A stretch of 64,000 bases of DNA from assembly GCF_000330705.1 (NCBI RefSeq), contig NZ_ANAM01000008.1:310001-374000 (forward strand), read 5' to 3'. The stretch comes from Salinicoccus carnicancri Crm (lineage in GTDB: Bacteria > Bacillota > Bacilli > Staphylococcales > Salinicoccaceae). Shown in pieces: positions 1 through 64,000 of this stretch (positions are counted from its first letter, which is position 1; every line of letters starts with the position of its first letter). Position numbers and translations under genes: made by a program. The notes beneath the pieces were generated by a model that did no database searches, had not been told where the DNA came from, and saw only the letters and a list, made by a program, of their open reading frames with translations.

Positions 1-946
1 CACCGGTGAACGGATTGGTTGCGTAAGCACCTGTAAAAGTGCCTGTTTTGACCTTCGCAAGATCCGTACGCTCGAGGTCGCTCTTACGGGCAGCCCGTTC
101 CTGATAGTCCTTCACACTGTCCCTGTGCTCATCGGTCGTAATCCTGTCGATCAGTTCGTGTTCAGGCGACAGCACGACATATGTCGCACCGTACACCGTA
201 TCCGGCCGTGTTGTGAACACATTGAATGATTCATCAGACCCATCAATCTCAAACTTGATATTGGCCCCTTCGGATTTGCCAATCCAGTTGCGCTGCATAT
301 CCTTGAGTGATTCCGGCCAGTCCAGGTCCTCAAGGTCTTCGAGCAGGCGGTCGGCATATTCAGTGATCCTGAGCATCCACTGGCGCATCGGTTTTCTCAC
401 TACCGGATGACCGCCACGCTCAGACAGCCCGTCGATCACCTCTTCGTTCGCGAGCACAGTGCCAAGCGCCTCACACCAGTTGACAGGAACTTCATCAACA
501 TAGGCAAGTCCTTTGTTGTACAACTGTATGAAAATCCACTGCGTCCATTTGTAGTACTGCGGATCCGTCGTATTTATCTCTCGACCCCAATCATAGCTGA
601 AACCGAGTTCCTTGATCTGGCGGCGGAAGTTATTGATGTTCATCTGGTTGAATTCCGTAATGTCGTTGCCTGTATCAATCGCATACTGTTCTGCAGGCAG
701 ACCGAATGCATCCCACCCCATCGGATGGAGTACATTATACCCCTGCATGCGTTTCATGCGAGAGATGATATCTGTTGCCGTATACCCTTCCGGATGGCCT
801 ACATGGAGGCCGGCGCCCGACGGGTATGGGAACATGTCCAGCGCATAGAATTTCTTTTTGCCCAGTTCATCCTCCGTCCTGAAAGTCTTTTCTGTTTCCC
901 AATGATGCTGCCATTTTTCCTCGATTTCCTTATGGTCAAACGTCAT
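1..946 (-). CDS. leuS: Leucyl-tRNA synthetase, N-terminal part (runs off window)
   Basis: Charges tRNA-Leu with leucine in the cytoplasm. Only the first 315 residues lie in the window; the 3' end is cut by the left edge. The visible protein begins [13 protein letters not shown] and carries the class I HIGH-type motif as HVGH within [16 protein letters not shown], near residue 45. It then continues into the typical LeuRS Rossmann core (NPV-type text [16 protein letters not shown]) and the start of the editing insertion. The start at 946 follows a GGGGAGGAAT Shine-Dalgarno. The gene sits directly behind a T-box leader, so expression should rise when uncharged tRNA-Leu accumulates. Identification is secure. 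Confidence 0.97.
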
Positions 947-964
947 AAAAATTCCTCCCCGTAA

Positions 965-1162
965 ATAAAAAATCCCATGCCTGTATAAGGCATGGGACGA
1001 TCGTATAATCTATACAACCGCGGTACCACCCGCATTCACTTTAAAGTGCAGCTTAATTTTTTATGAGATTAGGTTGACATCGGACGAGTTCACATACATC
1101 CACTGCCGGCTTCCACCATACGCGGCTCTCTTGTAATGGAATGTATACTACTACTTCCGACA
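965..1162 (-). promoter_or_regulatory. T-box leader of leuS (leucine-responsive)
   Basis: On the minus strand the conserved T-box sequence GGGTGGTACCGCGG lies at 1018-1031. It is followed by an intrinsic terminator whose stem CCCATGCC/GGCATGGG is at 974-996, with a U-rich tail at 965-973. A CUC triplet (Leu) in a GAACUC context at 1086-1088 is the likely specifier codon. Stem I appears rather short. Uncharged tRNA-Leu would stabilise the antiterminator and let transcription enter leuS. Confidence 0.93.
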
Positions 1163-1168
1163 CTTATA

Positions 1169-1197
1169 AATATAGGATATATTCATAAAATTAGCAA
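1169..1197 (-). promoter_or_regulatory. SigA-type promoter of the leuS T-box transcript
   Basis: Reading the minus strand, TTGCTA (1192-1197) and TATATT (1169-1174) are separated by 17 bases and sit just upstream of the T-box leader. Confidence 0.6.
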
Positions 1198-1233
1198 GAT
1201 ATATATTTCGGGACATGAAATGATCCCGCCATG

Positions 1234-1692
1234 CTACCTTCTCTCCAGATCCAGCAGCGTCTCTTTCTTATCGAGCCCGCCTGTATAGCCGCCGAGTGAT
1301 CCATCATGGGCAATCACCCGGTGGCAGGGCACAATGATCGAAACCGGGTTTTTCCCGTTGGCATTCGCCACCGCCCGGGAATAGTTCGGCCCGCCGCAGT
1401 CCTCAGCCAGCGTCTTGTAGCTTATTGTTTCACCATATGGAATTTCATGAAGCCGTTTCCACACTTTCTGCTGAAACGGCGTCCCTCTGCGGGAAAGGTC
1501 GAGCGGGACATCAAAGCGCTGTCTGTCACCGGCGAAATACTCCCTGAGCTCCCTGACGCACTGGTCGAGGGTTTCATTGGAGGCATATCCTGCACGGTCT
1601 TTATCCGTATAATCCACACCGACTATCGAGCCTTTTTCTTCAGCAATCTTCAAACATCCAACGGGGGTATCCATAAAACATTCATTGATCAT
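1234..1692 (-). CDS. ogt: Methylated-DNA--protein-cysteine methyltransferase
   Basis: Suicide repair enzyme that transfers the alkyl group from O6-alkylguanine in DNA to its own cysteine. The 152-residue protein has the active-site motif PCHRV at residues 122-126 (Cys123), the helix-turn-helix region around the RAVANANGKNP text (arginine finger near 106), and the C-terminal GGYTGGLDKK segment typical of Ogt/MGMT. Length is normal for the family without an Ada domain. The start codon lies a few bases after the stop of the upstream ABC permease gene, so it is probably the last gene of that operon, although the functions are unrelated. Confidence 0.93.
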   Translation of the reverse strand: MINECFMDTPVGCLKIAEEKGSIVGVDYTDKDRAGYASNETLDQCVRELREYFAGDRQRFDVPLDLSRRGTPFQQKVWKRLHEIPYGETISYKTLAEDCGGPNYSRAVANANGKNPVSIIVPCHRVIAHDGSLGGYTGGLDKKETLLDLERR

Positions 1693-1697
1693 CTAAA

Positions 1698-3251
1698 TCA
1701 GTCCTTGTATATGATATTGAATCCCTTTTCATACCGCTTCCTCACAGCACGGAGAAACAGCATGGAAACTCCGGTTGAAACAGCGAGTACTGATAGCACG
1801 ACAGCTATCAGTAAGTGGTTGAGTCCGCCGTCGCGTGCAAATAACACCGAAATCAAACCGGCAGCAATCAGCAGCACACCCATGATTATCGACAGTATGA
1901 CATTGGTCGCCGTATCCAGCCTTTTGGCAGGGTTCTTCCTGCTCACCACCGGCTGCATGCTTCCGGCAAACATGCCGGCCGGGATGACAGCAAGTGACAC
2001 CAGGATGATGAACAGTGAGGAATAGAGGAGCGCAGCCATACTGACAGGCAGAATCATCCAGGCGACAATGCCTGCCAGTAAATATACAGGGGGGATCGTC
2101 ATTATGTTGAACAGATATTTCGCCTTCACAAGATCAGCCGCTTTCAGCGGCATTATTTTCAGAAACTCAAAATGCGCTGCGTCCCGCGCCGTATTATAGG
2201 CACCTGCAAAAAGTGATATCACTACCGTTCCGGAAACAGATACCGCGATCATCCGTGAATCATGAATATTGCCGCTTGCTTCAATGGCGGTGGCCGGATT
2301 TGTGTACAAGATGAAGATCATGATGCCCGGCAGAAGATACTGAGGCAGCAGCACCGTCCATTCCCTGAAGTCACGCAGAGTCATCCGCATATCCTTCTGC
2401 ACGAGGGTCCTTACAGGCGACAAGGCATCAGATGAAGCATCCATATGACGGCGTTTCACCGACTGCTCCCCCACCCACCCGGATTTGAAGGCGTGCACCA
2501 CAAACGAACGGAGCAGAAGCACAAGCACAGCAGCAAGTGCGGCTGAAACCACGGTACCTGCGAGTCCGCCGGCGGGACTGAAGTTGTAGAGGAAACCGCT
2601 GTAAAGAAATGATGCATCCGGCAGGATCCCTGAAATGTCCTGTACAGAAGAACCGCCGATAAGGAGCACACCATACACCAGCACGAATGAAATGCCGCCC
2701 AGAAACGACAGGACTTCACTGACTTTATTCGCAGGGAGCACTTTCGTCACCGCAAAAACCAGACCATAGGCAAGCGACATGGAGACGATGCTGAGAAAGA
2801 GGAAATAGGCTATATGGGTTACTGTCAAAAGCCACTGGCCTTCCCTCATTGAGAACAGCACGCCTGTAATGATGCCGAGCGCCCCCATGATAAACGCCGT
2901 ATTGATCAGCCACTGCCGGATGAACTTTGCTGCAAAAAGAGCGGCCGGTGAAACCGGGAATGTCAGATAGAGCTGTATATTCCGGTCCATGAACATCTCT
3001 TTGATGATTGAATTCACCGCAAGCAATGTCAGGATCAGGACAGCCGCAAGCGACAGCAGGAGCATGAAGCCGCCAAGGCTCTCCTCCCCCGCCCCCAGTA
3101 TTATTATGGAAAGCACCGACAAGGCGCTCGGCAGGATGAACAGTGCGATGACCGCAGCAAGCAGTCCGTATATAACTTTTTTGGAATCACTGAGCACTTT
3201 CATGTAGTTGATCATGGAGCGTATCTCCACTCTCAGGATGGATCTGATCAT
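1698..3251 (-). CDS. ABC-2 type transporter permease
   Basis: Integral membrane subunit of an ABC exporter, 517 residues. The sequence shows repeated hydrophobic segments (for example residues 28-50, 65-85, 115-140, 155-190, and several in the C-terminal third), consistent with roughly twelve membrane helices and charged cytoplasmic loops. It follows the ATPase gene with a 5-base gap and a GGGAGG Shine-Dalgarno, so the two form one transporter. The fused-looking, 12-helix architecture resembles EcsB-like or YtrC/D-like permeases of Firmicutes; the substrate cannot be read from sequence. A second, distinct EcsAB pair lies at 44.9-46.8 kb. Confidence 0.8.
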   Translation of the reverse strand: MIRSILRVEIRSMINYMKVLSDSKKVIYGLLAAVIALFILPSALSVLSIIILGAGEESLGGFMLLLSLAAVLILTLLAVNSIIKEMFMDRNIQLYLTFPVSPAALFAAKFIRQWLINTAFIMGALGIITGVLFSMREGQWLLTVTHIAYFLFLSIVSMSLAYGLVFAVTKVLPANKVSEVLSFLGGISFVLVYGVLLIGGSSVQDISGILPDASFLYSGFLYNFSPAGGLAGTVVSAALAAVLVLLLRSFVVHAFKSGWVGEQSVKRRHMDASSDALSPVRTLVQKDMRMTLRDFREWTVLLPQYLLPGIMIFILYTNPATAIEASGNIHDSRMIAVSVSGTVVISLFAGAYNTARDAAHFEFLKIMPLKAADLVKAKYLFNIMTIPPVYLLAGIVAWMILPVSMAALLYSSLFIILVSLAVIPAGMFAGSMQPVVSRKNPAKRLDTATNVILSIIMGVLLIAAGLISVLFARDGGLNHLLIAVVLSVLAVSTGVSMLFLRAVRKRYEKGFNIIYKD

Positions 3252-3256
3252 GGGTT

Positions 3257-3982
3257 TCAGCCTCCCTCTGTCAGTTCAAGGAAGACATCTTCCAGGCTCG
3301 CATCCGGCTTGCCCGCAACAGCCCTGAGCTCTTCAAGTGTGCCGGAATTTCTGGCAACACCTTTATAGATGATCAGTATCCTGTCCGCAATCTCTTCAGC
3401 CAGGCTGAGGGTATGGGTCGTCAAAAATACGGTATGCCCCGCTGCCGTATACTCCCGGAGATATTTTTTCAGGTTCCTGTTGCTTTTCGGGTCCAGCCCG
3501 ACGGTCGGTTCATCCAGGAACACGATATCCGGATGATGCATCAGCGCCCCGATGATCACCAGTTTCTGCCTCATACCGTGGGAATAGTTTTCAACAAGTG
3601 TGTCCAGCCTGCCTTCAAGATCGAAAAGACCCAAAAAGTATTCGAGCTCCCTCTCGTATTCCCCCTGCTCCATACCATAGACGCTTGCCACGAAATTAAG
3701 GTATTCGCGTCCGGACAGCTTGCCGATGATATCCGGAGTGTCAGGTACAAAACTGATCCTGCTTTTGAGTTCTGTCTTATCCAGCCTCATCACTTCGCCC
3801 AGAATTTCAACAGAACCCCCTGTCGGTTCCAATAGCCCCATCAGCATTCTTATCGTCGTTGATTTACCGGAGCCGTTCGGGCCCAGGAAAGCGAACAGCT
3901 CCCCTTTCGGCACTTCGAAATCCAGGCTGTCAACGGCTGTAGTTGAACCGAAAATTTTTGTTAATCCTTCTGCTTTTATCAT
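3257..3982 (-). CDS. ABC transporter ATP-binding protein
   Basis: Energy-coupling ATPase of the exporter with the adjacent permease. It contains Walker A GPNGSGKST near residue 40, a Q-loop region, the signature as YSHGMRQK near 135, Walker B IVFLDEPTVGLD and the H-loop FLTTHTLS. The start at 3982 (MIKAEGLTK) is preferred because AAGGA precedes it at about 9 bases; an in-frame ATG at 4003 would add seven residues (MMKGTEP). It closely resembles ABC-2 exporters such as YtrB or NatA-like proteins. Substrate unknown. Confidence 0.88.
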   Translation of the reverse strand: MIKAEGLTKIFGSTTAVDSLDFEVPKGELFAFLGPNGSGKSTTIRMLMGLLEPTGGSVEILGEVMRLDKTELKSRISFVPDTPDIIGKLSGREYLNFVASVYGMEQGEYERELEYFLGLFDLEGRLDTLVENYSHGMRQKLVIIGALMHHPDIVFLDEPTVGLDPKSNRNLKKYLREYTAAGHTVFLTTHTLSLAEEIADRILIIYKGVARNSGTLEELRAVAGKPDASLEDVFLELTEGG

Positions 3983-4096
3983 TGGCTCCGTTCCTTTCAT
4001 CAAGCATGACTGTCTTACGAAAAATGTTATACCTTTTGTACACTATGCACAAGCTTTATGATACAATCCCACATAGGAAATGGTCGGTGAAATGCT

Positions 4097-5071
4097 ATGG
4101 AAAAATTCAAATACAGTTTTGGTGATAAGAGATACCACACATGGAATTATCATCTGAAAAACAAATTCAATGAAAAAATCTTCAAAGTCGCACTCGATGC
4201 CGGTTTCGACTGCCCCAACAGGGATGGCACCGTGGCCTATGGCGGCTGCACTTTCTGTTCCGTTGCAGGAAGCGGGGACTTTGCAGGAGACAGCGTCGAT
4301 CCAATCCCCGTCCAATTCGAGAAGATCAGAGCGGATATGCAGAGCAGAAAATGGAAACATGGAAAATATATTGCCTATTTCCAGTCATTCACCAATACGC
4401 ATGCCCCGCTTGCAGTCCTCAAGGAAAAGTTTGAATCCGCACTTGAGATAGAGGGTGTCGTCGGACTGTCCATCGGTACGCGTCCTGACTGTCTGCCGGA
4501 TGATGTTGTGGAATATTTGGCGCAACTGAACAATCGTACATACCTATGGGTGGAACTCGGCCTGCAGACCGCGCACGAGGAAACTTCCAGACTTATAAAC
4601 AGGGCACATGATCTTACGTGCTATATAGAAGGTGTCAGAAAACTGAGGAAACATGATATCAATGTATGCAGTCACATCATCGACGGCCTGCCCGGTGAAG
4701 ATTATGAAATGATGATGGACACATGCCGCACGGTCGCAGGCATGGATGTGCAGGGCATAAAGATTCACCTTCTCCACCTGCTGAAAGGGACACCGATGAT
4801 TAAACAGTATGAAAAAGGGATGGTGTCCTTCCTTTCCCAGGAGGAATACACGGATCTCGTCGTCGACCAGCTTGAGATCCTGCCGCCGGAAATGGTCGTC
4901 CACCGCATCACAGGCGACGGCCCGATTGATCAGCTTATCGGCCCGATGTGGAGCACTGACAAATGGAGTGTGCTGAACGGTATTGATGATGCACTGAAAC
5001 GAAGGGATACATGCCAGGGTGCAAAATATGAGGAGGATGCCTATGCTCGCACGCATACTGCCCTACGCTAA
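4097..5071 (+). CDS. ytqA: TIGR01212-type radical SAM protein (YtqA family)
   Basis: Radical SAM enzyme of unknown reaction, 324 residues. The cluster-binding cysteines are at 39, 51 and 54 (CPNRDGTVAYGGCTFC), the wide C-x11-C-x2-C spacing seen in this family. Further family-typical text includes the GLQTAHEETS segment and HIIDGLPGE (radical SAM beta-strand 5-6 region). A GGTGA Shine-Dalgarno precedes the start. The next gene, ytqB, starts within its last 29 bases, so the two are translationally coupled, as in Bacillus where ytqA-ytqB are neighbours. The ABC operon is divergent. Confidence 0.88.
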   Translation: MEKFKYSFGDKRYHTWNYHLKNKFNEKIFKVALDAGFDCPNRDGTVAYGGCTFCSVAGSGDFAGDSVDPIPVQFEKIRADMQSRKWKHGKYIAYFQSFTNTHAPLAVLKEKFESALEIEGVVGLSIGTRPDCLPDDVVEYLAQLNNRTYLWVELGLQTAHEETSRLINRAHDLTCYIEGVRKLRKHDINVCSHIIDGLPGEDYEMMMDTCRTVAGMDVQGIKIHLLHLLKGTPMIKQYEKGMVSFLSQEEYTDLVVDQLEILPPEMVVHRITGDGPIDQLIGPMWSTDKWSVLNGIDDALKRRDTCQGAKYEEDAYARTHTALR

Positions 5072-5603
5072 AGAGCTCGCACAAGAAATTATCGTGCCCG
5101 GGGATACCGTTGTCGATGCGACTTGCGGGAATGGGCATGACACCAGATTCCTTTCGGAGCTGACAGGCCCCGGCGGCCATGTGCTGAGTTTTGATATACA
5201 GCCCGGGGCAATCGAAAATGCCCGGGAGCTCTGCAGTCCCGCACGCAATATAGAATTCATCCTTGACTCCCACGCCAATGTCGACCGATACCTCGGCGGC
5301 AGACCTGTCAAGGCGGGCATGTTCAATCTCGGCTATCTTCCAAAAGGCGATAAAACCATCACTACCGAATACAAATCAACAATCCTCGCGATTGAAAAGA
5401 TATTCCACGAAATGGTCCCCGGCGGCCGCATCATCATTGTCGTCTATCACGGCCATCCTGAAGGAAAACTGGAAAAAGAGGCATTGACGGCAGCCCTCGC
5501 AGAATGGCCGCAAAAAGAATCCCAGATCCTGGAATATCGCTTCATCAACCAGAAGAATTCAGCCCCTTATATACTGTGCGTAGAAAAAAACAGGAAAAAA
5601 TAG
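5043..5603 (+). CDS. ytqB: Class I SAM-dependent methyltransferase (YtqB family)
   Basis: Putative rRNA/tRNA methyltransferase of the YtqB family, 186 residues. The SAM-binding glycine loop is VVDATCGNGHDTRFL near residues 25-39, followed by an acidic strand end (LSFDIQPGA) and the catalytic-region motif FNLGYLPKGDK near 100. The start at 5043 is chosen because AGGAGG lies at 5031-5036 with six bases of spacing; GTG 5019 and ATG 5028/5037 are in frame but badly placed. It overlaps the end of ytqA. The exact nucleotide substrate is not deducible here. Confidence 0.85.
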   Translation: MLARILPYAKELAQEIIVPGDTVVDATCGNGHDTRFLSELTGPGGHVLSFDIQPGAIENARELCSPARNIEFILDSHANVDRYLGGRPVKAGMFNLGYLPKGDKTITTEYKSTILAIEKIFHEMVPGGRIIIVVYHGHPEGKLEKEALTAALAEWPQKESQILEYRFINQKNSAPYILCVEKNRKK

Positions 5604-5632
5604 GATGGATCAGAGACTTCTCTGATCCATCC
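5603..5632. terminator. Terminator between convergent ytqB and ytpA
   Basis: A near-perfect inverted repeat, GGATGGATCAGAGA then TCTCTGATCCATCC, is flanked on the left by an A-rich run that reads as T-rich on the minus strand. It most clearly ends the minus-strand gene and may also end ytqB. Confidence 0.8.
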
Positions 5633-5634
5633 TT

Positions 5635-6438
5635 CTATACAAACAGGCCTATTTTGAACAATTGCATATTGAGGAAAGTTTCCAGCTGGTAATACGGTGT
5701 CTCTATATCCTCCCTCTGGAATATGCTGTGTTCACCCTCATCCAGTATATGGATGGCCAGATCCCCCGAATTGATCCGTTTTACATATTTCGCCGACAGA
5801 TAGGGGTCCACTATTTCATTGTTCCTACTGAGTATGGACAGCACCGGCACATCCGGGAAATCATCAAGATGTTCAGTCGTCGTCTTCATCTGGTTGATCA
5901 CTGTCCGATACCAGTGGTAGCTGACTTTCCTCATGATCAGTTCGTCATTTTCATACCGTTCCAGATACTTTCCGTCTTCTGTAAAATACTTCATTTTGAT
6001 GCCCGGATTGAAGCGGGTCGCATCACTCGAGGTCCTCACACTTGTCTTCAGGGTGTTCTTCCTGTTCATGAATGACTGCTTGAATGACAGGAGGGGGTTC
6101 AGCAATACGATGCCGTCGACCTGCAGGTTATTCAGCTTCACAGATTCAAGCGCAACCAGCCCCCCGAGCCCCTGTCCTATTATGAATGTGGGCAGACCGT
6201 ACTCCTGGGCAGCTTTATACCACTCATCGATTCTGTCGGTATATTGCGCAAAGTCAGTGATATGCCCTTTATTGACCCGCGTCGTCTGGCCGTGACCGGG
6301 AAGATCGCCTGTAATGCAGTGGTAGCCTGAACGTCTCAGACGCGAAATCAGATCCGTATAGTATTCATGGTGCTCCATCATGTCATGGATGACGACCATG
6401 ACCCCTTTCGGCTGCTGGTCAGTTTCCCATTTCCACAT
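5635..6438 (-). CDS. ytpA: Alpha/beta hydrolase, lysophospholipase-like (YtpA family)
   Basis: Serine hydrolase of the monoacylglycerol-lipase/lysophospholipase type, 267 residues, likely cytoplasmic or peripheral. The expected HDMMEHHEYY oxyanion region lies near residue 18, GDLPGHGQT near 45, and the nucleophile elbow reads IIGQGLGG near residue 88. The elbow has Gln where most family members have GHSMGG or GxSxG. The usual nucleophile serine therefore seems absent. The C-terminal HSIF supplies the candidate histidine. Synteny (ytqAB-ytpA-ytoA) supports YtpA ancestry. Because the elbow is G-Q-G-L-G, hydrolase activity should not be assumed. Confidence 0.75.
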   Translation of the reverse strand: MWKWETDQQPKGVMVVIHDMMEHHEYYTDLISRLRRSGYHCITGDLPGHGQTTRVNKGHITDFAQYTDRIDEWYKAAQEYGLPTFIIGQGLGGLVALESVKLNNLQVDGIVLLNPLLSFKQSFMNRKNTLKTSVRTSSDATRFNPGIKMKYFTEDGKYLERYENDELIMRKVSYHWYRTVINQMKTTTEHLDDFPDVPVLSILSRNNEIVDPYLSAKYVKRINSGDLAIHILDEGEHSIFQREDIETPYYQLETFLNMQLFKIGLFV

Positions 6439-6518
6439 CGTAATGCTCCTTACATAATTTTTTTCTAACGTTATGATAGACTTATTATAACAATCTGATT
6501 AAAGAAAGGACATTGGAA

Positions 6519-7031
6519 ATGTTGATCGATTATAAGGGAAAGACACCGAAAATACATGAAAGCGCTTTTATCGCACCGAATGCAACAGTGATCGGGGATG
6601 TGGAGATGGATGAGAATGCCTCTGTCTGGTTCGGTACCGTCCTGCGGGGGGACATCGCTCCGGTCCGCATCGGAAAAAACACCAATATCCAGGACCTCTC
6701 CATCCTGCATGAGACACCGGGAATACCTCTCACAATAGGGGATGATGTTACTGTCGGCCACAAAGTGACCCTCCACAGCTGTACGATAAGAAGCAAAGCC
6801 TTGATCGGCATGGACTCCACCATACTTGACGGTGCCGTGATTGGTGAGAATGCTTTCATAGGCGCCGGCAGCCTCGTGACACCGGGCACTGAAATCCCGC
6901 CGGGTACACTTGCCTTCGGCCGTCCAGCCAAAGTGGTCCGGGATTTGACCGATGATGATTTCAAGGAAATGGAACGCATCAAAGAAACATATGTAAACCA
7001 TATTCCTCACTATAAATCTGAAAATGATTAA
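6519..7031 (+). CDS. ytoA: Gamma-carbonic-anhydrase-like protein (YtoA/YrdA family)
   Basis: Left-handed beta-helix (hexapeptide repeat) protein of the gamma-carbonic anhydrase family, 170 residues. Repeats such as AFIAPNATVIGDVEMDENA and IGDDVTVGHKVTLHSCTI run through the middle of the protein. Candidate zinc histidines are in LHETPG, VGHKVTLHS. The start ATG at 6519 has AAAGGA eight bases upstream; an in-frame TTG at 6513 is too close to that site. The protein probably forms a trimer; many relatives have little measurable hydratase activity, so function is inferred from family only. Confidence 0.85.
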   Translation: MLIDYKGKTPKIHESAFIAPNATVIGDVEMDENASVWFGTVLRGDIAPVRIGKNTNIQDLSILHETPGIPLTIGDDVTVGHKVTLHSCTIRSKALIGMDSTILDGAVIGENAFIGAGSLVTPGTEIPPGTLAFGRPAKVVRDLTDDDFKEMERIKETYVNHIPHYKSEND

Positions 7032-7110
7032 TATTAGAAAATTTTAGTTGTTTTAAAATTATGTTTAAGAGTACAATATAATATGGTACTTAGATAAGAG
7101 GAGGGTGACT

Positions 7111-8100
7111 ATGCCAGTATTAAGAGATCTTTTCATTGCTCTATCAGAGAATGAAGTGCTGAATGATGCAAGTAAAAAAGTAGGGCTGAAATTTGGAACC
7201 AACAAAGTTGTCGGAGGCATCACGATTGAGGAGACGATTGAAAGATTCAAAGATATCAACGGCCAGGGAATGAGTGTGACATTTGATAATTTAGGGGAAT
7301 TCATAACCGAAAAATCGGATGCCATAAAGGAAAAGAACAATATACTTAACATGATCCAGGCAATTGACGATCATGGAGTTGACGCATCCGCTTCCATAAA
7401 ACTCACTCAGATCGGCCTGCATATCGATTATGATTTCTGCGTTGAAAACGTAAGGGAAATACTCGACACAGCAAGGGATGTCAACATGTTTGTGAACATC
7501 GACATGGAAAATTATTCCTCACACGATACAACAGTCCAGATTGTGGATATGATGATGGAGGAGTATGATAACGTCGGCACAGTGCTGCAGTCCTACCTTT
7601 ATAACTCTGCAGAAAATGTGTACAAGTACAAAGACTGCAGGACACGTCTCGTAAAGGGCGCATACAAAGAGAACCCGCGGGTGGCCCTGCAGAAAAAGGA
7701 TGACATCGATGCTGCTTACGAACAGCTCATCCGTATACATCTTACAGAAGGTGACGGCTTCACTTCCATTGCCACGCATGACCATAACATCATCAACGAT
7801 ACGATCGACTTCATCAATGAGCATAACATCCCGAACGACAAATTCGAGTTCCAGATGCTCTATGGTTTCAGAAAGGAACTACAGACCGAACTGGCCGAAC
7901 GCGGTTATAATGTGTGTGTCTATATACCATTCGGCAGCCAGTGGTATGCTTATTTCATGAGAAGGCTCGCAGAAAGGCCGCAGAATCTCAATCTGGTCCT
8001 TAAATCAATCACGAAAGATCCCGCATTCAAAACTGCAGGGATAGGTGCCGGTGTAATACTCGCTGGACTGGCTGCCTATAAATCATTCAGCCGAAAATGA
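7111..8100 (+). CDS. Proline dehydrogenase (monofunctional, FAD-linked)
   Basis: Oxidises proline to pyrroline-5-carboxylate, passing electrons to the quinone pool. The 329-residue protein shows the PRODH barrel, with the substrate/FAD segment RLVKGAYKENP near residue 190, IATHDHNI near 225, FQMLYGFR near 250 and the C-terminal YFMRRLAERPQN motif (RRxxE) near 295. The start ATG 7111 follows AGGAGGG by six bases; GTG 7105 overlaps the ribosome site. The last 20 residues are unusually hydrophobic (AGIGAGVILAGLAAYKSF), perhaps a membrane-association tail. No pyrroline-5-carboxylate dehydrogenase is adjacent. Confidence 0.92.
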   Translation: MPVLRDLFIALSENEVLNDASKKVGLKFGTNKVVGGITIEETIERFKDINGQGMSVTFDNLGEFITEKSDAIKEKNNILNMIQAIDDHGVDASASIKLTQIGLHIDYDFCVENVREILDTARDVNMFVNIDMENYSSHDTTVQIVDMMMEEYDNVGTVLQSYLYNSAENVYKYKDCRTRLVKGAYKENPRVALQKKDDIDAAYEQLIRIHLTEGDGFTSIATHDHNIINDTIDFINEHNIPNDKFEFQMLYGFRKELQTELAERGYNVCVYIPFGSQWYAYFMRRLAERPQNLNLVLKSITKDPAFKTAGIGAGVILAGLAAYKSFSRK

Positions 8101-8131
8101 ATGATGCACCGGAGAAACATCGCGGTGTATC

Positions 8132-9553
8132 CTATGTCAGCCGGTCATAGAACTGACCGGCTAGTTTTTTTGTGTTCTGGATCAGAATCCATACGGAAGT
8201 CGACATGTAATCCGCCCCCACAGTCAGACCCCCGAGTGCAAACATGCCTTCAAGCGTGCCGATATTCGGGCTGATGACATTGCGGCTTCTGTCCACCATT
8301 ATTCCACCGAATTCATTTCTTCCGATCAGCTGGTGATCATGGAGCGCACCGATCAGGCCGTTCATATCCTTCCAGATGTCCTTGACGGGCCCGGTAGCAT
8401 TTATGAGGGTATCAATCCGGTAGTTTTCACCTTCATCCGTCCGGATGGAAAACCTGTCTCCGGCAGCCACATTTTCCATACCGTCCACAATGACGAGTCT
8501 GCCCTCGTCGGCCCATTCGACCAGCTTTACCGCCGCCTCCTTTGGCATTGGAGAGTGGTTTTCATCAATCAGAGGATGGTATTCTTCCATGAACTTCCTT
8601 TTGTCCGTTCTTGACAGGTATTGGAACACATCACTGAAAACCGGGTTCAATGCCATGATCAGATAATGAAGACGCCCGACAGCTTCAGGGTGTTCCATAT
8701 CATATTTCAAATCCTGTATGGTGTCGCCTGTCCGTCTCGTAAGCAGGGAATGATCGACACCGTTCGCCTCCATCTCGCGCATAAACAGATGTTTCAACGA
8801 TGACAGCGGAATCTCGTCATCTTTCACAAGAGAACGGAGTGTTTTCGGTGTGAAATACTGCAGCCTGATATCAGCATGTGCACCTCTTACCGATGGCATT
8901 TCCCCGCTTCTGGAAAAAATGAATACTCTCTCTTTTTTATTCTCGAGCAGAAGATAACGCGCACAATCGATTGCAGACAGACCGGAACCGATGATTCCGA
9001 TCTCCCCTTCCAGGTTATCCAGTACTTCTTCCACCGGATAAGGGTCCTGTATATACCCCTCTTCTCCCTCAAGGCTGTATGGATCACTGTACCTGAGACT
9101 CCCCATGGTCAAAAAAACAAAATCATAGACTTTGTCCATGCCGTCTGCCGTCAGTTTGAACTGTCCTGTTTCTGAATCAAACCGGACATCTTCCACCATA
9201 CCGGGAATGAAATGGACATTTTCATGTTCCCTCACAAGAGACTCCATCTTATCCCTCGTATACTCGCCGAACTGCTCCCGGCTGGTGTACCTGGCCGCCG
9301 GGTAATCATTTGATTCCAGCCATTGCATATAGTCGCTGCCGTCGTCTTCCAGGTACATTTCCCCGGATGGGATATTGATGAGCAGATGGCTGCTGTCCCT
9401 CTGGTATGCCGGACCTTTTCCCGCAAGAACTTCATTGTCATACATATCCAGTTGTATGTTTGGTGTGTATCTGTCATCGTTCACGATATGATTGACGGTT
9501 GATATCCCGGTTACTCCGCAGCCGATGACTGCCGCCTTTACTGATCTGACCAT
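8132..9553 (-). CDS. FAD/NAD(P)-binding oxidoreductase (NAD_binding_9 type)
   Basis: Predicted flavoprotein of 473 residues with an N-terminal dinucleotide fold (AAVIGCGVTGIST near residue 8), the characteristic GKGPAYQRDSSHLLINIP segment near 49 and a second glycine motif IGIIGSGLSAIDCA near 190. Near the C-terminus GGIMVDRSRNV and ALGGLTVGAD are typical of the FAD-dependent, HpaO/YdhS-like group. GGAGGAGAG precedes the start. Its substrate is unknown; related proteins are described only as uncharacterised monooxygenase-like enzymes. The 3' end of the gene contains the plus-strand terminator of the proline dehydrogenase gene. Confidence 0.75.
   Translation of the reverse strand: MVRSVKAAVIGCGVTGISTVNHIVNDDRYTPNIQLDMYDNEVLAGKGPAYQRDSSHLLINIPSGEMYLEDDGSDYMQWLESNDYPAARYTSREQFGEYTRDKMESLVREHENVHFIPGMVEDVRFDSETGQFKLTADGMDKVYDFVFLTMGSLRYSDPYSLEGEEGYIQDPYPVEEVLDNLEGEIGIIGSGLSAIDCARYLLLENKKERVFIFSRSGEMPSVRGAHADIRLQYFTPKTLRSLVKDDEIPLSSLKHLFMREMEANGVDHSLLTRRTGDTIQDLKYDMEHPEAVGRLHYLIMALNPVFSDVFQYLSRTDKRKFMEEYHPLIDENHSPMPKEAAVKLVEWADEGRLVIVDGMENVAAGDRFSIRTDEGENYRIDTLINATGPVKDIWKDMNGLIGALHDHQLIGRNEFGGIMVDRSRNVISPNIGTLEGMFALGGLTVGADYMSTSVWILIQNTKKLAGQFYDRLT
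8139..8172 (+). terminator. Terminator of proline dehydrogenase gene, inside the neighbour's coding end
   Basis: GCCGGTCA/TGACCGGC stem followed by CTAGTTTTTTT on the plus strand. It lies within the last codons of the convergent FAD gene, whose stop is at 8132. Confidence 0.8.
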
Positions 9554-9651
9554 TTTTCAATTCTCTCCTCCGGTAGTCTGTTATGTTACCATTATATATA
9601 GGATTTTATAAATTTGCATAAATGAATCTTGAATCGGACGGAGGCGGACCA

Positions 9652-10017
9652 TTGAAACGATATTCATACATAGCATCGGGAGCAATGATCGGTGCAGTAC
9701 TCAGACTCACCATTTCCCTTGTGTCAGCATATGCCGGCCTGCCGTTCTTCACCGGCACGTTCATAGTCAATATGCTCGGTGCCTTTGCCGCCGGCTACAT
9801 CATGTACAGGATCATTGAAACAGGCGACCGCGGAAAAGACTTTTTCATCACCGGTCTGCTGGGAAGCTTCACCACTTTCTCGATGCTCTCATATGAGCAG
9901 TATATGCTGCTCAGCATCGGGGATTATGTCATGTTTACAGTCTATATCGCAATCAACCTCATGAGCGGCCTCATCCTTGCCGCATTGGGCTTTCAGATTG
10001 CAGGAAGGAGGAGCTAG
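9652..10017 (+). CDS. crcB1: Fluoride ion channel/exporter subunit 1
   Basis: Small four-helix membrane protein of the Fluc/CrcB family that lets fluoride leave the cell. From the TTG at 9652 it is about 121 residues, starting MKRYSYIASGAMIGAVLR, a typical CrcB N-terminus; GGAGG at 9640-9644 sits seven bases before. The ATG at 9622 has no ribosome site and would add ten untypical residues. Family motifs are GAVLRL, FIVNMLGAFAAGYI and GLLGSFTTFSM. The next crcB gene starts immediately after its TAG, so the two probably form a heterodimer. Confidence 0.88.
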   Translation: MKRYSYIASGAMIGAVLRLTISLVSAYAGLPFFTGTFIVNMLGAFAAGYIMYRIIETGDRGKDFFITGLLGSFTTFSMLSYEQYMLLSIGDYVMFTVYIAINLMSGLILAALGFQIAGRRS

Positions 10018-10377
10018 ATGACCCTCTTTGTACTGGCTCTGGGAGCAGCGCTTGGTGCTGTGCTGCGTGCTGCCATCCTTGACCTGAAAATATTCAGACG
10101 GTTCGCCATCCCTTATGGAACCATCACGGTGAATATAGCCGGTTCGTTCCTGATGGGACTCTGTGTACCTGTTCTTCAATCATCCGGCGTGCTCTATACC
10201 GGAATAATATTCGGTTTCCTGGGCGGTTTCACGACATATTCCACATTCAGTCTGGACCAGCTTTCGCTGCTTGGAGAAAAAAGGTACAGGGAACTGCTCA
10301 GATACAGTTTCATTACAATATTTTTCAGCATGGTTGCTCTGGCGGCAGGTCTCATCACCGGAGTCTCCCTGTCATAA
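10018..10377 (+). CDS. crcB2: Fluoride ion channel/exporter subunit 2
   Basis: Second CrcB/Fluc protein, 119 residues. It begins MTLFVLALGAALGAVLRA and has the family motifs TVNIAGSFLMG near residue 40 and GFLGGFTTYSTFS near residue 63, with four predicted helices. The ATG abuts the stop codon of crcB1, so translation is coupled. Paired crcB genes are common in Firmicutes and usually yield an antiparallel heterodimeric channel. No fluoride riboswitch could be recognised upstream of the pair. Confidence 0.9.
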   Translation: MTLFVLALGAALGAVLRAAILDLKIFRRFAIPYGTITVNIAGSFLMGLCVPVLQSSGVLYTGIIFGFLGGFTTYSTFSLDQLSLLGEKRYRELLRYSFITIFFSMVALAAGLITGVSLS

Positions 10378-10413
10378 AAAATGCGGATTCCCGAAAAGGG
10401 AACCCGCATTTTT
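10377..10413. terminator. Bidirectional terminator between crcB2 and gabD
   Basis: AAAAATGCGG-TTCCC arms close to a stem ATGCGGATTCCC/GGGAACCCGCAT with A-run before and T-run after, so it can end both convergent genes. Confidence 0.88.
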
Positions 10414-10416
10414 CCA

Positions 10417-11796
10417 TTATATTTTCATGGAAGTGATCTTCGTCTCAAGATACGGTTCTATGCCTTCCAGGCCGCCTTCACGTCCGATGCCACTTTCTTT
10501 CAGACCGCCGAATGGAATGTGTGCAGCACTGGGCTTGCCGTTGTTCCATCCCAGAACCCCGAAATTCAATCCTTCCTGGAGCCTGATGCCGTCACGGTAG
10601 CTTTCAGTGAAGAAATACGCTGCCAGACCATATTCAGTGTCATTCGCCTTTTCAATCGCCTCATCAAGATTGCTGAAGGTCTGTATGGGAGCGACCGGAC
10701 CGAACGTCTCTTCATTCATGATGATCATCTCATCTGTTGCGTCCGTGATTACAGTCGGTTCGATGAAATAACCTTCAGAATTGTTCCCGTTACCGCCGGC
10801 AGTGATGGTACCGCCTTTTTGCCTCGCATCATTGATATGTTCCATCACTTTATCATAACCGTCTTTGTTGATCATCGGCCCGACCTGGACACCCTCATCC
10901 ATACCGTTGCCCATTTTGAGTTTTTTTACCTTCTCACTGAATTTTTCACTGAATGCGTCAGCGATGTCCTCATGCACATAAAATCTGTTGGCACACACGC
11001 ATGTCTGCCCGGAATTCCTGAATTTCGTCGCAATGGCATGATCCACAGCGGTTTCAAGGTCCGCATCCTTATGCACCACAAGAGGTGCGTGTCCTCCGAG
11101 TTCCATCGTGATGTTCTTGACGGTTGAAGCGGCGCCTTCCATCAGCTTCTTCCCCACTGCAGTAGAGCCTGTAAATGTCAGTTTCATCACTTTATCGGAC
11201 TGTGAAAATACTTCCCCCGCATCTTTGCCAGAAGCATTCACATACTGGATGACGCCCGCCTCAAATCCTGCGTCCTTGGCAAGATCGAGGAATCTCATCG
11301 CAGACAGCGGAGTTTCCCGTGCCGGTTTCACCAGAAATGTGCATCCCGCTGCAACAGCAGGTGCCGCTTTTCTGGCCATCATGGCGACAGGGAAATTCCA
11401 GGGCGTGATTGCAGCCACGACACCGATCGGCTGTTTGGTCACAACCAGCCTCACGTCGTCTTCATGCGGCGGAATCGTACGCCCGTACACACGCTTGCCT
11501 TCTTCTGCATAATAGTCGATGTAGCTGCACGCATACTCCACTTCTCCAAGCGACTCGGCCAGCGGTTTGCCGTTCTCTTTTGTGATGAGTTGCGCAATTT
11601 CATCTTTATTTTCACGGATCAGTTTGGCCCATTCACTCAGGAGGGCGCTTCTGTCATGTGCATTTTTCTTTTTATACTTTTTAAAAGCCTGATGTGCCGT
11701 TTCAATTTTCGCTTCAATATCTTCTCTCGAATCTTTTTTAATGCTTCTGATTTCTTCCCCGGTTGCAGGGTTCATAACTGCTATCTCTTCAGACAT
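10417..11796 (-). CDS. gabD: NAD(P)-dependent succinate-semialdehyde dehydrogenase
   Basis: Aldehyde dehydrogenase, 459 residues, oxidising succinate semialdehyde to succinate in the best-matching subfamily. Visible motifs are AITPWNFPVAMMARKAAPA (near residue 130), the coenzyme loop FTGSTAVGKKL (near 210), the general-base glutamate in TMELGGHAPL (near 232) and the catalytic cysteine in SGQTCVCANRFY (near 265). The end EYGLAAYFFT and FGGLKESGIGREGG are typical of SSADH. AGGAGG precedes the start. No gabT or gabP is adjacent, so a role in another semialdehyde route is possible. Confidence 0.85.
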   Translation of the reverse strand: MSEEIAVMNPATGEEIRSIKKDSREDIEAKIETAHQAFKKYKKKNAHDRSALLSEWAKLIRENKDEIAQLITKENGKPLAESLGEVEYACSYIDYYAEEGKRVYGRTIPPHEDDVRLVVTKQPIGVVAAITPWNFPVAMMARKAAPAVAAGCTFLVKPARETPLSAMRFLDLAKDAGFEAGVIQYVNASGKDAGEVFSQSDKVMKLTFTGSTAVGKKLMEGAASTVKNITMELGGHAPLVVHKDADLETAVDHAIATKFRNSGQTCVCANRFYVHEDIADAFSEKFSEKVKKLKMGNGMDEGVQVGPMINKDGYDKVMEHINDARQKGGTITAGGNGNNSEGYFIEPTVITDATDEMIIMNEETFGPVAPIQTFSNLDEAIEKANDTEYGLAAYFFTESYRDGIRLQEGLNFGVLGWNNGKPSAAHIPFGGLKESGIGREGGLEGIEPYLETKITSMKI

Positions 11797-11831
11797 CCCT
11801 GTTCCTCCTTAGAAATATATGATTTTGCAAT

Positions 11832-11865
11832 AAAAAAAGTCCTATCTAGAGTATAGGACTTTTAA
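11832..11865 (-). terminator. Terminator of the NERD gene
   Basis: On the minus strand AAAAGTCCTATACTC/TATAGGACTTTTTTT-type stem (11835-11863) is followed by a T run. It lies downstream of the NERD gene and upstream of gabD. Confidence 0.8.
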
Positions 11866-11887
11866 AGCATTAAAACAAAATATACGA

Positions 11888-12796
11888 TTAAGGGTTCAGG
11901 CTGAATATTTCTTCAGCAATCTCATCCAGTTCTTTGACAGTATACTGGAACCTGCCGTGGAATACATATTTCAGGAAGAAGTTCTCGAGCTCTTCTTCGC
12001 CTACGAGGACCTTGGTTGAAGGGTCCGCCGAATAGTTCGTGATGGAATAATTGCCATTGTCAATCGGGTTGAAGTAGATCATCGGCACGACATCGTATTG
12101 AAGCTTCAAAATATTTTTAAGTTTCTCGGCAGAAAGCCTGGTTTCCTCTATAGTATGATTGTAATGGTTCACGGAAACATTACGGTCATCCGCTTTTTCG
12201 AATATCAGTGTCTGTTCTTTTGCCTTATCGAGATCCAGCAGATCAAAGAAAGATTCGACGTAAGGAAGACTGTTGAAGTTTTCCTCATTCACACCATGCA
12301 GGATGTGCCCACCCCAGTATTTTGAATCGATCATATAGATGCCCGTCCGTGTCAGGACAAGATGGTCGATCTTGCGTGTGTTCGTATAGTTCCTGGAAGG
12401 AAGATATACGTTTGAGAGGATATACATATCCGATTCCCTGATCTTTTCATCCCGTACAAGACGCTCCTTGAGCTGGATGAGGGAGAGGTCTGTGAGATAC
12501 TCTCCCTTATCCACTGTAAACTGGCGCAGGCTCGAGAGTTTATTGTTCAGTAAAGTTGTATCATTATGATATTTTTCATTTAAAGTGGAAACCTCTTTTT
12601 TATGACTGAGGCGTTCCTCTTCCTGATCGGATTCATATTTCTCTATCAATCCCTGCTTCTCCTTGCTATACTCTTCAGTAAGTGCATTGACTTTGTTCCT
12701 GTTCTTGAAGAAATAAACAAGGAATGCCACTGCAACAATCAGTAGAACTGCAGCAACCGCGATAAATATCGGATTAGTGAAAATTTCAGTATTCAT
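11888..12796 (-). CDS. Membrane-anchored NERD-domain protein
   Basis: About 302 residues. An N-terminal membrane helix (IFIAVAAVLLIVAVAFLVYFF) is followed by a charged coiled coil (roughly residues 35-85, EEYSKEKQGLIEKYESDQEE). Next comes a nuclease-related domain containing IDHLVLTRTGIYMIDSKYWG near 155-175, where the ID...D.K residues correspond to the NERD core. Family members are usually of unknown function and may act on DNA. The start is uncertain: ATG 12796 lacks an ideally spaced ribosome site; an in-frame TTG at 12820 would add eight residues. It stands alone, ended by its own terminator. Confidence 0.72.
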   Translation of the reverse strand: MNTEIFTNPIFIAVAAVLLIVAVAFLVYFFKNRNKVNALTEEYSKEKQGLIEKYESDQEEERLSHKKEVSTLNEKYHNDTTLLNNKLSSLRQFTVDKGEYLTDLSLIQLKERLVRDEKIRESDMYILSNVYLPSRNYTNTRKIDHLVLTRTGIYMIDSKYWGGHILHGVNEENFNSLPYVESFFDLLDLDKAKEQTLIFEKADDRNVSVNHYNHTIEETRLSAEKLKNILKLQYDVVPMIYFNPIDNGNYSITNYSADPSTKVLVGEEELENFFLKYVFHGRFQYTVKELDEIAEEIFSLNP

Positions 12797-12891
12797 AGTC
12801 GAGTTTTCAATTCCTTCCAAATAATGATTTCATGCCCTCTTCAGGGCTTTGTCCATTATAACAAAATTATTAATATATAAGTGAGGTAAAC

Positions 12892-13209
12892 ATGCGATTT
12901 TTTATAAATTATAAGTATTTCCCGCCGATGATCAATGATGTGTTCGTCAATTTCGATCCAGTATCAATCATAGTCGCAGAAAACTACCAGAATGACGAGT
13001 ATATATTCGAAGCACTCTCCCTGTATGATGAGTTCCCGTTCATAAACAGCAGGTCCCAGATGGAAACACATGTGAAGACCATCATGCTGGAGAGTTTCAG
13101 TGTCTTTCCGAACAAACCCAGCTATGAAGGTGAGCAGTATCCCATCGATGATGAAATGATCGGACAGCTCTGGAATATCAAACAGAAATGGATGAGGATG
13201 CAGCCTTAA
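12892..13209 (+). CDS. Hypothetical protein, 105 residues
   Basis: Not recognised. A soluble acidic protein beginning MRFFINYKYFPPMINDVFVN with no signal peptide or membrane segment. A GTGAGG ribosome site lies upstream (GAGGTAAAC before the ATG). Codon use resembles the neighbouring core genes, so it is probably real. It is divergent from the NERD gene and lies before the small lipoprotein. It has no cysteine and few distinguishing motifs; ends in WMRMQP. Confidence 0.6.
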   Translation: MRFFINYKYFPPMINDVFVNFDPVSIIVAENYQNDEYIFEALSLYDEFPFINSRSQMETHVKTIMLESFSVFPNKPSYEGEQYPIDDEMIGQLWNIKQKWMRMQP

Positions 13210-13262
13210 ATATGTCTTTTATGTAAAGATTTCCAGGTTATTTTATTTACTTCCTCAATTAT

Positions 13263-13287
13263 GTTTCAGGCCCAATCAGCCGGGTAC
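13263..13287 (+). promoter_or_regulatory. Candidate SigB-type promoter
   Basis: GTTTCA (13263-13268) and GGGTAC (13282-13287) are separated by 13 bases, close to the Firmicute SigB consensus GTTTAA-N12-14-GGGTAT. It lies about 95 bases upstream of the small lipoprotein ATG. No good SigA promoter was seen there. Confidence 0.5.
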
Positions 13288-13382
13288 TGTCCAATTGGCC
13301 GGCCGGTTACATAGATAAACGGCAGGCATGATCCAGACCTGAGCCAACAGCGCATAAAACAAAAACCAGGAGGATTACTATT

Positions 13383-13535
13383 ATGGAACTCAGAAAGTAT
13401 CTCATGGCAGGCGGACTCGCGTCAGTACTCGTACTTGGTGCATGCGGTGGCGGATCCACTGAAGAAGAGTCGGACGAGGAAGAAACAACCGAAGATGACG
13501 GCGGAGGCATGGAAGAAGAATCTTCTGAGGAGTAA
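13383..13535 (+). CDS. Very small acidic lipoprotein, 50 residues
   Basis: Starts MELRKYLMAGGLASVLVLG and reaches a clear lipobox LGAC (cysteine at 21), followed by about 29 residues that are nearly all Gly, Ser, Thr, Glu and Asp (CGGGSTEEESDEEE). After lipidation the mature product would be an acidic tail of roughly 30 residues on the outer face of the membrane. AGGAGG precedes the ATG by nine bases and a terminator follows. It resembles the N-terminal part of the larger lipoprotein at 26.1 kb (KKYLLSGVLSTALLLGACGG). Function unknown. Confidence 0.75.
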   Translation: MELRKYLMAGGLASVLVLGACGGGSTEEESDEEETTEDDGGGMEEESSEE

Positions 13536-13556
13536 TATGATTCTGCAGCAGTTTTA

Positions 13557-13586
13557 AGACCCCGGAGTAATTCCCGGGGTCTTTCT
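13557..13586. terminator. Terminator after the small lipoprotein and metK
   Basis: AGACCCCGG/CCGGGGTCT stem with T-rich tail on the plus strand, only four bases from the metK stop, so it may serve both convergent genes. Confidence 0.85.
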
Positions 13587-14780
13587 TTAATTCACTTCCA
13601 CTTTTTTCAATTCTTTCTGCAGCTGCTCCACTTTATCCGTCGCTTCCCACGGGCACTCTTCTGCATTTCTTCCGAAATGACCGTAGCTTGCCGTATTTTT
13701 GTAAATCGGTCTTCTGAGATTGAGCATTTCGATGATGCCGTCCGGTGACAGATTGAAAAGTTTGCGGATGGCACCTGTAATTTCCTCTTCAGAGTGTTCG
13801 GATGTACCAAAAGTGTCGACCGAAATGGAAACAGGCTGGCTCACCCCGATTGCGTAGGCAAGCTGGATCTCACATTTTTCCGCCACTTTCGCAGCGACGA
13901 TGTTCTTGGCGATGTACCTTGATGCGTATGCCGCCGAACGGTCCACTTTGGTCGGGTCCTTGCCGCTGAAAGCACCGCCCCCGTGCCTTGCATAGCCTCC
14001 GTAGGTGTCAACAATGATCTTCCTGCCAGTCAGTCCCGCATCTCCCTGGGGGCCGCCGATGACAAAACGGCCGGTCGGATTGATGATATACTTTGTTTCT
14101 TCATCCAGCAGTTCAGATGGAACGACTGCACCGATTACATGAGTGCGGATGTCATCATAGATGCGCTCCACAGGGATATCATCGTGGTGCTGGGTGGAAA
14201 TAACAATCGTGTCCACCCTTTTCACCTGATCATTCTCATCATACTCCACAGTAACCTGCGTTTTTCCGTCAGGTCTCAGATAATCGAGAACATTCTCTTT
14301 CCTGACATCAGTCAGACGCTTCGACAGTTTGTGTGCGAGGGATATAGGCAGAGGCATAAGTTCATCTGTTTCACTGCACGCATATCCGAACATCAGGCCC
14401 TGATCCCCCGCACCCGTGGATATTACACCACTGTCACGCGTTTCAATCGCATTATCCACACCCTGTGCGATGTCCTGCGACTGCTCATCAATCCCGGTCA
14501 ATACCGACATGGTCTTGTAGTCATAGCCGTACTTTGCACGGGTGTAGCCGATACCTTTAACAGTTTCCCGTACTATTTTGGGGATGTCGACGTATGTCTC
14601 AGTACTGATTTCCCCCACTATCATCGCCATACCCGTGTTCACAACCGTCTCACAGGCAACCCTGGCATTGGCATCCCCTTTTAATATTTCGTCCAGAATC
14701 GCGTCAGATATCTGATCCGCGATTTTATCAGGATGCCCTTCCGTCACAGATTCAGAAGTGAAAAGCCTGCGCTCTGCCAT
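13587..14780 (-). CDS. metK: S-adenosylmethionine synthetase
   Basis: Makes S-adenosylmethionine from methionine and ATP; 397 residues, full length. Characteristic motifs are [13 protein letters not shown] near residue 11, the [12 protein letters not shown] hexapeptide region near 120 and the phosphate-binding [16 protein letters not shown] near 265. It is transcribed from a promoter about 210 bases upstream and passes a SAM-I riboswitch, giving feedback control by its own product. pckA lies beyond on the opposite strand, the usual Firmicute arrangement. Identification is secure. Confidence 0.98.
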
Positions 14781-14830
14781 CTATAAAACTCCTTTGATTA
14801 GTTTATTAGCTATCTCTCAGTAAAATAATA

Positions 14831-14982
14831 AAGCCTTTTCCATAAGACAGGAAAAGGCTTCGCTCTTCCCCTTATCGATCAGAATAAATTCTGCATCCTT
14901 TAGCACCTTTCTTTATAGAAAAGAGGTTGCTGGGCTTCCCAGGGTATGTTCCCTCCACCGGCTCTTGATAAGAGATAACTTA
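14831..14982 (-). ncRNA. SAM-I (S-box) riboswitch with terminator, controlling metK
   Basis: On the minus strand the S-box core reads CTTATCAAGAGCCGGTGGAG near 14951-14971, then GAAGCCCAGCAACC and GGTGCTAA, the invariant S-box segments. It ends in a terminator stem GCCTTTTCC/GGAAAAGGC at 14832-14859. SAM binding would form the terminator and turn metK off. Confidence 0.96.
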
Positions 14983-14988
14983 ATCTAT

Positions 14989-15017
14989 AATATACTAGAG
15001 CTTGGATTGAAATTCAA
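14989..15017 (-). promoter_or_regulatory. SigA-type promoter of the metK riboswitch transcript
   Basis: Minus-strand TTGAAT (15012-15017), 17-base spacer, TATATT (14989-14994), immediately before the S-box aptamer. Confidence 0.75.
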
Positions 15018-15125
15018 GTAACACTATGTGAAATGACGGGTATAATGTTGCTTCAACCTGATTACAAAACTTTACATCAATCAGTAACCAAGATGTTTAC
15101 TGTGTATATGATTGTATATTTAAAA

Positions 15126-15329
15126 TTAAAATCCACATTTCACTTGTACTGCTTCCTTTTCCTGTTCTAAATTATCAACAGCATATGACGCTTCTTCAGA
15201 GATGAATTCGTCTCCATAATCTGATACCAGTTGACAGTAAATGACTGCGTTTGACGTATCCATCATTTTCCGATAAGCCTTTGCCGACTCCAGAGCATTA
15301 TGTTCCCAGTCACACTCAATGAAATTTTC
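15126..15329 (-). pseudogene. Remnant of an Ltp-type host-surface lipoprotein gene
   Basis: An open minus-strand frame of 67 codons without an upstream start (preceded by an in-frame TAG) encodes DWEHNALESAKAYRKM, then VIYCQLVSDYGDEF and EEASYAVDNL. These match the repeat unit of Ltp-family lipoproteins (PF07553), whose members end each repeat with 'YAVDNL'. The signal peptide, lipobox and other repeats are missing. It is therefore the decayed 3' end of such a gene. Related proteins occur on chromosomes and temperate phages of low-GC Gram-positives. Confidence 0.7.
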
Positions 15330-15579
15330 CTATTGTTACTCTACAAGGGTTAGTACAAATCCTTTTAAATCAACGTTTTTAAACTTTATTCCTCTAAAAA
15401 ATCTTCTCGCTACCGAATTTTCTAACACTCCATTAATCGGTCTAAGTTTTGATTAAATGATTACATACACACATATCATATCTTTATAAAACCCCTTCTT
15501 TGGCATGATCTTATCAAACATCCTAATCACATACCTGGAAACCAGTGTAGTCAATACCTCTATAATGTCTATTTAGGGG
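15330..15579 (-). pseudogene. Unidentified decayed coding fragments
   Basis: Two short minus-strand frames look coding but have no start. The frame ending at 15336 reads RPINGVLENSVARRFFRG and continues to LTLVE (36 codons). The frame ending at 15453 reads RYVIRMFDKIMPKKGFYKDM (39 codons). They are separated by frameshifts and stops. I could not assign either to a family. They may be the upstream part of whatever gene the degenerate S-box once controlled. Confidence 0.35.
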
Positions 15580-15702
15580 CCACTCTAATCAATCAAAGTT
15601 TTAAGAGCGCCGATTGTGAAAATCCTACCAACTGATTCATGCAACATTTGAATGGATGCGATTCAATCGGAATATTCACTCTTACGTTTCTTGATAAAAA
15701 GT
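15580..15702 (-). other. Degenerate second SAM-I riboswitch (relic)
   Basis: Minus-strand sequence keeps the order of S-box landmarks in mutated form: TTATCAAGA at the P1 5' side (15689-15697), GAGTGAATATTCCGATTGAA in place of the GAGGGAAC...GAAGCCC segment, a GGTAGGAT-like block, and TGATTGATTAGAGTGG as the P1 3' side. The promoter DNA before it (about 15703-15750) also resembles the metK promoter, including an intact TATATT (15714-15720 region). This looks like a duplicate of the metK-type leader now decaying. Confidence 0.5.
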
Positions 15703-15753
15703 AACTTTACATTTAATATAATAGAACCTGGACTCGATTCGAACCAATATTAT

Positions 15754-15783
15754 TTGATTTAATATGTCACATCATTTTATAAT
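15754..15783 (+). promoter_or_regulatory. Candidate promoter of pckA
   Basis: TTGATT (15754-15759), 18-base spacer, TATAAT (15778-15783). A second possible -10, TATACT, is at 15788-15793. No clear cre site was seen here. Confidence 0.5.
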
Positions 15784-15847
15784 GTGTTATACTATTTCCT
15801 GAAAGGGTCATACACATCCAAATTCGCATAAAAATGGAGGCATACAT

Positions 15848-17437
15848 ATGATAAATCATTCCGAGTTAATCCAAAATCTTATTTCAAAAGAAACGGCTCA
15901 AATCCAGCTTTCGGCCTCACAGCTTGTTGAAAGTTCCCTCAGAAGAGGTGAAGGGAAACTGACCGAATCCGGCGCCCTGAGAGCAGAGACTGGAAAATAT
16001 ACGGGCAGGAGCCCCAAAGACCGTTTCATAGTTGAAGATGACGTTTCCAGGAACAGAGTGGACTGGGGGGAGGTCAACCAGCCGATTTCAGAAGAGGTGT
16101 TCAACACCCTGTACGGGAAAGTCCTTGATCATCTTGATAAGAAAGACGAAGTCTTCGTCTTCAATGGCTATGCCGGTGCGGATGAGAAAACAAGGCTGAA
16201 CCTGAGGGTGGTCAACGAGTACAGCTGGCACAACATGTTCGCCCGTACGATGTTCATCCGCCCTGAAACTAAGGAAGAGGCTCTTGAGATCGATCCACAA
16301 TTCACCATCGTCTCCGCCCCTACTTTCAAAGCGGACCCATCTGTCGACGGTACGAAATCGGAAGCTTTCGTCATTGTCTCCCTTGAAAAAGGTATAATCT
16401 TGATTGGCGGGACTGAATATGCCGGTGAAATGAAAAAATCCATCTTCTCAATCATGAACTACCTGCTGCCTGAAAAAGGCATCTTGAGCATGCACTGCTC
16501 TGCCAACGTGGGTGAAAACAAAGATGTCGCATTGTTCTTCGGCCTTTCAGGCACTGGAAAAACAACGCTTTCCGCAGATCCACAGAGGGAACTTATCGGT
16601 GATGATGAGCACGGATGGAATGAAGATGGCGTATTTAATATCGAAGGCGGATGCTATGCGAAGACAATCAATCTCTCTGCTGAAAAGGAGCCGGAAATCT
16701 TCCAGGCGATCCGTTTCGGTTCTGTTCTGGAAAATGTCGTCCTTGATGAGAGCGGCGAACCGGACTACGATGACGGGGAATTGACGGAAAACACCCGTGC
16801 TGCCTATCCGCTCCATCATATTGATAATGCACGTATCCCGTCTATTGCCGGACATCCGAACACGATCATCTTCCTTACTGCAGATGCGTTCGGTGTACTG
16901 CCACCAATTTCAAAACTGACGAAATCCCAGGCAATGTACCATTTCCTGAGTGGTTTCACTTCCAAGCTTGCAGGAACTGAAAGAGGCATCACTTCTCCTC
17001 AACCTGTTTTCTCTACATGCTTCGGCTCTCCATTCCTGCCGCTTCACGCCACCACTTATGCGAATATGCTCGGCGATCTGATCGATGAACACGAAGTGGA
17101 TGTATACCTTGTGAACACGGGATGGTCCGGCGGTGAATACGGTGTAGGTAAACGTATGGATCTCAGCCATACACGCTCTATGGTAAGACGTGCCATCAGT
17201 GGAGAACTCGCACTTAATGCCTTCGAGGAAGATTCCGTTTTCGGCCTGAGTATTCCGGTCACTGTACCCGGGGTACCAAGTGAAATTCTGAACCCGAGAA
17301 ACACATGGGAGTCCACTGCCGCCTATGATGAAAAGGCCAAGGATCTGAAGGAATCATTCATAGAGAACTTCAAGAAGTTCGGAGAAGGTTCTGACGAGAT
17401 CGCCAGAAACGGCGGTTTCTCACTGCAGACCCAATAA
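15848..17437 (+). CDS. pckA: Phosphoenolpyruvate carboxykinase (ATP)
   Basis: Converts oxaloacetate and ATP to PEP and CO2, the entry step of gluconeogenesis; 529 residues, full length. Visible motifs are [10 protein letters not shown] near residue 52, the kinase-1a P-loop [15 protein letters not shown] near 235, the metal site [22 protein letters not shown] near 255 and the adenine-site region near the C-terminus (LNPRNTW). GGAGG precedes the ATG by eight bases. It is divergent from metK across an 850-base region of decayed sequence. Confidence 0.98.
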
Positions 17438-17442
17438 TATTG

Positions 17443-17475
17443 AAAGAGCGGCCAAATCAATTTTGGCCGCTCTTT
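17443..17475. terminator. Bidirectional terminator between pckA and the NUDIX gene
   Basis: AAAGAGCGGCCAAA/TTTGGCCGCTCTTT stem, with T-rich tails in both directions. Its right edge touches the NUDIX stop codon. Confidence 0.88.
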
Positions 17476-17936
17476 CATTTTGCAAAGAAAGCATCATCAA
17501 TGCTCATCTCATATAAATATCTGATGCAGTCATCTTCAAGCAGCATACTCCGTTTTTCATCCGGCACTTCATCTATACTTTCAAACATCAACGGCCCCAT
17601 CGTTTCAAGGTAATCGCATTTGAAGAATATATCGTTGACATCCGCAAAATATACGGCTTTCGTAAAAGGCTTCGCGTCATGAACCGTATAGTAACCGACA
17701 TATTTAAGCGTCCCGATGCTCGCGCCTGTCTCTTCGAACACTTCCCTGCGAACAGCCTCTTCCAAAGTTTCTTCCGGCTCTACCTTGCCTCCGGAAAATT
17801 CCACTCCCCTTACTTTATGATCCGTCAGAAGATACTTGCCATCCATCCTGCATATCGCGAGGACATGCCCCGCCGTTTCATTCTCTTTAAATTCCAGCGT
17901 GACTTTTCTTTCTTCAAAATCCATGAATTCAAGCAT
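17475..17936 (-). CDS. ytkD: NUDIX hydrolase (YtkD-like nucleoside triphosphatase)
   Basis: Likely hydrolyses oxidised or other nucleoside triphosphates in the cytoplasm. From ATG 17936 it has 153 residues; GGAG lies eight bases upstream, whereas the in-frame GTG at 17972 (12 residues earlier) touches a poor AAAGG. The NUDIX box is complete: GGKVEPEETLEEAVRREVFE then ETGASIG, with the REVFEETG metal-binding glutamates. Location next to pckA, as for Bacillus ytkD, supports the YtkD assignment; substrate is family inference. Confidence 0.82.
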   Translation of the reverse strand: MLEFMDFEERKVTLEFKENETAGHVLAICRMDGKYLLTDHKVRGVEFSGGKVEPEETLEEAVRREVFEETGASIGTLKYVGYYTVHDAKPFTKAVYFADVNDIFFKCDYLETMGPLMFESIDEVPDEKRSMLLEDDCIRYLYEMSIDDAFFAK

Positions 17937-18013
17937 TTTATCATCTCCGATATTTGCCTTTATGACAGCCACCCTTTATCATTAAGATATTAAAAAGAAT
18001 GTCTGGTGATGTT

Positions 18014-18256
18014 ATGCGTACTGTACTACTTTCTCTGTTCCGGTTTTATCAGAAGTTCATCTCGCCGATGTTCCCGCCAAGCTGCCGCTTCAACCCGACC
18101 TGTTCGAATTACGGCATTGAGGCAATCCGGGAACATGGGGCCCTGAAAGGGACCTGGCTGACGGTAAAAAGGATACTGAAGTGTCATCCGTTCCATCCCG
18201 GAGGATATGACCCTGTACCTTTGAATCCCAAAAATTATACAGAAAAAAAGCAGTAG
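18014..18256 (+). CDS. yidD: Membrane-protein insertion efficiency factor YidD
   Basis: Small amphipathic protein thought to assist YidC/Oxa1-type insertion of membrane proteins. From ATG 18014 it is 80 residues; GGTGA lies just upstream. ATG 17999 would add five residues and has no ribosome site. The family signature is evident: FYQKFISP near residue 11, [16 protein letters not shown] with the conserved cysteines near 25-32, and [14 protein letters not shown] near the C-terminus. Not in an rpmH-rnpA cluster here. Confidence 0.93.
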
Positions 18257-18278
18257 CCTACATGCTGCTGTTTTTTTC
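18248..18278. terminator. Terminator between yidD and menE
   Basis: AGCAGTAGCC/CATGCTGCT-type imperfect stem with a run of seven T on the plus strand and seven A on the left, serving both convergent genes. It overlaps both 3' ends. Confidence 0.75.
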
Positions 18279-19661
18279 TGTTTCAAATGCTTCCAGATTC
18301 TTCATCCTGGAAACCTTCCCGGTGGAAGTCATGATCACTTCTTTTGTTTCATGGATTTCTTTTGGAAGTTTATACCTTGCCAGGCGTTGCTCAAGCACTG
18401 CCATGACCGCCGTCCTGTCAAAACCGGCTCCTTCTTCCAGTTCAATCAGCAGTACGGGCACTTCCCCCCACTCCGGATCTTTCTGTTTGATGACTACTGA
18501 TTTCCTGACGGAGGCATGGGCTGCCGCAGCATCCTCAATCTCTTTTGGATAGATGTTTTCCCCGCCGCTGATAATCAGATCACTCCTTCTGTCCAGTATG
18601 TAAAGATAACCGTCATCATCAATGCGGCCAATGTCACCGGTCCTGAAATATCCCTCATCAAGTGACAGTTCCGCGTTTACATATCCTGTGGTGACCGCCG
18701 GCCCCTTTACAAGAAGTTCATCTTCATTTTCTCCATCGATCTTGATAGATATATTATCAAGCGGGCGCCCGACCGTCCCTTTAAGAATCTTGGGATCCTC
18801 CGGCGCAATGGAAACAATCTGTGAGCACGTCTCAGTCATCCCGAAAGAATTATATACCGGAAATCCTCTCTCCAGCGCACGGTCCAGAAGATCCATCGTC
18901 ACGCCGGCGCCGCCGAGCAGTATACCTTCGAGATTATGCCTTCCTTCATGCTCCATCATCCGTCCAAGCATCACAGGCACCATGCTGACATGCGTAACTT
19001 CATGCTCCTCCAGCTCCCGCCACACATTCAGCGGTTCGAACTTTTCAATCAGAATCATCGTACAGCCGCGGATGACTGAACGCATCAGTATGGAAAACCC
19101 TGAAATGTGGTAGATTGGATTGACATTCATCCATACACTCCCCGGCCCATAACTGAATCGCTGTTCGCACCCAATGGCCGATTCATAGTGATTTTCATAA
19201 CTCTGCCTTACCGCCTTGGCCCGGCCTGTCGTGCCTGAAGTGAACATGATCGACAAGGTTTCCGCTCCGGCCGTTGCCTCCTCATTGCCTGAAACGCCTT
19301 CAAGATCAATTAACCCTCCGTAATCGACAATTCTGTAACCGTCCATTGAGAGTTTTTTGGTAGCCACTATGGTATCAACTCCCACATCCGTCATCTGCCT
19401 GTCGATTTCAACCTCGGTGAGACGGCGGTTAATCATCACTATTTCAATTTTTGCAAGCATCGCTGCGTGGATCAGAATGACTGATTCAACAGTATTGTCT
19501 ATAAAGAACCCGATTCTTCTCCTGTCCTGTGCATTCAATTTCTTCGAAACCGACAGCGCTTCCTCGTATAAATCTCTGAATGAAAGCTTTTTTCCATTGA
19601 ATACGACAGCTGTCTTTTCAGGACGCACGTCCGCCTGCATCTCCAACCAATTATAATCCAT
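18258..19661 (-). CDS. menE: o-Succinylbenzoate--CoA ligase
   Basis: Adenylate-forming ligase that activates o-succinylbenzoate with CoA in menaquinone synthesis; 467 residues. The AMP-binding P-loop reads SIMFTSGTTGRAKAV near residue 152. Later motifs are NSFGMTETCSQI near 270, YFRTGDIGRIDDDGYLYILD near 350 and RRSDLIISGGENIYP near 370, with the C-terminal lysine in TSTGKVSRMK. It follows menB but is separated by a terminator-like hairpin, suggesting reduced or conditional expression relative to the rest of the operon. Confidence 0.93.
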   Translation of the reverse strand: MDYNWLEMQADVRPEKTAVVFNGKKLSFRDLYEEALSVSKKLNAQDRRRIGFFIDNTVESVILIHAAMLAKIEIVMINRRLTEVEIDRQMTDVGVDTIVATKKLSMDGYRIVDYGGLIDLEGVSGNEEATAGAETLSIMFTSGTTGRAKAVRQSYENHYESAIGCEQRFSYGPGSVWMNVNPIYHISGFSILMRSVIRGCTMILIEKFEPLNVWRELEEHEVTHVSMVPVMLGRMMEHEGRHNLEGILLGGAGVTMDLLDRALERGFPVYNSFGMTETCSQIVSIAPEDPKILKGTVGRPLDNISIKIDGENEDELLVKGPAVTTGYVNAELSLDEGYFRTGDIGRIDDDGYLYILDRRSDLIISGGENIYPKEIEDAAAAHASVRKSVVIKQKDPEWGEVPVLLIELEEGAGFDRTAVMAVLEQRLARYKLPKEIHETKEVIMTSTGKVSRMKNLEAFETEKNSSM

Positions 19662-19676
19662 TCCTACACCTCATTA

Positions 19677-19700
19677 AAAAAGCCCATCATCAGATGGGCA
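19677..19700 (-). terminator. Hairpin/attenuator between menB and menE
   Basis: Minus-strand GCCCATCTGATGATGGGC followed by TTTTTTAA, a compact intrinsic terminator 16 bases before the menE start. As menE lacks an obvious own promoter, it probably attenuates readthrough. Confidence 0.75.
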
Positions 19701-19709
19701 GGATAAAAC

Positions 19710-20528
19710 TTATGGGAATCTCGGGAATTGACCGAAGTCCGGCTTCCTCTTCTCTTTGAATGCTTCTCTTCCCTCTTTCGCTTCATCAGTCGTGTAATAA
19801 AGCAGCGTCGCATCGCCGGCCATTTGCTGTAATCCTGCAAGACCATCTGTATCTGCATTCATACCCGCTTTCAGCAGACGGAGTGCCGTCGGTGAATGTG
19901 CCATCATTTCTTCACACCACTGGACGGTCTCATCCTCGAGCCGGTCAACCGGAACCACAGTGTTCACGAGCCCCATATCCAGTGCTTCCTGTGCATCATA
20001 CTGTCTGCAGAGATACCAGATTTCACGGGCCTTCTTATGCCCTATGATCCGCGCAAGATAGCCTGCACCGTAACCGGCGTCAAATGAGCCCACTTTAGGG
20101 CCGGTCTGTCCGAAGCGTGCGTTGTCTGCAGCGATTGTGAGGTCACATACGACGTGCAGCACATGGCCGCCGCCGATTGCATATCCGGAAACCATCGCAA
20201 CTACCGGTTTCGGGATGACCCGGATCAGACGCTGCAGATCCAGTACGTTCAAACGCGGCACATTGTCCTCTCCTACATAGCCACCGTGACCGCGGACCGA
20301 TTGATCACCGCCGGAACAGAAAGCTCTTTCACCTTCGCCGGCAAGTACGATGACTGCTACGTTCTCATCATCCCTCGCCCTGTTGAATGCATCGATCATC
20401 TCATTTACCGTAAGAGGTGTAAAGGCATTGCGGACTTCCGGACGGTTGATCGTCACTTTCGCAATACCGTTATAGTATTCATACTTTATCTCTTTGTACT
20501 CTTTTAATGTCTGCCATTCTCTAGCCAT
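19710..20528 (-). CDS. menB: 1,4-Dihydroxy-2-naphthoyl-CoA synthase
   Basis: Crotonase-fold enzyme that closes the naphthoquinone ring from o-succinylbenzoyl-CoA; 272 residues, full length. Diagnostic segments are [11 protein letters not shown] near residue 32, the oxyanion [12 protein letters not shown] near 73, [20 protein letters not shown] near 120 and [20 protein letters not shown] near 148, with the MenB-type aspartate. KREEK-type end [14 protein letters not shown] is typical. It overlaps the menH 3' neighbour region by four-base spacing and is in the menF-D-H-B-E operon. Confidence 0.97.
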
Positions 20529-20531
20529 TGT

Positions 20532-21311
20532 TCAGCCTCCTATTAAAAACTCTAATACTATTATACCAAACTTATCCGCCGCTTCCATATGAATGTTATG
20601 TCCGGCGCCGGGAATAATCTCAAGACGGCTTTCTGGAATCAGTTCCTCCATCCTCTGATTGATGGCTGCGAACTTCCCGTCCTTCTCACCGGCAAGGAGC
20701 AGCACCGGAACGGATACTCCCGGCAGATCCGCCCAGTATGACTTCTGGGTTCCCGTTCCATAATTGATCAGACTCTCCGCCGCACCGTACGGATTCTGAG
20801 CCAACCTGTTTTCTCTCTGGCGCATCCGCTGACCCGCATCAGCAAAGTCCTGTGATTGGAAAAGTCCCATCTTTTCCCAGGCGTCAATGAAAGAGACATA
20901 ATCGGATAAAATGCTGTCTGCCCGCTTACGGTCAAGTTCCTGACGTTTTTTCCTTTCTGCCGGATCGCTGATTCCGGGCGATGCGCTCTCAAGCACTGCC
21001 GATTTTATCACTCCCGGATGATTGATGATAAGTGATACAGCAACCCTTCCTCCCATGGAGTAGCCGGCGACATGGACCGCCCCCCACCGTGACATGATCA
21101 GTGCGGCAAGCGCATCCGAGACATCATCCATGGAATAGTCTCCGCCGGCTTTCGTATCACCGAACCCCGGTAGATCGACAAACAGTATGTTGAAATGTTC
21201 CATCAGGTGTCCGGCAGCCGGTTCCATGCTCGACATATCCGACAGGAAGCCGTGCATAAGAAGCACTGTCTCCTCGAAGTCGTTATCTTTGAACCTGTAA
21301 TTAAGTTCCAA
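20532..21311 (-). CDS. menH: 2-Succinyl-6-hydroxy-2,4-cyclohexadiene-1-carboxylate synthase (MenH-like)
   Basis: Alpha/beta hydrolase, 259 residues, that eliminates pyruvate from the MenD product. It has the HGFLSDMSSMEP oxyanion region near residue 20, DLPGFGDTKAG near 48, the nucleophile elbow VAGYSMGGRVAVSL near 80 (Ser in GYSMGG), an acidic residue in LLLAGEKDGKF and the catalytic histidine in PGAGHNIHME near 240. Its first codons overlap the end of menD by eleven bases, which indicates translational coupling within the operon. Confidence 0.9.
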   Translation of the reverse strand: MELNYRFKDNDFEETVLLMHGFLSDMSSMEPAAGHLMEHFNILFVDLPGFGDTKAGGDYSMDDVSDALAALIMSRWGAVHVAGYSMGGRVAVSLIINHPGVIKSAVLESASPGISDPAERKKRQELDRKRADSILSDYVSFIDAWEKMGLFQSQDFADAGQRMRQRENRLAQNPYGAAESLINYGTGTQKSYWADLPGVSVPVLLLAGEKDGKFAAINQRMEELIPESRLEIIPGAGHNIHMEAADKFGIIVLEFLIGG

Positions 21312-22968
21312 TGGCTGTCACCATTTTCCCGATTTCCTCTTTGAGCTTCTGATGTTCGAGCAGATTCCTATCTCTGTCAGTCTTTATCTCGATCATGTTT
21401 TTGCCGCTTCTGTTCAGAAGCCTCTCATCCAGTTCGTCCACATCCGTAATTGAGATATGATCGAATCCGTACAGTGCTGCTGCATGGCTGAAATCAAGGT
21501 CGAGCGGCGTTCCGAAGAGACGTTCGAAATGGTCTTTATCCGCGTGCTGCGGGAGGAAGCTGAATATGCCCCCTCCGTTGTTGTTAAACACAATTATATT
21601 TATATCTATATCTTCGAGCTTCGCCATCATGAGACCGTTCATATCATGATAGAGCGCAACATCGCCGATAATCAGTGTGACCGTCCGGCTCAGTGCCGTT
21701 CCGAGCGCTGTTGACACGACGCCGTCGATGCCGTTTGCTCCACGGTTTGAATAGACGGGATGTACGTTAAGTGTATCGTACCTTTCCACATCACGTATCG
21801 GCATACTGCTTGAGAGGAAGAAATTTGTCGCATGTCCGGTTTTCTGGATGATGTCATACGTAAAACGCCCCTCATCAGTGAAGTAACCGATATTTTCATC
21901 AATGAAATCTGTGATGGAGGCTTCGATATGGCTCATCCATTTTTTGAAGTCCGGTGTCCCTCCGGAAAACCCGATCTGCTCCAGTATATCCGGGACATTC
22001 CCGATATAGGATGCCGCCGGGGCCACAGGATAAGTTTTGACTTCCTGCACTTCACTCAACACATACTGCGGCACATTGGTCGAAGAGAGGAATTTATTGG
22101 CCGCCTTCGAAGTCAGCGGCTCCCCGATACGGAGGATGAAATCGAGGTTTTCCTCAATGAAGCTGTACTGTGCTTCACTGAGCACATTGAATATCAGATC
22201 ATGATGTGTCACAGCATTTTTCAGGAATCTGCGCAGGTGCTGTCTCGGATCGAGAATGACAGTCAGATTTTCACGATCGATGATACCTCCGATATCCGAG
22301 AGATCCTCCCTGGTCTCCCCGATCAATAAAAGGCCCGTACCCTGCAACGGTTTTACGGTCTCATCCGTCATCCTATATTCCGGCAGTGCTTTTTGCTTTC
22401 TGTTGAACAGGCCGGTCATTGAGACATCCGGCATGGACGGCTCCCGTACAGGGATATTGATATGGACCGGACCAGTGTTTATGCCGGTGAAAAACCTGGA
22501 ACACTGGAGTATCTTGGTTTCTATCAGATCTTCCAGGGACTCGTGCATGTCGGCAAGCGGCAGTTCTGTAAAGAACTTTACATAATTGCTGTACATATTG
22601 TTCTGTGTAATGGACTGCGGTGCCCCGATACCCCTGAGTTCATGCGGTCTGTCGGCTGTCAGCGCAATCAGCGGTAGATGGCTGAGTCCCGCTTCCGCCA
22701 TAGCTGGCGTATAATTCGCGGCCGCAGTGCCTGATGTGCAGATGAGCCCCACAGGGCTCCGATCTGTCTTTGCAAGTCCCAGAGCAAAGAATGCCGCACT
22801 CCTTTCATCTGGATGTACATAGGTCCTTATCGAAGGATGCAGTTCGGCTGCAATCGCTATAGGTGTTGAACGTGAGCCGGGACTGATGACGACTTCCTCC
22901 ATCCCGTAGGACCACAAAACATCAATGAGTGTAAAAACCTGCTTGGTCAGCATCTCCTGATGGTTCAT
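21301..22968 (-). CDS. menD: 2-Succinyl-5-enolpyruvyl-6-hydroxy-3-cyclohexene-1-carboxylate synthase
   Basis: Thiamine-diphosphate enzyme joining isochorismate and 2-oxoglutarate; 555 residues, full length. Evidence includes EEVVISPGSRSTPIAIAAEL near residue 24, SERS-like DERSAAFFALGLAK near 54, ICTSGTAAANYTPAMAEA near 77 and TADRPHELRGIGAPQSI near 105. The ThDP-binding motif is GDVALYHDMNGL near 435 (GD..) with a downstream NNNGGGIFSFLPQ. Its ATG overlaps the menF stop (ATGA), so both are co-translated. Central step of the menaquinone pathway. Confidence 0.96.
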   Translation of the reverse strand: MNHQEMLTKQVFTLIDVLWSYGMEEVVISPGSRSTPIAIAAELHPSIRTYVHPDERSAAFFALGLAKTDRSPVGLICTSGTAAANYTPAMAEAGLSHLPLIALTADRPHELRGIGAPQSITQNNMYSNYVKFFTELPLADMHESLEDLIETKILQCSRFFTGINTGPVHINIPVREPSMPDVSMTGLFNRKQKALPEYRMTDETVKPLQGTGLLLIGETREDLSDIGGIIDRENLTVILDPRQHLRRFLKNAVTHHDLIFNVLSEAQYSFIEENLDFILRIGEPLTSKAANKFLSSTNVPQYVLSEVQEVKTYPVAPAASYIGNVPDILEQIGFSGGTPDFKKWMSHIEASITDFIDENIGYFTDEGRFTYDIIQKTGHATNFFLSSSMPIRDVERYDTLNVHPVYSNRGANGIDGVVSTALGTALSRTVTLIIGDVALYHDMNGLMMAKLEDIDINIIVFNNNGGGIFSFLPQHADKDHFERLFGTPLDLDFSHAAALYGFDHISITDVDELDERLLNRSGKNMIEIKTDRDRNLLEHQKLKEEIGKMVTAIGT

Positions 22969-24329
22969 CCGTCATTCGCCTCCAGCACATTCAGCATCGG
23001 TGTGAATTTGACCTGTGTCTCCTCGAATTCCTTTTCGCTTGAAGACCCTTTGACAATTCCACATCCTGCAAACAGAGTCGCGCTGTTCGCCTGGATGAGC
23101 ATCGATCTGATCGACACGACAAATTCGGAATCATTGTCCTCATGGATGATACCCACAGGTGCTGCATACAGCCCCCGTGTTCCATATTCCTCCTTCATGA
23201 TATATTCCCGCGCCTTGTTCTTCGGCAGACCGCCGACGGCCGGTGTCGGATGGATGGCATCGAGCAGATCAAAGACATCTGTATCCTCGTTCAATGTGGC
23301 TTTGATCGCCGTATGAAGATGGTAGATATACTTGTTCTCGAGAATCCCTGGTTTTGGATCATACTCCACCCAGTCACTGTACGGCTCCAAATCATGCACA
23401 ATCGATTCGCGGACGACTTCATGTTCATAGCGGTTCTTTTCATCATTCAAAAGGAACGATTTCTGAAGCTCATCCTGTTCACAATCATGGGTTCTTTTGG
23501 CTGAACCCGCTATCGCATTCGTCCGTAATTTATCCCCTTTGATATCAAAAAGTTTTTCCGGTGATTTGGAGATGAATGCGGATTTGCCCTTTTCATAATA
23601 GATTGTGTAAGTACCTTTTTCATTATCCAGTCGTTCCAGCAAAAAAAGCGGATCTGCCGAAGACTTGAAGGTTATCAGTCTCTGTCTCGCAAGCACCACT
23701 TTCCTGAAACTCATTTCATCCAGTACATCAACCGTCCGGTCGACAAGCGCCTTCCATTCACCCGGAAACAGATCTTTCTCCATGTTGATGACAGGTTTGC
23801 CGTCAGCTTTCAATTCTGCATTTTCAATGGCTTCAAGCTCGCTTACTATATCACCGAGTACTGTCTGCAGATCCACTTCTGAAATGACTGCAGTGTAAAA
23901 GAGAACTCCATTTTTCAGGTCGAATTGCCATTTCGGCAGATGGAATTCCACCATGGCGAAGTCATTCCATTCATCAGTGGAATCTTTGGTGTCAAAACGG
24001 GTGCCTCCGAACAGGCTGAGACGCGAAGGGAGACCTTCCTCAAGCCTGACTTTTTGAATTTTATCATAAAGTGCATCTTTCTCTTTGGACAAAGAAAATG
24101 CAGAATATTTATCTCTTCTTATTGATTCCAGATAACCGATGCCTACAATATTATAAGCATCCTCTTTAGAACGGAACCAGTATCTGGACCCAAGTTCAGA
24201 TTCAAAGTGGGAAAACAGTTTTCTCTCATCAATCGCCATACCATATATGGGGAGTTGGAGAGTCAGATAGTTTTTATCTGAATCCAGGCTTATATCATCC
24301 AGAATAGTTTGATACGCTTCCAAGTTCAT
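22965..24329 (-). CDS. menF: Isochorismate synthase
   Basis: Converts chorismate to isochorismate at the start of menaquinone synthesis; 454 residues. The chorismate-binding fold is shown by KVVLARQRLITF near residue 215, SPEKLFDIKGDKLRTNAIAG near 275, HEVVRESIVHDLEPY near 315 and HPTPAVGGLPKNKAREYI near 375. The C-terminal GCGIVKGSSSEKEFEET segment contains the metal-binding glutamates. Menaquinone context, rather than siderophore genes, argues for MenF over EntC/DhbC. First gene of the operon; menA is divergent just upstream. Confidence 0.95.
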   Translation of the reverse strand: MNLEAYQTILDDISLDSDKNYLTLQLPIYGMAIDERKLFSHFESELGSRYWFRSKEDAYNIVGIGYLESIRRDKYSAFSLSKEKDALYDKIQKVRLEEGLPSRLSLFGGTRFDTKDSTDEWNDFAMVEFHLPKWQFDLKNGVLFYTAVISEVDLQTVLGDIVSELEAIENAELKADGKPVINMEKDLFPGEWKALVDRTVDVLDEMSFRKVVLARQRLITFKSSADPLFLLERLDNEKGTYTIYYEKGKSAFISKSPEKLFDIKGDKLRTNAIAGSAKRTHDCEQDELQKSFLLNDEKNRYEHEVVRESIVHDLEPYSDWVEYDPKPGILENKYIYHLHTAIKATLNEDTDVFDLLDAIHPTPAVGGLPKNKAREYIMKEEYGTRGLYAAPVGIIHEDNDSEFVVSIRSMLIQANSATLFAGCGIVKGSSSEKEFEETQVKFTPMLNVLEANDG

Positions 24330-24449
24330 TAATACACACTTCTTTCAGCATAGTTACTCCCATTTTATCATTTATTCATATATGTGTGTATCGTATATAA
24401 TTAAATATGTTAAAATTGTAATCATATTTATTCATAAAGGAAGATGGTC

Positions 24450-25367
24450 ATGCAAGGTACAGAAACACATACAGGGATCAAGAAATACCTCAGTCTGACG
24501 CGTCCCCATACTCTGACGGCCGGATTCGTCCCTGTTCTCGTCGGAACGGCGAGCGTCCTGCTTTTCGCACCGATCAGATGGGATATGTTCATCGCCATGA
24601 TGATTGCCACACTCCTCATCCAGTCCGCGACGAATATGTTCAATGAATACTTTGACTTCAAAAGAGGTCTCGACAGCGCCGAATCGGTGGGGATTGCGGG
24701 GGCGATAGTACGAAACGGAATGTCGCCCCGGCTTGTTCTGAACATCGCCATCCTGTTCTACAGCATTGCCGGCATCATAGGCATTTACATTTCGATAAAC
24801 ACATCGCTCTGGATACTTGTCATCGGGGCTGTATCAATGGCTGTCGGATATCTCTATACAGGGGGCCCTTTCCCTATTTCATGGACCCCGTTCGGGGAGA
24901 TATTCGCCGGGTTCTTCATGGGGACAGTCATTATCATGATTACATTTTTCATCCATACGGAAACGTTGCACTACTTTCCATTGCTGATTTCAATACCGGT
25001 TGCGATTACCATCGGTCTGTTGAACATGGCGAACAACATCAGGGACCGCAGGAAGGATAAGGAAAGCGGCAGGAAGACATTCGTCATCCTTGTGGGCAAG
25101 CCACTTGCAGTCATGACTACAGCAGCCCTGCTGGCATTCTGCTATGCCTTCATTTTCTGGATCGTGTTCTTCAAACCATATGGTTCAGTATTCCTGCTCC
25201 TTACATTCATCTCGATACCGCTGTTCTTGAAAACAGTGCGCCGGATGTGGAGAGGCGACACACCCGCCGAACTCATTCCGGCCATGGCTTCCATGGGAAA
25301 ACTGAATACTGTCTTCGGACTCCTGCTGACAGTTGGTCTCATGATCAATGGAATAACAGGGATATAA
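24450..25367 (+). CDS. menA: 1,4-Dihydroxy-2-naphthoate polyprenyltransferase
   Basis: UbiA-type membrane prenyltransferase attaching the polyprenyl tail to DHNA; 305 residues from ATG 24450, which has AAAGGA eight bases before. The in-frame ATG 24444 is too close. The first aspartate-rich motif is NMFNEYFDFKRGLDS near residue 65 and the second NMANNIRDRRKDKESG near 190; about eight to nine hydrophobic helices are visible. Divergent from menF, so the two could share a control region. Confidence 0.94.
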   Translation: MQGTETHTGIKKYLSLTRPHTLTAGFVPVLVGTASVLLFAPIRWDMFIAMMIATLLIQSATNMFNEYFDFKRGLDSAESVGIAGAIVRNGMSPRLVLNIAILFYSIAGIIGIYISINTSLWILVIGAVSMAVGYLYTGGPFPISWTPFGEIFAGFFMGTVIIMITFFIHTETLHYFPLLISIPVAITIGLLNMANNIRDRRKDKESGRKTFVILVGKPLAVMTTAALLAFCYAFIFWIVFFKPYGSVFLLLTFISIPLFLKTVRRMWRGDTPAELIPAMASMGKLNTVFGLLLTVGLMINGITGI

Positions 25368-25402
25368 AAAATGGCTGGGAAAATTCTTCTCAGCCATTTT
25401 TC
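25367..25402. terminator. Bidirectional terminator after menA
   Basis: AAAAATGGCTG...CAGCCATTTTT stem with A and T runs on either side, ending menA and the opposing small gene. Confidence 0.85.
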
Positions 25403-25911
25403 TATATATATCTCTCCTGCTGCATCTTTTCATGAAATTCCCGTATGCATTCAAAATGGTTGGGGTTTATGTTGCGGATCGTCTTGCTTCGGACCGCACC
25501 TTTTTCATTTTTCAATTTGATGAACAGTACGCCCGATTCATAGTCCCCATAATTGTACTCATCGTCGTTGAACTCCAGGGAAATGATTTCTCTGTACGGG
25601 TAGTAGCTTACAAGCCACTTTGCGCTTTCCTCGCTGAATTTAAAGGCAGAAGCATGTACGAAAATGAGCTCGTCTTCCAACAGGATATAAAGGCCAATCC
25701 GCGTCAGGTTCAGCCGGCAGGTGCCGATGCAGTACACCGGTTTCGACTTATAGATTTCATAGTCAAGGTCCTCAAGCAGATGCTTTTTCACCTGCTGCAG
25801 AAAAAGTAGTTCATCCCCATTGAATTCATGTGGTCCCTTCTCTATTTCAGACATGGGTCTCGGGAGTTCGATGTCATCCAGATATAAATTGACTTCATGA
25901 TAAGAAAACAT
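25402..25911 (-). CDS. Hypothetical protein, possible PH-like fold
   Basis: About 169 residues; ATG 25911 has GGAG seven bases upstream (ATG 25917 is too close). No signal peptide or membrane helix. The middle (ICTCRLNLTRIGLYILLEDE-like region) shows 'xGLYILLEDELIFVHASAF' followed by YPYREIISLEFNDDEYN and SGVLFIKLKNEKG. This pattern of beta-strands resembles bacterial PH-like/YcxB-type domains in proteins of unknown role, but I do not name a family. Standing alone, convergent with menA. Confidence 0.55.
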   Translation of the reverse strand: MFSYHEVNLYLDDIELPRPMSEIEKGPHEFNGDELLFLQQVKKHLLEDLDYEIYKSKPVYCIGTCRLNLTRIGLYILLEDELIFVHASAFKFSEESAKWLVSYYPYREIISLEFNDDEYNYGDYESGVLFIKLKNEKGAVRSKTIRNINPNHFECIREFHEKMQQERYI

Positions 25912-26002
25912 AGACATTCTCCATATTCATTATAGAATTTGACTCCATTATACATCATTCCCATGATGCATAAAAAATATTATTTCCATTACCGAAATAA
26001 TA

Positions 26003-26030
26003 TTGATTATTCTTATAATTATATTATACT
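26003..26030 (+). promoter_or_regulatory. Candidate promoter of the DUF5067-like lipoprotein gene
   Basis: TTGATT (26003-26008), 16-base spacer, TATACT (26025-26030), about 35 bases before the start codon. Confidence 0.5.
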
Positions 26031-26064
26031 TAAAGTGTATCTATATACTAGGGGGTAAGATGAA

Positions 26065-26661
26065 ATGAGTATGAAAAAGTATCTGCTGTCAGGCGTCCTC
26101 TCCACAGCGCTGCTCCTCGGTGCATGCGGAGGTGCCGATTCCGGTGAGGAAGACGCCAGCGGGGACAATACCGAAGAATCAGGCACTGGCGAAGAAAACC
26201 AGGATGTTTCCTACTCCGGCCAATACGGTGATTTCAATGTAGTTGAGTTCAGTCAGACAACAATGGAAGCTCCTGAAGAAGAAGCTGAAGGCGAAGAAGA
26301 AACGGGGCCGACAGAAGCAGTCGTCATCGAATTCGAATTCACAAACAACTCTGATGTCGCCACCTCACCACAGGAAGCTTTCGGTCTCGATCTCGCCGTC
26401 AGACAGATGGATGGTGACTCTGAAACGCCGCTGGAAAACCTGACAATGGATCTTCCCGAAGACTTTGAAAAAAGTGACGAAGCAGACGCTGCTGCTGAAA
26501 TGATCGAGCCCGGAGAATCCTCGACTGCAGTCGTAGCATACGGGCCACTCGACCCGGAACTTGAAACCGTTCTGCAGAGTCGGGAAAACCCGATGGCCGA
26601 AGAAGACTCCGATCCACTCGATTACACGATTGAACTTGAGGAGTCGGGAGAAAAAGAATAA
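26065..26661 (+). CDS. Lipoprotein, DUF5067-like
   Basis: Membrane-anchored lipoprotein of 198 residues. Signal sequence MSMKKYLLSGVLSTALLLGAC gives a lipobox LGAC with cysteine at 21, then a long acidic linker rich in Glu, Asp, Gly and Ser (residues 23-50). The folded part contains an immunoglobulin-like stretch (AVVIEFEFTNNSDVATSPQEAF near 95), as in DUF5067 proteins of low-GC Gram-positives. GGGGGT precedes the start by nine bases. Function unknown; probably a cell-surface protein. Flanked by a promoter and a terminator, so monocistronic. Confidence 0.8.
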   Translation: MSMKKYLLSGVLSTALLLGACGGADSGEEDASGDNTEESGTGEENQDVSYSGQYGDFNVVEFSQTTMEAPEEEAEGEEETGPTEAVVIEFEFTNNSDVATSPQEAFGLDLAVRQMDGDSETPLENLTMDLPEDFEKSDEADAAAEMIEPGESSTAVVAYGPLDPELETVLQSRENPMAEEDSDPLDYTIELEESGEKE

Positions 26662-26673
26662 TAAAAATCAATC

Positions 26674-26706
26674 CATGCCCCCTGCAGAAGCCAGGGGGCA
26701 TGTTTT
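26674..26706 (+). terminator. Terminator after the lipoprotein gene
   Basis: CATGCCCCCTG/CAGGGGGCATG stem followed by TTTTAA. Confidence 0.88.
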
Positions 26707-26720
26707 AAGGCAGGTAAAAC

Positions 26721-27494
26721 ATGATAATCACTACAGGCAGCAGGACAGACCAGGTTACGACGGCCCGTGCAAAAACGCTCGCCGAAGAATATCAACATCC
26801 TTTTATAAAAAGGAACAAAAGAAGCATCGATGCCCTATTTGAAAAATACAAAACCGACATTGCAACGGTCGGCAGGGAGAAACTCACAATCATGCCCTGT
26901 TCTTCGACGGAACCCATCCACTTCCATCCCAGCCTGTCTATGATCAGGGCAAAACGGCTGATAAACGGAGAAAATGATGCATTCACAGAAGCCTGTCGGC
27001 TGACGGCGGGGATGAGTGTGCTTGATTGCACAATGGGACTCGCAGCAGACAGCATCATAGCCAGCCTTGTTACAGGGGATAAAGGCTGCGTCACTGCAGT
27101 AGAGGCCAGCCCAGTCCTCCACATGCTCGCCACCGAAGGATTAAAGACATACCATAGTATGATCCCGGTAGTTGACGAAGCAATGCGAAGGATTAAAACA
27201 GTACATGCAGACCACCGTGATTACCTCAGAATGCTTCCCGATAACAGCTTTGACATCGTATACTTCGATCCAATGTTCCAGGAGACAATCAAAGCATCAA
27301 ACGCCATCCGGAAAATCAGCGCACAGGCAGAAAAGAACAGACTGACACACGAAACTGTCACGGAAGCAAAAAGAGTCGCAAAACACAGAGTGGTGCTGAA
27401 AGACCATTGGAGAAGCAGGAGGTTCGAACAGTTTGGTTTCAATCAGCTTAAAAGAAAGACAAGCCAGGTGCACTACGGCAGGATTGAACTTTAA
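26721..27494 (+). CDS. Class I SAM methyltransferase, RsmJ-like
   Basis: Predicted RNA methyltransferase, 257 residues. It has VLDCTMGLAADSIIAS (SAM glycine loop) near residue 97, an acidic residue in VTAVEASPVLH near 118, and the catalytic-type motif IVYFDPMFQET near 175. This matches the DPMF motif of the RsmJ/YpiP group, which methylates guanosine in 16S rRNA in E. coli. Ends HYGRIEL. A ribosome site AAGGCAGG lies upstream. The 3' end overlaps by a few bases the relic gene on the other strand. Confidence 0.8.
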   Translation: MIITTGSRTDQVTTARAKTLAEEYQHPFIKRNKRSIDALFEKYKTDIATVGREKLTIMPCSSTEPIHFHPSLSMIRAKRLINGENDAFTEACRLTAGMSVLDCTMGLAADSIIASLVTGDKGCVTAVEASPVLHMLATEGLKTYHSMIPVVDEAMRRIKTVHADHRDYLRMLPDNSFDIVYFDPMFQETIKASNAIRKISAQAEKNRLTHETVTEAKRVAKHRVVLKDHWRSRRFEQFGFNQLKRKTSQVHYGRIEL

Positions 27495-27729
27495 TAAACA
27501 CCATCACTTCCGTCAACTGATAAAAAGAAAGGCTCATCCTCGAACCTGTAACCTACTTTCATGAGTGTTCGGGGTATGTTAGAATCTGTATTTTTATAGA
27601 GGGTGATACTGCCTTTATTAGATTCGTCAATGTCTGAAATTATGATTCACATGCTTCACCCGTCTCGATCTGTAACCATGGTCCGATCATTTTTAAGGCA
27701 ATTACCATGTTTCTGTAATCCGGGGTCAC
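27491..27729 (-). pseudogene. Frameshifted relic downstream of fadA
   Basis: Starting two bases after the fadA stop, a minus-strand frame reads VTPDYRNMVIALKMIGPWLQ to ETGEACES before a stop. A shifted frame then continues ISDIDESNKGSITLYKNTD, IPRTLMKVGYRFEDEPFF and ends SVDGSDGVY. Together they look like one protein fragment of about 80 residues broken by a frameshift. Family not recognised. It may once have been the last gene of the fad operon or a fragment left after a deletion. Confidence 0.5.
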
Positions 27730-27730
27730 G

Positions 27731-28918
27731 CTAATCTCTGATGAATTCGAATACGCCGGCTGCTCCCATGCCGACTCCCACACACATTGTGACCATACCA
27801 TATTTTGATGCCGGTCTTTTTTTCATTTCAGCAAGCAGTCGAGCCGTGAGCATTGCACCTGAAGCACCGAGTGGATGGCCCAGCGCTATCGCTCCGCCGT
27901 TTACATTTGTTTTTTCTGTATCCAGACCAGCTTCCCTGATTGTTGCAACGGTCTGGGAGGCGAACGCTTCATTCAATTCGATCAGGTCCATGTCCTCAAC
28001 CCCAAGACCTGTCAGTTCCAGCACTTCCGGTATGGCATATGCAGGACCTATCCCCATCAGTTTCGGATCGACACCAACCGCCTTATAACCGACGAACCGC
28101 GCAATAGGCGTGACCCCGAGCTCCTTCACTTTATTACCCGACATCAATATGACAAAGCCTGTGCCATCTGTAAGCGGTGCTGATGAAGCAGCTGTCACTG
28201 TCCCGCCTGCTTTGAATATCGTCGGCAGTTCCTCAAGCGTCTCAAGGTTTGTATCCGGACGTATGAGTTCATCTGTCCTGAATGATTCCTTTGTGACAAC
28301 AGGTCCGTTTTCATCATATGAAACGCTGTTGACATCGATTGGTATGATTTCATCATCGAATCTGCCTGAATCCCTGGCCTTTATAGCGCGCTGATGGCTT
28401 TGCACGGAATAGGAATCCTGGTCTTTTCGTGACACTGAATATTCTTCCGCCACCATTTCAGCCGTCAGCCCCATCGGATACGATACACCGGTATCTTCAT
28501 CCTGGAGCACCGGACTGTTTGTGGGCTCGTTCCCTCCCATTGGAACAGCACTCATCAGTTCGACACCGCCTGCTGCCAATATATCCGCCTGCCGGGATCT
28601 GATCTGATTGGCTGCAATTGCGATGGTCTGAAGTCCGGATGAACAAAAGCGGTTCACTGTCTGCCCCGGCACACTCTCAGGCATGCCGGCAAGCATTGAA
28701 ATGGTGCGTGCTATGTTCTGACCCTGCAGACTTTCAGGGAATGCATTGCCGACGATTACATCTTCCACCATTGCCGGCTGGAACCCGCCGTCAACCCGGT
28801 TCATGACCCCTTTTAAAACCTGTGCAGCCACTTCATCGGGTCTTTCGTGGGCCATGGCGCCACCCTTCGCTTTTCCCGCTGCAGAACGGCCGTAAGCCAC
28901 AATATATGCATCTTCCAT
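27731..28918 (-). CDS. fadA: Acetyl-CoA C-acyltransferase (thiolase)
   Basis: Last step of beta-oxidation: thiolytic cleavage of 3-ketoacyl-CoA. 395 residues, full length, cytoplasmic. The acyl-accepting cysteine lies in [15 protein letters not shown] near residue 90. The second signature [16 protein letters not shown] is near 340 with the histidine, and the C-terminal [13 protein letters not shown] contains the second active-site cysteine. It ends the operon ligase-dehydrogenase-fadN-fadA, 32 bases after fadN, and the next DNA is a frameshifted relic. Confidence 0.94.
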
Positions 28919-28949
28919 TCATTTTCATCCTTTCTTCATATACTCATCA

Positions 28950-31208
28950 TTAATTACGCAAAGGCTTGCCTGTCTCAAGCATGTGCTTAATGCGATTGTA
29001 TGTCTTGTCATTCTGCAGCAGCGTCAGAAACCTCTCTTTTTCGAGCTTCTGTATATATCCCTGGTTGATAATCGTGTTTCGCGGCAATTCGCCGCCGGAT
29101 AGTACGTGCGCAACATCCAGGGTGACTTCATAATCATAATCGCTTATGAAATTGCCGGTACGTTGCGCATCCAGCTGACCCTTGGCAAGTGCCTTATAGT
29201 CACGCCCCAGTGCAGTATAATTTACTTTCGGTTTTGGAATGTAATTTGTTTCCGACTCATAACGCGCCCTTTCCAGTGCAATTTCCACTCTTTTTTCAGC
29301 GTTCAGTATGATAGTGTCAGTGTTTCTCAAATATTTGTATTTGAGTGCTTCATGGGCATTCGTAGATACTTTGGCAAAAGCGATATTTGTCATCACTTCA
29401 GTCATGGTCTTTTGCTTGTCATTTTGCATATGACCGGTACTGAGTATTCTGTCGGCCATTTCGGCAAGACCGCCCCCGCTCGGCACAAGACCGACACCGG
29501 CCTCTACGAGGCCCATGTATGTTTCACTCGCCGCCACGACAATCGGTGAGTGAAGGACAAGTTCACACCCCCCGCCAAGAGATTTGCCGTACACAGCGGT
29601 AACAACCGGTTTCAACGCGTACTTGAGCCGGTTGAAACTTTCATGCAACTTGTCAATTGCCGGACCGACTATTTCTTCCACCCTGTTGTCCTCGTGCATT
29701 TTTTTCATCAGGTATAGATCGGCGCCTACGCTGAAATGACGTCCTTCAGCATAGATTACCATACTGGAGTAATCTTCATTCTCCAGGAGATCTATCGATT
29801 CGATCAGATCCCCGGCGAAGTCATCTGAAATTATATTGTTTCTGCTTTGCAGTTTCAGCAGCAGCTGATCGCTGTGTGCAACAGACAGCAGAGAATCTTC
29901 CCTGTTCCATATTTCACTATCCGTGAACTCGGACACTGGTGTCACACGTTCAATGGAGTCACTCTCACTGTAAAATGGAGTATCACGTTTTTTGATCCAC
30001 CCGGGCAATTCTCCAAGTTCATTTTCCATACGTTCTTTGACACGTTCGAACCCCATCATGTCCCAGAGCTGGAACGGTCCTTTCTTCCAGTTGAATCCCC
30101 ATACCATGGCCCGGTCAATGTCCGCATAATCTGATGCGGCCTTGGGAACATTGAGGGCGGAATAATAGAAATTGTTCCTCAATGTCTCCCACAGAAATCT
30201 TCCCGCTTCATCTTCAGCATTGAAGACTGCATCCAGGTTCGCCCCGAGATCCCTCCCAAATTTCCCAAGGATATGAAACTCCGGCTGGTCCGGGGTGATA
30301 TAATCATTACTTTCCGGGTCAAACACGAGATAGTCCTCTTTTCCCTTCTTATAAAAACCCTGCTTTTTCTTCTTACCAAACGCTCCTTTTTCCATGAGCG
30401 TCCCGGCTATTTTTGTGTCATGGAAAAATTGCTTCTCTTCGGGTATCTGCTGCAGCCCTCTTATCACCGTCACCGCAATATCCAGCCCCACAAGGTCCAC
30501 CAGTCCGTATGTTCCTGTACCCGGGCGCCCAATGTTGCGGCCGGTCAGGGCATCCGTTTCCGCAATCGAAAATCCTTGTTGTTCCGCACGGAACATAATA
30601 TCGTTCATCGTCTGTGTACCTATGCGGTTGGCCACAAATGCAGGGACATCGTTTGCAATGACAACACCTTTGCCCAGAACATCTTCCAGAAAAAGCTGTA
30701 CCTCCTCTAATGCATCAGACGACGTATTTGCATAAGGTATCACCTCAACCAGCTTCATGATGCGGGGAGGATTGAAGAAATGCATGCCGAAGAATCTTTT
30801 TTTCTCACTGTCGTCGAACACTTTTGATATGGAAGCGATAGGAATTCCCGAGGTGTTTGTTGCAAATAAAGTTCTGTCTCCAGCTGTTCTCCTCACTTTA
30901 TCCCATACCTCATGTTTGATACCCAGGTCCTCTTTCACAGCTTCGATATAAATGTCCGTACCATCATCCCCGGTGAGGTCCTCTTCAAAGTTGCCGTATG
31001 TCAGATTGGATGCAAACGACAAATCGAATAATTGAGGCCGCTTCTTATCAGTTATTGTATCGTAGGCTTTTTTCGAAATTTCATTGGGCTCGTCCCTATC
31101 GCCAGCAATGTCCAGAATTTTAACCCTGAGCCCTGCATTGACCAGCAGGGCGGCAATCTGACTGCCCATTACACCGGCACCCAGAACGGTTGCTTTTCTT
31201 ATCGTCAT
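28950..31208 (-). CDS. fadN: 3-Hydroxyacyl-CoA dehydrogenase/enoyl-CoA hydratase
   Basis: Bifunctional beta-oxidation enzyme, 752 residues. The dehydrogenase half comes first, with the NAD fold VLGAGVMGSQIAALLVNAG near residue 8 and HFFNPPRIMKLVEVIP near 140. The hydratase/crotonase half follows in the C-terminal third (SLGGGCELVLHSP near 540 and EAGVGLVPSGGGLAEMADRI near 575). This N-HAD/C-ECH order is that of Bacillus FadN, opposite to E. coli FadB. Position between an acyl-CoA dehydrogenase and a thiolase gene confirms the pathway. Confidence 0.92.
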   Translation of the reverse strand: MTIRKATVLGAGVMGSQIAALLVNAGLRVKILDIAGDRDEPNEISKKAYDTITDKKRPQLFDLSFASNLTYGNFEEDLTGDDGTDIYIEAVKEDLGIKHEVWDKVRRTAGDRTLFATNTSGIPIASISKVFDDSEKKRFFGMHFFNPPRIMKLVEVIPYANTSSDALEEVQLFLEDVLGKGVVIANDVPAFVANRIGTQTMNDIMFRAEQQGFSIAETDALTGRNIGRPGTGTYGLVDLVGLDIAVTVIRGLQQIPEEKQFFHDTKIAGTLMEKGAFGKKKKQGFYKKGKEDYLVFDPESNDYITPDQPEFHILGKFGRDLGANLDAVFNAEDEAGRFLWETLRNNFYYSALNVPKAASDYADIDRAMVWGFNWKKGPFQLWDMMGFERVKERMENELGELPGWIKKRDTPFYSESDSIERVTPVSEFTDSEIWNREDSLLSVAHSDQLLLKLQSRNNIISDDFAGDLIESIDLLENEDYSSMVIYAEGRHFSVGADLYLMKKMHEDNRVEEIVGPAIDKLHESFNRLKYALKPVVTAVYGKSLGGGCELVLHSPIVVAASETYMGLVEAGVGLVPSGGGLAEMADRILSTGHMQNDKQKTMTEVMTNIAFAKVSTNAHEALKYKYLRNTDTIILNAEKRVEIALERARYESETNYIPKPKVNYTALGRDYKALAKGQLDAQRTGNFISDYDYEVTLDVAHVLSGGELPRNTIINQGYIQKLEKERFLTLLQNDKTYNRIKHMLETGKPLRN

Positions 31209-31262
31209 GAAAAAACCTCCAGATTATTTTATCCTGAAAATGCAGCATCCATTTACTGATGG

Positions 31263-32468
31263 TTACATAAATGCAGAGTCACCGGTCAATGCCCTGCCGA
31301 TGACCAGCGCATTGATTTCATGCGTCCCTTCATAAGTGTATACGGCTTCGGCATCGGAGAAGAACCTGGCAATATCGTAATCTGCAAGTATGCCGTTCCC
31401 TCCTGTAATGCCACGGCCCATCGCGACGGACTCTCTCAGCCTCAAGGCGTTCATCATTTTTGCAGTGGATGTTGCGACTTCGTCGTATTGCCCGTTCTCC
31501 TGCATACGTGAAAGCTGTGCAGATAATGACATCGCATGTGCGAGGTTTCCCTGCATCATGGAGAGTTTTTCCTGGATGAGCTGATATTTGCTGATTTCCT
31601 TACCGAACTGCTTACGTTTTGTGACATATTCACGGGTTGCCCGCAGTGCGCCGGCCAATGCCCCCGTGGCCATGTGTGCAACACCGGAACGGGTAGAGTA
31701 CAGTATTTTAGCCACATCTTTGAAGCTGTTGATGTTCTGCAGCCTGTCCTCTTCCTTCACAGCAATATTATTCAGACGGATATTTGCGTTTGGCACGCCC
31801 CTGAGCGCAATCTTATTCTTTATGATGTCAATATCGACACCTTCCTGTTCGGGACGGATGATGAAGCCCTTTGGTTTGCCGGTTTCAGCATCCACTGCAA
31901 ATACAGGTATCACATCCGCAAGATTTGCGCCGCCGATCCATCTCTTTTCACCGTTCAGTATCCAGTGTCCATTACGGAATTCTGCACTCGTTTCCAGCCC
32001 CCCGGCTACATCAGACCCATGTTCCGGCTCGGTCAGGGCAAAACACGTTCTGAGCTCATGCGACTGCAGTTTTGGCAGGTAATAGGCCTGTTGCTCTTTG
32101 CTGCCGCCGAACAGGAAGGAATTGTGTCCGAGTCCCTGGTGCACACCGAGCAGAGTGACCAAAGAGACATCAAACCTGGCAATTGTATAGGACATGAAGA
32201 ACTGGAACAGCTGGCTGGTCATCTTCGCCTTCCCGCGGCTCTCAAAAAGCAGTGGGTTGTTGAAATAGTCGAGCTTCCCCATCTCTTCAAAAAAACCCTC
32301 CGGTGCCGTTGCATTGATCCAATGTTCATTGATTGATTCCCTGTACTTGTCCTCAAGCAGATCATCAAGTTCCTTTAGAAACTTCACCTCCCCCTCCGTC
32401 AATCCATGTGATATGTTCAACAGGTCTTCAGGATATAAATTTTTCAGCATTTCTTCTTTCGCGGCCAT
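31263..32468 (-). CDS. Acyl-CoA dehydrogenase family protein
   Basis: FAD enzyme introducing the first double bond of beta-oxidation; 401 residues. Typical motifs are CFALTEPEHGSDVAGGLET (FAD contact) near residue 137, RWIGGANLADVIPVFA near 165 and the C-terminal SMGRGITGGNGILADYDIAR and YTYEGTHEINALVIGRALTG, where the glutamate of YEGTHE is the predicted catalytic base. The short (~400 aa) length resembles staphylococcal glutaryl-CoA-dehydrogenase-like members of the fad cluster. Its Shine-Dalgarno is an unusual run of eight G (32476-32483) seven bases before the ATG. Confidence 0.92.
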   Translation of the reverse strand: MAAKEEMLKNLYPEDLLNISHGLTEGEVKFLKELDDLLEDKYRESINEHWINATAPEGFFEEMGKLDYFNNPLLFESRGKAKMTSQLFQFFMSYTIARFDVSLVTLLGVHQGLGHNSFLFGGSKEQQAYYLPKLQSHELRTCFALTEPEHGSDVAGGLETSAEFRNGHWILNGEKRWIGGANLADVIPVFAVDAETGKPKGFIIRPEQEGVDIDIIKNKIALRGVPNANIRLNNIAVKEEDRLQNINSFKDVAKILYSTRSGVAHMATGALAGALRATREYVTKRKQFGKEISKYQLIQEKLSMMQGNLAHAMSLSAQLSRMQENGQYDEVATSTAKMMNALRLRESVAMGRGITGGNGILADYDIARFFSDAEAVYTYEGTHEINALVIGRALTGDSAFM

Positions 32469-32493
32469 ATCATATCCCCCCCCATCATCTTTT

Positions 32494-32507
32494 TGACAGC
32501 GCTTTCA
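32494..32507. promoter_or_regulatory. Candidate CcpA cre site in the fad operon
   Basis: TGACAGCGCTTTCA. On the minus strand TTGAAAGCGCTGTCA fits WTGNAANCGNWNNCW fully. It lies in the 55-base gap between the ligase and dehydrogenase genes. Carbon catabolite repression of fatty-acid degradation would be logical. Confidence 0.6.
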
Positions 32508-32523
32508 AATCATTCAATGGTTA

Positions 32524-34029
32524 TCAACCGGCTTTCTCCACTTTTTCGTTCATCAGACGCTGCAATTCCAACCTGTCCGGCTTGGCTGTTGAATTTAATG
32601 GGATTTCATCCAATTTCAAATACATTCTCGGCACTTTGTATCCTGCCAGACGTTCTCGAACAAATCCATCTATTTTACTTTCAAAATCAGGGTCGGGCTC
32701 AGCCAGCACTACGACCGCTGACACAGATTCTCCGAATTCCGGGCTGTCATATCCGATTACAACGGTCTGTCTGATGAGCGGATGCTCTGATAATACCATT
32801 TCCACTTCGGACGGCAGCACATTTTCCCCGCCTGTAATGATCAGGTCCTTCTTGCGGTCGACGATGAACAAGTCCCCGTCTTCGTCTTTTTTGGCCAGGT
32901 CTCCTGTCAGGAAGTATCCATCTTCAAAAGACTGTTCCGTTATGTCAGGTTTGTTCCAGTATCCGGGGGTGACGTTTTTACCTTTCACTGCCAATTCCCC
33001 GATCTCTCCCGATCCGACTTCGTTAAAGTCTTCATTCAGGAGTTTCATATCAACATACATTACCGGCTTCCCGATACTCATCGGTTTTTTTAATGAATTT
33101 TGTGGAGTGTTGACCATGGTGAGCGGCGCTTCGGTCAGACCGTATCCATTGATCAGCGTATGACCCATGCTTTCGAATCTCTTCTGCACAGCCGGCAGCG
33201 GTGAAGAGCCGCCCTGTATGAGAAAATCGATATTTTTGAAACTGTTGATATCAAAATTATCGGCGGCAAGCATTCCGTAATACATTGTCGGGATCAGTAT
33301 CAGATAGTTCGGCTGGTATTTTGCCATCAGATCATTCAATCCCCGGCCGTCATAATAACGGTGGAGAACCAGCGTCCCTCCTGCCATGATCAGAGGCAGA
33401 GCCGTGTCATTGAATCCGAGCACATGGAACATCGGTGTGGATATGATTGTGGAATGGGTCGAATTGATTTTATATGTCAGTGCTGTATTGATTACATTGT
33501 TCACGAACGACTCGTAGGTGAAAATGACCCCTTTCGGCAGTCCCGTCGTCCCGCTGGTATACATAAGGGATGCCAGATCATCACTTTCTACATCGACTGT
33601 CTCAAATGGCCGGTGGTGCGTGGGATTGGTAATTTCATCATACTCTCCTGAATCGATATCCATATGAAGCAGCTCATCAGAAACCATTTCGAGGCTTCCC
33701 TTATGCCTCGCCGCATAAAAAATAAGTTTTACGCCTGAATCGGCAATGATACTCTCTATTTCATCCGGTTTCAGACGCCAGTTGATCGGTAGATATACAG
33801 CCCCCATTTTAAACGAGGCAAAAAGCAGATCCAGTACTGCCACATCATTCGGTGCAAATATACCGACGACATCCCCGCGTCGTATCCCCTGGTCCTGCAG
33901 ATGGTTCGCCAGGTTCTCGGCCCGGATATTCAAATCCTGATATGACCATTCCGTATCCTTTTGCGGGTCAATGACAGCCGGCTTAACTTCGTCATAATCC
34001 GCCCTTGTCCTGATCCAATCATAATTCAT
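32524..34029 (-). CDS. AMP-binding acyl-CoA ligase
   Basis: Adenylate-forming ligase activating fatty acids with CoA, 501 residues. The P-loop SLMYTSGTTGLPKGVIFTY is near residue 170, NGYGLTEAPLTMVNTP near 300, FLTGDLAKKDEDGDLFIVD near 375 and RKKDLIITGGENVLPSE near 400. The C-terminal catalytic lysine lies in NSTAKPDRLE. It is short for a long-chain ligase but equal in size to the staphylococcal fad-cluster synthetase. It is the first gene of the beta-oxidation operon, and its promoter region contains a Fur-box-like palindrome. MenE (18.3-19.7 kb) is a paralogue. Confidence 0.88.
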   Translation of the reverse strand: MNYDWIRTRADYDEVKPAVIDPQKDTEWSYQDLNIRAENLANHLQDQGIRRGDVVGIFAPNDVAVLDLLFASFKMGAVYLPINWRLKPDEIESIIADSGVKLIFYAARHKGSLEMVSDELLHMDIDSGEYDEITNPTHHRPFETVDVESDDLASLMYTSGTTGLPKGVIFTYESFVNNVINTALTYKINSTHSTIISTPMFHVLGFNDTALPLIMAGGTLVLHRYYDGRGLNDLMAKYQPNYLILIPTMYYGMLAADNFDINSFKNIDFLIQGGSSPLPAVQKRFESMGHTLINGYGLTEAPLTMVNTPQNSLKKPMSIGKPVMYVDMKLLNEDFNEVGSGEIGELAVKGKNVTPGYWNKPDITEQSFEDGYFLTGDLAKKDEDGDLFIVDRKKDLIITGGENVLPSEVEMVLSEHPLIRQTVVIGYDSPEFGESVSAVVVLAEPDPDFESKIDGFVRERLAGYKVPRMYLKLDEIPLNSTAKPDRLELQRLMNEKVEKAG

Positions 34030-34043
34030 AGTTCTCTCCCCTT

Positions 34044-34062
34044 TATAATGATTATCATTGCC
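34044..34062. promoter_or_regulatory. Fur-box-like palindrome before the fad operon
   Basis: Contains ATAATGATTATCATT (34045-34059), identical to 15 contiguous positions of the 19-base Fur consensus GATAATGATTATCATTATC. It lies 15 bases upstream of the ligase start, at or near the -10 region on the minus strand. Confidence 0.6.
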
Positions 34063-34367
34063 AATTGATTAGTATAATCCCCTTGTTTGTTACGTATGAG
34101 ACCTTCATCAATTACTTTCAAATCATGTTTACACTGCAGGCTGGAACTTCAGATGCTATGATACATCCTTCGTTGGAAAATAACGTCTTGAATCTGACTG
34201 TTGCCGGACCCTGTTCACTATATGATGTTTCTAAAGAAACCGGAAGTTAAAACGCCCTTAAATGTAAGCCTTTTCATTTTAAATATATCATTCACAAAAA
34301 GTTATGTAAATTAATCGGTTTAACTTTTTACACTTATAATCAACTCAATTAACTCCGCTCAGAATAA
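34063..34367. other. Intergenic region without recognised gene
   Basis: About 300 bases of AT-rich DNA between the fad operon promoter and the tRNA terminator. A 61-codon open frame (34065-34250) exists but has no ribosome site, family resemblance or coding-like composition. I see no repeat or RNA gene here. Confidence 0.5.
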
Positions 34368-34400
34368 AAAAATGGCTACGTGCAGGCACGTAACCATTTT
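34368..34400 (-). terminator. Terminator of the eight-tRNA cluster
   Basis: Minus-strand AAAATGGTTACGTGC/GCACGTAGCCATTTTTTT stem and T run just after the tRNA-Ser gene. Confidence 0.9.
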
Positions 34401-34414
34401 GATGAATATATGAA

Positions 34415-34502
34415 CGGACAGTGAGGGATTCGAACCCTCGATACGGGGTTGCCGTATACACGCGTTCCAGGCGTGCGCCTTCAGCCGCTCGGCCAACTGT
34501 CC
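34415..34502 (-). tRNA. tRNA-Ser (anticodon GGA)
   Basis: 88 bases with acceptor GGACAGT/ACTGTCC, a long variable arm typical of Ser, loop CTGGAAC (anticodon GGA) and T arm GAGGGTTCGAATCCCTC. The CCA end is not encoded. Last tRNA of the cluster. Confidence 0.96.
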
Positions 34503-34518
34503 ATATTGGAATTAAAAC

Positions 34519-34541
34519 AGAAGTGAGCTGCTCACTTCTGT
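34519..34541 (-). terminator. Hairpin between tRNA-Glu and tRNA-Ser
   Basis: Strong inverted repeat CAGAAGTGAGC/GCTCACTTCTG followed by TTTTAA on the minus strand. It may be a partial terminator or a processing signal within the tRNA transcript. Confidence 0.55.
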
Positions 34542-34545
34542 TTGA

Positions 34546-34617
34546 TGACCCGTACGGGACTCGAACCCGTGTTACCGCCGTGAAAGGGCGGTGTCTTAAC
34601 CGCTTGACCAACGGGCC
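34546..34617 (-). tRNA. tRNA-Glu (anticodon TTC)
   Basis: 72 bases, acceptor GGCCCGT/ACGGGTC, anticodon loop CTTTCAC (TTC), T arm ACGGGTTCGAGTCCCGT. CCA is not encoded. Confidence 0.95.
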
Positions 34618-34620
34618 ATA

Positions 34621-34695
34621 TGGCTCCACAGGTAGGATTCGAACCTACGACCGATCGGTTAACAGCCGATAGCTCTACCACTGAGCTACTGTGGA
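34621..34695 (-). tRNA. tRNA-Asn (anticodon GTT), copy 1
   Basis: Cloverleaf with anticodon loop CTGTTAA (GTT), acceptor TCCACAG/CTGTGGA and encoded CCA. Identical, including CCA, to the copy at 38510-38584. Confidence 0.96.
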
Positions 34696-34701
34696 ATAAA
34701 A

Positions 34702-34775
34702 TGGAGCGGGTGATCGGAATCGAACCGACGACATCAGCTTGGAAGGCTGGGGTTATACCATTTAACTACACCCGC
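34702..34775 (-). tRNA. tRNA-Gly (anticodon TCC)
   Basis: 74 bases including encoded CCA; acceptor GCGGGTG/CACCCGC, anticodon loop CTTCCAA (TCC). Confidence 0.96.
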
Positions 34776-34793
34776 ATACAATATTTAATCAAG

Positions 34794-34867
34794 GGCGGAT
34801 GATGGGGATCGAACCCACGAATGCCGGAGCCACAATCCGGTGCGTTAACCACTTCGCCACAACCGCC
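34794..34867 (-). tRNA. tRNA-His (anticodon GTG)
   Basis: Anticodon stem-loop CCGGATTGTGGCTCCGG gives GTG. The extra G at -1 opposite C73, typical of tRNA-His, is encoded. The acceptor stem seems to have one T-T mismatch. CCA is not encoded. Confidence 0.93.
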
Positions 34868-34873
34868 ATAATA

Positions 34874-34946
34874 TGGTTCAGGACGGAATCGAACCGCCGA
34901 CACTGTGAGCTTCAATCACATGCTCTACCGACTGAGCTACTGAACC
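34874..34946 (-). tRNA. tRNA-Phe (anticodon GAA)
   Basis: 73 bases, acceptor GGTTCAG/CTGAACC, anticodon loop TTGAAGC (GAA). CCA not encoded. Confidence 0.95.
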
Positions 34947-34967
34947 TTGTTATGTATAATTTAAAAA

Positions 34968-35043
34968 TGGCGGTCCCGACGGGAATCGAACCCGCGATCT
35001 CCTGCGTGACAGGCAGGCATGTTAACCGCTACACCACGGGACC
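34968..35043 (-). tRNA. tRNA-Asp (anticodon GTC)
   Basis: 76 bases including encoded CCA; acceptor GGTCCCG/CGGGACC, anticodon loop CTGTCAC (GTC). Confidence 0.95.
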
Positions 35044-35060
35044 TCCATAAAATAAAAAAA

Positions 35061-35134
35061 TTGCGGGAGGTGGATTCGAACCACCGACCTCCGGGTTATG
35101 AGCCCGACGAGCTTCCAGACTGCTCCATCCCGCG
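35061..35134 (-). tRNA. Initiator tRNA-fMet (anticodon CAT)
   Basis: Anticodon stem GGG...CCC with loop CTCATAA, and a C1-A72 mismatch in the acceptor (CGCGGGA opposite TCCCGCA), the hallmark of bacterial initiator tRNA. First gene of the cluster. Confidence 0.93.
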
Positions 35135-35172
35135 CTAATATTATTTATGCCGTTTTTCAACGTCTGATATAT

Positions 35173-35201
35173 ATATTATACGTTTTGTTAAATCTTTTCA
35201 A
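35173..35201 (-). promoter_or_regulatory. Candidate promoter of the tRNA cluster
   Basis: Minus-strand TTGAAA (35196-35201), 17-base spacer, TAATAT (35173-35178); a TATAAT overlaps at 35175-35180 with a 15-base spacer. Confidence 0.55.
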
Positions 35202-35381
35202 GTGGTTTTCATAACTTTATTGAGTCAAATTTACACTTTCTTCACACCTGTCATCAAATCCAGGACTATTCCGGACCGCGTTTTTTCAGTATGATAGTTC
35301 TTTTACTGTTCCCGGATGGAACTTTAACTTAACTGCCCATATAATGTAACGTACAGATGCAAATATGAAAAGGATGTTTTT

Positions 35382-35945
35382 ATGAAGAAGAAGACCCTTG
35401 GAAAGAAGAAGTTGACCATTCCGGCCATAATACTGCTGCTGATTGTGACTGTGACGGTCTCTCTTGTAATGGAAGAGGACCCGGATGCGTCACGCTCTGA
35501 ACCCGAAATCTCCGGAAATGAAGAGCCCCACGGCAGAGTCCAGGTCACCGTCGATGAATTCATCGACGGTGATACGACACGATTCAATTATGAAGGTGCA
35601 AGCCAAATTTTCAGGTATCTGATGATTGACACACCGGAGACAAGACATTCCAGACACAAAGAAGAACCGTTCGCCAGAGAAGCGGCAGAACGGGCCCGTG
35701 AACTGCTTGAAAATGCAGAAAAGATCGAAGTGGAATTTGATTCGGGACCCGCTGCGGATGATTACGGCCGATATTTGGTCTATGTGTATGCAGATGATGA
35801 AATGATCAATAAAGTACTTGTAAGGGAAGGCTTGGCAGAAGTGAAATATGTCAATCCCCCAAATGATACCCACGCTGATCTGCTTTATGAAGCGCAGGAG
35901 GAGGCACAGTCGGAAAATTTGGGTATCTGGTCTCTAAGTAATTAA
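35382..35945 (+). CDS. Secreted/membrane-anchored thermonuclease-like SNase protein
   Basis: Staphylococcal-nuclease-fold protein, 187 residues, degrading DNA/RNA with calcium. A basic N-terminus and membrane segment (TIPAIILLLIVTVTVSLVM, residues 12-30) lead to a linker, then the SNase domain. That domain has VTVDEFIDGDTTRF near residue 55, RYLMIDTPETRH near 82 (Asp/Thr site), the first catalytic arginine and DDYGRYLVYVYADDEM near 125. EGLAEVKYV and NLGIWS close the domain. It differs from S. aureus Nuc by its N-terminal anchor. Single gene with a downstream terminator. Confidence 0.9.
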   Translation: MKKKTLGKKKLTIPAIILLLIVTVTVSLVMEEDPDASRSEPEISGNEEPHGRVQVTVDEFIDGDTTRFNYEGASQIFRYLMIDTPETRHSRHKEEPFAREAAERARELLENAEKIEVEFDSGPAADDYGRYLVYVYADDEMINKVLVREGLAEVKYVNPPNDTHADLLYEAQEEAQSENLGIWSLSN

Positions 35946-35990
35946 AAAATGAGCGTTCCCTTCCATTATGAAGAGAGACACTCATTTTAT
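35945..35990. terminator. Terminator between the nuclease gene and the HxlR gene
   Basis: AAATGAGCGT/ACACTCATTTT imperfect stem, allowing a G-T pair, with A run on the left and T-rich tail on the right; it overlaps both 3' ends. Confidence 0.6.
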
Positions 35991-36337
35991 TGGTGGGTTT
36001 CGGTCAAATCTGTCTCATCAGACGTTGTGGGTGGAATCCAGTCCTGGGACCATTGCTCAATATCTCTTAAGACAGGTTCAAGAGAACGCCCTTTGTCTGT
36101 AAGTGAATATTCGATTATGACAGGAGTTTCGGGGTATACGTCTCTTTTGACAAGACCCTCCCGCTCCATATCTTTAAGTCTGTCGGAAAGTACCTTGCCA
36201 CTTACACCGACGGCTGACTGTATAGCGCCGAATCGCTGCGGTGCGTCAAGCATCTGGTAGATGACCAGCGCCGTCCATCTCTGGCTGAGTAATGAAACAG
36301 CTTTTTCAAACCTTGGACAAAGTGCCGATTGTTTCAT
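35987..36337 (-). CDS. HxlR-family winged-helix transcriptional regulator
   Basis: 116-residue DNA-binding protein starting MKQSALCPRFEKAVSLLSQRW; the pattern CPRFEKA...LSQRWTALVIYQML is characteristic of HxlR members such as YodB/CatR, which sense thiol-reactive quinones or aldehydes through an N-terminal cysteine. Cys7 is present. The helix-turn-helix runs through RFGAIQSAVGVSGKVLSDRLKDM. The gene is divergent from a VOC dioxygenase, an arrangement like Bacillus catR-catDE, so the neighbour is the likely target. Confidence 0.9.
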   Translation of the reverse strand: MKQSALCPRFEKAVSLLSQRWTALVIYQMLDAPQRFGAIQSAVGVSGKVLSDRLKDMEREGLVKRDVYPETPVIIEYSLTDKGRSLEPVLRDIEQWSQDWIPPTTSDETDLTETHQ

Positions 36338-36377
36338 TTCTTATCACTTCCTTCCAACATATTGTATCATAACAACC

Positions 36378-36455
36378 AATTAATTAAAAGATATTAAATC
36401 CCTTTACATAATTAATTAATTATTATATACTTAGTTACATAAAGTAATTAATTAA
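36378..36455. promoter_or_regulatory. Divergent promoter region with repeated TAATTAATTA boxes
   Basis: For the VOC gene, TTTACA (36403-36408), 17-base spacer, TATACT (36426-36431). Three copies of the palindromic AATTAATTA box lie near 36378-36387, 36408-36422 and 36444-36454, flanking and overlapping the promoter, a plausible HxlR operator. Confidence 0.65.
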
Positions 36456-36475
36456 AATCAATGGAGGACACAAAG

Positions 36476-37324
36476 ATGAATTTTCATACACCACCTGCTG
36501 TACATGTAGAACACGTAAAGTTGAACGTCTCCAATCTGGAGCATTCAATTGAATTTTATACAAAGACATTGGGTTTTTCCCTATTGGACAAAAATGACCA
36601 GTCTGCAAGCCTGACCGCAGATGGAGAAACGAGCTTAATTTCTCTCCACCAGCCGGAAAATGCCAAACCAAAAGGCAGAACTTCAGGATTGTACCATTTC
36701 GCGATTCTGCTACCGGAGCGTTCAGACCTTGCTGCGATCACTTTACAGCTTGCCCATAAGAACATCCGTTTCGGATCTGCCGACCACCTGGTCAGCGAGG
36801 CTCTCTATCTGAACGACCCTGATGGAAACGGCATTGAAATATATATTGACCGTCCGGCCGAAGAATGGAGCTGGAAAAACGGACGTGTTGACATGACGAC
36901 CGACCCGCTGGATTTCGAAGACTTATTGAAATCATTCGATCCCAATACACAATGGGACGGCATGCCGGCAGGCACTGTGATGGGCCACCTTCACCTGCAT
37001 GTGGGAAACATCGGTGATGCAGTCAAGTTCTACACAGACGGTCTCGGCCTTGAAATCGTCTGCGACCTCGCCGGCCAGGCGATGTTCATGTCCACAGAAA
37101 AATACCACCACCATATCGCAGTGAATATATGGAATGGAATCGGCGCCCCTGCTCCGGATGAAAACAGCGTCGGCCTCAATCATTATGTTCTTAGATACCC
37201 TGATGAGACTTCAAGGGATACTGCAGTTTCAAGACTTGAAGAAACCGGATTTAATGTCACACGAGAAGATGGCAGGATATTTTCCGCCGATCCTTCAGGA
37301 AGCCGCGTGGAACTTGCCTTTTAA
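36476..37324 (+). CDS. VOC-family dioxygenase/glyoxalase (CatE-like)
   Basis: Two-domain vicinal-oxygen-chelate protein, 282 residues from ATG 36476; GGAGGA is eight bases before it, so the in-frame ATG at 36461 is rejected. Domain 1 starts VHVEHVKLNVSNLEHSIEFY, with DPDGNGIEIYIDRP near residue 115. Domain 2 starts GHLHLHVGNIGDAVKFYTD near 165. Histidines and the glutamate in these motifs would hold a metal. It resembles CatE catechol-2,3-dioxygenase and its gene is divergent from an HxlR regulator, supporting a role in removing catechols or quinones. Substrate is inferred. Confidence 0.82.
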   Translation: MNFHTPPAVHVEHVKLNVSNLEHSIEFYTKTLGFSLLDKNDQSASLTADGETSLISLHQPENAKPKGRTSGLYHFAILLPERSDLAAITLQLAHKNIRFGSADHLVSEALYLNDPDGNGIEIYIDRPAEEWSWKNGRVDMTTDPLDFEDLLKSFDPNTQWDGMPAGTVMGHLHLHVGNIGDAVKFYTDGLGLEIVCDLAGQAMFMSTEKYHHHIAVNIWNGIGAPAPDENSVGLNHYVLRYPDETSRDTAVSRLEETGFNVTREDGRIFSADPSGSRVELAF

Positions 37325-37340
37325 ATTTATATATGCAGTC

Positions 37341-37372
37341 AAAAAAGCTATCCTCAACAGGATAGCTTTTTT
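37341..37372 (+). terminator. Terminator after the VOC gene
   Basis: AAAAAAGCTATCCT/AGGATAGCTTTTTT perfect stem with flanking A and T runs. Confidence 0.9.
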
Positions 37373-37450
37373 ATCATGCTCTTACCAATTTTCGGTTATT
37401 GCTGTTAAAATGGCAGGAGATAAGAAAACAATGAAATGCAGGAGGCAGAC

Positions 37451-37966
37451 ATGAAACTACGTCCGTTAGAAGAAAGAGACCTTGAATTCATCCATGAACT
37501 CGCCAATGATTACTCATTGATGTCATATTGGTTCGAAGAACCCTATAATTCATTGGAGAAATTGAAAGAACACTACCGGAACAACACTTCCGGAGAATCT
37601 GCAAGAAGATTCGTTGTCATGAATGAACTGGACAAGGTTGGAATCGTGGATCTTGACTATATCGACTTTATCCACCGCCATTGCGAAATCATGCTGATCA
37701 TCAAGCCCGAGTTCAGTGGAAACGGCTTCGCAAAATTCGCATTCAAAGAGGCGACTAAATATGCTTTCGAAGTGTTGAACATGCACAAAGTGTATTTGTA
37801 TGTAGATGTTGAAAACGAAAAAGCAGTGGGAATATACAAAAAACAAGGGTTTAAAAATGAGGGTGTCCTCAGAGAACACTTTTATGCAAAAGGAAAGTAC
37901 AAAGATGCTGCATTCATGTCCATATTGAAGCATGAATGGCTGAAAGAAAGAGCGGAAGGACGATAA
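37451..37966 (+). CDS. GNAT-family N-acetyltransferase (SpeG/RimJ-like)
   Basis: 171-residue acetyltransferase. ATG 37451 follows AGGAGGCAGAC; an upstream in-frame ATG at 37436 overlaps the ribosome site. Motifs: MKLRPLEERDLEFIHELA at the start, IDFIHRHCEIMLIIKPEFSG near 75-95, the acetyl-CoA loop GNGFAKFAFKEATKYAF near 96 and NEKAVGIYKKQGFKNEG near 125, all like spermidine/ribosomal-protein acetyltransferases. The acceptor amine cannot be fixed from sequence. No co-transcribed partner is evident. Confidence 0.83.
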   Translation: MKLRPLEERDLEFIHELANDYSLMSYWFEEPYNSLEKLKEHYRNNTSGESARRFVVMNELDKVGIVDLDYIDFIHRHCEIMLIIKPEFSGNGFAKFAFKEATKYAFEVLNMHKVYLYVDVENEKAVGIYKKQGFKNEGVLREHFYAKGKYKDAAFMSILKHEWLKERAEGR

Positions 37967-37977
37967 AATCCCAAACG

Positions 37978-38020
37978 TTCGTCTATTTCAGACCAATCCC
38001 CTGAAAGAGGTTCGTCTATT
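37978..38020. repeat. Short direct repeat GTTCGTCTATT
   Basis: The 11-mer GTTCGTCTATT occurs at 37978-37988 and 38010-38020, separated by 21 bases. It is just before a GGCTGTGCCACA stretch reminiscent of some insertion-sequence ends; no transposase is present. Weak evidence for a decayed element. Confidence 0.3.
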
Positions 38021-38119
38021 ATTTTATAAAGGCTGTGCCACATTATATGGAAACATTCAGAGTTACTGTCGCCCCATCATTGGATGAATATCTTTCACTT
38101 ATAAACTAAGACACAAAGA

Positions 38120-38302
38120 CTATTTTAAGCGCTTGACCTTCTTCACCTGATTCGGAAAAATTTCATTCCCGTTCAGCATCAAGTGTCCACGGCCCTCTTC
38201 CTTGGCCTTCTGTATCGCTTCCTTCAGGCTCTCAACTGTGTGGATATTGGTATAGATGGTCTGCCGCAGCCGGTTCTTATATATTATTCTGAATTTCTTT
38301 AT
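38120..38302 (-). CDS. Small basic protein with apparent ATA start (60 residues)
   Basis: Missed by usual ORF rules because the first codon is ATA. The minus-strand frame begins IKKFRIIYKNRLRQTIYTNI, continues VESLKEAIQKAKEEGRGHLM and ends FPNQVKKVKRLK. An excellent GAGGGGGG ribosome site is six bases before the ATA, and an in-frame TGA lies directly upstream. Codon choice and amino-acid pattern look coding, and the basic 60-residue product seems intact. Either this is a non-AUG start or the ATG has recently mutated. Family not recognised. No promoter was identified; transcription may come from the upstream region near 38340. Confidence 0.6.
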   Translation of the reverse strand: MKKFRIIYKNRLRQTIYTNIHTVESLKEAIQKAKEEGRGHLMLNGNEIFPNQVKKVKRLK

Positions 38303-38383
38303 AGTAATCCCCCCTCAAAATCCCTCTATCTATAATTTTAATATTATGTAAAGAAATTATCAAATCATTAAACCGTTAAAATG

Positions 38384-38415
38384 AAAAAGACCCGTAAACA
38401 CATGGTTTACGGGTC
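38384..38415 (-). terminator. Terminator of the Asn-Ser tRNA pair
   Basis: Minus-strand GACCCGTAAACC/GGTTTACGGGTC-like stem (38389-38415) followed by TTTTTC. Confidence 0.85.
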
Positions 38416-38419
38416 GAAA

Positions 38420-38508
38420 CGGAGATGGAGGGATTTGAACCCTCGCGCCGGGAAAACCGACCTACACCCTTAGCAGGGGCGCCTCTTCAGCCACTTGAGT
38501 ACATCTCC
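38420..38508 (-). tRNA. tRNA-Ser (anticodon GCT)
   Basis: 89 bases with acceptor GGAGATG/CATCTCC, a long variable arm and anticodon loop CTGCTAA (GCT). CCA not encoded. Confidence 0.95.
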
Positions 38509-38509
38509 A

Positions 38510-38584
38510 TGGCTCCACAGGTAGGATTCGAACCTACGACCGATCGGTTAACAGCCGATAGCTCTACCACTGAGCTACTGTGGA
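38510..38584 (-). tRNA. tRNA-Asn (anticodon GTT), copy 2
   Basis: Same 75 bases as the copy at 34621-34695, including encoded CCA; loop CTGTTAA. Confidence 0.96.
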
Positions 38585-38615
38585 ACAATGTTATTTTTTC
38601 AATCGAACATTTACA

Positions 38616-38644
38616 ATTATATCTATTCCCACAGAGTTTTTCAA
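38616..38644 (-). promoter_or_regulatory. Promoter of the Asn-Ser tRNA pair
   Basis: Minus-strand TTGAAA (38639-38644), 17-base spacer, TATAAT (38616-38621). Confidence 0.75.
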
Positions 38645-38673
38645 GCGTTTCAGGCCATGTTTTATGTTAAAAT

Positions 38674-39270
38674 TTACACCCCTCCCCTTGATTGCAGGCC
38701 GTTTATATAATTTATATAGGAGTGGTATATTGTTTCATGGATCTGGGCGGATTCACCTCTTCCGAGTGCCGGATACTGGAAGTGCATCCCCATCTCTTTC
38801 TTCTGGTACTTTTCCTTCTGCTGATTGAACCGATAATGCAGTTTAAGTGCATTCAGGTACTGGTTGTTGAATGATGAATAGGAAATATCCACTTCGAGTT
38901 CTTCATTATTGGAGAATTGTATGCGTGTCATGCCATTATTGTCCCAGTAGGCCTGGATATGCTTTATATTGAACCAGTTGTTCTCCTGGACCCTGTCTGA
39001 GTTTGTGCAGAAATATATGTATGCTCCAAACAAATCCACAATCACCGGAATTTTACTTGTGATATTCGTCAGGGATTTTGTAAGGTCTTTTCTGGCGATG
39101 TAGTTCTGAGAATGGTTCCGGCAGTTCCTTTCTATCACTTTGTTGGGAGTGAGCTGGCACCTGCGGCTGTCCCCATAGGTTTCCCCCACCCTGCTCTCAA
39201 TACTGCCATCATTGTTGACTGAAACGATGTACATCGTTTCTTCATGTATCTGATATTGGAGTCTGTTCAT
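38674..39270 (-). CDS. comK: Competence transcription factor ComK
   Basis: Master activator of the DNA-uptake genes, 198 residues. The match is seen in the N-terminal MYIVSVNNDG stretch, the ITSKIPVIVDLFGAYIYF core near residue 90, NNWFNIKHIQAYWDNNG near 115, and FNNQYLNALKLHYRFNQQ near 145, mirroring the FxxIYxF...NIWxxxxHI pattern of staphylococcal and Bacillus ComK. GGGGGAACAGC precedes the ATG. It appears complete, so competence may be possible in this organism, although no late com genes lie in the window. IDEAL gene is divergent, lplA follows, as in S. aureus. Confidence 0.88.
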   Translation of the reverse strand: MNRLQYQIHEETMYIVSVNNDGSIESRVGETYGDSRRCQLTPNKVIERNCRNHSQNYIARKDLTKSLTNITSKIPVIVDLFGAYIYFCTNSDRVQENNWFNIKHIQAYWDNNGMTRIQFSNNEELEVDISYSSFNNQYLNALKLHYRFNQQKEKYQKKEMGMHFQYPALGRGESAQIHETIYHSYINYINGLQSRGGV

Positions 39271-39421
39271 GCTGTTCCCCCTTATCTAAATATTCTAAAT
39301 ACATGATACCATATGTTAACTCATTTGTTAACAATAATATGGTTTAATTGAATTATTTGTTAATAAAAGTCAAATAGTGTAATATTACATTAATAAATAG
39401 TCTAAATATTCAAAACTCTGT

Positions 39422-39450
39422 TTGACCTGACCAGAAACGTGTTATATAAT
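39422..39450 (+). promoter_or_regulatory. Promoter of the IDEAL-domain gene
   Basis: TTGACC (39422-39427), 17-base spacer, TATAAT (39445-39450); a strong SigA-type promoter. Confidence 0.8.
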
Positions 39451-39484
39451 TTGTAACAACCATTTAGATGAAGGGGGAATAGGG

Positions 39485-39709
39485 ATGAATAAACAAGTAT
39501 ACCCGGTTAATCAGTTGCGAGTCTTCATCAACACGATCAATGACCTTTCTGCTGAACTCCTGTTACAAGAAGCGATGGATGAATACAATCGTAAATCATA
39601 CAATGATAGGATTGAAGAAGCTCTCTTGGAAAAAGACGAGGAAAAGTTCATTAAATACACCACTCTGCTAAAGGAATTGACTGATGAAGATACAGAAGAT
39701 GATGAATGA
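39485..39709 (+). CDS. IDEAL-domain protein
   Basis: 74-residue acidic protein consisting mainly of an IDEAL domain: ELLLQEAMDEYNRKSYNDRI from about residue 25, followed by EALLEKDEEKFIKYTTLLKEL, matching the 'L.xA.DEYNRK.Y..xIDxALd..DE..F' pattern. Small IDEAL proteins (PF08858) of Firmicutes have no established biochemical role. The neighbour comK is divergent, as in staphylococci. GGGGGAATAGGG precedes the ATG, and its own promoter and terminator frame it, so it is monocistronic. Confidence 0.85.
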   Translation: MNKQVYPVNQLRVFINTINDLSAELLLQEAMDEYNRKSYNDRIEEALLEKDEEKFIKYTTLLKELTDEDTEDDE

Positions 39710-39713
39710 CGAT

Positions 39714-39766
39714 AAAAAAAGCTGACTTTACCTGTACTGAGTACATAGCGTAAAGTCAGCTTATTT
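39714..39766. terminator. Bidirectional terminator between the IDEAL gene and lplA
   Basis: GCTGACTTTAC (39721-39731) pairs with GTAAAGTCAGC (39750-39760), with A run on the left and TTATTT on the right. Confidence 0.88.
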
Positions 39767-39769
39767 ATG

Positions 39770-40757
39770 TTATACGATAAGTTCCAGCAGCTCTTCACGG
39801 GTGATTCGGCCCAGATAATGGGAAATGTCCACATCTTCCAATGCTTCCGCAATTTTTCCCCTGTCATGCTCCACTCCGATCAGCCTTTCTTCTATGACAT
39901 CAATTTCACCGACACCAAAGAAATCACCGAAAATTTTTGCGTGCTCTATCCGGCCTTTCTTTACATCCAGCCTGATATCCAACAGCCCTGCCGGAAACTT
40001 ATGGGATACATTGAAGTTATATTTTGGATTTTTACCATAATTCCAGTCCCATGTCTGGTATTTCTCTTCAGAAAGCTTATTGATTTTCTTCCAGTCTTCG
40101 TCAGTGAGTACATATTCTTCTATATGGTCGTCACCGCCGAAAATATACCTCAGTATTTTACGCTTGAATTCCTCTATATCAATTTTCTCATCCAGAAAAT
40201 CATTGATATTCCCGACACGGCCCCTGACGGATTTTACTCCTTTGGATTCAATCTTTTTGGGGTTTACTTTGAGTGCATTCTGCACCTCTGAAACATCACT
40301 GTCGAGCATGAGCGTACCGTGTGAAAACATCCTGCCCCTCTGGCTGAACATAGCATTACCCGATACTTTCTTCCCATCAATTTCCAGATCGTTTCTGCCC
40401 GACAGCTCTGCCGGTATGCCCATATCATTAAGCGCATCGACGATCGGCTGCGTGAATTTGCTGAAATTATGGAAACTGTTTCCGTCATCCTCTGTAATAA
40501 AACTGAAATTCAGATTCCCTTCGTCATGATACACTGCTCCACCGCCCGAGACACGCCTTACCACTTTGATGTCGTTCTCCCTGATGTATGATTCATTGAT
40601 TTCTTCTATGGTGTTCTGGTTTTTACCAATGATGATCGAAGGCTGATTCACATAGAACAGGAAATAGGAATCATCAGTCGGTATTTCACGGAGGACATAC
40701 TCCTCCATGGCAAGGTTGATCATTGGATCAGTAATATTTTTGTTTGATATAAACTTC
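39770..40757 (-). CDS. lplA: Lipoate--protein ligase
   Basis: Attaches free lipoate to apo-dehydrogenase E2 and glycine cleavage H proteins; 328 residues. ATG 40757 follows GAGGAGGGG; TTG 40774 in the same frame lies within that site. The ligase fold shows NQPSIIIGKNQNTIEE near residue 40, VVRRVSGGGAVYHDEGNLNFSF near 70 (RRxSGGGAVYHD lipoyl/AMP loop), and KVSGNAMFSQRGRMFSHGTLM near 135. The C-terminal LplA accessory domain follows. Location beside comK matches S. aureus. Confidence 0.94.
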
Positions 40758-40823
40758 ATTTTTCCCCTCCTCAAAAAAATGACCGGATATTATTATAATA
40801 ACATTCCGGCCTCAAGATTCCAT

Positions 40824-42194
40824 TTATTTGGTTATGCTTTCCACAGCTGCCTTTGCCTGACTGACACAATCCGGCAGACCCACACCATGATGGGATGCCC
40901 CTGTAAGGACGATGCCCGGGTAGTGCTCCGTCATATACTTCCGGACTGCATCCACTCTGGATTTGTGCCCCACTTTATACTGCGGCATGGAGCGCTTCAT
41001 CTTCGTAACGATTGTGAACTCGGGTTCACCTTCAAGATCCATGATCTTATCCAGGTCCTTCCTTGCCAGGCTGGCGATTTCACTCTCACTTTTCTCATGG
41101 ACGATGAAATCTCCCGGTCGGCCGACATAGGCCCTGAGGAGCGCCTTCCCTGATGGAGTGGAGTGCTTCCATTTCTTGCTTGTCCATGTACATGCTGTAA
41201 TGGAAGTATCCATCCTCCGTGATACGACGAAGCCTGTGCCGTCGATATCATTTTTCACCTGATGCTGATCAAATGCCATGACGACTGTCGCCACACTGGT
41301 TGCTTCCATATGTTTGAAATACTCAAGGGGCAGGTCGTCGAACCATCTCTTGTACTGGAAATGGGGGGTAGTGATGATTATGCGGTCGTACTCTTTCACC
41401 CCACCATCCACCTGCACCGCATATGTTTCACCATTTTTGGTGATGGCTTCCACATCACTCCCAAAATGAACATTGACCCCGCTTTCAATATTCACTTTCA
41501 GAAGACGGTCGATGAAAGACTGGAGACCGTTCCTGAACTGCAGGAACTGGCCTACTTTCCTGCCTTTGGGCTTGTCCGATGAAGCCGGCTTCTCCGCAAT
41601 GGCACCTTTGATGAGACTGCCATACTTCTCCTCTCTCTCTTTGAAGTAAGGAAAGGTGGACATCAGGCTCAACTCATCGATGTTTGTCGCATATATCCCC
41701 GAAAGGAGCGGCTCTATCATATTTTCGAGAACATCATCCCCGAGCCTTCTTCTGAAGAAGCTTCCCACAGATACATCCGTATACAGAGGTGTGGGTTTCT
41801 TGAAGAGATCAAGTCCGGCGGCGAGCTTTCCGGTGGCTGAGACCAGATCGGTGGTAAGGAACGGGCCGAGCTCCGTCGGCACACCGAGCACAGAACCTTT
41901 TGGCAATGCGGATAATTTATTGTTCGAATATATATAGGACTGCCCGGTTGAATTCCTTACCAGGTCATCCCCCATGCCGATTTCTTCAGCCAGTTCGGTC
42001 ATTATCGTCTTTCTTGCCAAATAGGATTCCGGGCCGAGCTCGATGGTATAGCCGTGCCTCTGGTGCGTCCTGATCTTACCGCCGGCCCGGCTGTCTTTCT
42101 CAAACAGGTCTATTTCCAGATCACTGTGCTTTGAGAGGTAGAATGCCGCTGAAAGTCCGGTAATACCTGCTCCGATTATGGCTACTTTCTTCAC
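40824..42194 (-). CDS. hemY: Coproporphyrinogen III oxidase (HemY/CgoX)
   Basis: FAD enzyme oxidising coproporphyrinogen III to coproporphyrin III in the Gram-positive haem route; 456 residues, membrane-associated. The N-terminal dinucleotide motif is VAIIGAGITGLSAAFYLS, followed by FEKDSRAGGKIRTHQR near residue 33 and ELGPESYLARK near 55. The C-terminal LTGASHHGVGLPDCVSQAKAA is typical of protoporphyrinogen-oxidase-type proteins. It ends the operon hemE-hemH-hemY, 18 bases after hemH. Confidence 0.95.
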   Translation of the reverse strand: MKKVAIIGAGITGLSAAFYLSKHSDLEIDLFEKDSRAGGKIRTHQRHGYTIELGPESYLARKTIMTELAEEIGMGDDLVRNSTGQSYIYSNNKLSALPKGSVLGVPTELGPFLTTDLVSATGKLAAGLDLFKKPTPLYTDVSVGSFFRRRLGDDVLENMIEPLLSGIYATNIDELSLMSTFPYFKEREEKYGSLIKGAIAEKPASSDKPKGRKVGQFLQFRNGLQSFIDRLLKVNIESGVNVHFGSDVEAITKNGETYAVQVDGGVKEYDRIIITTPHFQYKRWFDDLPLEYFKHMEATSVATVVMAFDQHQVKNDIDGTGFVVSRRMDTSITACTWTSKKWKHSTPSGKALLRAYVGRPGDFIVHEKSESEIASLARKDLDKIMDLEGEPEFTIVTKMKRSMPQYKVGHKSRVDAVRKYMTEHYPGIVLTGASHHGVGLPDCVSQAKAAVESITK

Positions 42195-42212
42195 TTTGAT
42201 CAGCCTTCTTTA

Positions 42213-43130
42213 CTACAATTTGTTAATTTCGTTGATCATCGCCTGTATGAAGCGGTCATCCGTATTCGGCATTGCAGGGCGGTGGTATCCCGCCCCCACT
42301 TCATCACACACTACTTTACACTCATAGTCATTATCATACAGTACCTCAAGATGTTCACACACAAAGCCAACCGGCAGGTAGATGAAATGACTGTAGCCGC
42401 GGGATTCATGAAGGTTTCTGGTCAGATCCTGGACATCCGGGCCAAGCCACGGGTCCGGTGTGTTGCCTTCAGACTGCCAGCCGATATGCACGTTCTGGAG
42501 GTCCGCATGCTTTCTGATAAGCTCCGCAGTAGCTTCCAGCTGGGCCGGATACGGATCGTTGTGCTCTTTGATTTTTTCTGGAAGACTGTGTGCACTTACA
42601 ATGACTGCTGTATCCTGCAATTCCGCTTCAGGTATTTCCATGAGAGAAGATTTCACGGCTTCTGTCCAGAAATCGATGAAGGGCTCCTGCTCATAGAATG
42701 ATTGAACAGACTTGATGCTGATGCCATATTTTTCCCCCTCAGCCTTCGCCCGTTCATTGTAGGTGCCTACTGAAAACTCGGAATAATGCGGTGCCAGTAC
42801 AACGGAAACCGCTTCTTTGATACCATGATCGCTCATGGATTCGACCGCATCCTCTATGAACGGGTCGATATGCTTGAGTCCGATGAACAGTTCATATTCG
42901 ACTTCGTTTTGCGATGCGTTCAATTTATTGACGAGCGCTTCCGCCTGCCGTTTGGTGGTATCTGCAAGCGGAGAGATGCCCCCGATTGCTTCATAACGGT
43001 CTTTCAGATCCTGAAGTGCTTCCTCTGAGGGTTTTCTCCCGTGTCTGATATGTGTGTAATACGGTTCAATGTCTTCCTCTTTGTAGGGCGTACCATACGC
43101 CATCACCAATAGTCCCTTTTTCACTGCCAT
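42213..43130 (-). CDS. hemH: Coproporphyrin III ferrochelatase (HemH/CpfC)
   Basis: Inserts iron into coproporphyrin III; 305 residues, cytoplasmic/peripheral. The start MAVKKGLLVMAYGTPYKEEDIEPYYTHIR is characteristic of Gram-positive ferrochelatase (YGTPY). The metal-site histidine lies in VIVSAHSLPEKI near residue 182, with the glutamate in PVGFVCEHLEVLYDND near 265. Middle gene of hemE-H-Y, six bases downstream of hemE. Confidence 0.95.
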   Translation of the reverse strand: MAVKKGLLVMAYGTPYKEEDIEPYYTHIRHGRKPSEEALQDLKDRYEAIGGISPLADTTKRQAEALVNKLNASQNEVEYELFIGLKHIDPFIEDAVESMSDHGIKEAVSVVLAPHYSEFSVGTYNERAKAEGEKYGISIKSVQSFYEQEPFIDFWTEAVKSSLMEIPEAELQDTAVIVSAHSLPEKIKEHNDPYPAQLEATAELIRKHADLQNVHIGWQSEGNTPDPWLGPDVQDLTRNLHESRGYSHFIYLPVGFVCEHLEVLYDNDYECKVVCDEVGAGYHRPAMPNTDDRFIQAMINEINKL

Positions 43131-43136
43131 TCCAAA

Positions 43137-44162
43137 TCACTTTCCTTTGCTGTACTCATGTACAAATGTAGTCAGTCGTTTCAATGTTTCCGGCTCGACT
43201 TCGGGGAATACCCCGTGCCCCAGATTGAAGATGTGGCCATCGTTCCCGCCCTGGTCAAGGATTTCTTTCGCCCTTTGTTCAATGACTTCCCAGTCGGCGA
43301 GAAGCAGTGCCGGATCCAGATTACCCTGGAGGGCTTTTGCCACGCCCATTTCACGTGCTTCACTGATGGAGGTTCTCCAATCGAGGCCCATCACATCCAT
43401 GTCCAGCTTATTCCACTCCGGGATAAGATGGGATGCACCGATACCGAAGACGATGACTGGCACTCCCATATCCCTGATACTGTCGATTATCTGGTTCATG
43501 TAAGGCGCAAGGTAATGTGCATAGTCCGCTTTGTTCAATGCACCGCCCCAGGAATCGAATATCTGGATAAGTCCCGCACCCGATTCAACCTGTGCCCTGA
43601 GATAGCGGATGCTCATTTCAGCCAGTTTTTCCATGAGTCTGAACCACGTATCGGGCTGATTATACATCATTGATTTAGTTTTATGATAGTTCTTTGTCGG
43701 CCCGCCTTCAATCATGTAGCTTGCCACCGTAAACGGCGCCCCGCAGAAACCGATCAAGGGAACATTCAATTTCTCTTTGGTCAATATTTCGATCGTCTTA
43801 TAGACATAGTCAAGATCTTTATACGGATCAAGCTCACCAAGTTTCTCCACATCACTGATGTGGCGGATAGGATTATGGATTACAGGACCAACTCCCGCCT
43901 TTATCTCCACGTCTATACCGATGGGAGCCAGCGGGGAAACAATATCCTTGTACAGCACTGCAGCGTCAACGTTATAATTTTCGACAGGGGTCGCTGTCAA
44001 GTATGCAGTCAGCTCCGGCTGATGCGTAATTTCCATAAGGGAATATTTCTCTTTGACTTTATTGTACTCCGGCTGGCTGCGTCCAACCTGTCTCATGAAC
44101 CAGACAGGAGTGTAATCCGTCTTTTCCCCTCTTGCCGCTTTGATGATAGTATCATTGAACAA
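43137..44162 (-). CDS. hemE: Uroporphyrinogen decarboxylase
   Basis: Decarboxylates uroporphyrinogen III to coproporphyrinogen III; 341 residues from the TTG at 44162, which follows GGAGG by eight bases and gives the normal family start [14 protein letters not shown]. An ATG at 44192 would add ten residues unlike the family and lie before the ribosome site. Signature [22 protein letters not shown] is near residue 20, with [17 protein letters not shown] near 145 and [13 protein letters not shown] near 310. First gene of the hem operon; traP is divergent. Confidence 0.95.
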
Positions 44163-44327
44163 TGTATTTTCCTCCAATATTCTATATATCACTCAATATT
44201 CTAACATACTGTTGATAATAATTATTAATTACATGCATAATGTCAAAAAATCGATTTATTTGGTTTGCGTTTAGTGAAAGTTGATTTAAGGTATGTATAT
44301 ACCAAGACTATTTAAGAGGTGAACATA

Positions 44328-44864
44328 ATGGAACTACATTTGACAACAGGAACACTGAGGTATTTGAAAGACATCAAACACGAACATCCGGAAGTCCATA
44401 TCGGTGCAATGGGCCAGGATGCCATCCTTTTTTATGAAGATGACAACAATGATTCATTTTTCACTTCACGCCACACCTACGATATCAAACATTCAAAAGG
44501 GGAACTTGATGATGAAAATGCCACGTCGGCGCATTTCATTCCCATACCCGACAACAAAAAGGGAACGATGCACGGACACCTTTCCGACCTGGTGGCAGCA
44601 TTAGAGACTGCAAACGGGGTAATGGCCTACAGAACAGGGGAGGCCGTAAACGATGAGTCTTTTGTCGTCATGATCCAATGGGCACAAGCATCCACATACA
44701 GCGATTTCAAACATACAGATGTATATCACTCATACCTGAGCAGCGAGGTATTGAAAAAATTCCGTACAGCGGAGTCACTATTCCACCAATCCATCTCCGC
44801 AAAGTTCTTCCTGCCGCTTAAGGACAATGATGAACAGGCCGAAGACTCTGAAGACGGATTTTAA
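44328..44864 (+). CDS. traP: TRAP-type protein (target of RNAIII-activating protein homologue; HmoB-like)
   Basis: 178 residues from ATG 44328, eight bases after AAGAGGTG. The C-terminal half, with MAYRTGEAVNDESFVVMIQW and ASTYSDFKHTDVYHSYLS, fits the antibiotic-biosynthesis-monooxygenase (ABM) fold used by HmoB haem-degrading enzymes and TRAP. Position between hemE and ecsB is the same as staphylococcal traP. The proposed quorum-sensing role of TRAP is contested in S. aureus, so a haem-linked or oxidative-stress function is equally plausible. Catalytic histidine cannot be defined confidently. Confidence 0.75.
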   Translation: MELHLTTGTLRYLKDIKHEHPEVHIGAMGQDAILFYEDDNNDSFFTSRHTYDIKHSKGELDDENATSAHFIPIPDNKKGTMHGHLSDLVAALETANGVMAYRTGEAVNDESFVVMIQWAQASTYSDFKHTDVYHSYLSSEVLKKFRTAESLFHQSISAKFFLPLKDNDEQAEDSEDGF

Positions 44865-44887
44865 GCGACTGATGACATCAGTCGCTT
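44863..44887. terminator. Terminator between traP and ecsB
   Basis: AAGCGACTGATG/CATCAGTCGCTT stem overlapping the 3' ends of both convergent genes; the T-rich tail is short. Confidence 0.7.
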
Positions 44888-46080
44888 AATTCCTGTTCTT
44901 TTTTATATACAGCTCTGCTGAACACTCTGTTTGTCAAGTATCCCCATAGCGGGAAGACAAAGGCGATGTAGGCAAACCCCGGATGGACGATGGCAAAAAT
45001 GATGCCGAAGACCAGCGTTACGGCGAATACCGCCTTGTGTGAGAATGTAACATAGCTTTTCTGGATGAAGGAGCGGTCGACCGGCCACACTTTCGGCCAG
45101 AGCAGATAGGCCTGGGCCGAATAGATCTGGGACATCTGAAGCACTATGACATATATCCCGAACAGACCTGTGACGATGGAAACGTAGAGGTTGCCCATCC
45201 ATACCATCACGATGCCGAAGAGTATGATGAGCCTCAGTATGATCATCGGCAGGTCATGGTCCCTGGCAAACGTTCTGTAGAAAAGGAACTCATACATCTT
45301 CTCCTTGCCGAACGACATACCCGCCGGCTTCCACAGTAGCGGGTCCAGGTATTTCCTTCTTTTAAACTGCTTGTCGATATGGTTCACATTGGTGAACATG
45401 GAGACATTTCTGTAATACCGGTTGAGTTGCACTTCCTCATGTTCTATATATGCATTCCAGTCGAAAGCGGGGTGCTCACGCCCCTTTACGTATCTGTCCG
45501 CCGCCAAAAGGAATACCAATGATAATATCAGCCATACCGGGTGCTGCAGCACGAGTATCAGACTGAGTACATCCATTACAAAGAGGATGACGGTCATTAA
45601 AGAAATGGAAATTCCGGTATTGATGACGCGCTTCCTTACATGGAAGTTGACAGTGTAATGGATGAGCGCCAGGAGCAGGAACAGCATTATTCCAATCGCC
45701 CCATGCCCGACTGTCAGGAGGAGCAGGGCAATCACTGCAGCCGTGACGGCTTTTGAAATACCGAGCATGAGCGAATACCGGCCGGCATTTTTAAGATAGG
45801 TTCCCATATGTGTTTCATACGGCAGCAGAAAGATGCCGTCTGCAGGCTTCAGGAGCGAACGGTACCCGGGCAGCAGGAACAGGGCTACCACGGCAGAAGC
45901 AATCAAATCCAGCCATACTGATGGTTCCAGTGTCTGGAGTATCCCGAGCAGCGAATAAATGAATACGCCGCCGGCGATGGTGAGGAATATCAGAAAATGG
46001 CTGTTGAATATGAATTTACCGTAGTAGCTGCGGCGCCTTATATCTTCATTCACCCTCGGTCTGAATAGATTATCGGGCAT
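44878..46080 (-). CDS. ecsB: ABC transporter permease EcsB
   Basis: Multi-spanning membrane subunit of the Ecs ABC transporter, 400 residues. Hydrophobic helices lie near residues 28-48, 58-76, 105-150, 160-200, 285-330 and 350-390. Charged N-terminus RPRVNEDIRRRSYYGK and the FKRRKYLDPLLWKP region are as in EcsB. In Bacillus and staphylococci Ecs affects secretion, competence and intramembrane proteolysis; its substrate is debated. Its start overlaps the ecsA 3' end by eleven bases, so it is translated with it. Confidence 0.9.
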   Translation of the reverse strand: MPDNLFRPRVNEDIRRRSYYGKFIFNSHFLIFLTIAGGVFIYSLLGILQTLEPSVWLDLIASAVVALFLLPGYRSLLKPADGIFLLPYETHMGTYLKNAGRYSLMLGISKAVTAAVIALLLLTVGHGAIGIMLFLLLALIHYTVNFHVRKRVINTGISISLMTVILFVMDVLSLILVLQHPVWLILSLVFLLAADRYVKGREHPAFDWNAYIEHEEVQLNRYYRNVSMFTNVNHIDKQFKRRKYLDPLLWKPAGMSFGKEKMYEFLFYRTFARDHDLPMIILRLIILFGIVMVWMGNLYVSIVTGLFGIYVIVLQMSQIYSAQAYLLWPKVWPVDRSFIQKSYVTFSHKAVFAVTLVFGIIFAIVHPGFAYIAFVFPLWGYLTNRVFSRAVYKKEQELSD

Positions 46081-46813
46081 CGGCGGAGGTACCTCCTGTA
46101 ATCTTCAGATAAACCTCATCAAGAGAGGCAGCTGCCATATCAAGGGAAATGCGGAGTTCCTCGAGAGTGCCGTCCGCAACCATACGTCCGCTGTCGATGA
46201 TTGCAAAACGGTCGCAGTATTTTTCCGCCGTGGCCAGTATATGTGTACTCATCAGTATAGAGCGCCCGGCGTCCCTCTCCCTGACCATCAGGTCGATGAG
46301 CGAATCTATGCCTAATGGGTCAAGACCTAGAAACGGTTCATCGATGATGTACAGGTCCGGCCGGGCCAGAAATGCACAGACCAACATCACTTTCTGCTTC
46401 ATACCCTTGGAGAAATGAGTAGGAAACATATTGATCTTCGAATCCAGCCTGAATATTCCAAGCAGTTCCCCCGCCCGTTCCAGTGCATCCTCTTCCTCTA
46501 TACCGTATGCCATGGCGGTCATCAGTATATGTTCTTTGAGTGTCAGTTCCTCATATAGTACAGGGGTTTCCGGTATATATGCGAGGCGCTTCCTGTAGTT
46601 TTCGGCATCTTCACTGATTGTGGTGCCGGCCACACGGATTTCACCCGAATGCGGCCGCAACAGGCCCAGTATATGCTTGATGGTTGTACTCTTCCCTGCA
46701 CCGTTCAGGCCTATGAGCCCGACGATTTCCCCTTTTTTTATATCAAGGGAGACATCATGTATGACAGGTGTCTTCGAGTACCCACCCGTCAGATGTTCTA
46801 TTTTCAGTACCAT
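46070..46813 (-). CDS. ecsA: ABC transporter ATP-binding protein EcsA
   Basis: ATPase of the Ecs transporter; 247 residues from ATG 46813, after AAAAGGAAGT. The in-frame ATG 46840 would add nine residues. Walker A is GLNGAGKSTTIKH near residue 38, the signature HFSKGMKQK near 135, Walker B YIIDEPFLGLDPLG near 158 and the H-loop MSTHILATAEKYCD. It is divergent from hit, the same arrangement as Bacillus hit-ecsAB. Confidence 0.94.
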   Translation of the reverse strand: MVLKIEHLTGGYSKTPVIHDVSLDIKKGEIVGLIGLNGAGKSTTIKHILGLLRPHSGEIRVAGTTISEDAENYRKRLAYIPETPVLYEELTLKEHILMTAMAYGIEEEDALERAGELLGIFRLDSKINMFPTHFSKGMKQKVMLVCAFLARPDLYIIDEPFLGLDPLGIDSLIDLMVRERDAGRSILMSTHILATAEKYCDRFAIIDSGRMVADGTLEELRISLDMAAASLDEVYLKITGGTSADAR

Positions 46814-46898
46814 AACCGACTTCCTTTTATTTGTAATCATTTATTTGTATACTTATATTAAATTAATATATCATAACTGAACAATGGAGGTACAATGA

Positions 46899-47327
46899 AT
46901 GACTAAAACAATTTTCGAGAAAATAGCCGACCGTGAAATCCCTTCAAACATCGTATATGAAGATGAGGTATGCATCGCTTTCACGGATGCTTTCCCGCTT
47001 TCCAAAGGGCATACACTCGTCATACCGAGGAAACCTGTGCCGGATATATATGACCTGGATGACGAAACCGGCGCACACATCATGAAAGTGATCTCCAAAG
47101 TTGCAAATGCCATAAAGGATGCTTTCGAACCGGCCGGACTGAACATTGTCCAGAACAATGGTGAATATGCCTCACAGACTGTTTTCCACCTCCACTTCCA
47201 TCTCATACCCAGATATGAGGACGAATACGACGGGTTCAGCTACAATTGGCAACAGGATCCTGATGAACGTACAGATGAGCAGAAAAAAGAGATCGAAGAG
47301 TCAATCAAAAACCAGCTCGATGTATAA
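46899..47327 (+). CDS. hit: HIT-family nucleotide hydrolase/transferase
   Basis: 142-residue histidine-triad protein of the Hint branch, hydrolysing nucleoside phosphoramidates or aminoacyl-adenylates. Start TKTIFEKIADREIPSNIVYEDE is typical of Hint, followed by GHTLVIPRKPV near residue 45 and the HIT motif FHLHFHLIPR (H-x-H-x-H) near 100. GGAGG precedes the ATG. Divergent from ecsAB as in Bacillus; the following gene (ytxH-like) is in the same direction after 54 bases and may be co-transcribed. Confidence 0.94.
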   Translation: MTKTIFEKIADREIPSNIVYEDEVCIAFTDAFPLSKGHTLVIPRKPVPDIYDLDDETGAHIMKVISKVANAIKDAFEPAGLNIVQNNGEYASQTVFHLHFHLIPRYEDEYDGFSYNWQQDPDERTDEQKKEIEESIKNQLDV

Positions 47328-47381
47328 CTCTTCGACGCTTTGGGTAAAGAGACATAAATGGCAAAAAGGACGTGACACTTA

Positions 47382-47765
47382 ATGAAACTCAGAAACGCAG
47401 GTATCGGTTTCCTCGTCGGTGTAACCGGGGGGACACTGATTGCAATGCTCAACGCCCCAAAATCAGGGAGCGAGCTTCAGGCATCGCTGAAGTCCGGTTC
47501 GGGCAACATGAAATCCCAGATGGATCAGCTGAAAATCGAAGCGGATGAAGTCAAATCTTCTTTTCTGAAGACAAAGCATGAATCCCAGGAAGTGTTCAAA
47601 ACACTGGGAGATGAAATCAAGACAATGATCAGCAACTACCAGGCGGACATTTCACCGAATATTGAACGCATACAAAAAGACGTGGAAAATCTTCAGAACC
47701 GCGGTGAAGAGGTCCAGGAATCAGTGGGGAAAATCCAGGATAACTTCAAATTCAAATTTAAATAG
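47382..47765 (+). CDS. YtxH-domain protein
   Basis: 127 residues. An N-terminal glycine-rich hydrophobic segment, GIGFLVGVTGGTLIAML followed by NAPKSGSELQ, is the YtxH (PF12732) signature, and a long helical/coiled-coil part follows with heptad-like residues (EVFKTLGDEIKTMISNYQ). Members are small membrane-associated or cytoplasmic stress proteins of unknown mechanism. It lies between hit and prsA; a terminator follows, so prsA has its own transcription unit. Confidence 0.82.
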   Translation: MKLRNAGIGFLVGVTGGTLIAMLNAPKSGSELQASLKSGSGNMKSQMDQLKIEADEVKSSFLKTKHESQEVFKTLGDEIKTMISNYQADISPNIERIQKDVENLQNRGEEVQESVGKIQDNFKFKFK

Positions 47766-47775
47766 GCCTTTACAC

Positions 47776-47814
47776 AGCAGCAGGGTACAAAGATTTGTGC
47801 CCTGCTGCTTTCTT
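47776..47814 (+). terminator. Terminator after the YtxH gene
   Basis: AGCAGCAGGGTACAAA/TTTGTGCCCTGCTGCT stem followed by TTCTT. Confidence 0.85.
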
Positions 47815-47859
47815 GTGATATATTAGCCTCTGTAGTCTAAACTAAAGGAGACTTGAACA

Positions 47860-48948
47860 ATGAAAAAGAAATTAGCTCCGATTGTCATTAGTTTCGGACT
47901 GATTGGCCTGGCCGGCTGCTCAGACGATAATGGAAGCGGAAACAGTGAAAATGATGAAACGGAATTCGGCAGCGTACTCTCAACGAGTGATGCGGGGGAT
48001 GTCACTACAGACGATATCCTGAACCAGATTGGCACAAGTACGGTTGCAAACCAGACATTCCAGCTCACCCTCGACAATATCCTGCAAGATAAATACAGTG
48101 AAGAAGTTGACACTGAGCAGATTGAGTCCCAGACAGATGAAGAGATTGAACAGATGGGCGGAGAGGAACAATTCTCCATGGCACTTCAACAGCAGCAGCC
48201 CGGCATGACTGTTGACAAATATAAGGAACAGCGTATAACAAACGCCTACCATGATAAATTCTTCGAAGAAAAGTTTGAAGTGACGGATGAAATGGCGATG
48301 GAAAACACAAGGGAAGCTTCCCATATACTTATTGCAGTGAAGGATGAAGAATCTGAGGAATCCGCACCGCAGCAGCAACAGGCATCCGAAAGCGATCTGA
48401 CTGATGAAGAGGCGAAGCAAAAGGCTGAAGACCTTAAAAAGCAGCTTGACGAAGGTGCTGATTTCGGGGAACTCGCCAAGGAAGAATCACATGATACCGG
48501 CAGTGCCGAAAATAACGGGGCCCTCGGCTACGTCCAGAAAGGACAGATGGTAGAAGGTTTCGATAAAGCATTGTTCGAACTGGAAAAAGGTGAAGTTTCT
48601 GATGTGGTCAAATCAGAATTCGGCTATCATATCATAAAGCGCCATGATGAGGAAAACATCGAAGACGAACTGCCGCAGATTAAAAAACAGATGGTGAGCA
48701 AGAAAATCCAGGAAAACCAGGATAAAGTGCTTGAATACTACAAAGAAGTGCTCGAAGAGTATAACGCAGACTTCGAAAACGAAGACATCAGGACGTTCAT
48801 CGAAGACACTTATCTGAACCCTGAATCCCAGCAGTCACCTGAGCAGCCGACAACAGAACAGCCTGCAGAGAACGAAGATGCTTCTGTAGAGGAATCCTCT
48901 GAAGAAGAAACTTCAGAGGAGGAAGCCACTGAAGAAAACGCAGAATAA
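47860..48948 (+). CDS. prsA: Foldase lipoprotein PrsA
   Basis: Extracytoplasmic peptidyl-prolyl isomerase that folds exported proteins; 362 residues. The signal peptide MKKKLAPIVISFGLIGLAGC ends in lipobox LAGC (Cys20). A parvulin domain is seen in EASHILIAVKDEE near residue 147 and GALGYVQKGQMVEGFDKALF near 222, with SEFGYHIIKRHDE ending it. The C-terminus has an unusually long acidic tail rich in Glu, Ser and Thr after about residue 325, an extension that may be a surface adaptation to salt. Expressed from its own unit. Confidence 0.92.
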   Translation: MKKKLAPIVISFGLIGLAGCSDDNGSGNSENDETEFGSVLSTSDAGDVTTDDILNQIGTSTVANQTFQLTLDNILQDKYSEEVDTEQIESQTDEEIEQMGGEEQFSMALQQQQPGMTVDKYKEQRITNAYHDKFFEEKFEVTDEMAMENTREASHILIAVKDEESEESAPQQQQASESDLTDEEAKQKAEDLKKQLDEGADFGELAKEESHDTGSAENNGALGYVQKGQMVEGFDKALFELEKGEVSDVVKSEFGYHIIKRHDEENIEDELPQIKKQMVSKKIQENQDKVLEYYKEVLEEYNADFENEDIRTFIEDTYLNPESQQSPEQPTTEQPAENEDASVEESSEEETSEEEATEENAE

Positions 48949-48949
48949 C

Positions 48950-48983
48950 AAAAGACTGCCGCGGAATTCCGCGGCAGTCTTTT
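48950..48983. terminator. Bidirectional terminator between prsA and yhaM
   Basis: AAAAGACTGCCGCGGAA/TTCCGCGGCAGTCTTTT perfect stem with T run. Confidence 0.92.
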
Positions 48984-48986
48984 GTG

Positions 48987-49937
48987 TCATTCAAATTTTT
49001 CCGGACGGTAGAACGCCCGGTTCTCGAGCGGAAATATACGGTCGGTAAATGTCCCCTTATCCGTCTGGCCCGTGTGTTTGTCCATCATCATCATGCGGGC
49101 ATCGATGTTGTCTATGAAATGCAGGATCTCCGCCTCTTTGATCATAGGTTGCTTTGGAGATCCGTATTCAAGTTTTCCATGATGGCTGAGTATCAGGTGC
49201 TTCAGAAGCATGACTTCCTCGCCTTCGATGTTCAGTTCATCAGCCACGCGTGTAATTTCATCATTCGCTATCACGATATGACCGATGAGATTCCCTTCCA
49301 CGGTATAGGTGGTGCCCACCGGTCCGGTCAGCTCCTTCACCTTGCCTATATCGTGCAGGATGATTGAACTGTACAGAAGACTCCGGTTCAGGGACGGATA
49401 TATGTCACAGAGTGCTTCTGCCGTCCTGAGCATATAGTGGACATGGTATGCGAGTCCTGAGACGAAGTCATGATGGTTTGTCATGGCTGCCGGGAATGTC
49501 AGGAACTCCCTGCCGTATCTATTAAGAAGCTGGCGGACAATCCTCTGCAGACTGCCGTTTTCAATCTTGATCACATAATCCATTATACTTTCATAAAGCG
49601 TGTCTTCGTCCATCGGCGCTTTTTCAACGAAATCTTTGGGGTTGAGGCCGTCCTCCTCTTTAGCTGTTCTGAAAGTGGCTATTTTCATCTGCCTCTTATT
49701 GCGGTAGTCGATGACGTCGCCTTTGACTTTGATCAGTGTTTCAGGCTTCAACACCTCCATGTCCTCTTTTGAAACTGTCCACAGTTTCGCTTCTATTTCT
49801 CCCGTGCGGTCCTGGAGGAATAGAGTCATATAGGGTTTCCCCTGTGTGGTTACCCCCTGCTGACTCCTTTTTATAAGGTAGAAAGTTTCCACGCTGTCCC
49901 CCGGCTTAAGCTTTGATATATTATTAATCAGAGCCAC
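48987..49937 (-). CDS. yhaM: 3'-5' exoribonuclease YhaM (Cbf1 family)
   Basis: Processive exoribonuclease of Firmicutes acting on RNA and single-stranded DNA; 316 residues. An OB-fold ([35 protein letters not shown] near residue 30) is followed by an HD domain with [14 protein letters not shown] near residue 192 (HD pair) and histidines in [13 protein letters not shown] near 245. It follows yhaN directly, with a single base between stop and start. Same yhaM-yhaN-yhaO order as staphylococci. Confidence 0.93.
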
Positions 49938-49938
49938 C

Positions 49939-52866
49939 TCATTTCACTTTTTCTTTTAGTTTTATCGTCTGCTGGGAAGGTATCGAACTGTCAAGATTGC
50001 AAGTAAAGTACAACACCTGATCTGTCACTTCATTGCGGAGATAATCCATGATGATTTTTTTGCGTTCCCTGTCGAAATGTACAAAAGCATCATCTATGAT
50101 GAGCGGAAGCTGGTAGTAGCCCTTTAGTGCTTTGATCAGGCTCAGTCTGAGACTGATGTACAGCATTTCCTTGGTGGACTGGGAAAGCTCCAGCGGATGG
50201 AACAGCTGTCCGTTGCTGTGCCTCACTTTGATGCCGTCCTCATCGTATATCACATTGATGTATCTTCCGCGCGTCACACTTTCAAAAATGGACCTTGCCT
50301 CCTCTATGACGATCGGCAGGCGCTCATCCTTGATCGCTTTGATGTGGGTTTCAATCAATATGCGTATATAGTTCAGGGACATATACTCTCGGGAGAGTCC
50401 CTGGATCTGATTTTTGCGCATTTCAAACATATGGTTGAGTTCACTGAGCTTCCCGTCGCTTTCGAGGCCGGCGATTTCAGAGTTGATTTCCGCAAGTGCC
50501 TTCTGTTCATGCTGGATCTTGCTGTTGAACTCCTCGATCTGAGTTGAAATATTCTCTTCTTCCTCTTTCAGGTCGGCAAGCAGGAAGCGGGCCAGTTCAT
50601 TTCTTGAATCATAATCGAAATGTTCTTCATCAAGCTTCGTAGTCAGTTCTTTGAACTTTGCGATATTGTCATGATATTCTTCATGTTTCCTCGCATAGTA
50701 GTAATACTCTTCCTCGTCTTCCGCATCCACATATTCAAACAGTTTCTGGACTTTCTGTGCAGAGACGGAATTTCTTTCTTCCAGAACATTGATTTCATTT
50801 TCAAGCAGTTTGATCTGATCATCCAGCCTTGTGTAATGCGACTGGTCCTTGTACATTTTTGAAACCGTGCTCTTCACATCATAAAAAATACTGCTGTCAT
50901 CATATTGCATATCCATTGAAGAAATATCATTTTTCACTTCAGTCTTAAATTCCCGGAGTTCTTTTTTGATATTGTCGATTTCAAGTTTATGCCTGTTGAT
51001 CTGATTGCGTTTCTGCTTGATCTCCCGGATTGTGTGGATGGCATCCACAATATATTTGTTCTCAATATCCGGGTTTACCCTGAGATTTTTTTTCACATTG
51101 AGCAGATCGGTGTTGAGGGAGTCATTAAGCGCTTCTTTTACGGAAAGTGCCTCCTTCATCTCTTCAAGCTTCACATTGGAAGAAATCCGCTTTGTGTTCT
51201 GGGTTTTCAGATCCATTTTCAGATTCCTGGCATCATTGATATCAAAATCCACATCATTGTTCCGTTTGATTGTATCGATGATGTCCTCGAGCTCATGGAC
51301 TTCCTTCTGGTAGTCCGTCTTCAATGATTCATCCTCTTTCTGGTTGGTGAGCATGAGCAGCAACAGGGTCACGATACCGATGGCTGCAAACACACCGCCC
51401 ATCAGCCAGTTCGATGAGAACAGATAATAGATTCCAATCAGCAGTGCGATGACACTGATGCCGATTATGAGGATGGACTGCCCTCTTTTGACTTTGTTCC
51501 TCTCCCGTTTTTCCCGCTCATAATCCTTCTCAATCAGCTTAAACATCTTCTCTTTCTCTTTGAGTTCATACTCGCGGTCTATCAGCTCTTTTTTGATGCG
51601 CAGGCGTTCTTCGCCGATCTGTGAATCTTCGAGATGTTCAATGTCCTGATCAAGCTGTCTGATATCGGACTTCAAATGGTCTATTTCCCTGATCAGATAC
51701 TGCTCTTCAAGTACTGCCTCATCCAATTTTGAAAGAAGCTTCTGGACGGATTCCTTGACTATATTAGAGTCATCCACATCGTCATATTCCTGCTGCCAGC
51801 CGATATCTTTCTGAAGATTATGGATATCATCCTCGAGATTTTCAACAGCTGTATTGAGCCGGGTGACTTCGAGTTTCTTCTGCTTGATATCCGGCTCCCT
51901 CTTCTGGATCCTTTCAAGACAGGCAAGGTGATCTTTATCAGGCAGATCTATCAATGAAATTTCGTTTTTCAATGATTTCAGTTTTTCCGCCCTTAACCCG
52001 ATATCCCTCTGAATCTGCTGACTCTGGTTTTTCAGACCTTCGTACCTTTCCACCCCCTGTTCAGGGAACACGACAGGTTCTATGTTGAGTTTGTCTTCAA
52101 GCGACTTCCATGCTTTGATATCAGAGTGATACATGACTTCCTTCATCTTCTGTTTCCTGATGGTTTCAAGCTGATGCAGGGCATTCTTCTTTGCATTCAA
52201 GCTTTCTTCGGTCTTAGACTGCTCATTGATGAGCGTCTTATACCTCTCTTCGTGCTGTTCGAGCTTTTTGATTTTCTCATTCACACCTGCGATTTCTTCA
52301 AGCTCCTGGTTGACCTTCGGATTGATGCCGTTCTTTTTATAGATCGATTTGAGCTCCGCATCGATTGCACTCAGCATTTCATCATATTCATGTGATCCGA
52401 GGGCACCGGCGCGGAGGAGGTATTCCTGAAGCTTGTCTTCGGTCATATTTTTATGGATATCCTGCAGACCGAGTACATCAAATGAAAATATCGACCGGTA
52501 TGTCTTCTTGTCGATGAAGTTCAGTTTCTTGATCAGCCAGTCCTCGCTTCTCACAGTACCGTCATTGAGATATATTTTTACATCACCCTGCACCTTCCCC
52601 TTGATGCGTTCTATCTCAACCGGCCCCGGTTCATCGGGGAATTGGACCGTCAGCTTCCCCCCGTACAGGTTATGCATACGGGGCTCCCTTCTCGGTTCCT
52701 GTTCCTTCCTCGTCGGAAAACCGAACAGTATGGAATGGATGAAGGACTGCATGGTTGATTTACCCGCTTCATTCTCACCGAATATCTGGACAAACTTCTG
52801 ATTTGTATTAAGTTCCGTTTCTGTAATCTTTCCGTAACCGTATATATTCAACGATATGATCTTCAT
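49939..52866 (-). CDS. yhaN: SMC/SbcC-like ATPase YhaN
   Basis: Large ATPase, 975 residues, partner of the YhaO nuclease. Walker [15 protein letters not shown] near residue 30, coiled coil of roughly 500 residues each side, and Walker [11 protein letters not shown] near 925. A notable feature is a hydrophobic pair of helices in the coiled-coil middle ([20 protein letters not shown] and the following [20 protein letters not shown], around residues 455-495), so the protein is probably membrane-tethered. Family members with such a hairpin exist; role likely DNA-end processing or competence-linked. Overlaps neither gene; yhaO ends 7 bases before. Confidence 0.88.
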
Positions 52867-52873
52867 ATACCCA

Positions 52874-54058
52874 CTACTTCCTCATAAGCATTTTAAGGCG
52901 TTCTTCGCCCTCATCCAGCAGATCTTCCTGTTCCAGTTCCTGGATAGGCAGAAGATAGCGGTTAAGTCTCGGATCCATGTACATTGAATTGACAGCCTCT
53001 TTGAACAATGTATCATTGGATGAATAACTCGCTTTTATGTCATTTAACAGTGCTATGCTGTCCTGATTCATGTACTTGAGATGCAGGTTGTCGATCCATA
53101 CAAAATCCTTGAGGTCCCTCTCATCTTCCTTAAGAAGTTCGATAACTTCATTGAAATCCGGTTCCGATATTATTTCATCACCATCATGGTAGAGTGTCAG
53201 CTGTATAATCTGTTTGCCTTTCTCCCTGAGCCTGTGCTTGAATTCCACTATCGACTGGTAAAGGTCCTGCTTATTGAGTGAAGAGACATCAAGTGTATAT
53301 TCAGAAAACATGATGTCCTGAACAGGGATGAATTTCGTATCGAGGTATACATCATCCCCCTTCACATAGATGAACCCTTTCTCCCCGTATTCATTTTTAT
53401 GCCGTCCCTGTATATTCCCCGAATACTGGATCGGCGGCAGGTCACTCAGCTGTTCCCGCTGATGGATGTGGCCGAGCGCCCAGTAATGATAGAGTTTCTG
53501 ATTCAAAGTTTCGAGGTTGAACTCCGTATACCTTTCCTGCCTGTAGCTTCCTTTGGAATATGTCCCGTGCAGGAGGCCGATATGGATGCCTTCATTCATC
53601 GTGTTGACGGGATAGCCGTCCAGCTTGTTTTCATAGGAGTCATCAAGGAAATAGCTGAAACCATGCAGGAAGATTCTCTCGCCTTTCGAACTGATCATCT
53701 CATATGTTTCCACATTCTCTTTAAATACAGTGACATTATCCGGCCACACGGTTTTAAAACCATCCGTCAGAGGATCATGGTTGCCATGGATGACATAAGC
53801 GAAAATACCATTTTCCTTGAGCCTGCCAAACTGCCGCTTCATGAATATTTCCGATTTTAACGTACGGTTCGCCCTATCGAAAACATCACCGGCTATTACA
53901 ATGAAATCCACTTTGTTTTCTATGGCGAAATCGATCATTCTTTCAACGCTTTTATATGTGCTGTCCATCAGAGCATTCAGGATTCCACCCGGCATCCTTG
54001 TTCTGGATTTGAAGGGGCTGTCCAGATGCAGGTCTGCACAATGTATGAATTTGACCAT
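52874..54058 (-). CDS. yhaO: Metallophosphoesterase/exonuclease YhaO (SbcD/Mre11-like)
   Basis: Nuclease subunit, 394 residues from ATG 54058 (GGTGAG five bases upstream; ATG 54079 would add seven residues). Motifs: FIHCADLHLDSPF at the start, DFIVIAGDVFDRANR near residue 58 (D-x-H and GD metal sites), VIHGNHDPLTDG near 95 (GNHD), GLLHGTYSKGSY near 160 and WALGHIHQREQL near 195 (GHIH). Homologous to SbcD/Mre11, it should work with YhaN as an SMC-nuclease pair. yhaO-yhaN-yhaM form one operon. Confidence 0.92.
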   Translation of the reverse strand: MVKFIHCADLHLDSPFKSRTRMPGGILNALMDSTYKSVERMIDFAIENKVDFIVIAGDVFDRANRTLKSEIFMKRQFGRLKENGIFAYVIHGNHDPLTDGFKTVWPDNVTVFKENVETYEMISSKGERIFLHGFSYFLDDSYENKLDGYPVNTMNEGIHIGLLHGTYSKGSYRQERYTEFNLETLNQKLYHYWALGHIHQREQLSDLPPIQYSGNIQGRHKNEYGEKGFIYVKGDDVYLDTKFIPVQDIMFSEYTLDVSSLNKQDLYQSIVEFKHRLREKGKQIIQLTLYHDGDEIISEPDFNEVIELLKEDERDLKDFVWIDNLHLKYMNQDSIALLNDIKASYSSNDTLFKEAVNSMYMDPRLNRYLLPIQELEQEDLLDEGEERLKMLMRK

Positions 54059-54102
54059 TCGTCTCACCTGACTTTTCATAAAATCATTTATGTATAGTAT
54101 AC

Positions 54103-54142
54103 CAAAAAACAGAAAAGAAAGAGGCCTGTAACAGACCTCTTT
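54103..54142 (-). terminator. Terminator of the yheA gene
   Basis: Minus-strand AAAGAGGTCTG/CAGGCCTCTTT stem with TTTCTTTTCTG-rich tail. Confidence 0.8.
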
Positions 54143-54147
54143 CCATA

Positions 54148-54504
54148 TTATTTTTGATTCTCGAGACCGTAGAGTTCTTCAATCGGTTTCATGATCACTC
54201 TATTGAGATCCTGAATAAGCTGGCTCATTTTCTGCTCTGCTTCCATCAATGATTTGATGTTTTCATCTTTTTCAATATCTTCAGCAGACTTCTGAGCTTT
54301 CTGAACTTCCTCTTCCTGGATTTCCTCACCCTGCATCTGCTTTTGTTGAAGATTCATCTGGATCTCCCTGAATTCATCAAAAAGTGCTTTTGATTCAGGA
54401 TTTTCATTTACTTTGCCGTAGAACTCCTTCATATTCTGGAATTCTTCAGATTGACGGAGTGCACTCTCAAGTGCGTTCGCCTGATCATATACGTTGACTG
54501 TCAT
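54148..54504 (-). CDS. yheA: YlbF/YmcA-family protein YheA
   Basis: 118-residue helical protein with the YlbF (PF06133) pattern: [19 protein letters not shown] at the start and [19 protein letters not shown] near residue 48. Relatives YlbF, YmcA and YaaT form a complex affecting RNA decay and competence or sporulation; the YheA paralogue is poorly characterised. A DUF445 gene (yheB) lies just upstream, as in Bacillus. Its own terminator follows. Confidence 0.85.
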
Positions 54505-54559
54505 TAGTTTAAAACTCCTTTTTACACAAGATATAACTACTGTAACACACTTGCCGCTG

Positions 54560-55690
54560 TTATAAAAAGGCTACGATGATCCCTTGGGAAACTCCTATGA
54601 TGCCGCCCAGAACGAATCCCAGCACTTTGATCATCTTGAATTCCTTATCTGCAATATCAAGGACCAGTTTTTCAATGTAGCTCAGTTCAAAACTGTCGAT
54701 CTGCCTTTTTATCACCTGTGCGAGGTGCAGCTTTTCAAATATCCTCCCGGTATTGCGCCCGAGATATTCCACAATATTGTCAAGCAGCCTGTACTTACCC
54801 CGCTCTTTGAAGGATTTGAACATTTCCGGATTGAAGTCGGCAATCGGTCGATCCAGGATTGCATCGATATTTATGCGCGCCTTCAGTATATCCGAGACAC
54901 CCTCTAAAAGCCTGTCCCTGTCCTTTTCACTCAGCAGCTCACTGAGTTCATATGCCTTCACCCTCGCGTACTCTTCTTCTATGATCCGGGTCTGTATATC
55001 TGTCATCTTGGGATGATGGATAAGTTTGATGAGTTCACTCTGAATATTTTCGACGATGGATTCCTTGCTCATGATATATTTGATCGATCTCGCAAGTTTT
55101 CCCCTGTTCTCTATGAATTCATCCGTCATTGTATAAAGGTCCCTGTACCCCTCTTCAGAGAGCAGATACGCCTTTACTTTCATCATTGCCTGCGGCTGGA
55201 TTGCTCCCACTTTGTCATCCATGGCTTTCAAGGCATCGGGCGGTATCAATTCATGGATCTCCCTATGATAGAGCTTTTCCCCTTCGGATGACACTTTATC
55301 TTCGATCTCCCTGTTGAAGCTGTAGACTATCTTATCAGACAGACCTTCACTCAGCCGCTCCAGAAAATACCTTGGACTCAGCTTTTCATGCTCGATGGTG
55401 TCGATCTGCTTATCTATGAACAGCATGATGAAATTTCTTGTTTCCGGACTCTCTATCTTTTTGATGAATACGTCAGGTGTCAGAAGATGTCCTATGATTA
55501 TATTGCCAAGTTTTCCGGAAGCCTCGTCCCTCCGTCTCGGTATGACACCCGGTGTAAAAGGCAGCCTGCGTCCGAACAGGTATTTTGCTTCATATGGCCT
55601 GAACAGCATCTTGATCGCAAGTATGTTGGTCAGCCCGCCGATGAATGAACCGACGACTCCCATGAAAATTATCATTGTCACTGCATTCAA
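54560..55690 (-). CDS. yheB: DUF445 membrane protein YheB
   Basis: 376-residue member of DUF445 (YheB). Two hydrophobic helices at the ends: [23 protein letters not shown] near residue 5 and [21 protein letters not shown] at the C-terminus; the middle is charged and helical. [27 protein letters not shown] near residue 33 is the family signature (FTPGVIP). Function unknown; likely anchored with the middle part in the cytoplasm. Followed by yheA after 55 bases; probably one transcript. Confidence 0.88.
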
Positions 55691-55742
55691 CTAGAATCCC
55701 TCCAAAGTATTGCCATTATCCTGTGAATTGTCCCTGGATAAA

Positions 55743-55768
55743 AGAAAAGCACCTTCCGGTGCTTTTCT
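55743..55768 (-). terminator. Terminator after xdrA
   Basis: AGAAAAGCACC/GGTGCTTTTCT stem between xdrA and yheB, with T-rich tail on the minus strand. Confidence 0.8.
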
Positions 55769-55777
55769 GAAAATATA

Positions 55778-56233
55778 TTAAACCGGCTGCAGATCTGTCT
55801 GTCTCATAAAGAACGTGCGGATTTCACGCTCGATATACGACGCATGGACCGGATGATTGTCAGGGTCAATGACCCTGTATATATTATTGCTCTTATTGAA
55901 TTCCAGACTGTAACCATTTTTCCTTTCGATTTCTTCCCAGTAGACCGCTTCTGCTTCATAGTTCGGGTATACACAGTGGCCTCTTGATATCACCTGTGCA
56001 AGCTCGAGAGGATCTCCGCCAAAAGTATTTGTGAGCACTTCGCTCTCTCTGAACAATGCACACAATGAAATGCAGGTAGTCCAATTTGGCAGAATACGTT
56101 CCTTTTCTATTTGTACGAGCGTCTTCTTTGAGAGCCCGATGGTATGACTCATGGAGTCCTGGGTATAACCCGCTTCAGTCCGGACCATTTTGAACTTGGA
56201 CTGCAGTATCTCAGTAAAATCCTGTTTATCCAT
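55778..56233 (-). CDS. xdrA: XRE-family regulator XdrA-like
   Basis: DNA-binding protein, 151 residues. The helix-turn-helix is KMVRTEAGYTQDSMSHTIGLSKKTLVQIEK (given in part: YTQDSMSHTIGLSKKT near residue 23). The C-terminal domain, with EAEAVYWEEIERKNGYSLEF near 92 and IYRVIDPDNHP, is shared with XdrA of S. aureus, which binds upstream of mecA and affects spa expression. Synteny with yheB, the symporter and airSR matches that genome. Regulon in this organism unknown. Confidence 0.82.
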   Translation of the reverse strand: MDKQDFTEILQSKFKMVRTEAGYTQDSMSHTIGLSKKTLVQIEKERILPNWTTCISLCALFRESEVLTNTFGGDPLELAQVISRGHCVYPNYEAEAVYWEEIERKNGYSLEFNKSNNIYRVIDPDNHPVHASYIEREIRTFFMRQTDLQPV

Positions 56234-56326
56234 TTCTTTCTTCCTTTCAAATCTACCTTTTATATTGTAATATTTCCATGCTATAATAATACACTTTTAA
56301 TATAATAATATATTTCGCCAAAAAAT

Positions 56327-56376
56327 AAAAGGGGCATGCATCATTATTCATCAAGTGTTCATGATGTGCCCCTTTT
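56327..56376 (-). terminator. Terminator of the symporter gene
   Basis: AAAAGGGGCACATCAT/ATGATGCATGCCCCTTTT-type long hairpin followed by TATTTTTTGG on the minus strand. Confidence 0.85.
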
Positions 56377-56398
56377 AATTATTCATTTATCAGTCTGA

Positions 56399-57703
56399 TC
56401 AGGCGTTCGGTTTGGTGCTCTGCAAACCTTTTTTCTCTTCCTTGACATCCTGCTGATGATCAAGGACTGTTGCAATGGCTGCATCACCTGTGATGTTCGT
56501 CATTGTCCTTGTCATATCAAGCAGACGGTCAATTCCGATGATGATGCCGATTGCCGCCGGATCGAGCCCGACCGCTGTGAGCACCATAGCGAGCATGACC
56601 AGGCCGACACCTGGAACCCCGGCAGTACCGATGCTCGCAACTGTAGCGATGACAACGACAGTCACCATCTGACCCAATGTCAGGTCCACTCCTGAGAGCT
56701 GTGCGATGAAAACTGTTGCAACCCCCTGCATGATTGCAGTGCCATCCATATTGATTGTCGCTCCCAGCGGCTGGACGAAGCTTGATATACCTTTACGGAT
56801 CCCAAGCCTTTTCTGGGCAGTTTCCAGAGAGATAGGCAGCACAGCGCTGGATGAAGATGTACTGAATGCCACACCCATCGCCGGCGCAAAGTTTTTAATG
56901 AACCATATGAAACTCTTTTTCGCCATGAACTGTACCATCGAACCGTACACAAGTGCCAAATGGATGAACAATGCCAGCAGAACACAGATGAAGTAGAGTC
57001 CCAACTGTCTTATCGCACCAAATCCAGCCTGCGTAAAGGCAGTAGCAACAAGGCCGAATGCACCGATTGCTGCGAAATATTTCATGATTGCCATTACAAT
57101 CCACATAACAACTTCATTGGCCTGTTCGAACAGATCCACAAGGCGGCCGATCTTATCTTTTACGGATATCATGGCGATACCGATGAATACGGCAAAGGCG
57201 ATGACCTGGAGCATGTTGTCCGTTGCCATGGCATCGAAAACATTCGTCGGAATGATGTTGATCAGTGTCTGATCGACTGTCTGTTCAATCGCTTTACCGG
57301 TTTCCCCACCTTCAAGTTCTGAAGTACGGTAGTCTGAAACCTCCTCCGAATCGAGGAGTTCAGACTGTCCGACACCCGGGTCCAGAACGTTTGCTGTGAT
57401 CATGGCAATTGAAATCGCAATTGCTGTAGTCAGCAAGTAAAATCCTATCGTCTTGACCCCCAGGCTTCCGAGCGTTTTCGGATCTCCGACATTATATACA
57501 CCCAGCACAATGGAGATGAATACAATAGGCACAACCATCATGAAAATCATGTTAAGGAACAATTGTCCGATTACATTGAATATGTACTGGTCGATCCATT
57601 GAACCCACCCCTGATCTGTCATAGGGCTGAGTACTGAACCAACCGCTATACCTAAAATCAAACCTAATACGATATACAGAGTCATTCTGTTACCGACTTT
57701 CAT
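56399..57703 (-). CDS. Dicarboxylate/amino acid:cation symporter (DAACS, GltT/GltP-like)
   Basis: Sodium/proton-coupled transporter for glutamate, aspartate or C4-dicarboxylates; 434 residues from ATG 57701-57703 with GGGGGG upstream (ATG 57754 would add seventeen residues before it). Family signatures: FSTSSSSAVLPISLETAQ near residue 280 (serine-rich re-entrant loop), LGATINMDGTAIMQGVA near 315 (NMDGT) and VGLDPAAIGIIIGIDRLLDM near 390. Around eight helices plus two re-entrant loops. Terminator follows; monocistronic. Precise substrate not determined. Confidence 0.92.
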   Translation of the reverse strand: MKVGNRMTLYIVLGLILGIAVGSVLSPMTDQGWVQWIDQYIFNVIGQLFLNMIFMMVVPIVFISIVLGVYNVGDPKTLGSLGVKTIGFYLLTTAIAISIAMITANVLDPGVGQSELLDSEEVSDYRTSELEGGETGKAIEQTVDQTLINIIPTNVFDAMATDNMLQVIAFAVFIGIAMISVKDKIGRLVDLFEQANEVVMWIVMAIMKYFAAIGAFGLVATAFTQAGFGAIRQLGLYFICVLLALFIHLALVYGSMVQFMAKKSFIWFIKNFAPAMGVAFSTSSSSAVLPISLETAQKRLGIRKGISSFVQPLGATINMDGTAIMQGVATVFIAQLSGVDLTLGQMVTVVVIATVASIGTAGVPGVGLVMLAMVLTAVGLDPAAIGIIIGIDRLLDMTRTMTNITGDAAIATVLDHQQDVKEEKKGLQSTKPNA

Positions 57704-57811
57704 AAAATCCCCCCATAACTTTGAAAGTGCTCGTCTCATTATAAAGCTATGCATTCAATTTTGTAAACTGATAATTTGTAACCGTTTACCATAGTGATAC
57801 TGAAGGTCTGG

Positions 57812-58444
57812 CTAAAACTCCACGATGTTGTATTTGATGGCATAGATTACCGCCTGCGTCCTGTCTGAAACTTCCAATTTATTCAGTATGTGACTTACGT
57901 GGGTTTTCACTGTCTTCTCACTGACAAACAGCGCTTCACCGATTTCCTTATTTGATTTCCCTTTGACTATCTCTTTCAGCACTTCCAGCTCCCGGGCAGA
58001 CAGTTCATTTTTTTCGTGCGGCATGTCACCTTCCCTGTCGATTACTTCCAGAATGTTCGGGTGAATGACTTTTTCGCCTTCTATCACATCTTTGATGGAA
58101 GCTATCAGTTCCTCCGCTTCCATTTCCTTTATAATATAACCGTCAGCCTGGGCGGCGAAAACAGGGCGGATATACTCCTCACTCGTATAGCTTGAGAGTA
58201 CAAGCACCTTGACGTTCGGGTACTCTGCTTTTATCTGCTTTGTCACTTCGATTCCGTCCATCTCAGGCATCACCAGGTCAAGCAGGACCAGGTCTGCCTC
58301 TTCATGACCCGAGGACAGGAACTCCAGTGTCTCCGCGCCGGTGCCAAAGTCAGCGACAACCCTTATATCATCTGTCGTGGACAGCAAGAATTTCATGCCC
58401 TCCCGGACGATATGGTGATCATCCGTCATTATAATTTTATACAT
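57812..58444 (-). CDS. airR: Response regulator AirR (NarL/LuxR type)
   Basis: Two-component response regulator, 210 residues. The receiver domain has IIMTDDHHIVREGM at the start, the phosphorylatable aspartate in LVLLDLVMPEMDGIEV near residue 55, and conserved Thr/Lys sites (VLVLSSYTSEEY, YIIKEMEAEE). A NarL HTH follows: LSARELEVLKEIVKGKSNKE near 147, FVSEKTVKTHVSHILNKLEV. It overlaps the end of airS by a few bases and belongs to the staphylococcal AirSR (YhcSR) system regulating respiration and redox genes. Confidence 0.9.
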   Translation of the reverse strand: MYKIIMTDDHHIVREGMKFLLSTTDDIRVVADFGTGAETLEFLSSGHEEADLVLLDLVMPEMDGIEVTKQIKAEYPNVKVLVLSSYTSEEYIRPVFAAQADGYIIKEMEAEELIASIKDVIEGEKVIHPNILEVIDREGDMPHEKNELSARELEVLKEIVKGKSNKEIGEALFVSEKTVKTHVSHILNKLEVSDRTQAVIYAIKYNIVEF

Positions 58445-58445
58445 C

Positions 58446-59555
58446 TTAGGATTCTCCTCTCGGTATGGAAACTTTTACAGATGTTCCCTCACCCTGTTTT
58501 GATTCAATCTCCAGCTTGCCACCGAGCTTCCTCACCCTGTCTTTCATATTCCCGAGGCCGTAGCTGTACCCACTTTTGTCTTTCTGGTCGAAGCCGATGC
58601 CTTCATCTTTTATCCCTATCAGAAGTTCATCCGGCCTGGAGACTATGCTGATTGACGCCTGAAGAGATCCGGAGTGCTTCCGGACATTGTTCAGTCCTTC
58701 CTGCATCACCCTGTAAAGGCCGATTTCCACGTTATCCGGCACGTCATAGAAGCCTGTTACACTGACTTTTATTTCCAGACCCAGAAGCCCTGCATACTTC
58801 TCTATGGCGTCGATGATGCCCTCTTCCAGACCGATCGGCTTCAGCTGCCAGATCAGTGCCTTCATTTCACTCATGGCATGCTTCGAAGTATTTTCTATGG
58901 TGTCGAACGCATCGGACAGTTTTTCCCTGTCTTTAAGATTTTTGGCCGCATGGGAAGTGATACCTATCGAAAACAGCATCTGATTGACCGAATCATGAAG
59001 ATCGCGGGCCAGACGCTGGCGTTCCCTGATTATCATGTTTTCCTGTTCCTGGGCGGTCAGTTCAATACGTTTTAAAGTCGAACCGATCTGGAAAGCAACG
59101 GATTCCAAAAGATCAAGTTCATCTTTGGCAAACTGCTCGGTGTCCGGACTCGCCACATTGAGCAGACCGAATGACTCATCACCTGAGAGCAGGGGGACTG
59201 TGGCATGATGGGTGATATTGTTGTTTTCCCCGGGATATGCCATCCTGGCCTTTTCCAGACGGGAACAGACGAATATGTTCGTCGCCCGTTCGAGTTCCCT
59301 TTTGTTGTATTTGTTGACACACCAGCACTTCCCCTCACAGAGATGATGATACCCTTCTCTTTCAAGAGAAGTTGGCAGCCGGTAGTGTGCCTTCAGCTCG
59401 GGATTTCCTTCACTATCTATGAAAAACAGCCAGCCGGTTTCAAACTCAGAATGGTCGACAAGAAGTTTCAACGCCCCCTCTATCATGGTATCCCTATCGG
59501 TTTCCTCATTCAGGAATTCTGCAATATCCTTCAAAAGCTGCAGTTTACTTTTCAT
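58446..59555 (-). CDS. airS: Redox-sensing histidine kinase AirS
   Basis: Soluble sensor kinase, 369 residues, no membrane helix. An N-terminal GAF domain holds cysteines in CEGKCWCVNKYNK near residue 74-86 and IFVCSRLEK near 95, positions that fit the cysteines proposed to hold an oxygen-sensitive Fe-S cluster in S. aureus AirS. HisKA_3 is ERQRLARDLHDSVNQMLFSI near 185 (phosphorylated His), and the ATPase domain DEGIGFDQKDKSGYSYGLG near 325. Divergent genes for a DsbB/thioredoxin pair add a redox context. Confidence 0.88.
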   Translation of the reverse strand: MKSKLQLLKDIAEFLNEETDRDTMIEGALKLLVDHSEFETGWLFFIDSEGNPELKAHYRLPTSLEREGYHHLCEGKCWCVNKYNKRELERATNIFVCSRLEKARMAYPGENNNITHHATVPLLSGDESFGLLNVASPDTEQFAKDELDLLESVAFQIGSTLKRIELTAQEQENMIIRERQRLARDLHDSVNQMLFSIGITSHAAKNLKDREKLSDAFDTIENTSKHAMSEMKALIWQLKPIGLEEGIIDAIEKYAGLLGLEIKVSVTGFYDVPDNVEIGLYRVMQEGLNNVRKHSGSLQASISIVSRPDELLIGIKDEGIGFDQKDKSGYSYGLGNMKDRVRKLGGKLEIESKQGEGTSVKVSIPRGES

Positions 59556-59679
59556 AAGTCACTCACCTGCCATTTTTAAAGTTACTCAATTTGTAAAATT
59601 ATTGTTACCATTTATCCAGAGGTATATTTTATAATGATATAGTATGCACTGCATACAAGTCGATAACAGGAGGTCAAGG

Positions 59680-60087
59680 ATGGACCGCAGAAAATTATAT
59701 CTACAATTGCTGTTTTTCACTTCGCTCATTTCAACCATGGGCTCTCTCTACTTCAGTGAAGTCAGACAGTATGTTCCATGTGAATTTTGCTGGTACCAGC
59801 GTATTCTCATGTATCCTATCGTCATCATTTCGCTCATCGCCCTGATAAGACAGGATTTCGGTGCAAAATATTATATCCGTGCCCTAAGTATACTCGGTAT
59901 CGTCATGGGAGGTTACCATTACGCACTTCAGAAAGTGAGTTTTATCGGAGATGGCATGGCAGCCTGTGAAGGAGTGTCATGTACAGTCCAATATATAAAC
60001 TGGTTCGGTTTCATTACAATCCCTTTCCTGTCGTTCATCGCATTCACTGTCATTATAATTCTAACATTTCTGATCAAAAAAGATTAA
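59680..60087 (+). CDS. bdbC: DsbB-like disulfide oxidoreductase (BdbC type)
   Basis: Membrane thiol oxidase that re-oxidises a DsbA/BdbD-type protein using quinone; 135 residues from ATG 59680 following AGGAGGTCAAGG. The upstream ATG at 59644 has no ribosome site. First cysteine pair PCEFCWYQR near residue 30, second pair CEGVSC near 100, four membrane helices. The next gene is a thioredoxin-fold protein, its likely partner. Divergent from airSR. Confidence 0.9.
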   Translation: MDRRKLYLQLLFFTSLISTMGSLYFSEVRQYVPCEFCWYQRILMYPIVIISLIALIRQDFGAKYYIRALSILGIVMGGYHYALQKVSFIGDGMAACEGVSCTVQYINWFGFITIPFLSFIAFTVIIILTFLIKKD

Positions 60088-60100
60088 AGGAGAAATTTAA

Positions 60101-60607
60101 ATGGGAAACAAAATATTTTACGGCATCATTATCTTGGTCGTCGTCATCTTTGCCGGGGTATTCATCTTCATGAACAGCGGCAGTGATGATCCGGAATCTC
60201 TCAGTGAATCGGGGTATTATCCATACACTGACAAAGAACCCGGTGATCTTGAAGGATCAACGATCGACAAACTCGACAACGAGGACTATCATCACAATAA
60301 AACGCCTGATGAAGTAAATGACCTTGTAGGCTCGGGTGAAGGTGAATTCGTTTATTTCTGGAGCCCTACATGCGTGCACTGTGAAGCTGCAACACCGTTT
60401 CTGATGGACGCATTCAACTCAGAGGACCAGGAGATTACCCAGCTGAACGTCCTTGAATACCAGCAGGCATGGCAGGATTATCAGATTGAGGCGACACCTA
60501 CACTCATCTACTTCGAAGATGGCAAGGAAGTCGACCGCATAACGGGCAATCCGGGCAATTCCGAAGACTATGTATCATTCATCAACACCGTGACCGGAGA
60601 AGAATAG
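60101..60607 (+). CDS. Membrane-anchored thioredoxin-like protein
   Basis: 168 residues; a hydrophobic anchor IFYGIIILVVVIFAGVFIF (residues 5-23) and a thioredoxin domain with active site FVYFWSPTCVHCEAATPFL near residue 85 (CVHC) and the cis-proline region QIEATPTLIYFEDGKEVDRI. Likely on the extracytoplasmic side. It starts 13 bases after bdbC and ends directly before the pseudouridine synthase gene. Could act as the DsbA/BdbD-type oxidase or as a reductase; the C-V-H-C motif does not decide. Confidence 0.86.
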   Translation: MGNKIFYGIIILVVVIFAGVFIFMNSGSDDPESLSESGYYPYTDKEPGDLEGSTIDKLDNEDYHHNKTPDEVNDLVGSGEGEFVYFWSPTCVHCEAATPFLMDAFNSEDQEITQLNVLEYQQAWQDYQIEATPTLIYFEDGKEVDRITGNPGNSEDYVSFINTVTGEE

Positions 60608-61435
60608 ATGAAATTTATTGTACACGAACGGTTCGATTCGATGACACTTGAAAATATGCTTAAAACGCTGCATGTTCCAAAAAAAGAAATGCACCTTCTG
60701 AGGATGTCAAAGGACATCGCAATCAATGACGAAAAAATGCCACTCGTCAGCACTCTGTCGGCAGGTGATATAGTGATTCTGCCCGATGATCACGGTCCGA
60801 GCAGCTATAAACCGAGCTATCGCACCTGCGAAATCCTGTATGAAGACAGATACCTGGCCGTTCTTCTGAAACCGAGAGGTGTCAAAACCCATCCGAATGA
60901 GATGCATGAAACGAACACCCTGATGAACCATGCAATCTACACACTCGATACACCCTACCTGGAGCCGGTCCACAGGCTGGATCAGGAAACAAAAGGTGTT
61001 CTGCTTGTGGCAAAGCATCCACTCATCAAAAAGATGCTCGATCACATGCTTGCCGAAAGGGAGATAAAAAGGACTTACATTGCAAGGGTTGATACTAAAA
61101 AGCTGATTGAACCGCAGACCATCAGCCAGCCGGTTGCCAAAAATCCGAAAGAGCGCAACAAGTACCATGTGACGGAGAAAGGCAAAGAGGCAATCACCCA
61201 CCTCCTTGGTTCCAAAGTGCATCAGGACTACTGTGAAATTGAAATCGAGCTTGAAACAGGAAGGACCCACCAGATAAGGGTCCACCTTGAACACATCGGC
61301 CTGCCCGTCATCGGAGATACACTTTACGGTGGCGCAACACTCCGCGACCTGCAGCTCTTCAGCTACAGAATCGCTTTCATACATCCAATAACACAACAGG
61401 AAGTCCTTGTCCAATTAGACAGAGAAACGATATGA
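60608..61435 (+). CDS. RluA/RluD-family pseudouridine synthase
   Basis: RNA-modifying enzyme, 275 residues. The N-terminal S4-like part (FDSMTLENMLKTLHVPKKEM) precedes the catalytic domain with EPVHRLDQETKGVLLVAKH near residue 117 (catalytic Asp in HRLDQETKG), a C-terminal LETGRTHQIRVHLEHIGLP near 222 and GDTLYGGATL. This resembles YjbO-like paralogues of RluD. Target site not identified. Its ATG directly follows the stop of the thioredoxin gene, so it is in the same transcript. Confidence 0.9.
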   Translation: MKFIVHERFDSMTLENMLKTLHVPKKEMHLLRMSKDIAINDEKMPLVSTLSAGDIVILPDDHGPSSYKPSYRTCEILYEDRYLAVLLKPRGVKTHPNEMHETNTLMNHAIYTLDTPYLEPVHRLDQETKGVLLVAKHPLIKKMLDHMLAEREIKRTYIARVDTKKLIEPQTISQPVAKNPKERNKYHVTEKGKEAITHLLGSKVHQDYCEIEIELETGRTHQIRVHLEHIGLPVIGDTLYGGATLRDLQLFSYRIAFIHPITQQEVLVQLDRETI

Positions 61436-61470
61436 CAAAAGGCAGATCGATCAGATCTGCCTTTTGTCAT
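61432..61470. terminator. Bidirectional terminator between rluA-like gene and trpG
   Basis: ATGACAAAAGGCAGATC/GATCTGCCTTTTGTCAT near-perfect stem; ends both convergent genes and overlaps their 3' ends. Confidence 0.9.
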
Positions 61471-62045
61471 ATCTTCACTTTTATACCTTCAAGGACATTC
61501 TCAAGCATTTTTCTGCCATCAGCCGAGCCGATGGATTCCGGATGGAACTGCACGCCCTCAATAGAAAAGTCCCTGTGCCTTATGGCCATTACCTCCCCTT
61601 TTTCATTCTCTGCGCTCACTTCAAAACAGTCCGGCAGTGAAGCTCTGTCCACGACAAGTGAATGGTAATTCATCACTTCCGTCCCCTGCGGAATCCCACG
61701 GAATATTCCTATCCCGTCATGATGGATCTGTGACGTCTTTCCATGCATAAGCCTGCCCGTTTTTACAATATTACCACCGAAAGCATGTGCAATCGACTGA
61801 TGCCCCAGACAAACGCCAAAAATAGGAAGGATTCCTTTGAATTTGTCTATCACTTCCAGCGTCATCCCTGTCTGTTCAGGTGTACGCGGCCCCGGGGACA
61901 ACAGTATAAGGTCGGGCTGCAGCGCCTCTATTTCATTGAGCTGGACTGCATCATTCCTTCTGACTGTAATATCTTCGCCGCATTCTCCAAGAAATTGGAC
62001 GATATTGTAAGTAAAGGAATCATAGTGATCGATCATATATATCAT
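61467..62045 (-). CDS. trpG: Anthranilate synthase glutamine amidotransferase component (TrpG/PabA)
   Basis: Supplies ammonia from glutamine to component I; 192 residues from ATG 62045, after GGAGGAAGAT. The ORF can be extended upstream into trpE but the start is fixed by this site. Nucleophile Cys in IFGVCLGHQSIAHAFGG near residue 80, triad His/Glu in IEGVQFHPESIGSADG near 170, LSPGPRTPEQTG near 52. Could also act as PabA for p-aminobenzoate, as the two are often shared. Only trpE precedes it; no other trp genes follow in the window. Confidence 0.92.
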   Translation of the reverse strand: MIYMIDHYDSFTYNIVQFLGECGEDITVRRNDAVQLNEIEALQPDLILLSPGPRTPEQTGMTLEVIDKFKGILPIFGVCLGHQSIAHAFGGNIVKTGRLMHGKTSQIHHDGIGIFRGIPQGTEVMNYHSLVVDRASLPDCFEVSAENEKGEVMAIRHRDFSIEGVQFHPESIGSADGRKMLENVLEGIKVKI

Positions 62046-62046
62046 T

Positions 62047-63564
62047 TTATCTTCCTCCTGTGGACTTTGAGGACGTGGGCATTCCCCTGAACACGAGTTC
62101 CGCCAGATGAACGGCTTTTGCAAGCGCACTCGCCTTATTGATTGTTTCCTGATACTCCATTTCCGGATCGGAATCCGCGACAACGCCGGCGCCCGACTGG
62201 ATATGAAGGTCACTCCCCATAAGGGTCATGGTCCTTATAGTTATGCATGAATCCATATTACCGTCAAAGCCGAGATAGAGGATACTGCCGCCGTAAAGAT
62301 TCCGGGCCGTGGGTTCGAGTTCCCTCAATATCTGCATGGCCCGTACCTTCGGAGCTCCCGAAAGTGTGCCGGCCGGGAAAGATGATATGAAAGCATCGAT
62401 CGGTGATACCTCTTGTCTCAGCTCCCCATTCACTTTGCTGATGATATGCATGACCTTTGAAAATCGCCCTATGGTCATATAATCGCTGACTGCAACTGAG
62501 CCGTATTCTGCGACCCGTCCGATGTCGTTCCGGGCAAGATCCACCAGCATGCGGTGCTCCGCGATTTCTTTGTCATCGCTCAGAAGATCCTCTGCAATCC
62601 GCTCATCTTCTTCCACGGTCTCTCCTCGTTTCCTGGTGCCGGCAATCGGATGGATTTCAAGCCTTCCATTTTGCACCTGGAGCTGCCTTTCAGGGGAACT
62701 TCCGATGACTTCCACATCATCGAATTTCAAATAATACATATAGGGTGAGGGATTAACATTCCTCAGAACCCTGTACAGTTCGAATCCTTCCAGCTCAGTC
62801 TTCGTCTGGAAACGCTGTGACAGGACCGCCTGGAGAATATCCCCTTCCTTGATATATTCCTTTACTCTGCAGACATCCCCCTTGAATTGATCTTTGGCAT
62901 AATTGCTTTCCATTTTGGGGGGCGGAGTATCATACAGGTCAACCGGCATCATTATGTCAGTCAGCCCGCTTTTTCCGACCAGCTGTTCCCTGACGTGCCT
63001 GATGTGCTGAAGCGACCTGTCAAACACCTCCCGCCTATCCGCCTCTTCATCGACCCTGGCAAATGTGAGTATCGTTATCTTTCTTGTACGGTGGTTGTAG
63101 GCGAGCAGCGTCTGGCAGAATAAAAGATGATAATTCGGCAGTTTTTTCTCCGACCCGGTTCTCACGGGCACCGGCTCATAGTCAGAAATGGCATCATAGC
63201 TGATATACCCGACTCCTCCCCCTTTGAAAGGGATATCGATTTCCGGGATTTTAACATCCAGCTCCAGGAGCACTCGCTCGAATGCCTCTTTGAAGGAAGA
63301 TGCTTGCGTTTTCGAACCATAATGCAGATCACTGATCACGAATTCTCCGGCTGTTTCCACCACATCCATCATCGGATCTACACCTATAAATGAAAAATTC
63401 GACCACGGCGATTCCGGTTCCTGACTTTCCAGCATATATACCGCTTCATCTTTAAGGGCATGGAACATATGTACCGGTGTCAGTACGTCTGTGTAAAAAG
63501 ACTGTGCCACCGGCACGGTCCTGTGATTCCCGGCATCATGTACAAACGATTCATATGTAGTCAA
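62047..63564 (-). CDS. trpE: Anthranilate synthase component I
   Basis: Converts chorismate to anthranilate with TrpG; 505 residues from a TTG at 63564 behind GAGGTG. A Trp-binding regulatory motif MLESQEPESPWSNFSFIG near residue 47 fits TrpE rather than PabB. The catalytic core has IHPIAGTRKRGETVEEDERI near 308, DLARNDIGRVAEYGSVAV near 355, FSKVMHIISKVNGEL near 378 and SFPAGTLSGAPKVRAM near 405. The trpE-trpG pair stands without trpD, C, F, B or A in view. No T-box or TRAP-binding leader was seen upstream. Confidence 0.93.
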   Translation of the reverse strand: MTTYESFVHDAGNHRTVPVAQSFYTDVLTPVHMFHALKDEAVYMLESQEPESPWSNFSFIGVDPMMDVVETAGEFVISDLHYGSKTQASSFKEAFERVLLELDVKIPEIDIPFKGGGVGYISYDAISDYEPVPVRTGSEKKLPNYHLLFCQTLLAYNHRTRKITILTFARVDEEADRREVFDRSLQHIRHVREQLVGKSGLTDIMMPVDLYDTPPPKMESNYAKDQFKGDVCRVKEYIKEGDILQAVLSQRFQTKTELEGFELYRVLRNVNPSPYMYYLKFDDVEVIGSSPERQLQVQNGRLEIHPIAGTRKRGETVEEDERIAEDLLSDDKEIAEHRMLVDLARNDIGRVAEYGSVAVSDYMTIGRFSKVMHIISKVNGELRQEVSPIDAFISSFPAGTLSGAPKVRAMQILRELEPTARNLYGGSILYLGFDGNMDSCITIRTMTLMGSDLHIQSGAGVVADSDPEMEYQETINKASALAKAVHLAELVFRGMPTSSKSTGGR

Positions 63565-63645
63565 TTCATCACCTCATTCATATTGACTGAAATATATGTG
63601 AATAGTCTATAGAATTCAGAAAACAAAGTCAATCGAATACAAAAA

Positions 63646-63689
63646 CTTCCTGACATACATATCTACTAAGATACCTGTATGTCAGGAAG
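63646..63689 (-). terminator. Terminator of the last hypothetical gene
   Basis: CTTCCTGACATAC (63646-63658) pairs exactly with GTATGTCAGGAAG (63677-63689); on the minus strand it is followed by TTTTTG. Confidence 0.85.
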
Positions 63690-63718
63690 GCTCATATGAG
63701 ACCGGCATTGCCCTTGAA

Positions 63719-63994
63719 TTATCGTTTCCTCTTTTTGAAACGCTGTCTCACTTTCAACAGAAGTTCGTTCTCTTTTTGGACTTGTTGTTCGCGGCCGTAA
63801 CTCTCAGCCCTTCTCATAAGTTCGTCCTGGGCGCTGACTGGCTCATATGCATTTTTTACATACTGATATGTCCCATCAGGTTTCTGGGCACGGGCCTTGA
63901 TATTATCCATGAGATAGAGCCGGTTGATGGATTTCAGCTCATCAAGTATTTTTGGATCGTTTATCGGAAAAAGTATTTCAACCCGTTTGATCAT
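63719..63994 (-). CDS. Hypothetical basic protein, 91 residues
   Basis: Not recognised. Starts MIKRVEILFPINDPKILDEL and ends with a strongly basic tail RQRFKKRKR; the middle has NAYEPVSAQDELMRRAESYG and a helical EQQVQKENELLLKVRQRF. No signal peptide or cysteine. Coding is supported by codon use and the dedicated terminator after it. The start at 63994 is only six bases from the window edge, so ribosome-site evidence is lacking and an upstream start cannot be excluded. Confidence 0.6.
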   Translation of the reverse strand: MIKRVEILFPINDPKILDELKSINRLYLMDNIKARAQKPDGTYQYVKNAYEPVSAQDELMRRAESYGREQQVQKENELLLKVRQRFKKRKR

Positions 63995-64000
63995 GTTGCG

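Follow-up and report, generated by a model that had tools for sequence, protein, structure and literature searches.

A 60-residue gene of Salinicoccus probably translated from a conserved AUA/AUU start codon

To our knowledge, few bacterial genes besides infC use AUA or AUU as a start codon by design. The infC gene of Escherichia coli starts with ATT (PMC5472188), and in Staphylococcus aureus the starts of infC (AUA), ccpN (AUA), cvfC1 (AUU) and citZ (AUA) were found by Ribo-Ret (PMC13009471). In poor medium, reporters carrying the S. aureus cvfC1, ccpN and citZ starts reached about 10% of the output obtained with AUG, and in rich medium the ccpN reporter reached up to 30% (PMC13009471). Reporters in Listeria ranked the codons as ATG > ATA > ATT (PMC13068326). 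In Streptomyces, sigR starts with GTC, and its repression by IF3 has been demonstrated by experiment (PMC5472188). Conserved AUA/AUU starts with an extended Shine-Dalgarno (SD) sequence in S. aureus, and fixed non-canonical starts in six Listeria genes, are already published. What appears to be new here is a gene of the conserved AUA/AUU-start kind in another genus, accompanied by an ATG-started sister group. Gene finders limited to ATG, GTG and TTG cannot place genes that start with AUA or AUU. We found no paper on this small gene in the open literature, and titles and abstract openings combining Salinicoccus with start codons showed no link.

The window is a stretch of 64,000 nucleotides from Salinicoccus carnicancri Crm, in which the first-pass annotation had pointed to a 60-residue frame with ATA in place of ATG at 38120-38302, leaving its strand unstated. 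The frame was confirmed on the minus strand, with ATA at 38302-38300, 60 sense codons and a TAG stop at 38122-38120. The SD sequence proposed to lie six bases before ATA is there as well, with GAGGGGGG at 38316-38309 followed by ATTACT and then ATA, and the proposed upstream in-frame stop is a TGA at 38317-38315. The claim that no other start lies near the ribosome site held, since ATG, GTG and TTG are absent in frame from this TGA to codon 40, and the first canonical in-frame codons after ATA are an adjacent TTG and ATG at codons 41 and 42. An in-frame ATT at 38308-38306, two codons before ATA, had gone unmentioned. The small gene is also preceded by an in-frame stop in S. sediminis, S. halodurans and S. 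albus. The features of the locus are as follows.

37436..37966, plus strand: gene for a SpeG-like GNAT acetyltransferase, in convergent orientation to the small gene
38120..38302, minus strand: small coding sequence, 60 residues plus TAG, marked by homologues in three named Salinicoccus species, by dN/dS and by a third-position bias over codons 2-40
38306..38316, minus strand: extended SD sequence GAGGGGGGATT; its predicted duplex with the 16S tail GGATCACCTCCTTTCT leaves one A of the tail bulged
38317..38315, minus strand: in-frame TGA, five codons before ATA, with GGG GGG ATT ACT between
38335..38363, minus strand: promoter-like TTGATA-17-TAAAAT, 10 of 12 consensus matches
38389..38415, minus strand: terminator-like hairpin after the upstream tRNA-Asn/tRNA-Ser unit, parting the tRNA unit from the small gene
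38419-38509 and 38510-38584: tRNA-Asn/tRNA-Ser unit, two tRNAs upstream of the small gene

A protein search of 60 genomes, the window's own included, detected the small protein in 10. The profile search found it in 4 of the 12 genomes of the genus and in all 6 of the neighbouring genus, and not in the other 15 genomes of the family; in the order as a whole, 10 of 157 genomes, belonging to only two of 14 genera, gave a match. Identity to the window protein was 97% in S. sediminis, 88% in S. halodurans and 60% in S. albus, and 32-33% in the homologues of the neighbouring genus, which include S. kekensis, S. halitifaciens and Lacicoccus alkaliphilus. When the start was looked up in the relatives, as the first-pass annotation had suggested, the codon at the same place was ATA in S. 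sediminis and S. halodurans, as in the window species, and ATT in S. albus. Of the genomes of the group that can be read here, four in number, none has AUG, GUG or UUG at the homologous start. In the neighbouring genus, all six homologues, two of them identical in DNA, carry ATG at aligned column 1.

Pairwise dN/dS, calculated by the Nei-Gojobori method, was 0.046 between the window and S. sediminis (dS 0.32) and 0.033 between S. sediminis and S. halodurans. The value of 0.026 between the window and S. halodurans is rough, since a dS of 2.1 is near saturation, and the synonymous sites of S. albus are saturated against the other carriers. The comparison of species shows purifying selection on the coding frame. 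In each of the six species pairs, third codon positions take a disproportionate share of the substitutions, even when only codons 2-40 are considered, and this bias points to a start before the internal TTG and ATG (codons 41-42). In all probability, the small gene has been translated from a point upstream of codon 2 for as long as the carrier species have been diverging. A conserved stretch acting as RNA or DNA, and not as protein, would agree with the well-conserved 5' region and the odd start, but it leaves unexplained why third-position substitutions dominate codons 2-40 in six pairs, and the start region was predicted to fold no better than its shuffles in the four species (z -0.79 to +0.99); we consider such a role very improbable.

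The first-pass annotation had left two alternatives, a natural AUA-initiated gene and a very recent loss of the start codon. The comparison of species argues for the former and against the latter, in that ATA, ATA and ATT are conserved in the relatives and the frame is under purifying selection. If a former ATG gene were now silent or decaying, the ATG of the distant relatives in the neighbouring genus would find a ready explanation; however, ATA or ATT is present in 4 of 4 readable genomes up to saturated synonymous divergence, and dN/dS is below 0.05 wherever it is measurable, which leaves recent loss scarcely credible.

To describe the ribosome site, we predicted SD duplex energies for the pairing of the 16S tail with the 26 bases before the start; this tail, GGATCACCTCCTTTCT, is present three times in the genome. 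The predicted duplexes of the window, S. sediminis, S. halodurans and S. albus have energies of -14.4, -16.5, -18.5 and -11.1 kcal/mol, respectively, and those of the six ATG homologues range from -8.2 to -9.5 kcal/mol. A start-proximal extension of the helix (GAUU or GAUC) is paired in three of the four species, S. albus having AAGGAGG without the extension; a strong SD sequence together with the extension is present in three species and in part in S. albus. The strength of pairing is not unique to the small gene, as the best candidate start of each window ORF of at least 120 codons (55 ORFs) has a mean of -11.0, 6 of the 55 reach -14.4, and the S. albus value of -11.1 equals the median of these ORFs. 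The predicted helix of the window and that of S. sediminis each contain a bulged A contributed by the 16S tail. Cryo-EM of S. aureus ribosomes on aur mRNA showed an AU extension with A1546 flipped out (PMC13009471), and we infer that the bulged base here may be equivalent to A1546.

Two further readings bear on which codon holds the first residue. The codon two before the start reads ATT, ATC, ATC and ATT across the four species, in frame and with only the third position varying, and a start at this AUU/AUC (38308-38306), itself a non-canonical AUN codon, would yield 62 residues and would count against initiation at AUA/AUU. However, a single base separates AAGGAGG from this ATT in S. albus, the predicted SD helix of the window takes in this ATT, the ATG of the ATG-started homologues lines up with the later codon, and the GAT part is explained as the start-proximal SD extension. 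We attribute the conservation of the upstream ATT/ATC to its service as this extension, and regard a start there as unlikely. In S. halodurans, moreover, a GTG stands in frame nine bases before the ATA, a point against the ATA reading, though this GTG lies within the predicted SD helix. Alternatively, a canonical start might lie upstream in another frame, with +1 frameshifting on the G run; by eye, a TTG in the window and ATG-TTG in S. sediminis lie in a frame that a +1 shift would join to the small gene. Yet S. halodurans has a TAG before the G run in that frame, S. albus has neither a G run nor any ATG, GTG or TTG after the last stop in that frame, few codons would be read before the shift, and the ATG-started homologues need none, so that frameshifting merits hardly any credence.

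The arrangement of an SD sequence, ATA and an open frame is not, by itself, beyond chance. A scan of the window for an AUN codon with an SD energy of -11 kcal/mol or better, an upstream stop within at most 10 codons and at least 60 open codons returned 4 hits, as compared with 1.7 on average in 10 windows whose sequence had been shuffled block by block (300 bases each). The small frame is judged to be real because it is conserved across species, rather than by its arrangement alone. The three other hits look spurious, two of them lying inside longer ORFs (40824-42194 and 56399-57754) and the remaining one preceding the ATG of an ORF that runs off the low end of the window. As a side observation on the minus strand of window positions 1-1120, the ORF running off the low end, named leuS-like by eye, is preceded some 70 bases upstream of its ATG by GGTGGTACCGCGG, with a hairpin and a T run behind it, an arrangement that resembles a T-box leader.

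We found no match to the small gene in 8 of the 12 genomes of the genus, and a DNA search of these eight, G006 among them, yielded nothing longer than 40 bases, and we attribute these short stretches to chance. Two weak tblastn matches in genomes without the gene were also rejected as chance: the first (L054) lies antisense inside a 513-residue ORF that looks permease-like by eye, and the second (L057) is a stretch of nearly the same sequence. In G006, the contig carrying the SpeG-like gene breaks off 57 bases past the matched stretch and the one carrying comK a short way beyond that gene, which leaves the site of the small gene unassembled. The comK of this genome (L049, G006:C28:34763-35356) shows one TGA within the match, near the contig end. 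In a ComK tree of the 12 genomes, the four carriers and G006 fall on one side of a well-supported branch (support 100/98), and the seven genomes without the small gene all fall on the opposite side; the tree has only a midpoint root, five of its eight inner forks are open, and two rows of the neighbouring genus were dropped by the motif filter. Since the absentees cluster on this tree, the absence of the small gene follows phylogeny. The first-pass annotation had counted a lack of the frame in many relatives as evidence against the gene; 8 of 12 genomes do lack a match, but one of these is an assembly gap and the other seven follow the phylogeny.

Taken together, these results suggest that the frame is, in all likelihood, a real, lineage-restricted gene of 60 residues translated from a conserved AUA/AUU codon. 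The first residue of the protein is expected to be fMet. The SD helix would place the initiator tRNA on AUA/AUU, as at the mapped AUA/AUU sites of S. aureus, and the strong, mostly start-proximal pairing would make up for the weak start codon. IF3 would reject most of the AUA/AUU initiation complexes, keeping output low, and a shortage of IF3 or altered initiation conditions would raise it.

The same gene might be translated from AUA/AUU with the start codon itself being nearly neutral, AUG having been lost once in the ancestor of the group, with a stronger SD sequence compensating and a low output tolerated. A single event on the ComK tree suffices for this, the predicted SD pairing is indeed stronger, and the small protein occurs in only two of the 14 genera of the order. 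ATA is a single A-to-G step away from ATG, a step seen in none of the four genomes, even though in the more distant pairs roughly every second comparable third position shows an A/G difference (conserved K/E/Q codons; 7 of 15 when the window is set against S. halodurans, 9 of 13 when S. halodurans is set against S. albus). The failure of a single codon to revert is, however, weak statistics when comparable differences reach only about half, and this also limits the case for the preferred reading. We hold a nearly neutral start to be quite possible, at somewhat less than an even chance; it is compatible with translation from AUA/AUU in everything except the regulatory part. As to that part, the AUA/AUU start may have been kept by selection as a control element, placing the small protein together with infC in a set that rises when IF3 becomes limiting or initiation fidelity falls, and this control would have been lost from, or never present in, the neighbouring genus, where the start is ATG and the SD sequence weaker. 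We put this forward tentatively, as a rather doubtful proposal from sequence comparison; if true, the cell would read its own initiation state through its start codons. The small gene could serve as a small test gene for the question of whether weak start codons are kept for regulation, and the family offers a natural comparison between ATG with an ordinary SD sequence in one genus and AUA/AUU with a stronger, mostly extended one in the other. More such genes may come to light in comparative scans for frames that lack ATG yet have strong SD pairing close to the start.

In its surroundings, the small gene has promoter-like hexamers in all four species, the window sequence aligning with TTGATA/TAAAAT, TTGATA/TAATAT and TTGATT/TAAAAT in the other three, and a short leader, rather than a leaderless mRNA, is expected from this alignment. 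The comK gene (Pfam ComK) lies beyond the tRNAs as seen from the small gene. The small gene adjoins SpeG-like and glyoxalase-like genes in 4 of 4 carrier species, in convergent orientation to the former, while its distance to comK varies. The best NCBIfam match of the SpeG-like gene is spermidine N1-acetyltransferase, at 177 bits and below the cut-off of 218. A functional tie between the small gene and its SpeG-like neighbour, through a link between polyamines and weak start codons, is a speculation, against which five genomes of another genus carry a close SpeG-like relative (56-59%) without the small gene.

The small protein gave only weak matches in Pfam, NCBIfam and PHROGs (best E 0.013), nothing below E 0.6 in a profile search of the PDB, and no relatives in phage and plasmid collections at E up to 0.1. 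AlphaFold2 returned one model with a mean pLDDT of 92, the other four of five having 53-61, and the predicted fold is strand-strand-helix-strands. A Foldseek search of the PDB found nothing below E 0.1. Rv3208A (7rus, 7rur), of a family that we take to be DUF3107, was superposed on 58 of the 60 residues with a Z of 7.4, an rmsd of 2.4 and 14% identity, the next other entry having a Z of 4.5; its Foldseek E value is 0.66, and a Z below 8 may mean just a common arrangement. At the profile level, none of 6 members gave a Pfam hit to this family at E up to 1, and 7rur and 7rus were not among the PDB profile hits at E up to 1. In a viral library, the best matches (best E 8e-4) were small proteins mostly without a named function, many of them from phages.

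Within these genomes, infC provides a second AUN start. Its start region is GGAGGTG-TCAAAG-ATA in every one of the 12 genomes of the genus, and likewise in the five loci read from the neighbouring genus; of 30 fetched loci, 17 matched this pattern, and the other 13, from other genera, did not. The predicted SD duplex is -14.7 in 9 of 9 computed loci of these 17, and homology and the position of the SD sequence point to ATA as the probable start. The infC frame also contains GTG, and mostly ATG or TTG as well, in or just before the SD sequence (L107-L111, L113, L117-L124, L128, L129, L136), and automatic annotation may pick a wrong, longer start owing to these codons. We considered ccpN as another in-genome AUA control and rejected it, as all 27 loci with the motif (L137-L156 and L158-L164; 30 fetched) have ATG or GTG; the loci were picked by their place beside a PF03618 gene and by an HTH motif, which we assume to mark ccpN. 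With ATG or GTG here and AUA in S. aureus, the set of genes with non-canonical starts differs between groups, and such starts are not automatically carried over, which counts against the preferred reading of the small gene.

The likeness to infC lies in an AUN start with a strong SD sequence, the same genome reading SD-TCAAAG-ATA at infC. infC controls itself through IF3, whereas the small protein is unrelated, and any control by IF3 would act in trans. Staphylococcus is a genus related to Salinicoccus, and a zinc finger is defined by its cysteines. The S. aureus cvfC1 (AUU, 61 residues) is likewise a very small gene with a start of the AUN type conserved across species and a strong extended SD sequence (PMC13009471). 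By its description, CvfC1 differs in being a possible zinc-finger protein encoded by the first gene of an operon (PMC13009471); the small gene has a promoter-like site of its own, and the window protein contains none of the cysteines of a CvfC1-type zinc finger. The Streptomyces sigR gene shares a conserved non-canonical start with an extensive ribosome-binding site in a gene other than infC, and its third-base variant, GTT in 2 of 34 species, recalls the ATA/ATT of the small gene, but its codon (GTC) is of another class, and its repression by IF3 is experimental where ours would be an expectation from sequence (PMC5472188). The Listeria monocytogenes account differs as a species-level survey, and resembles the present case in that non-canonical starts have become fixed within the wider Gram-positive group, its six conserved genes including infC with ATT and rnhC with ATC (PMC13068326).
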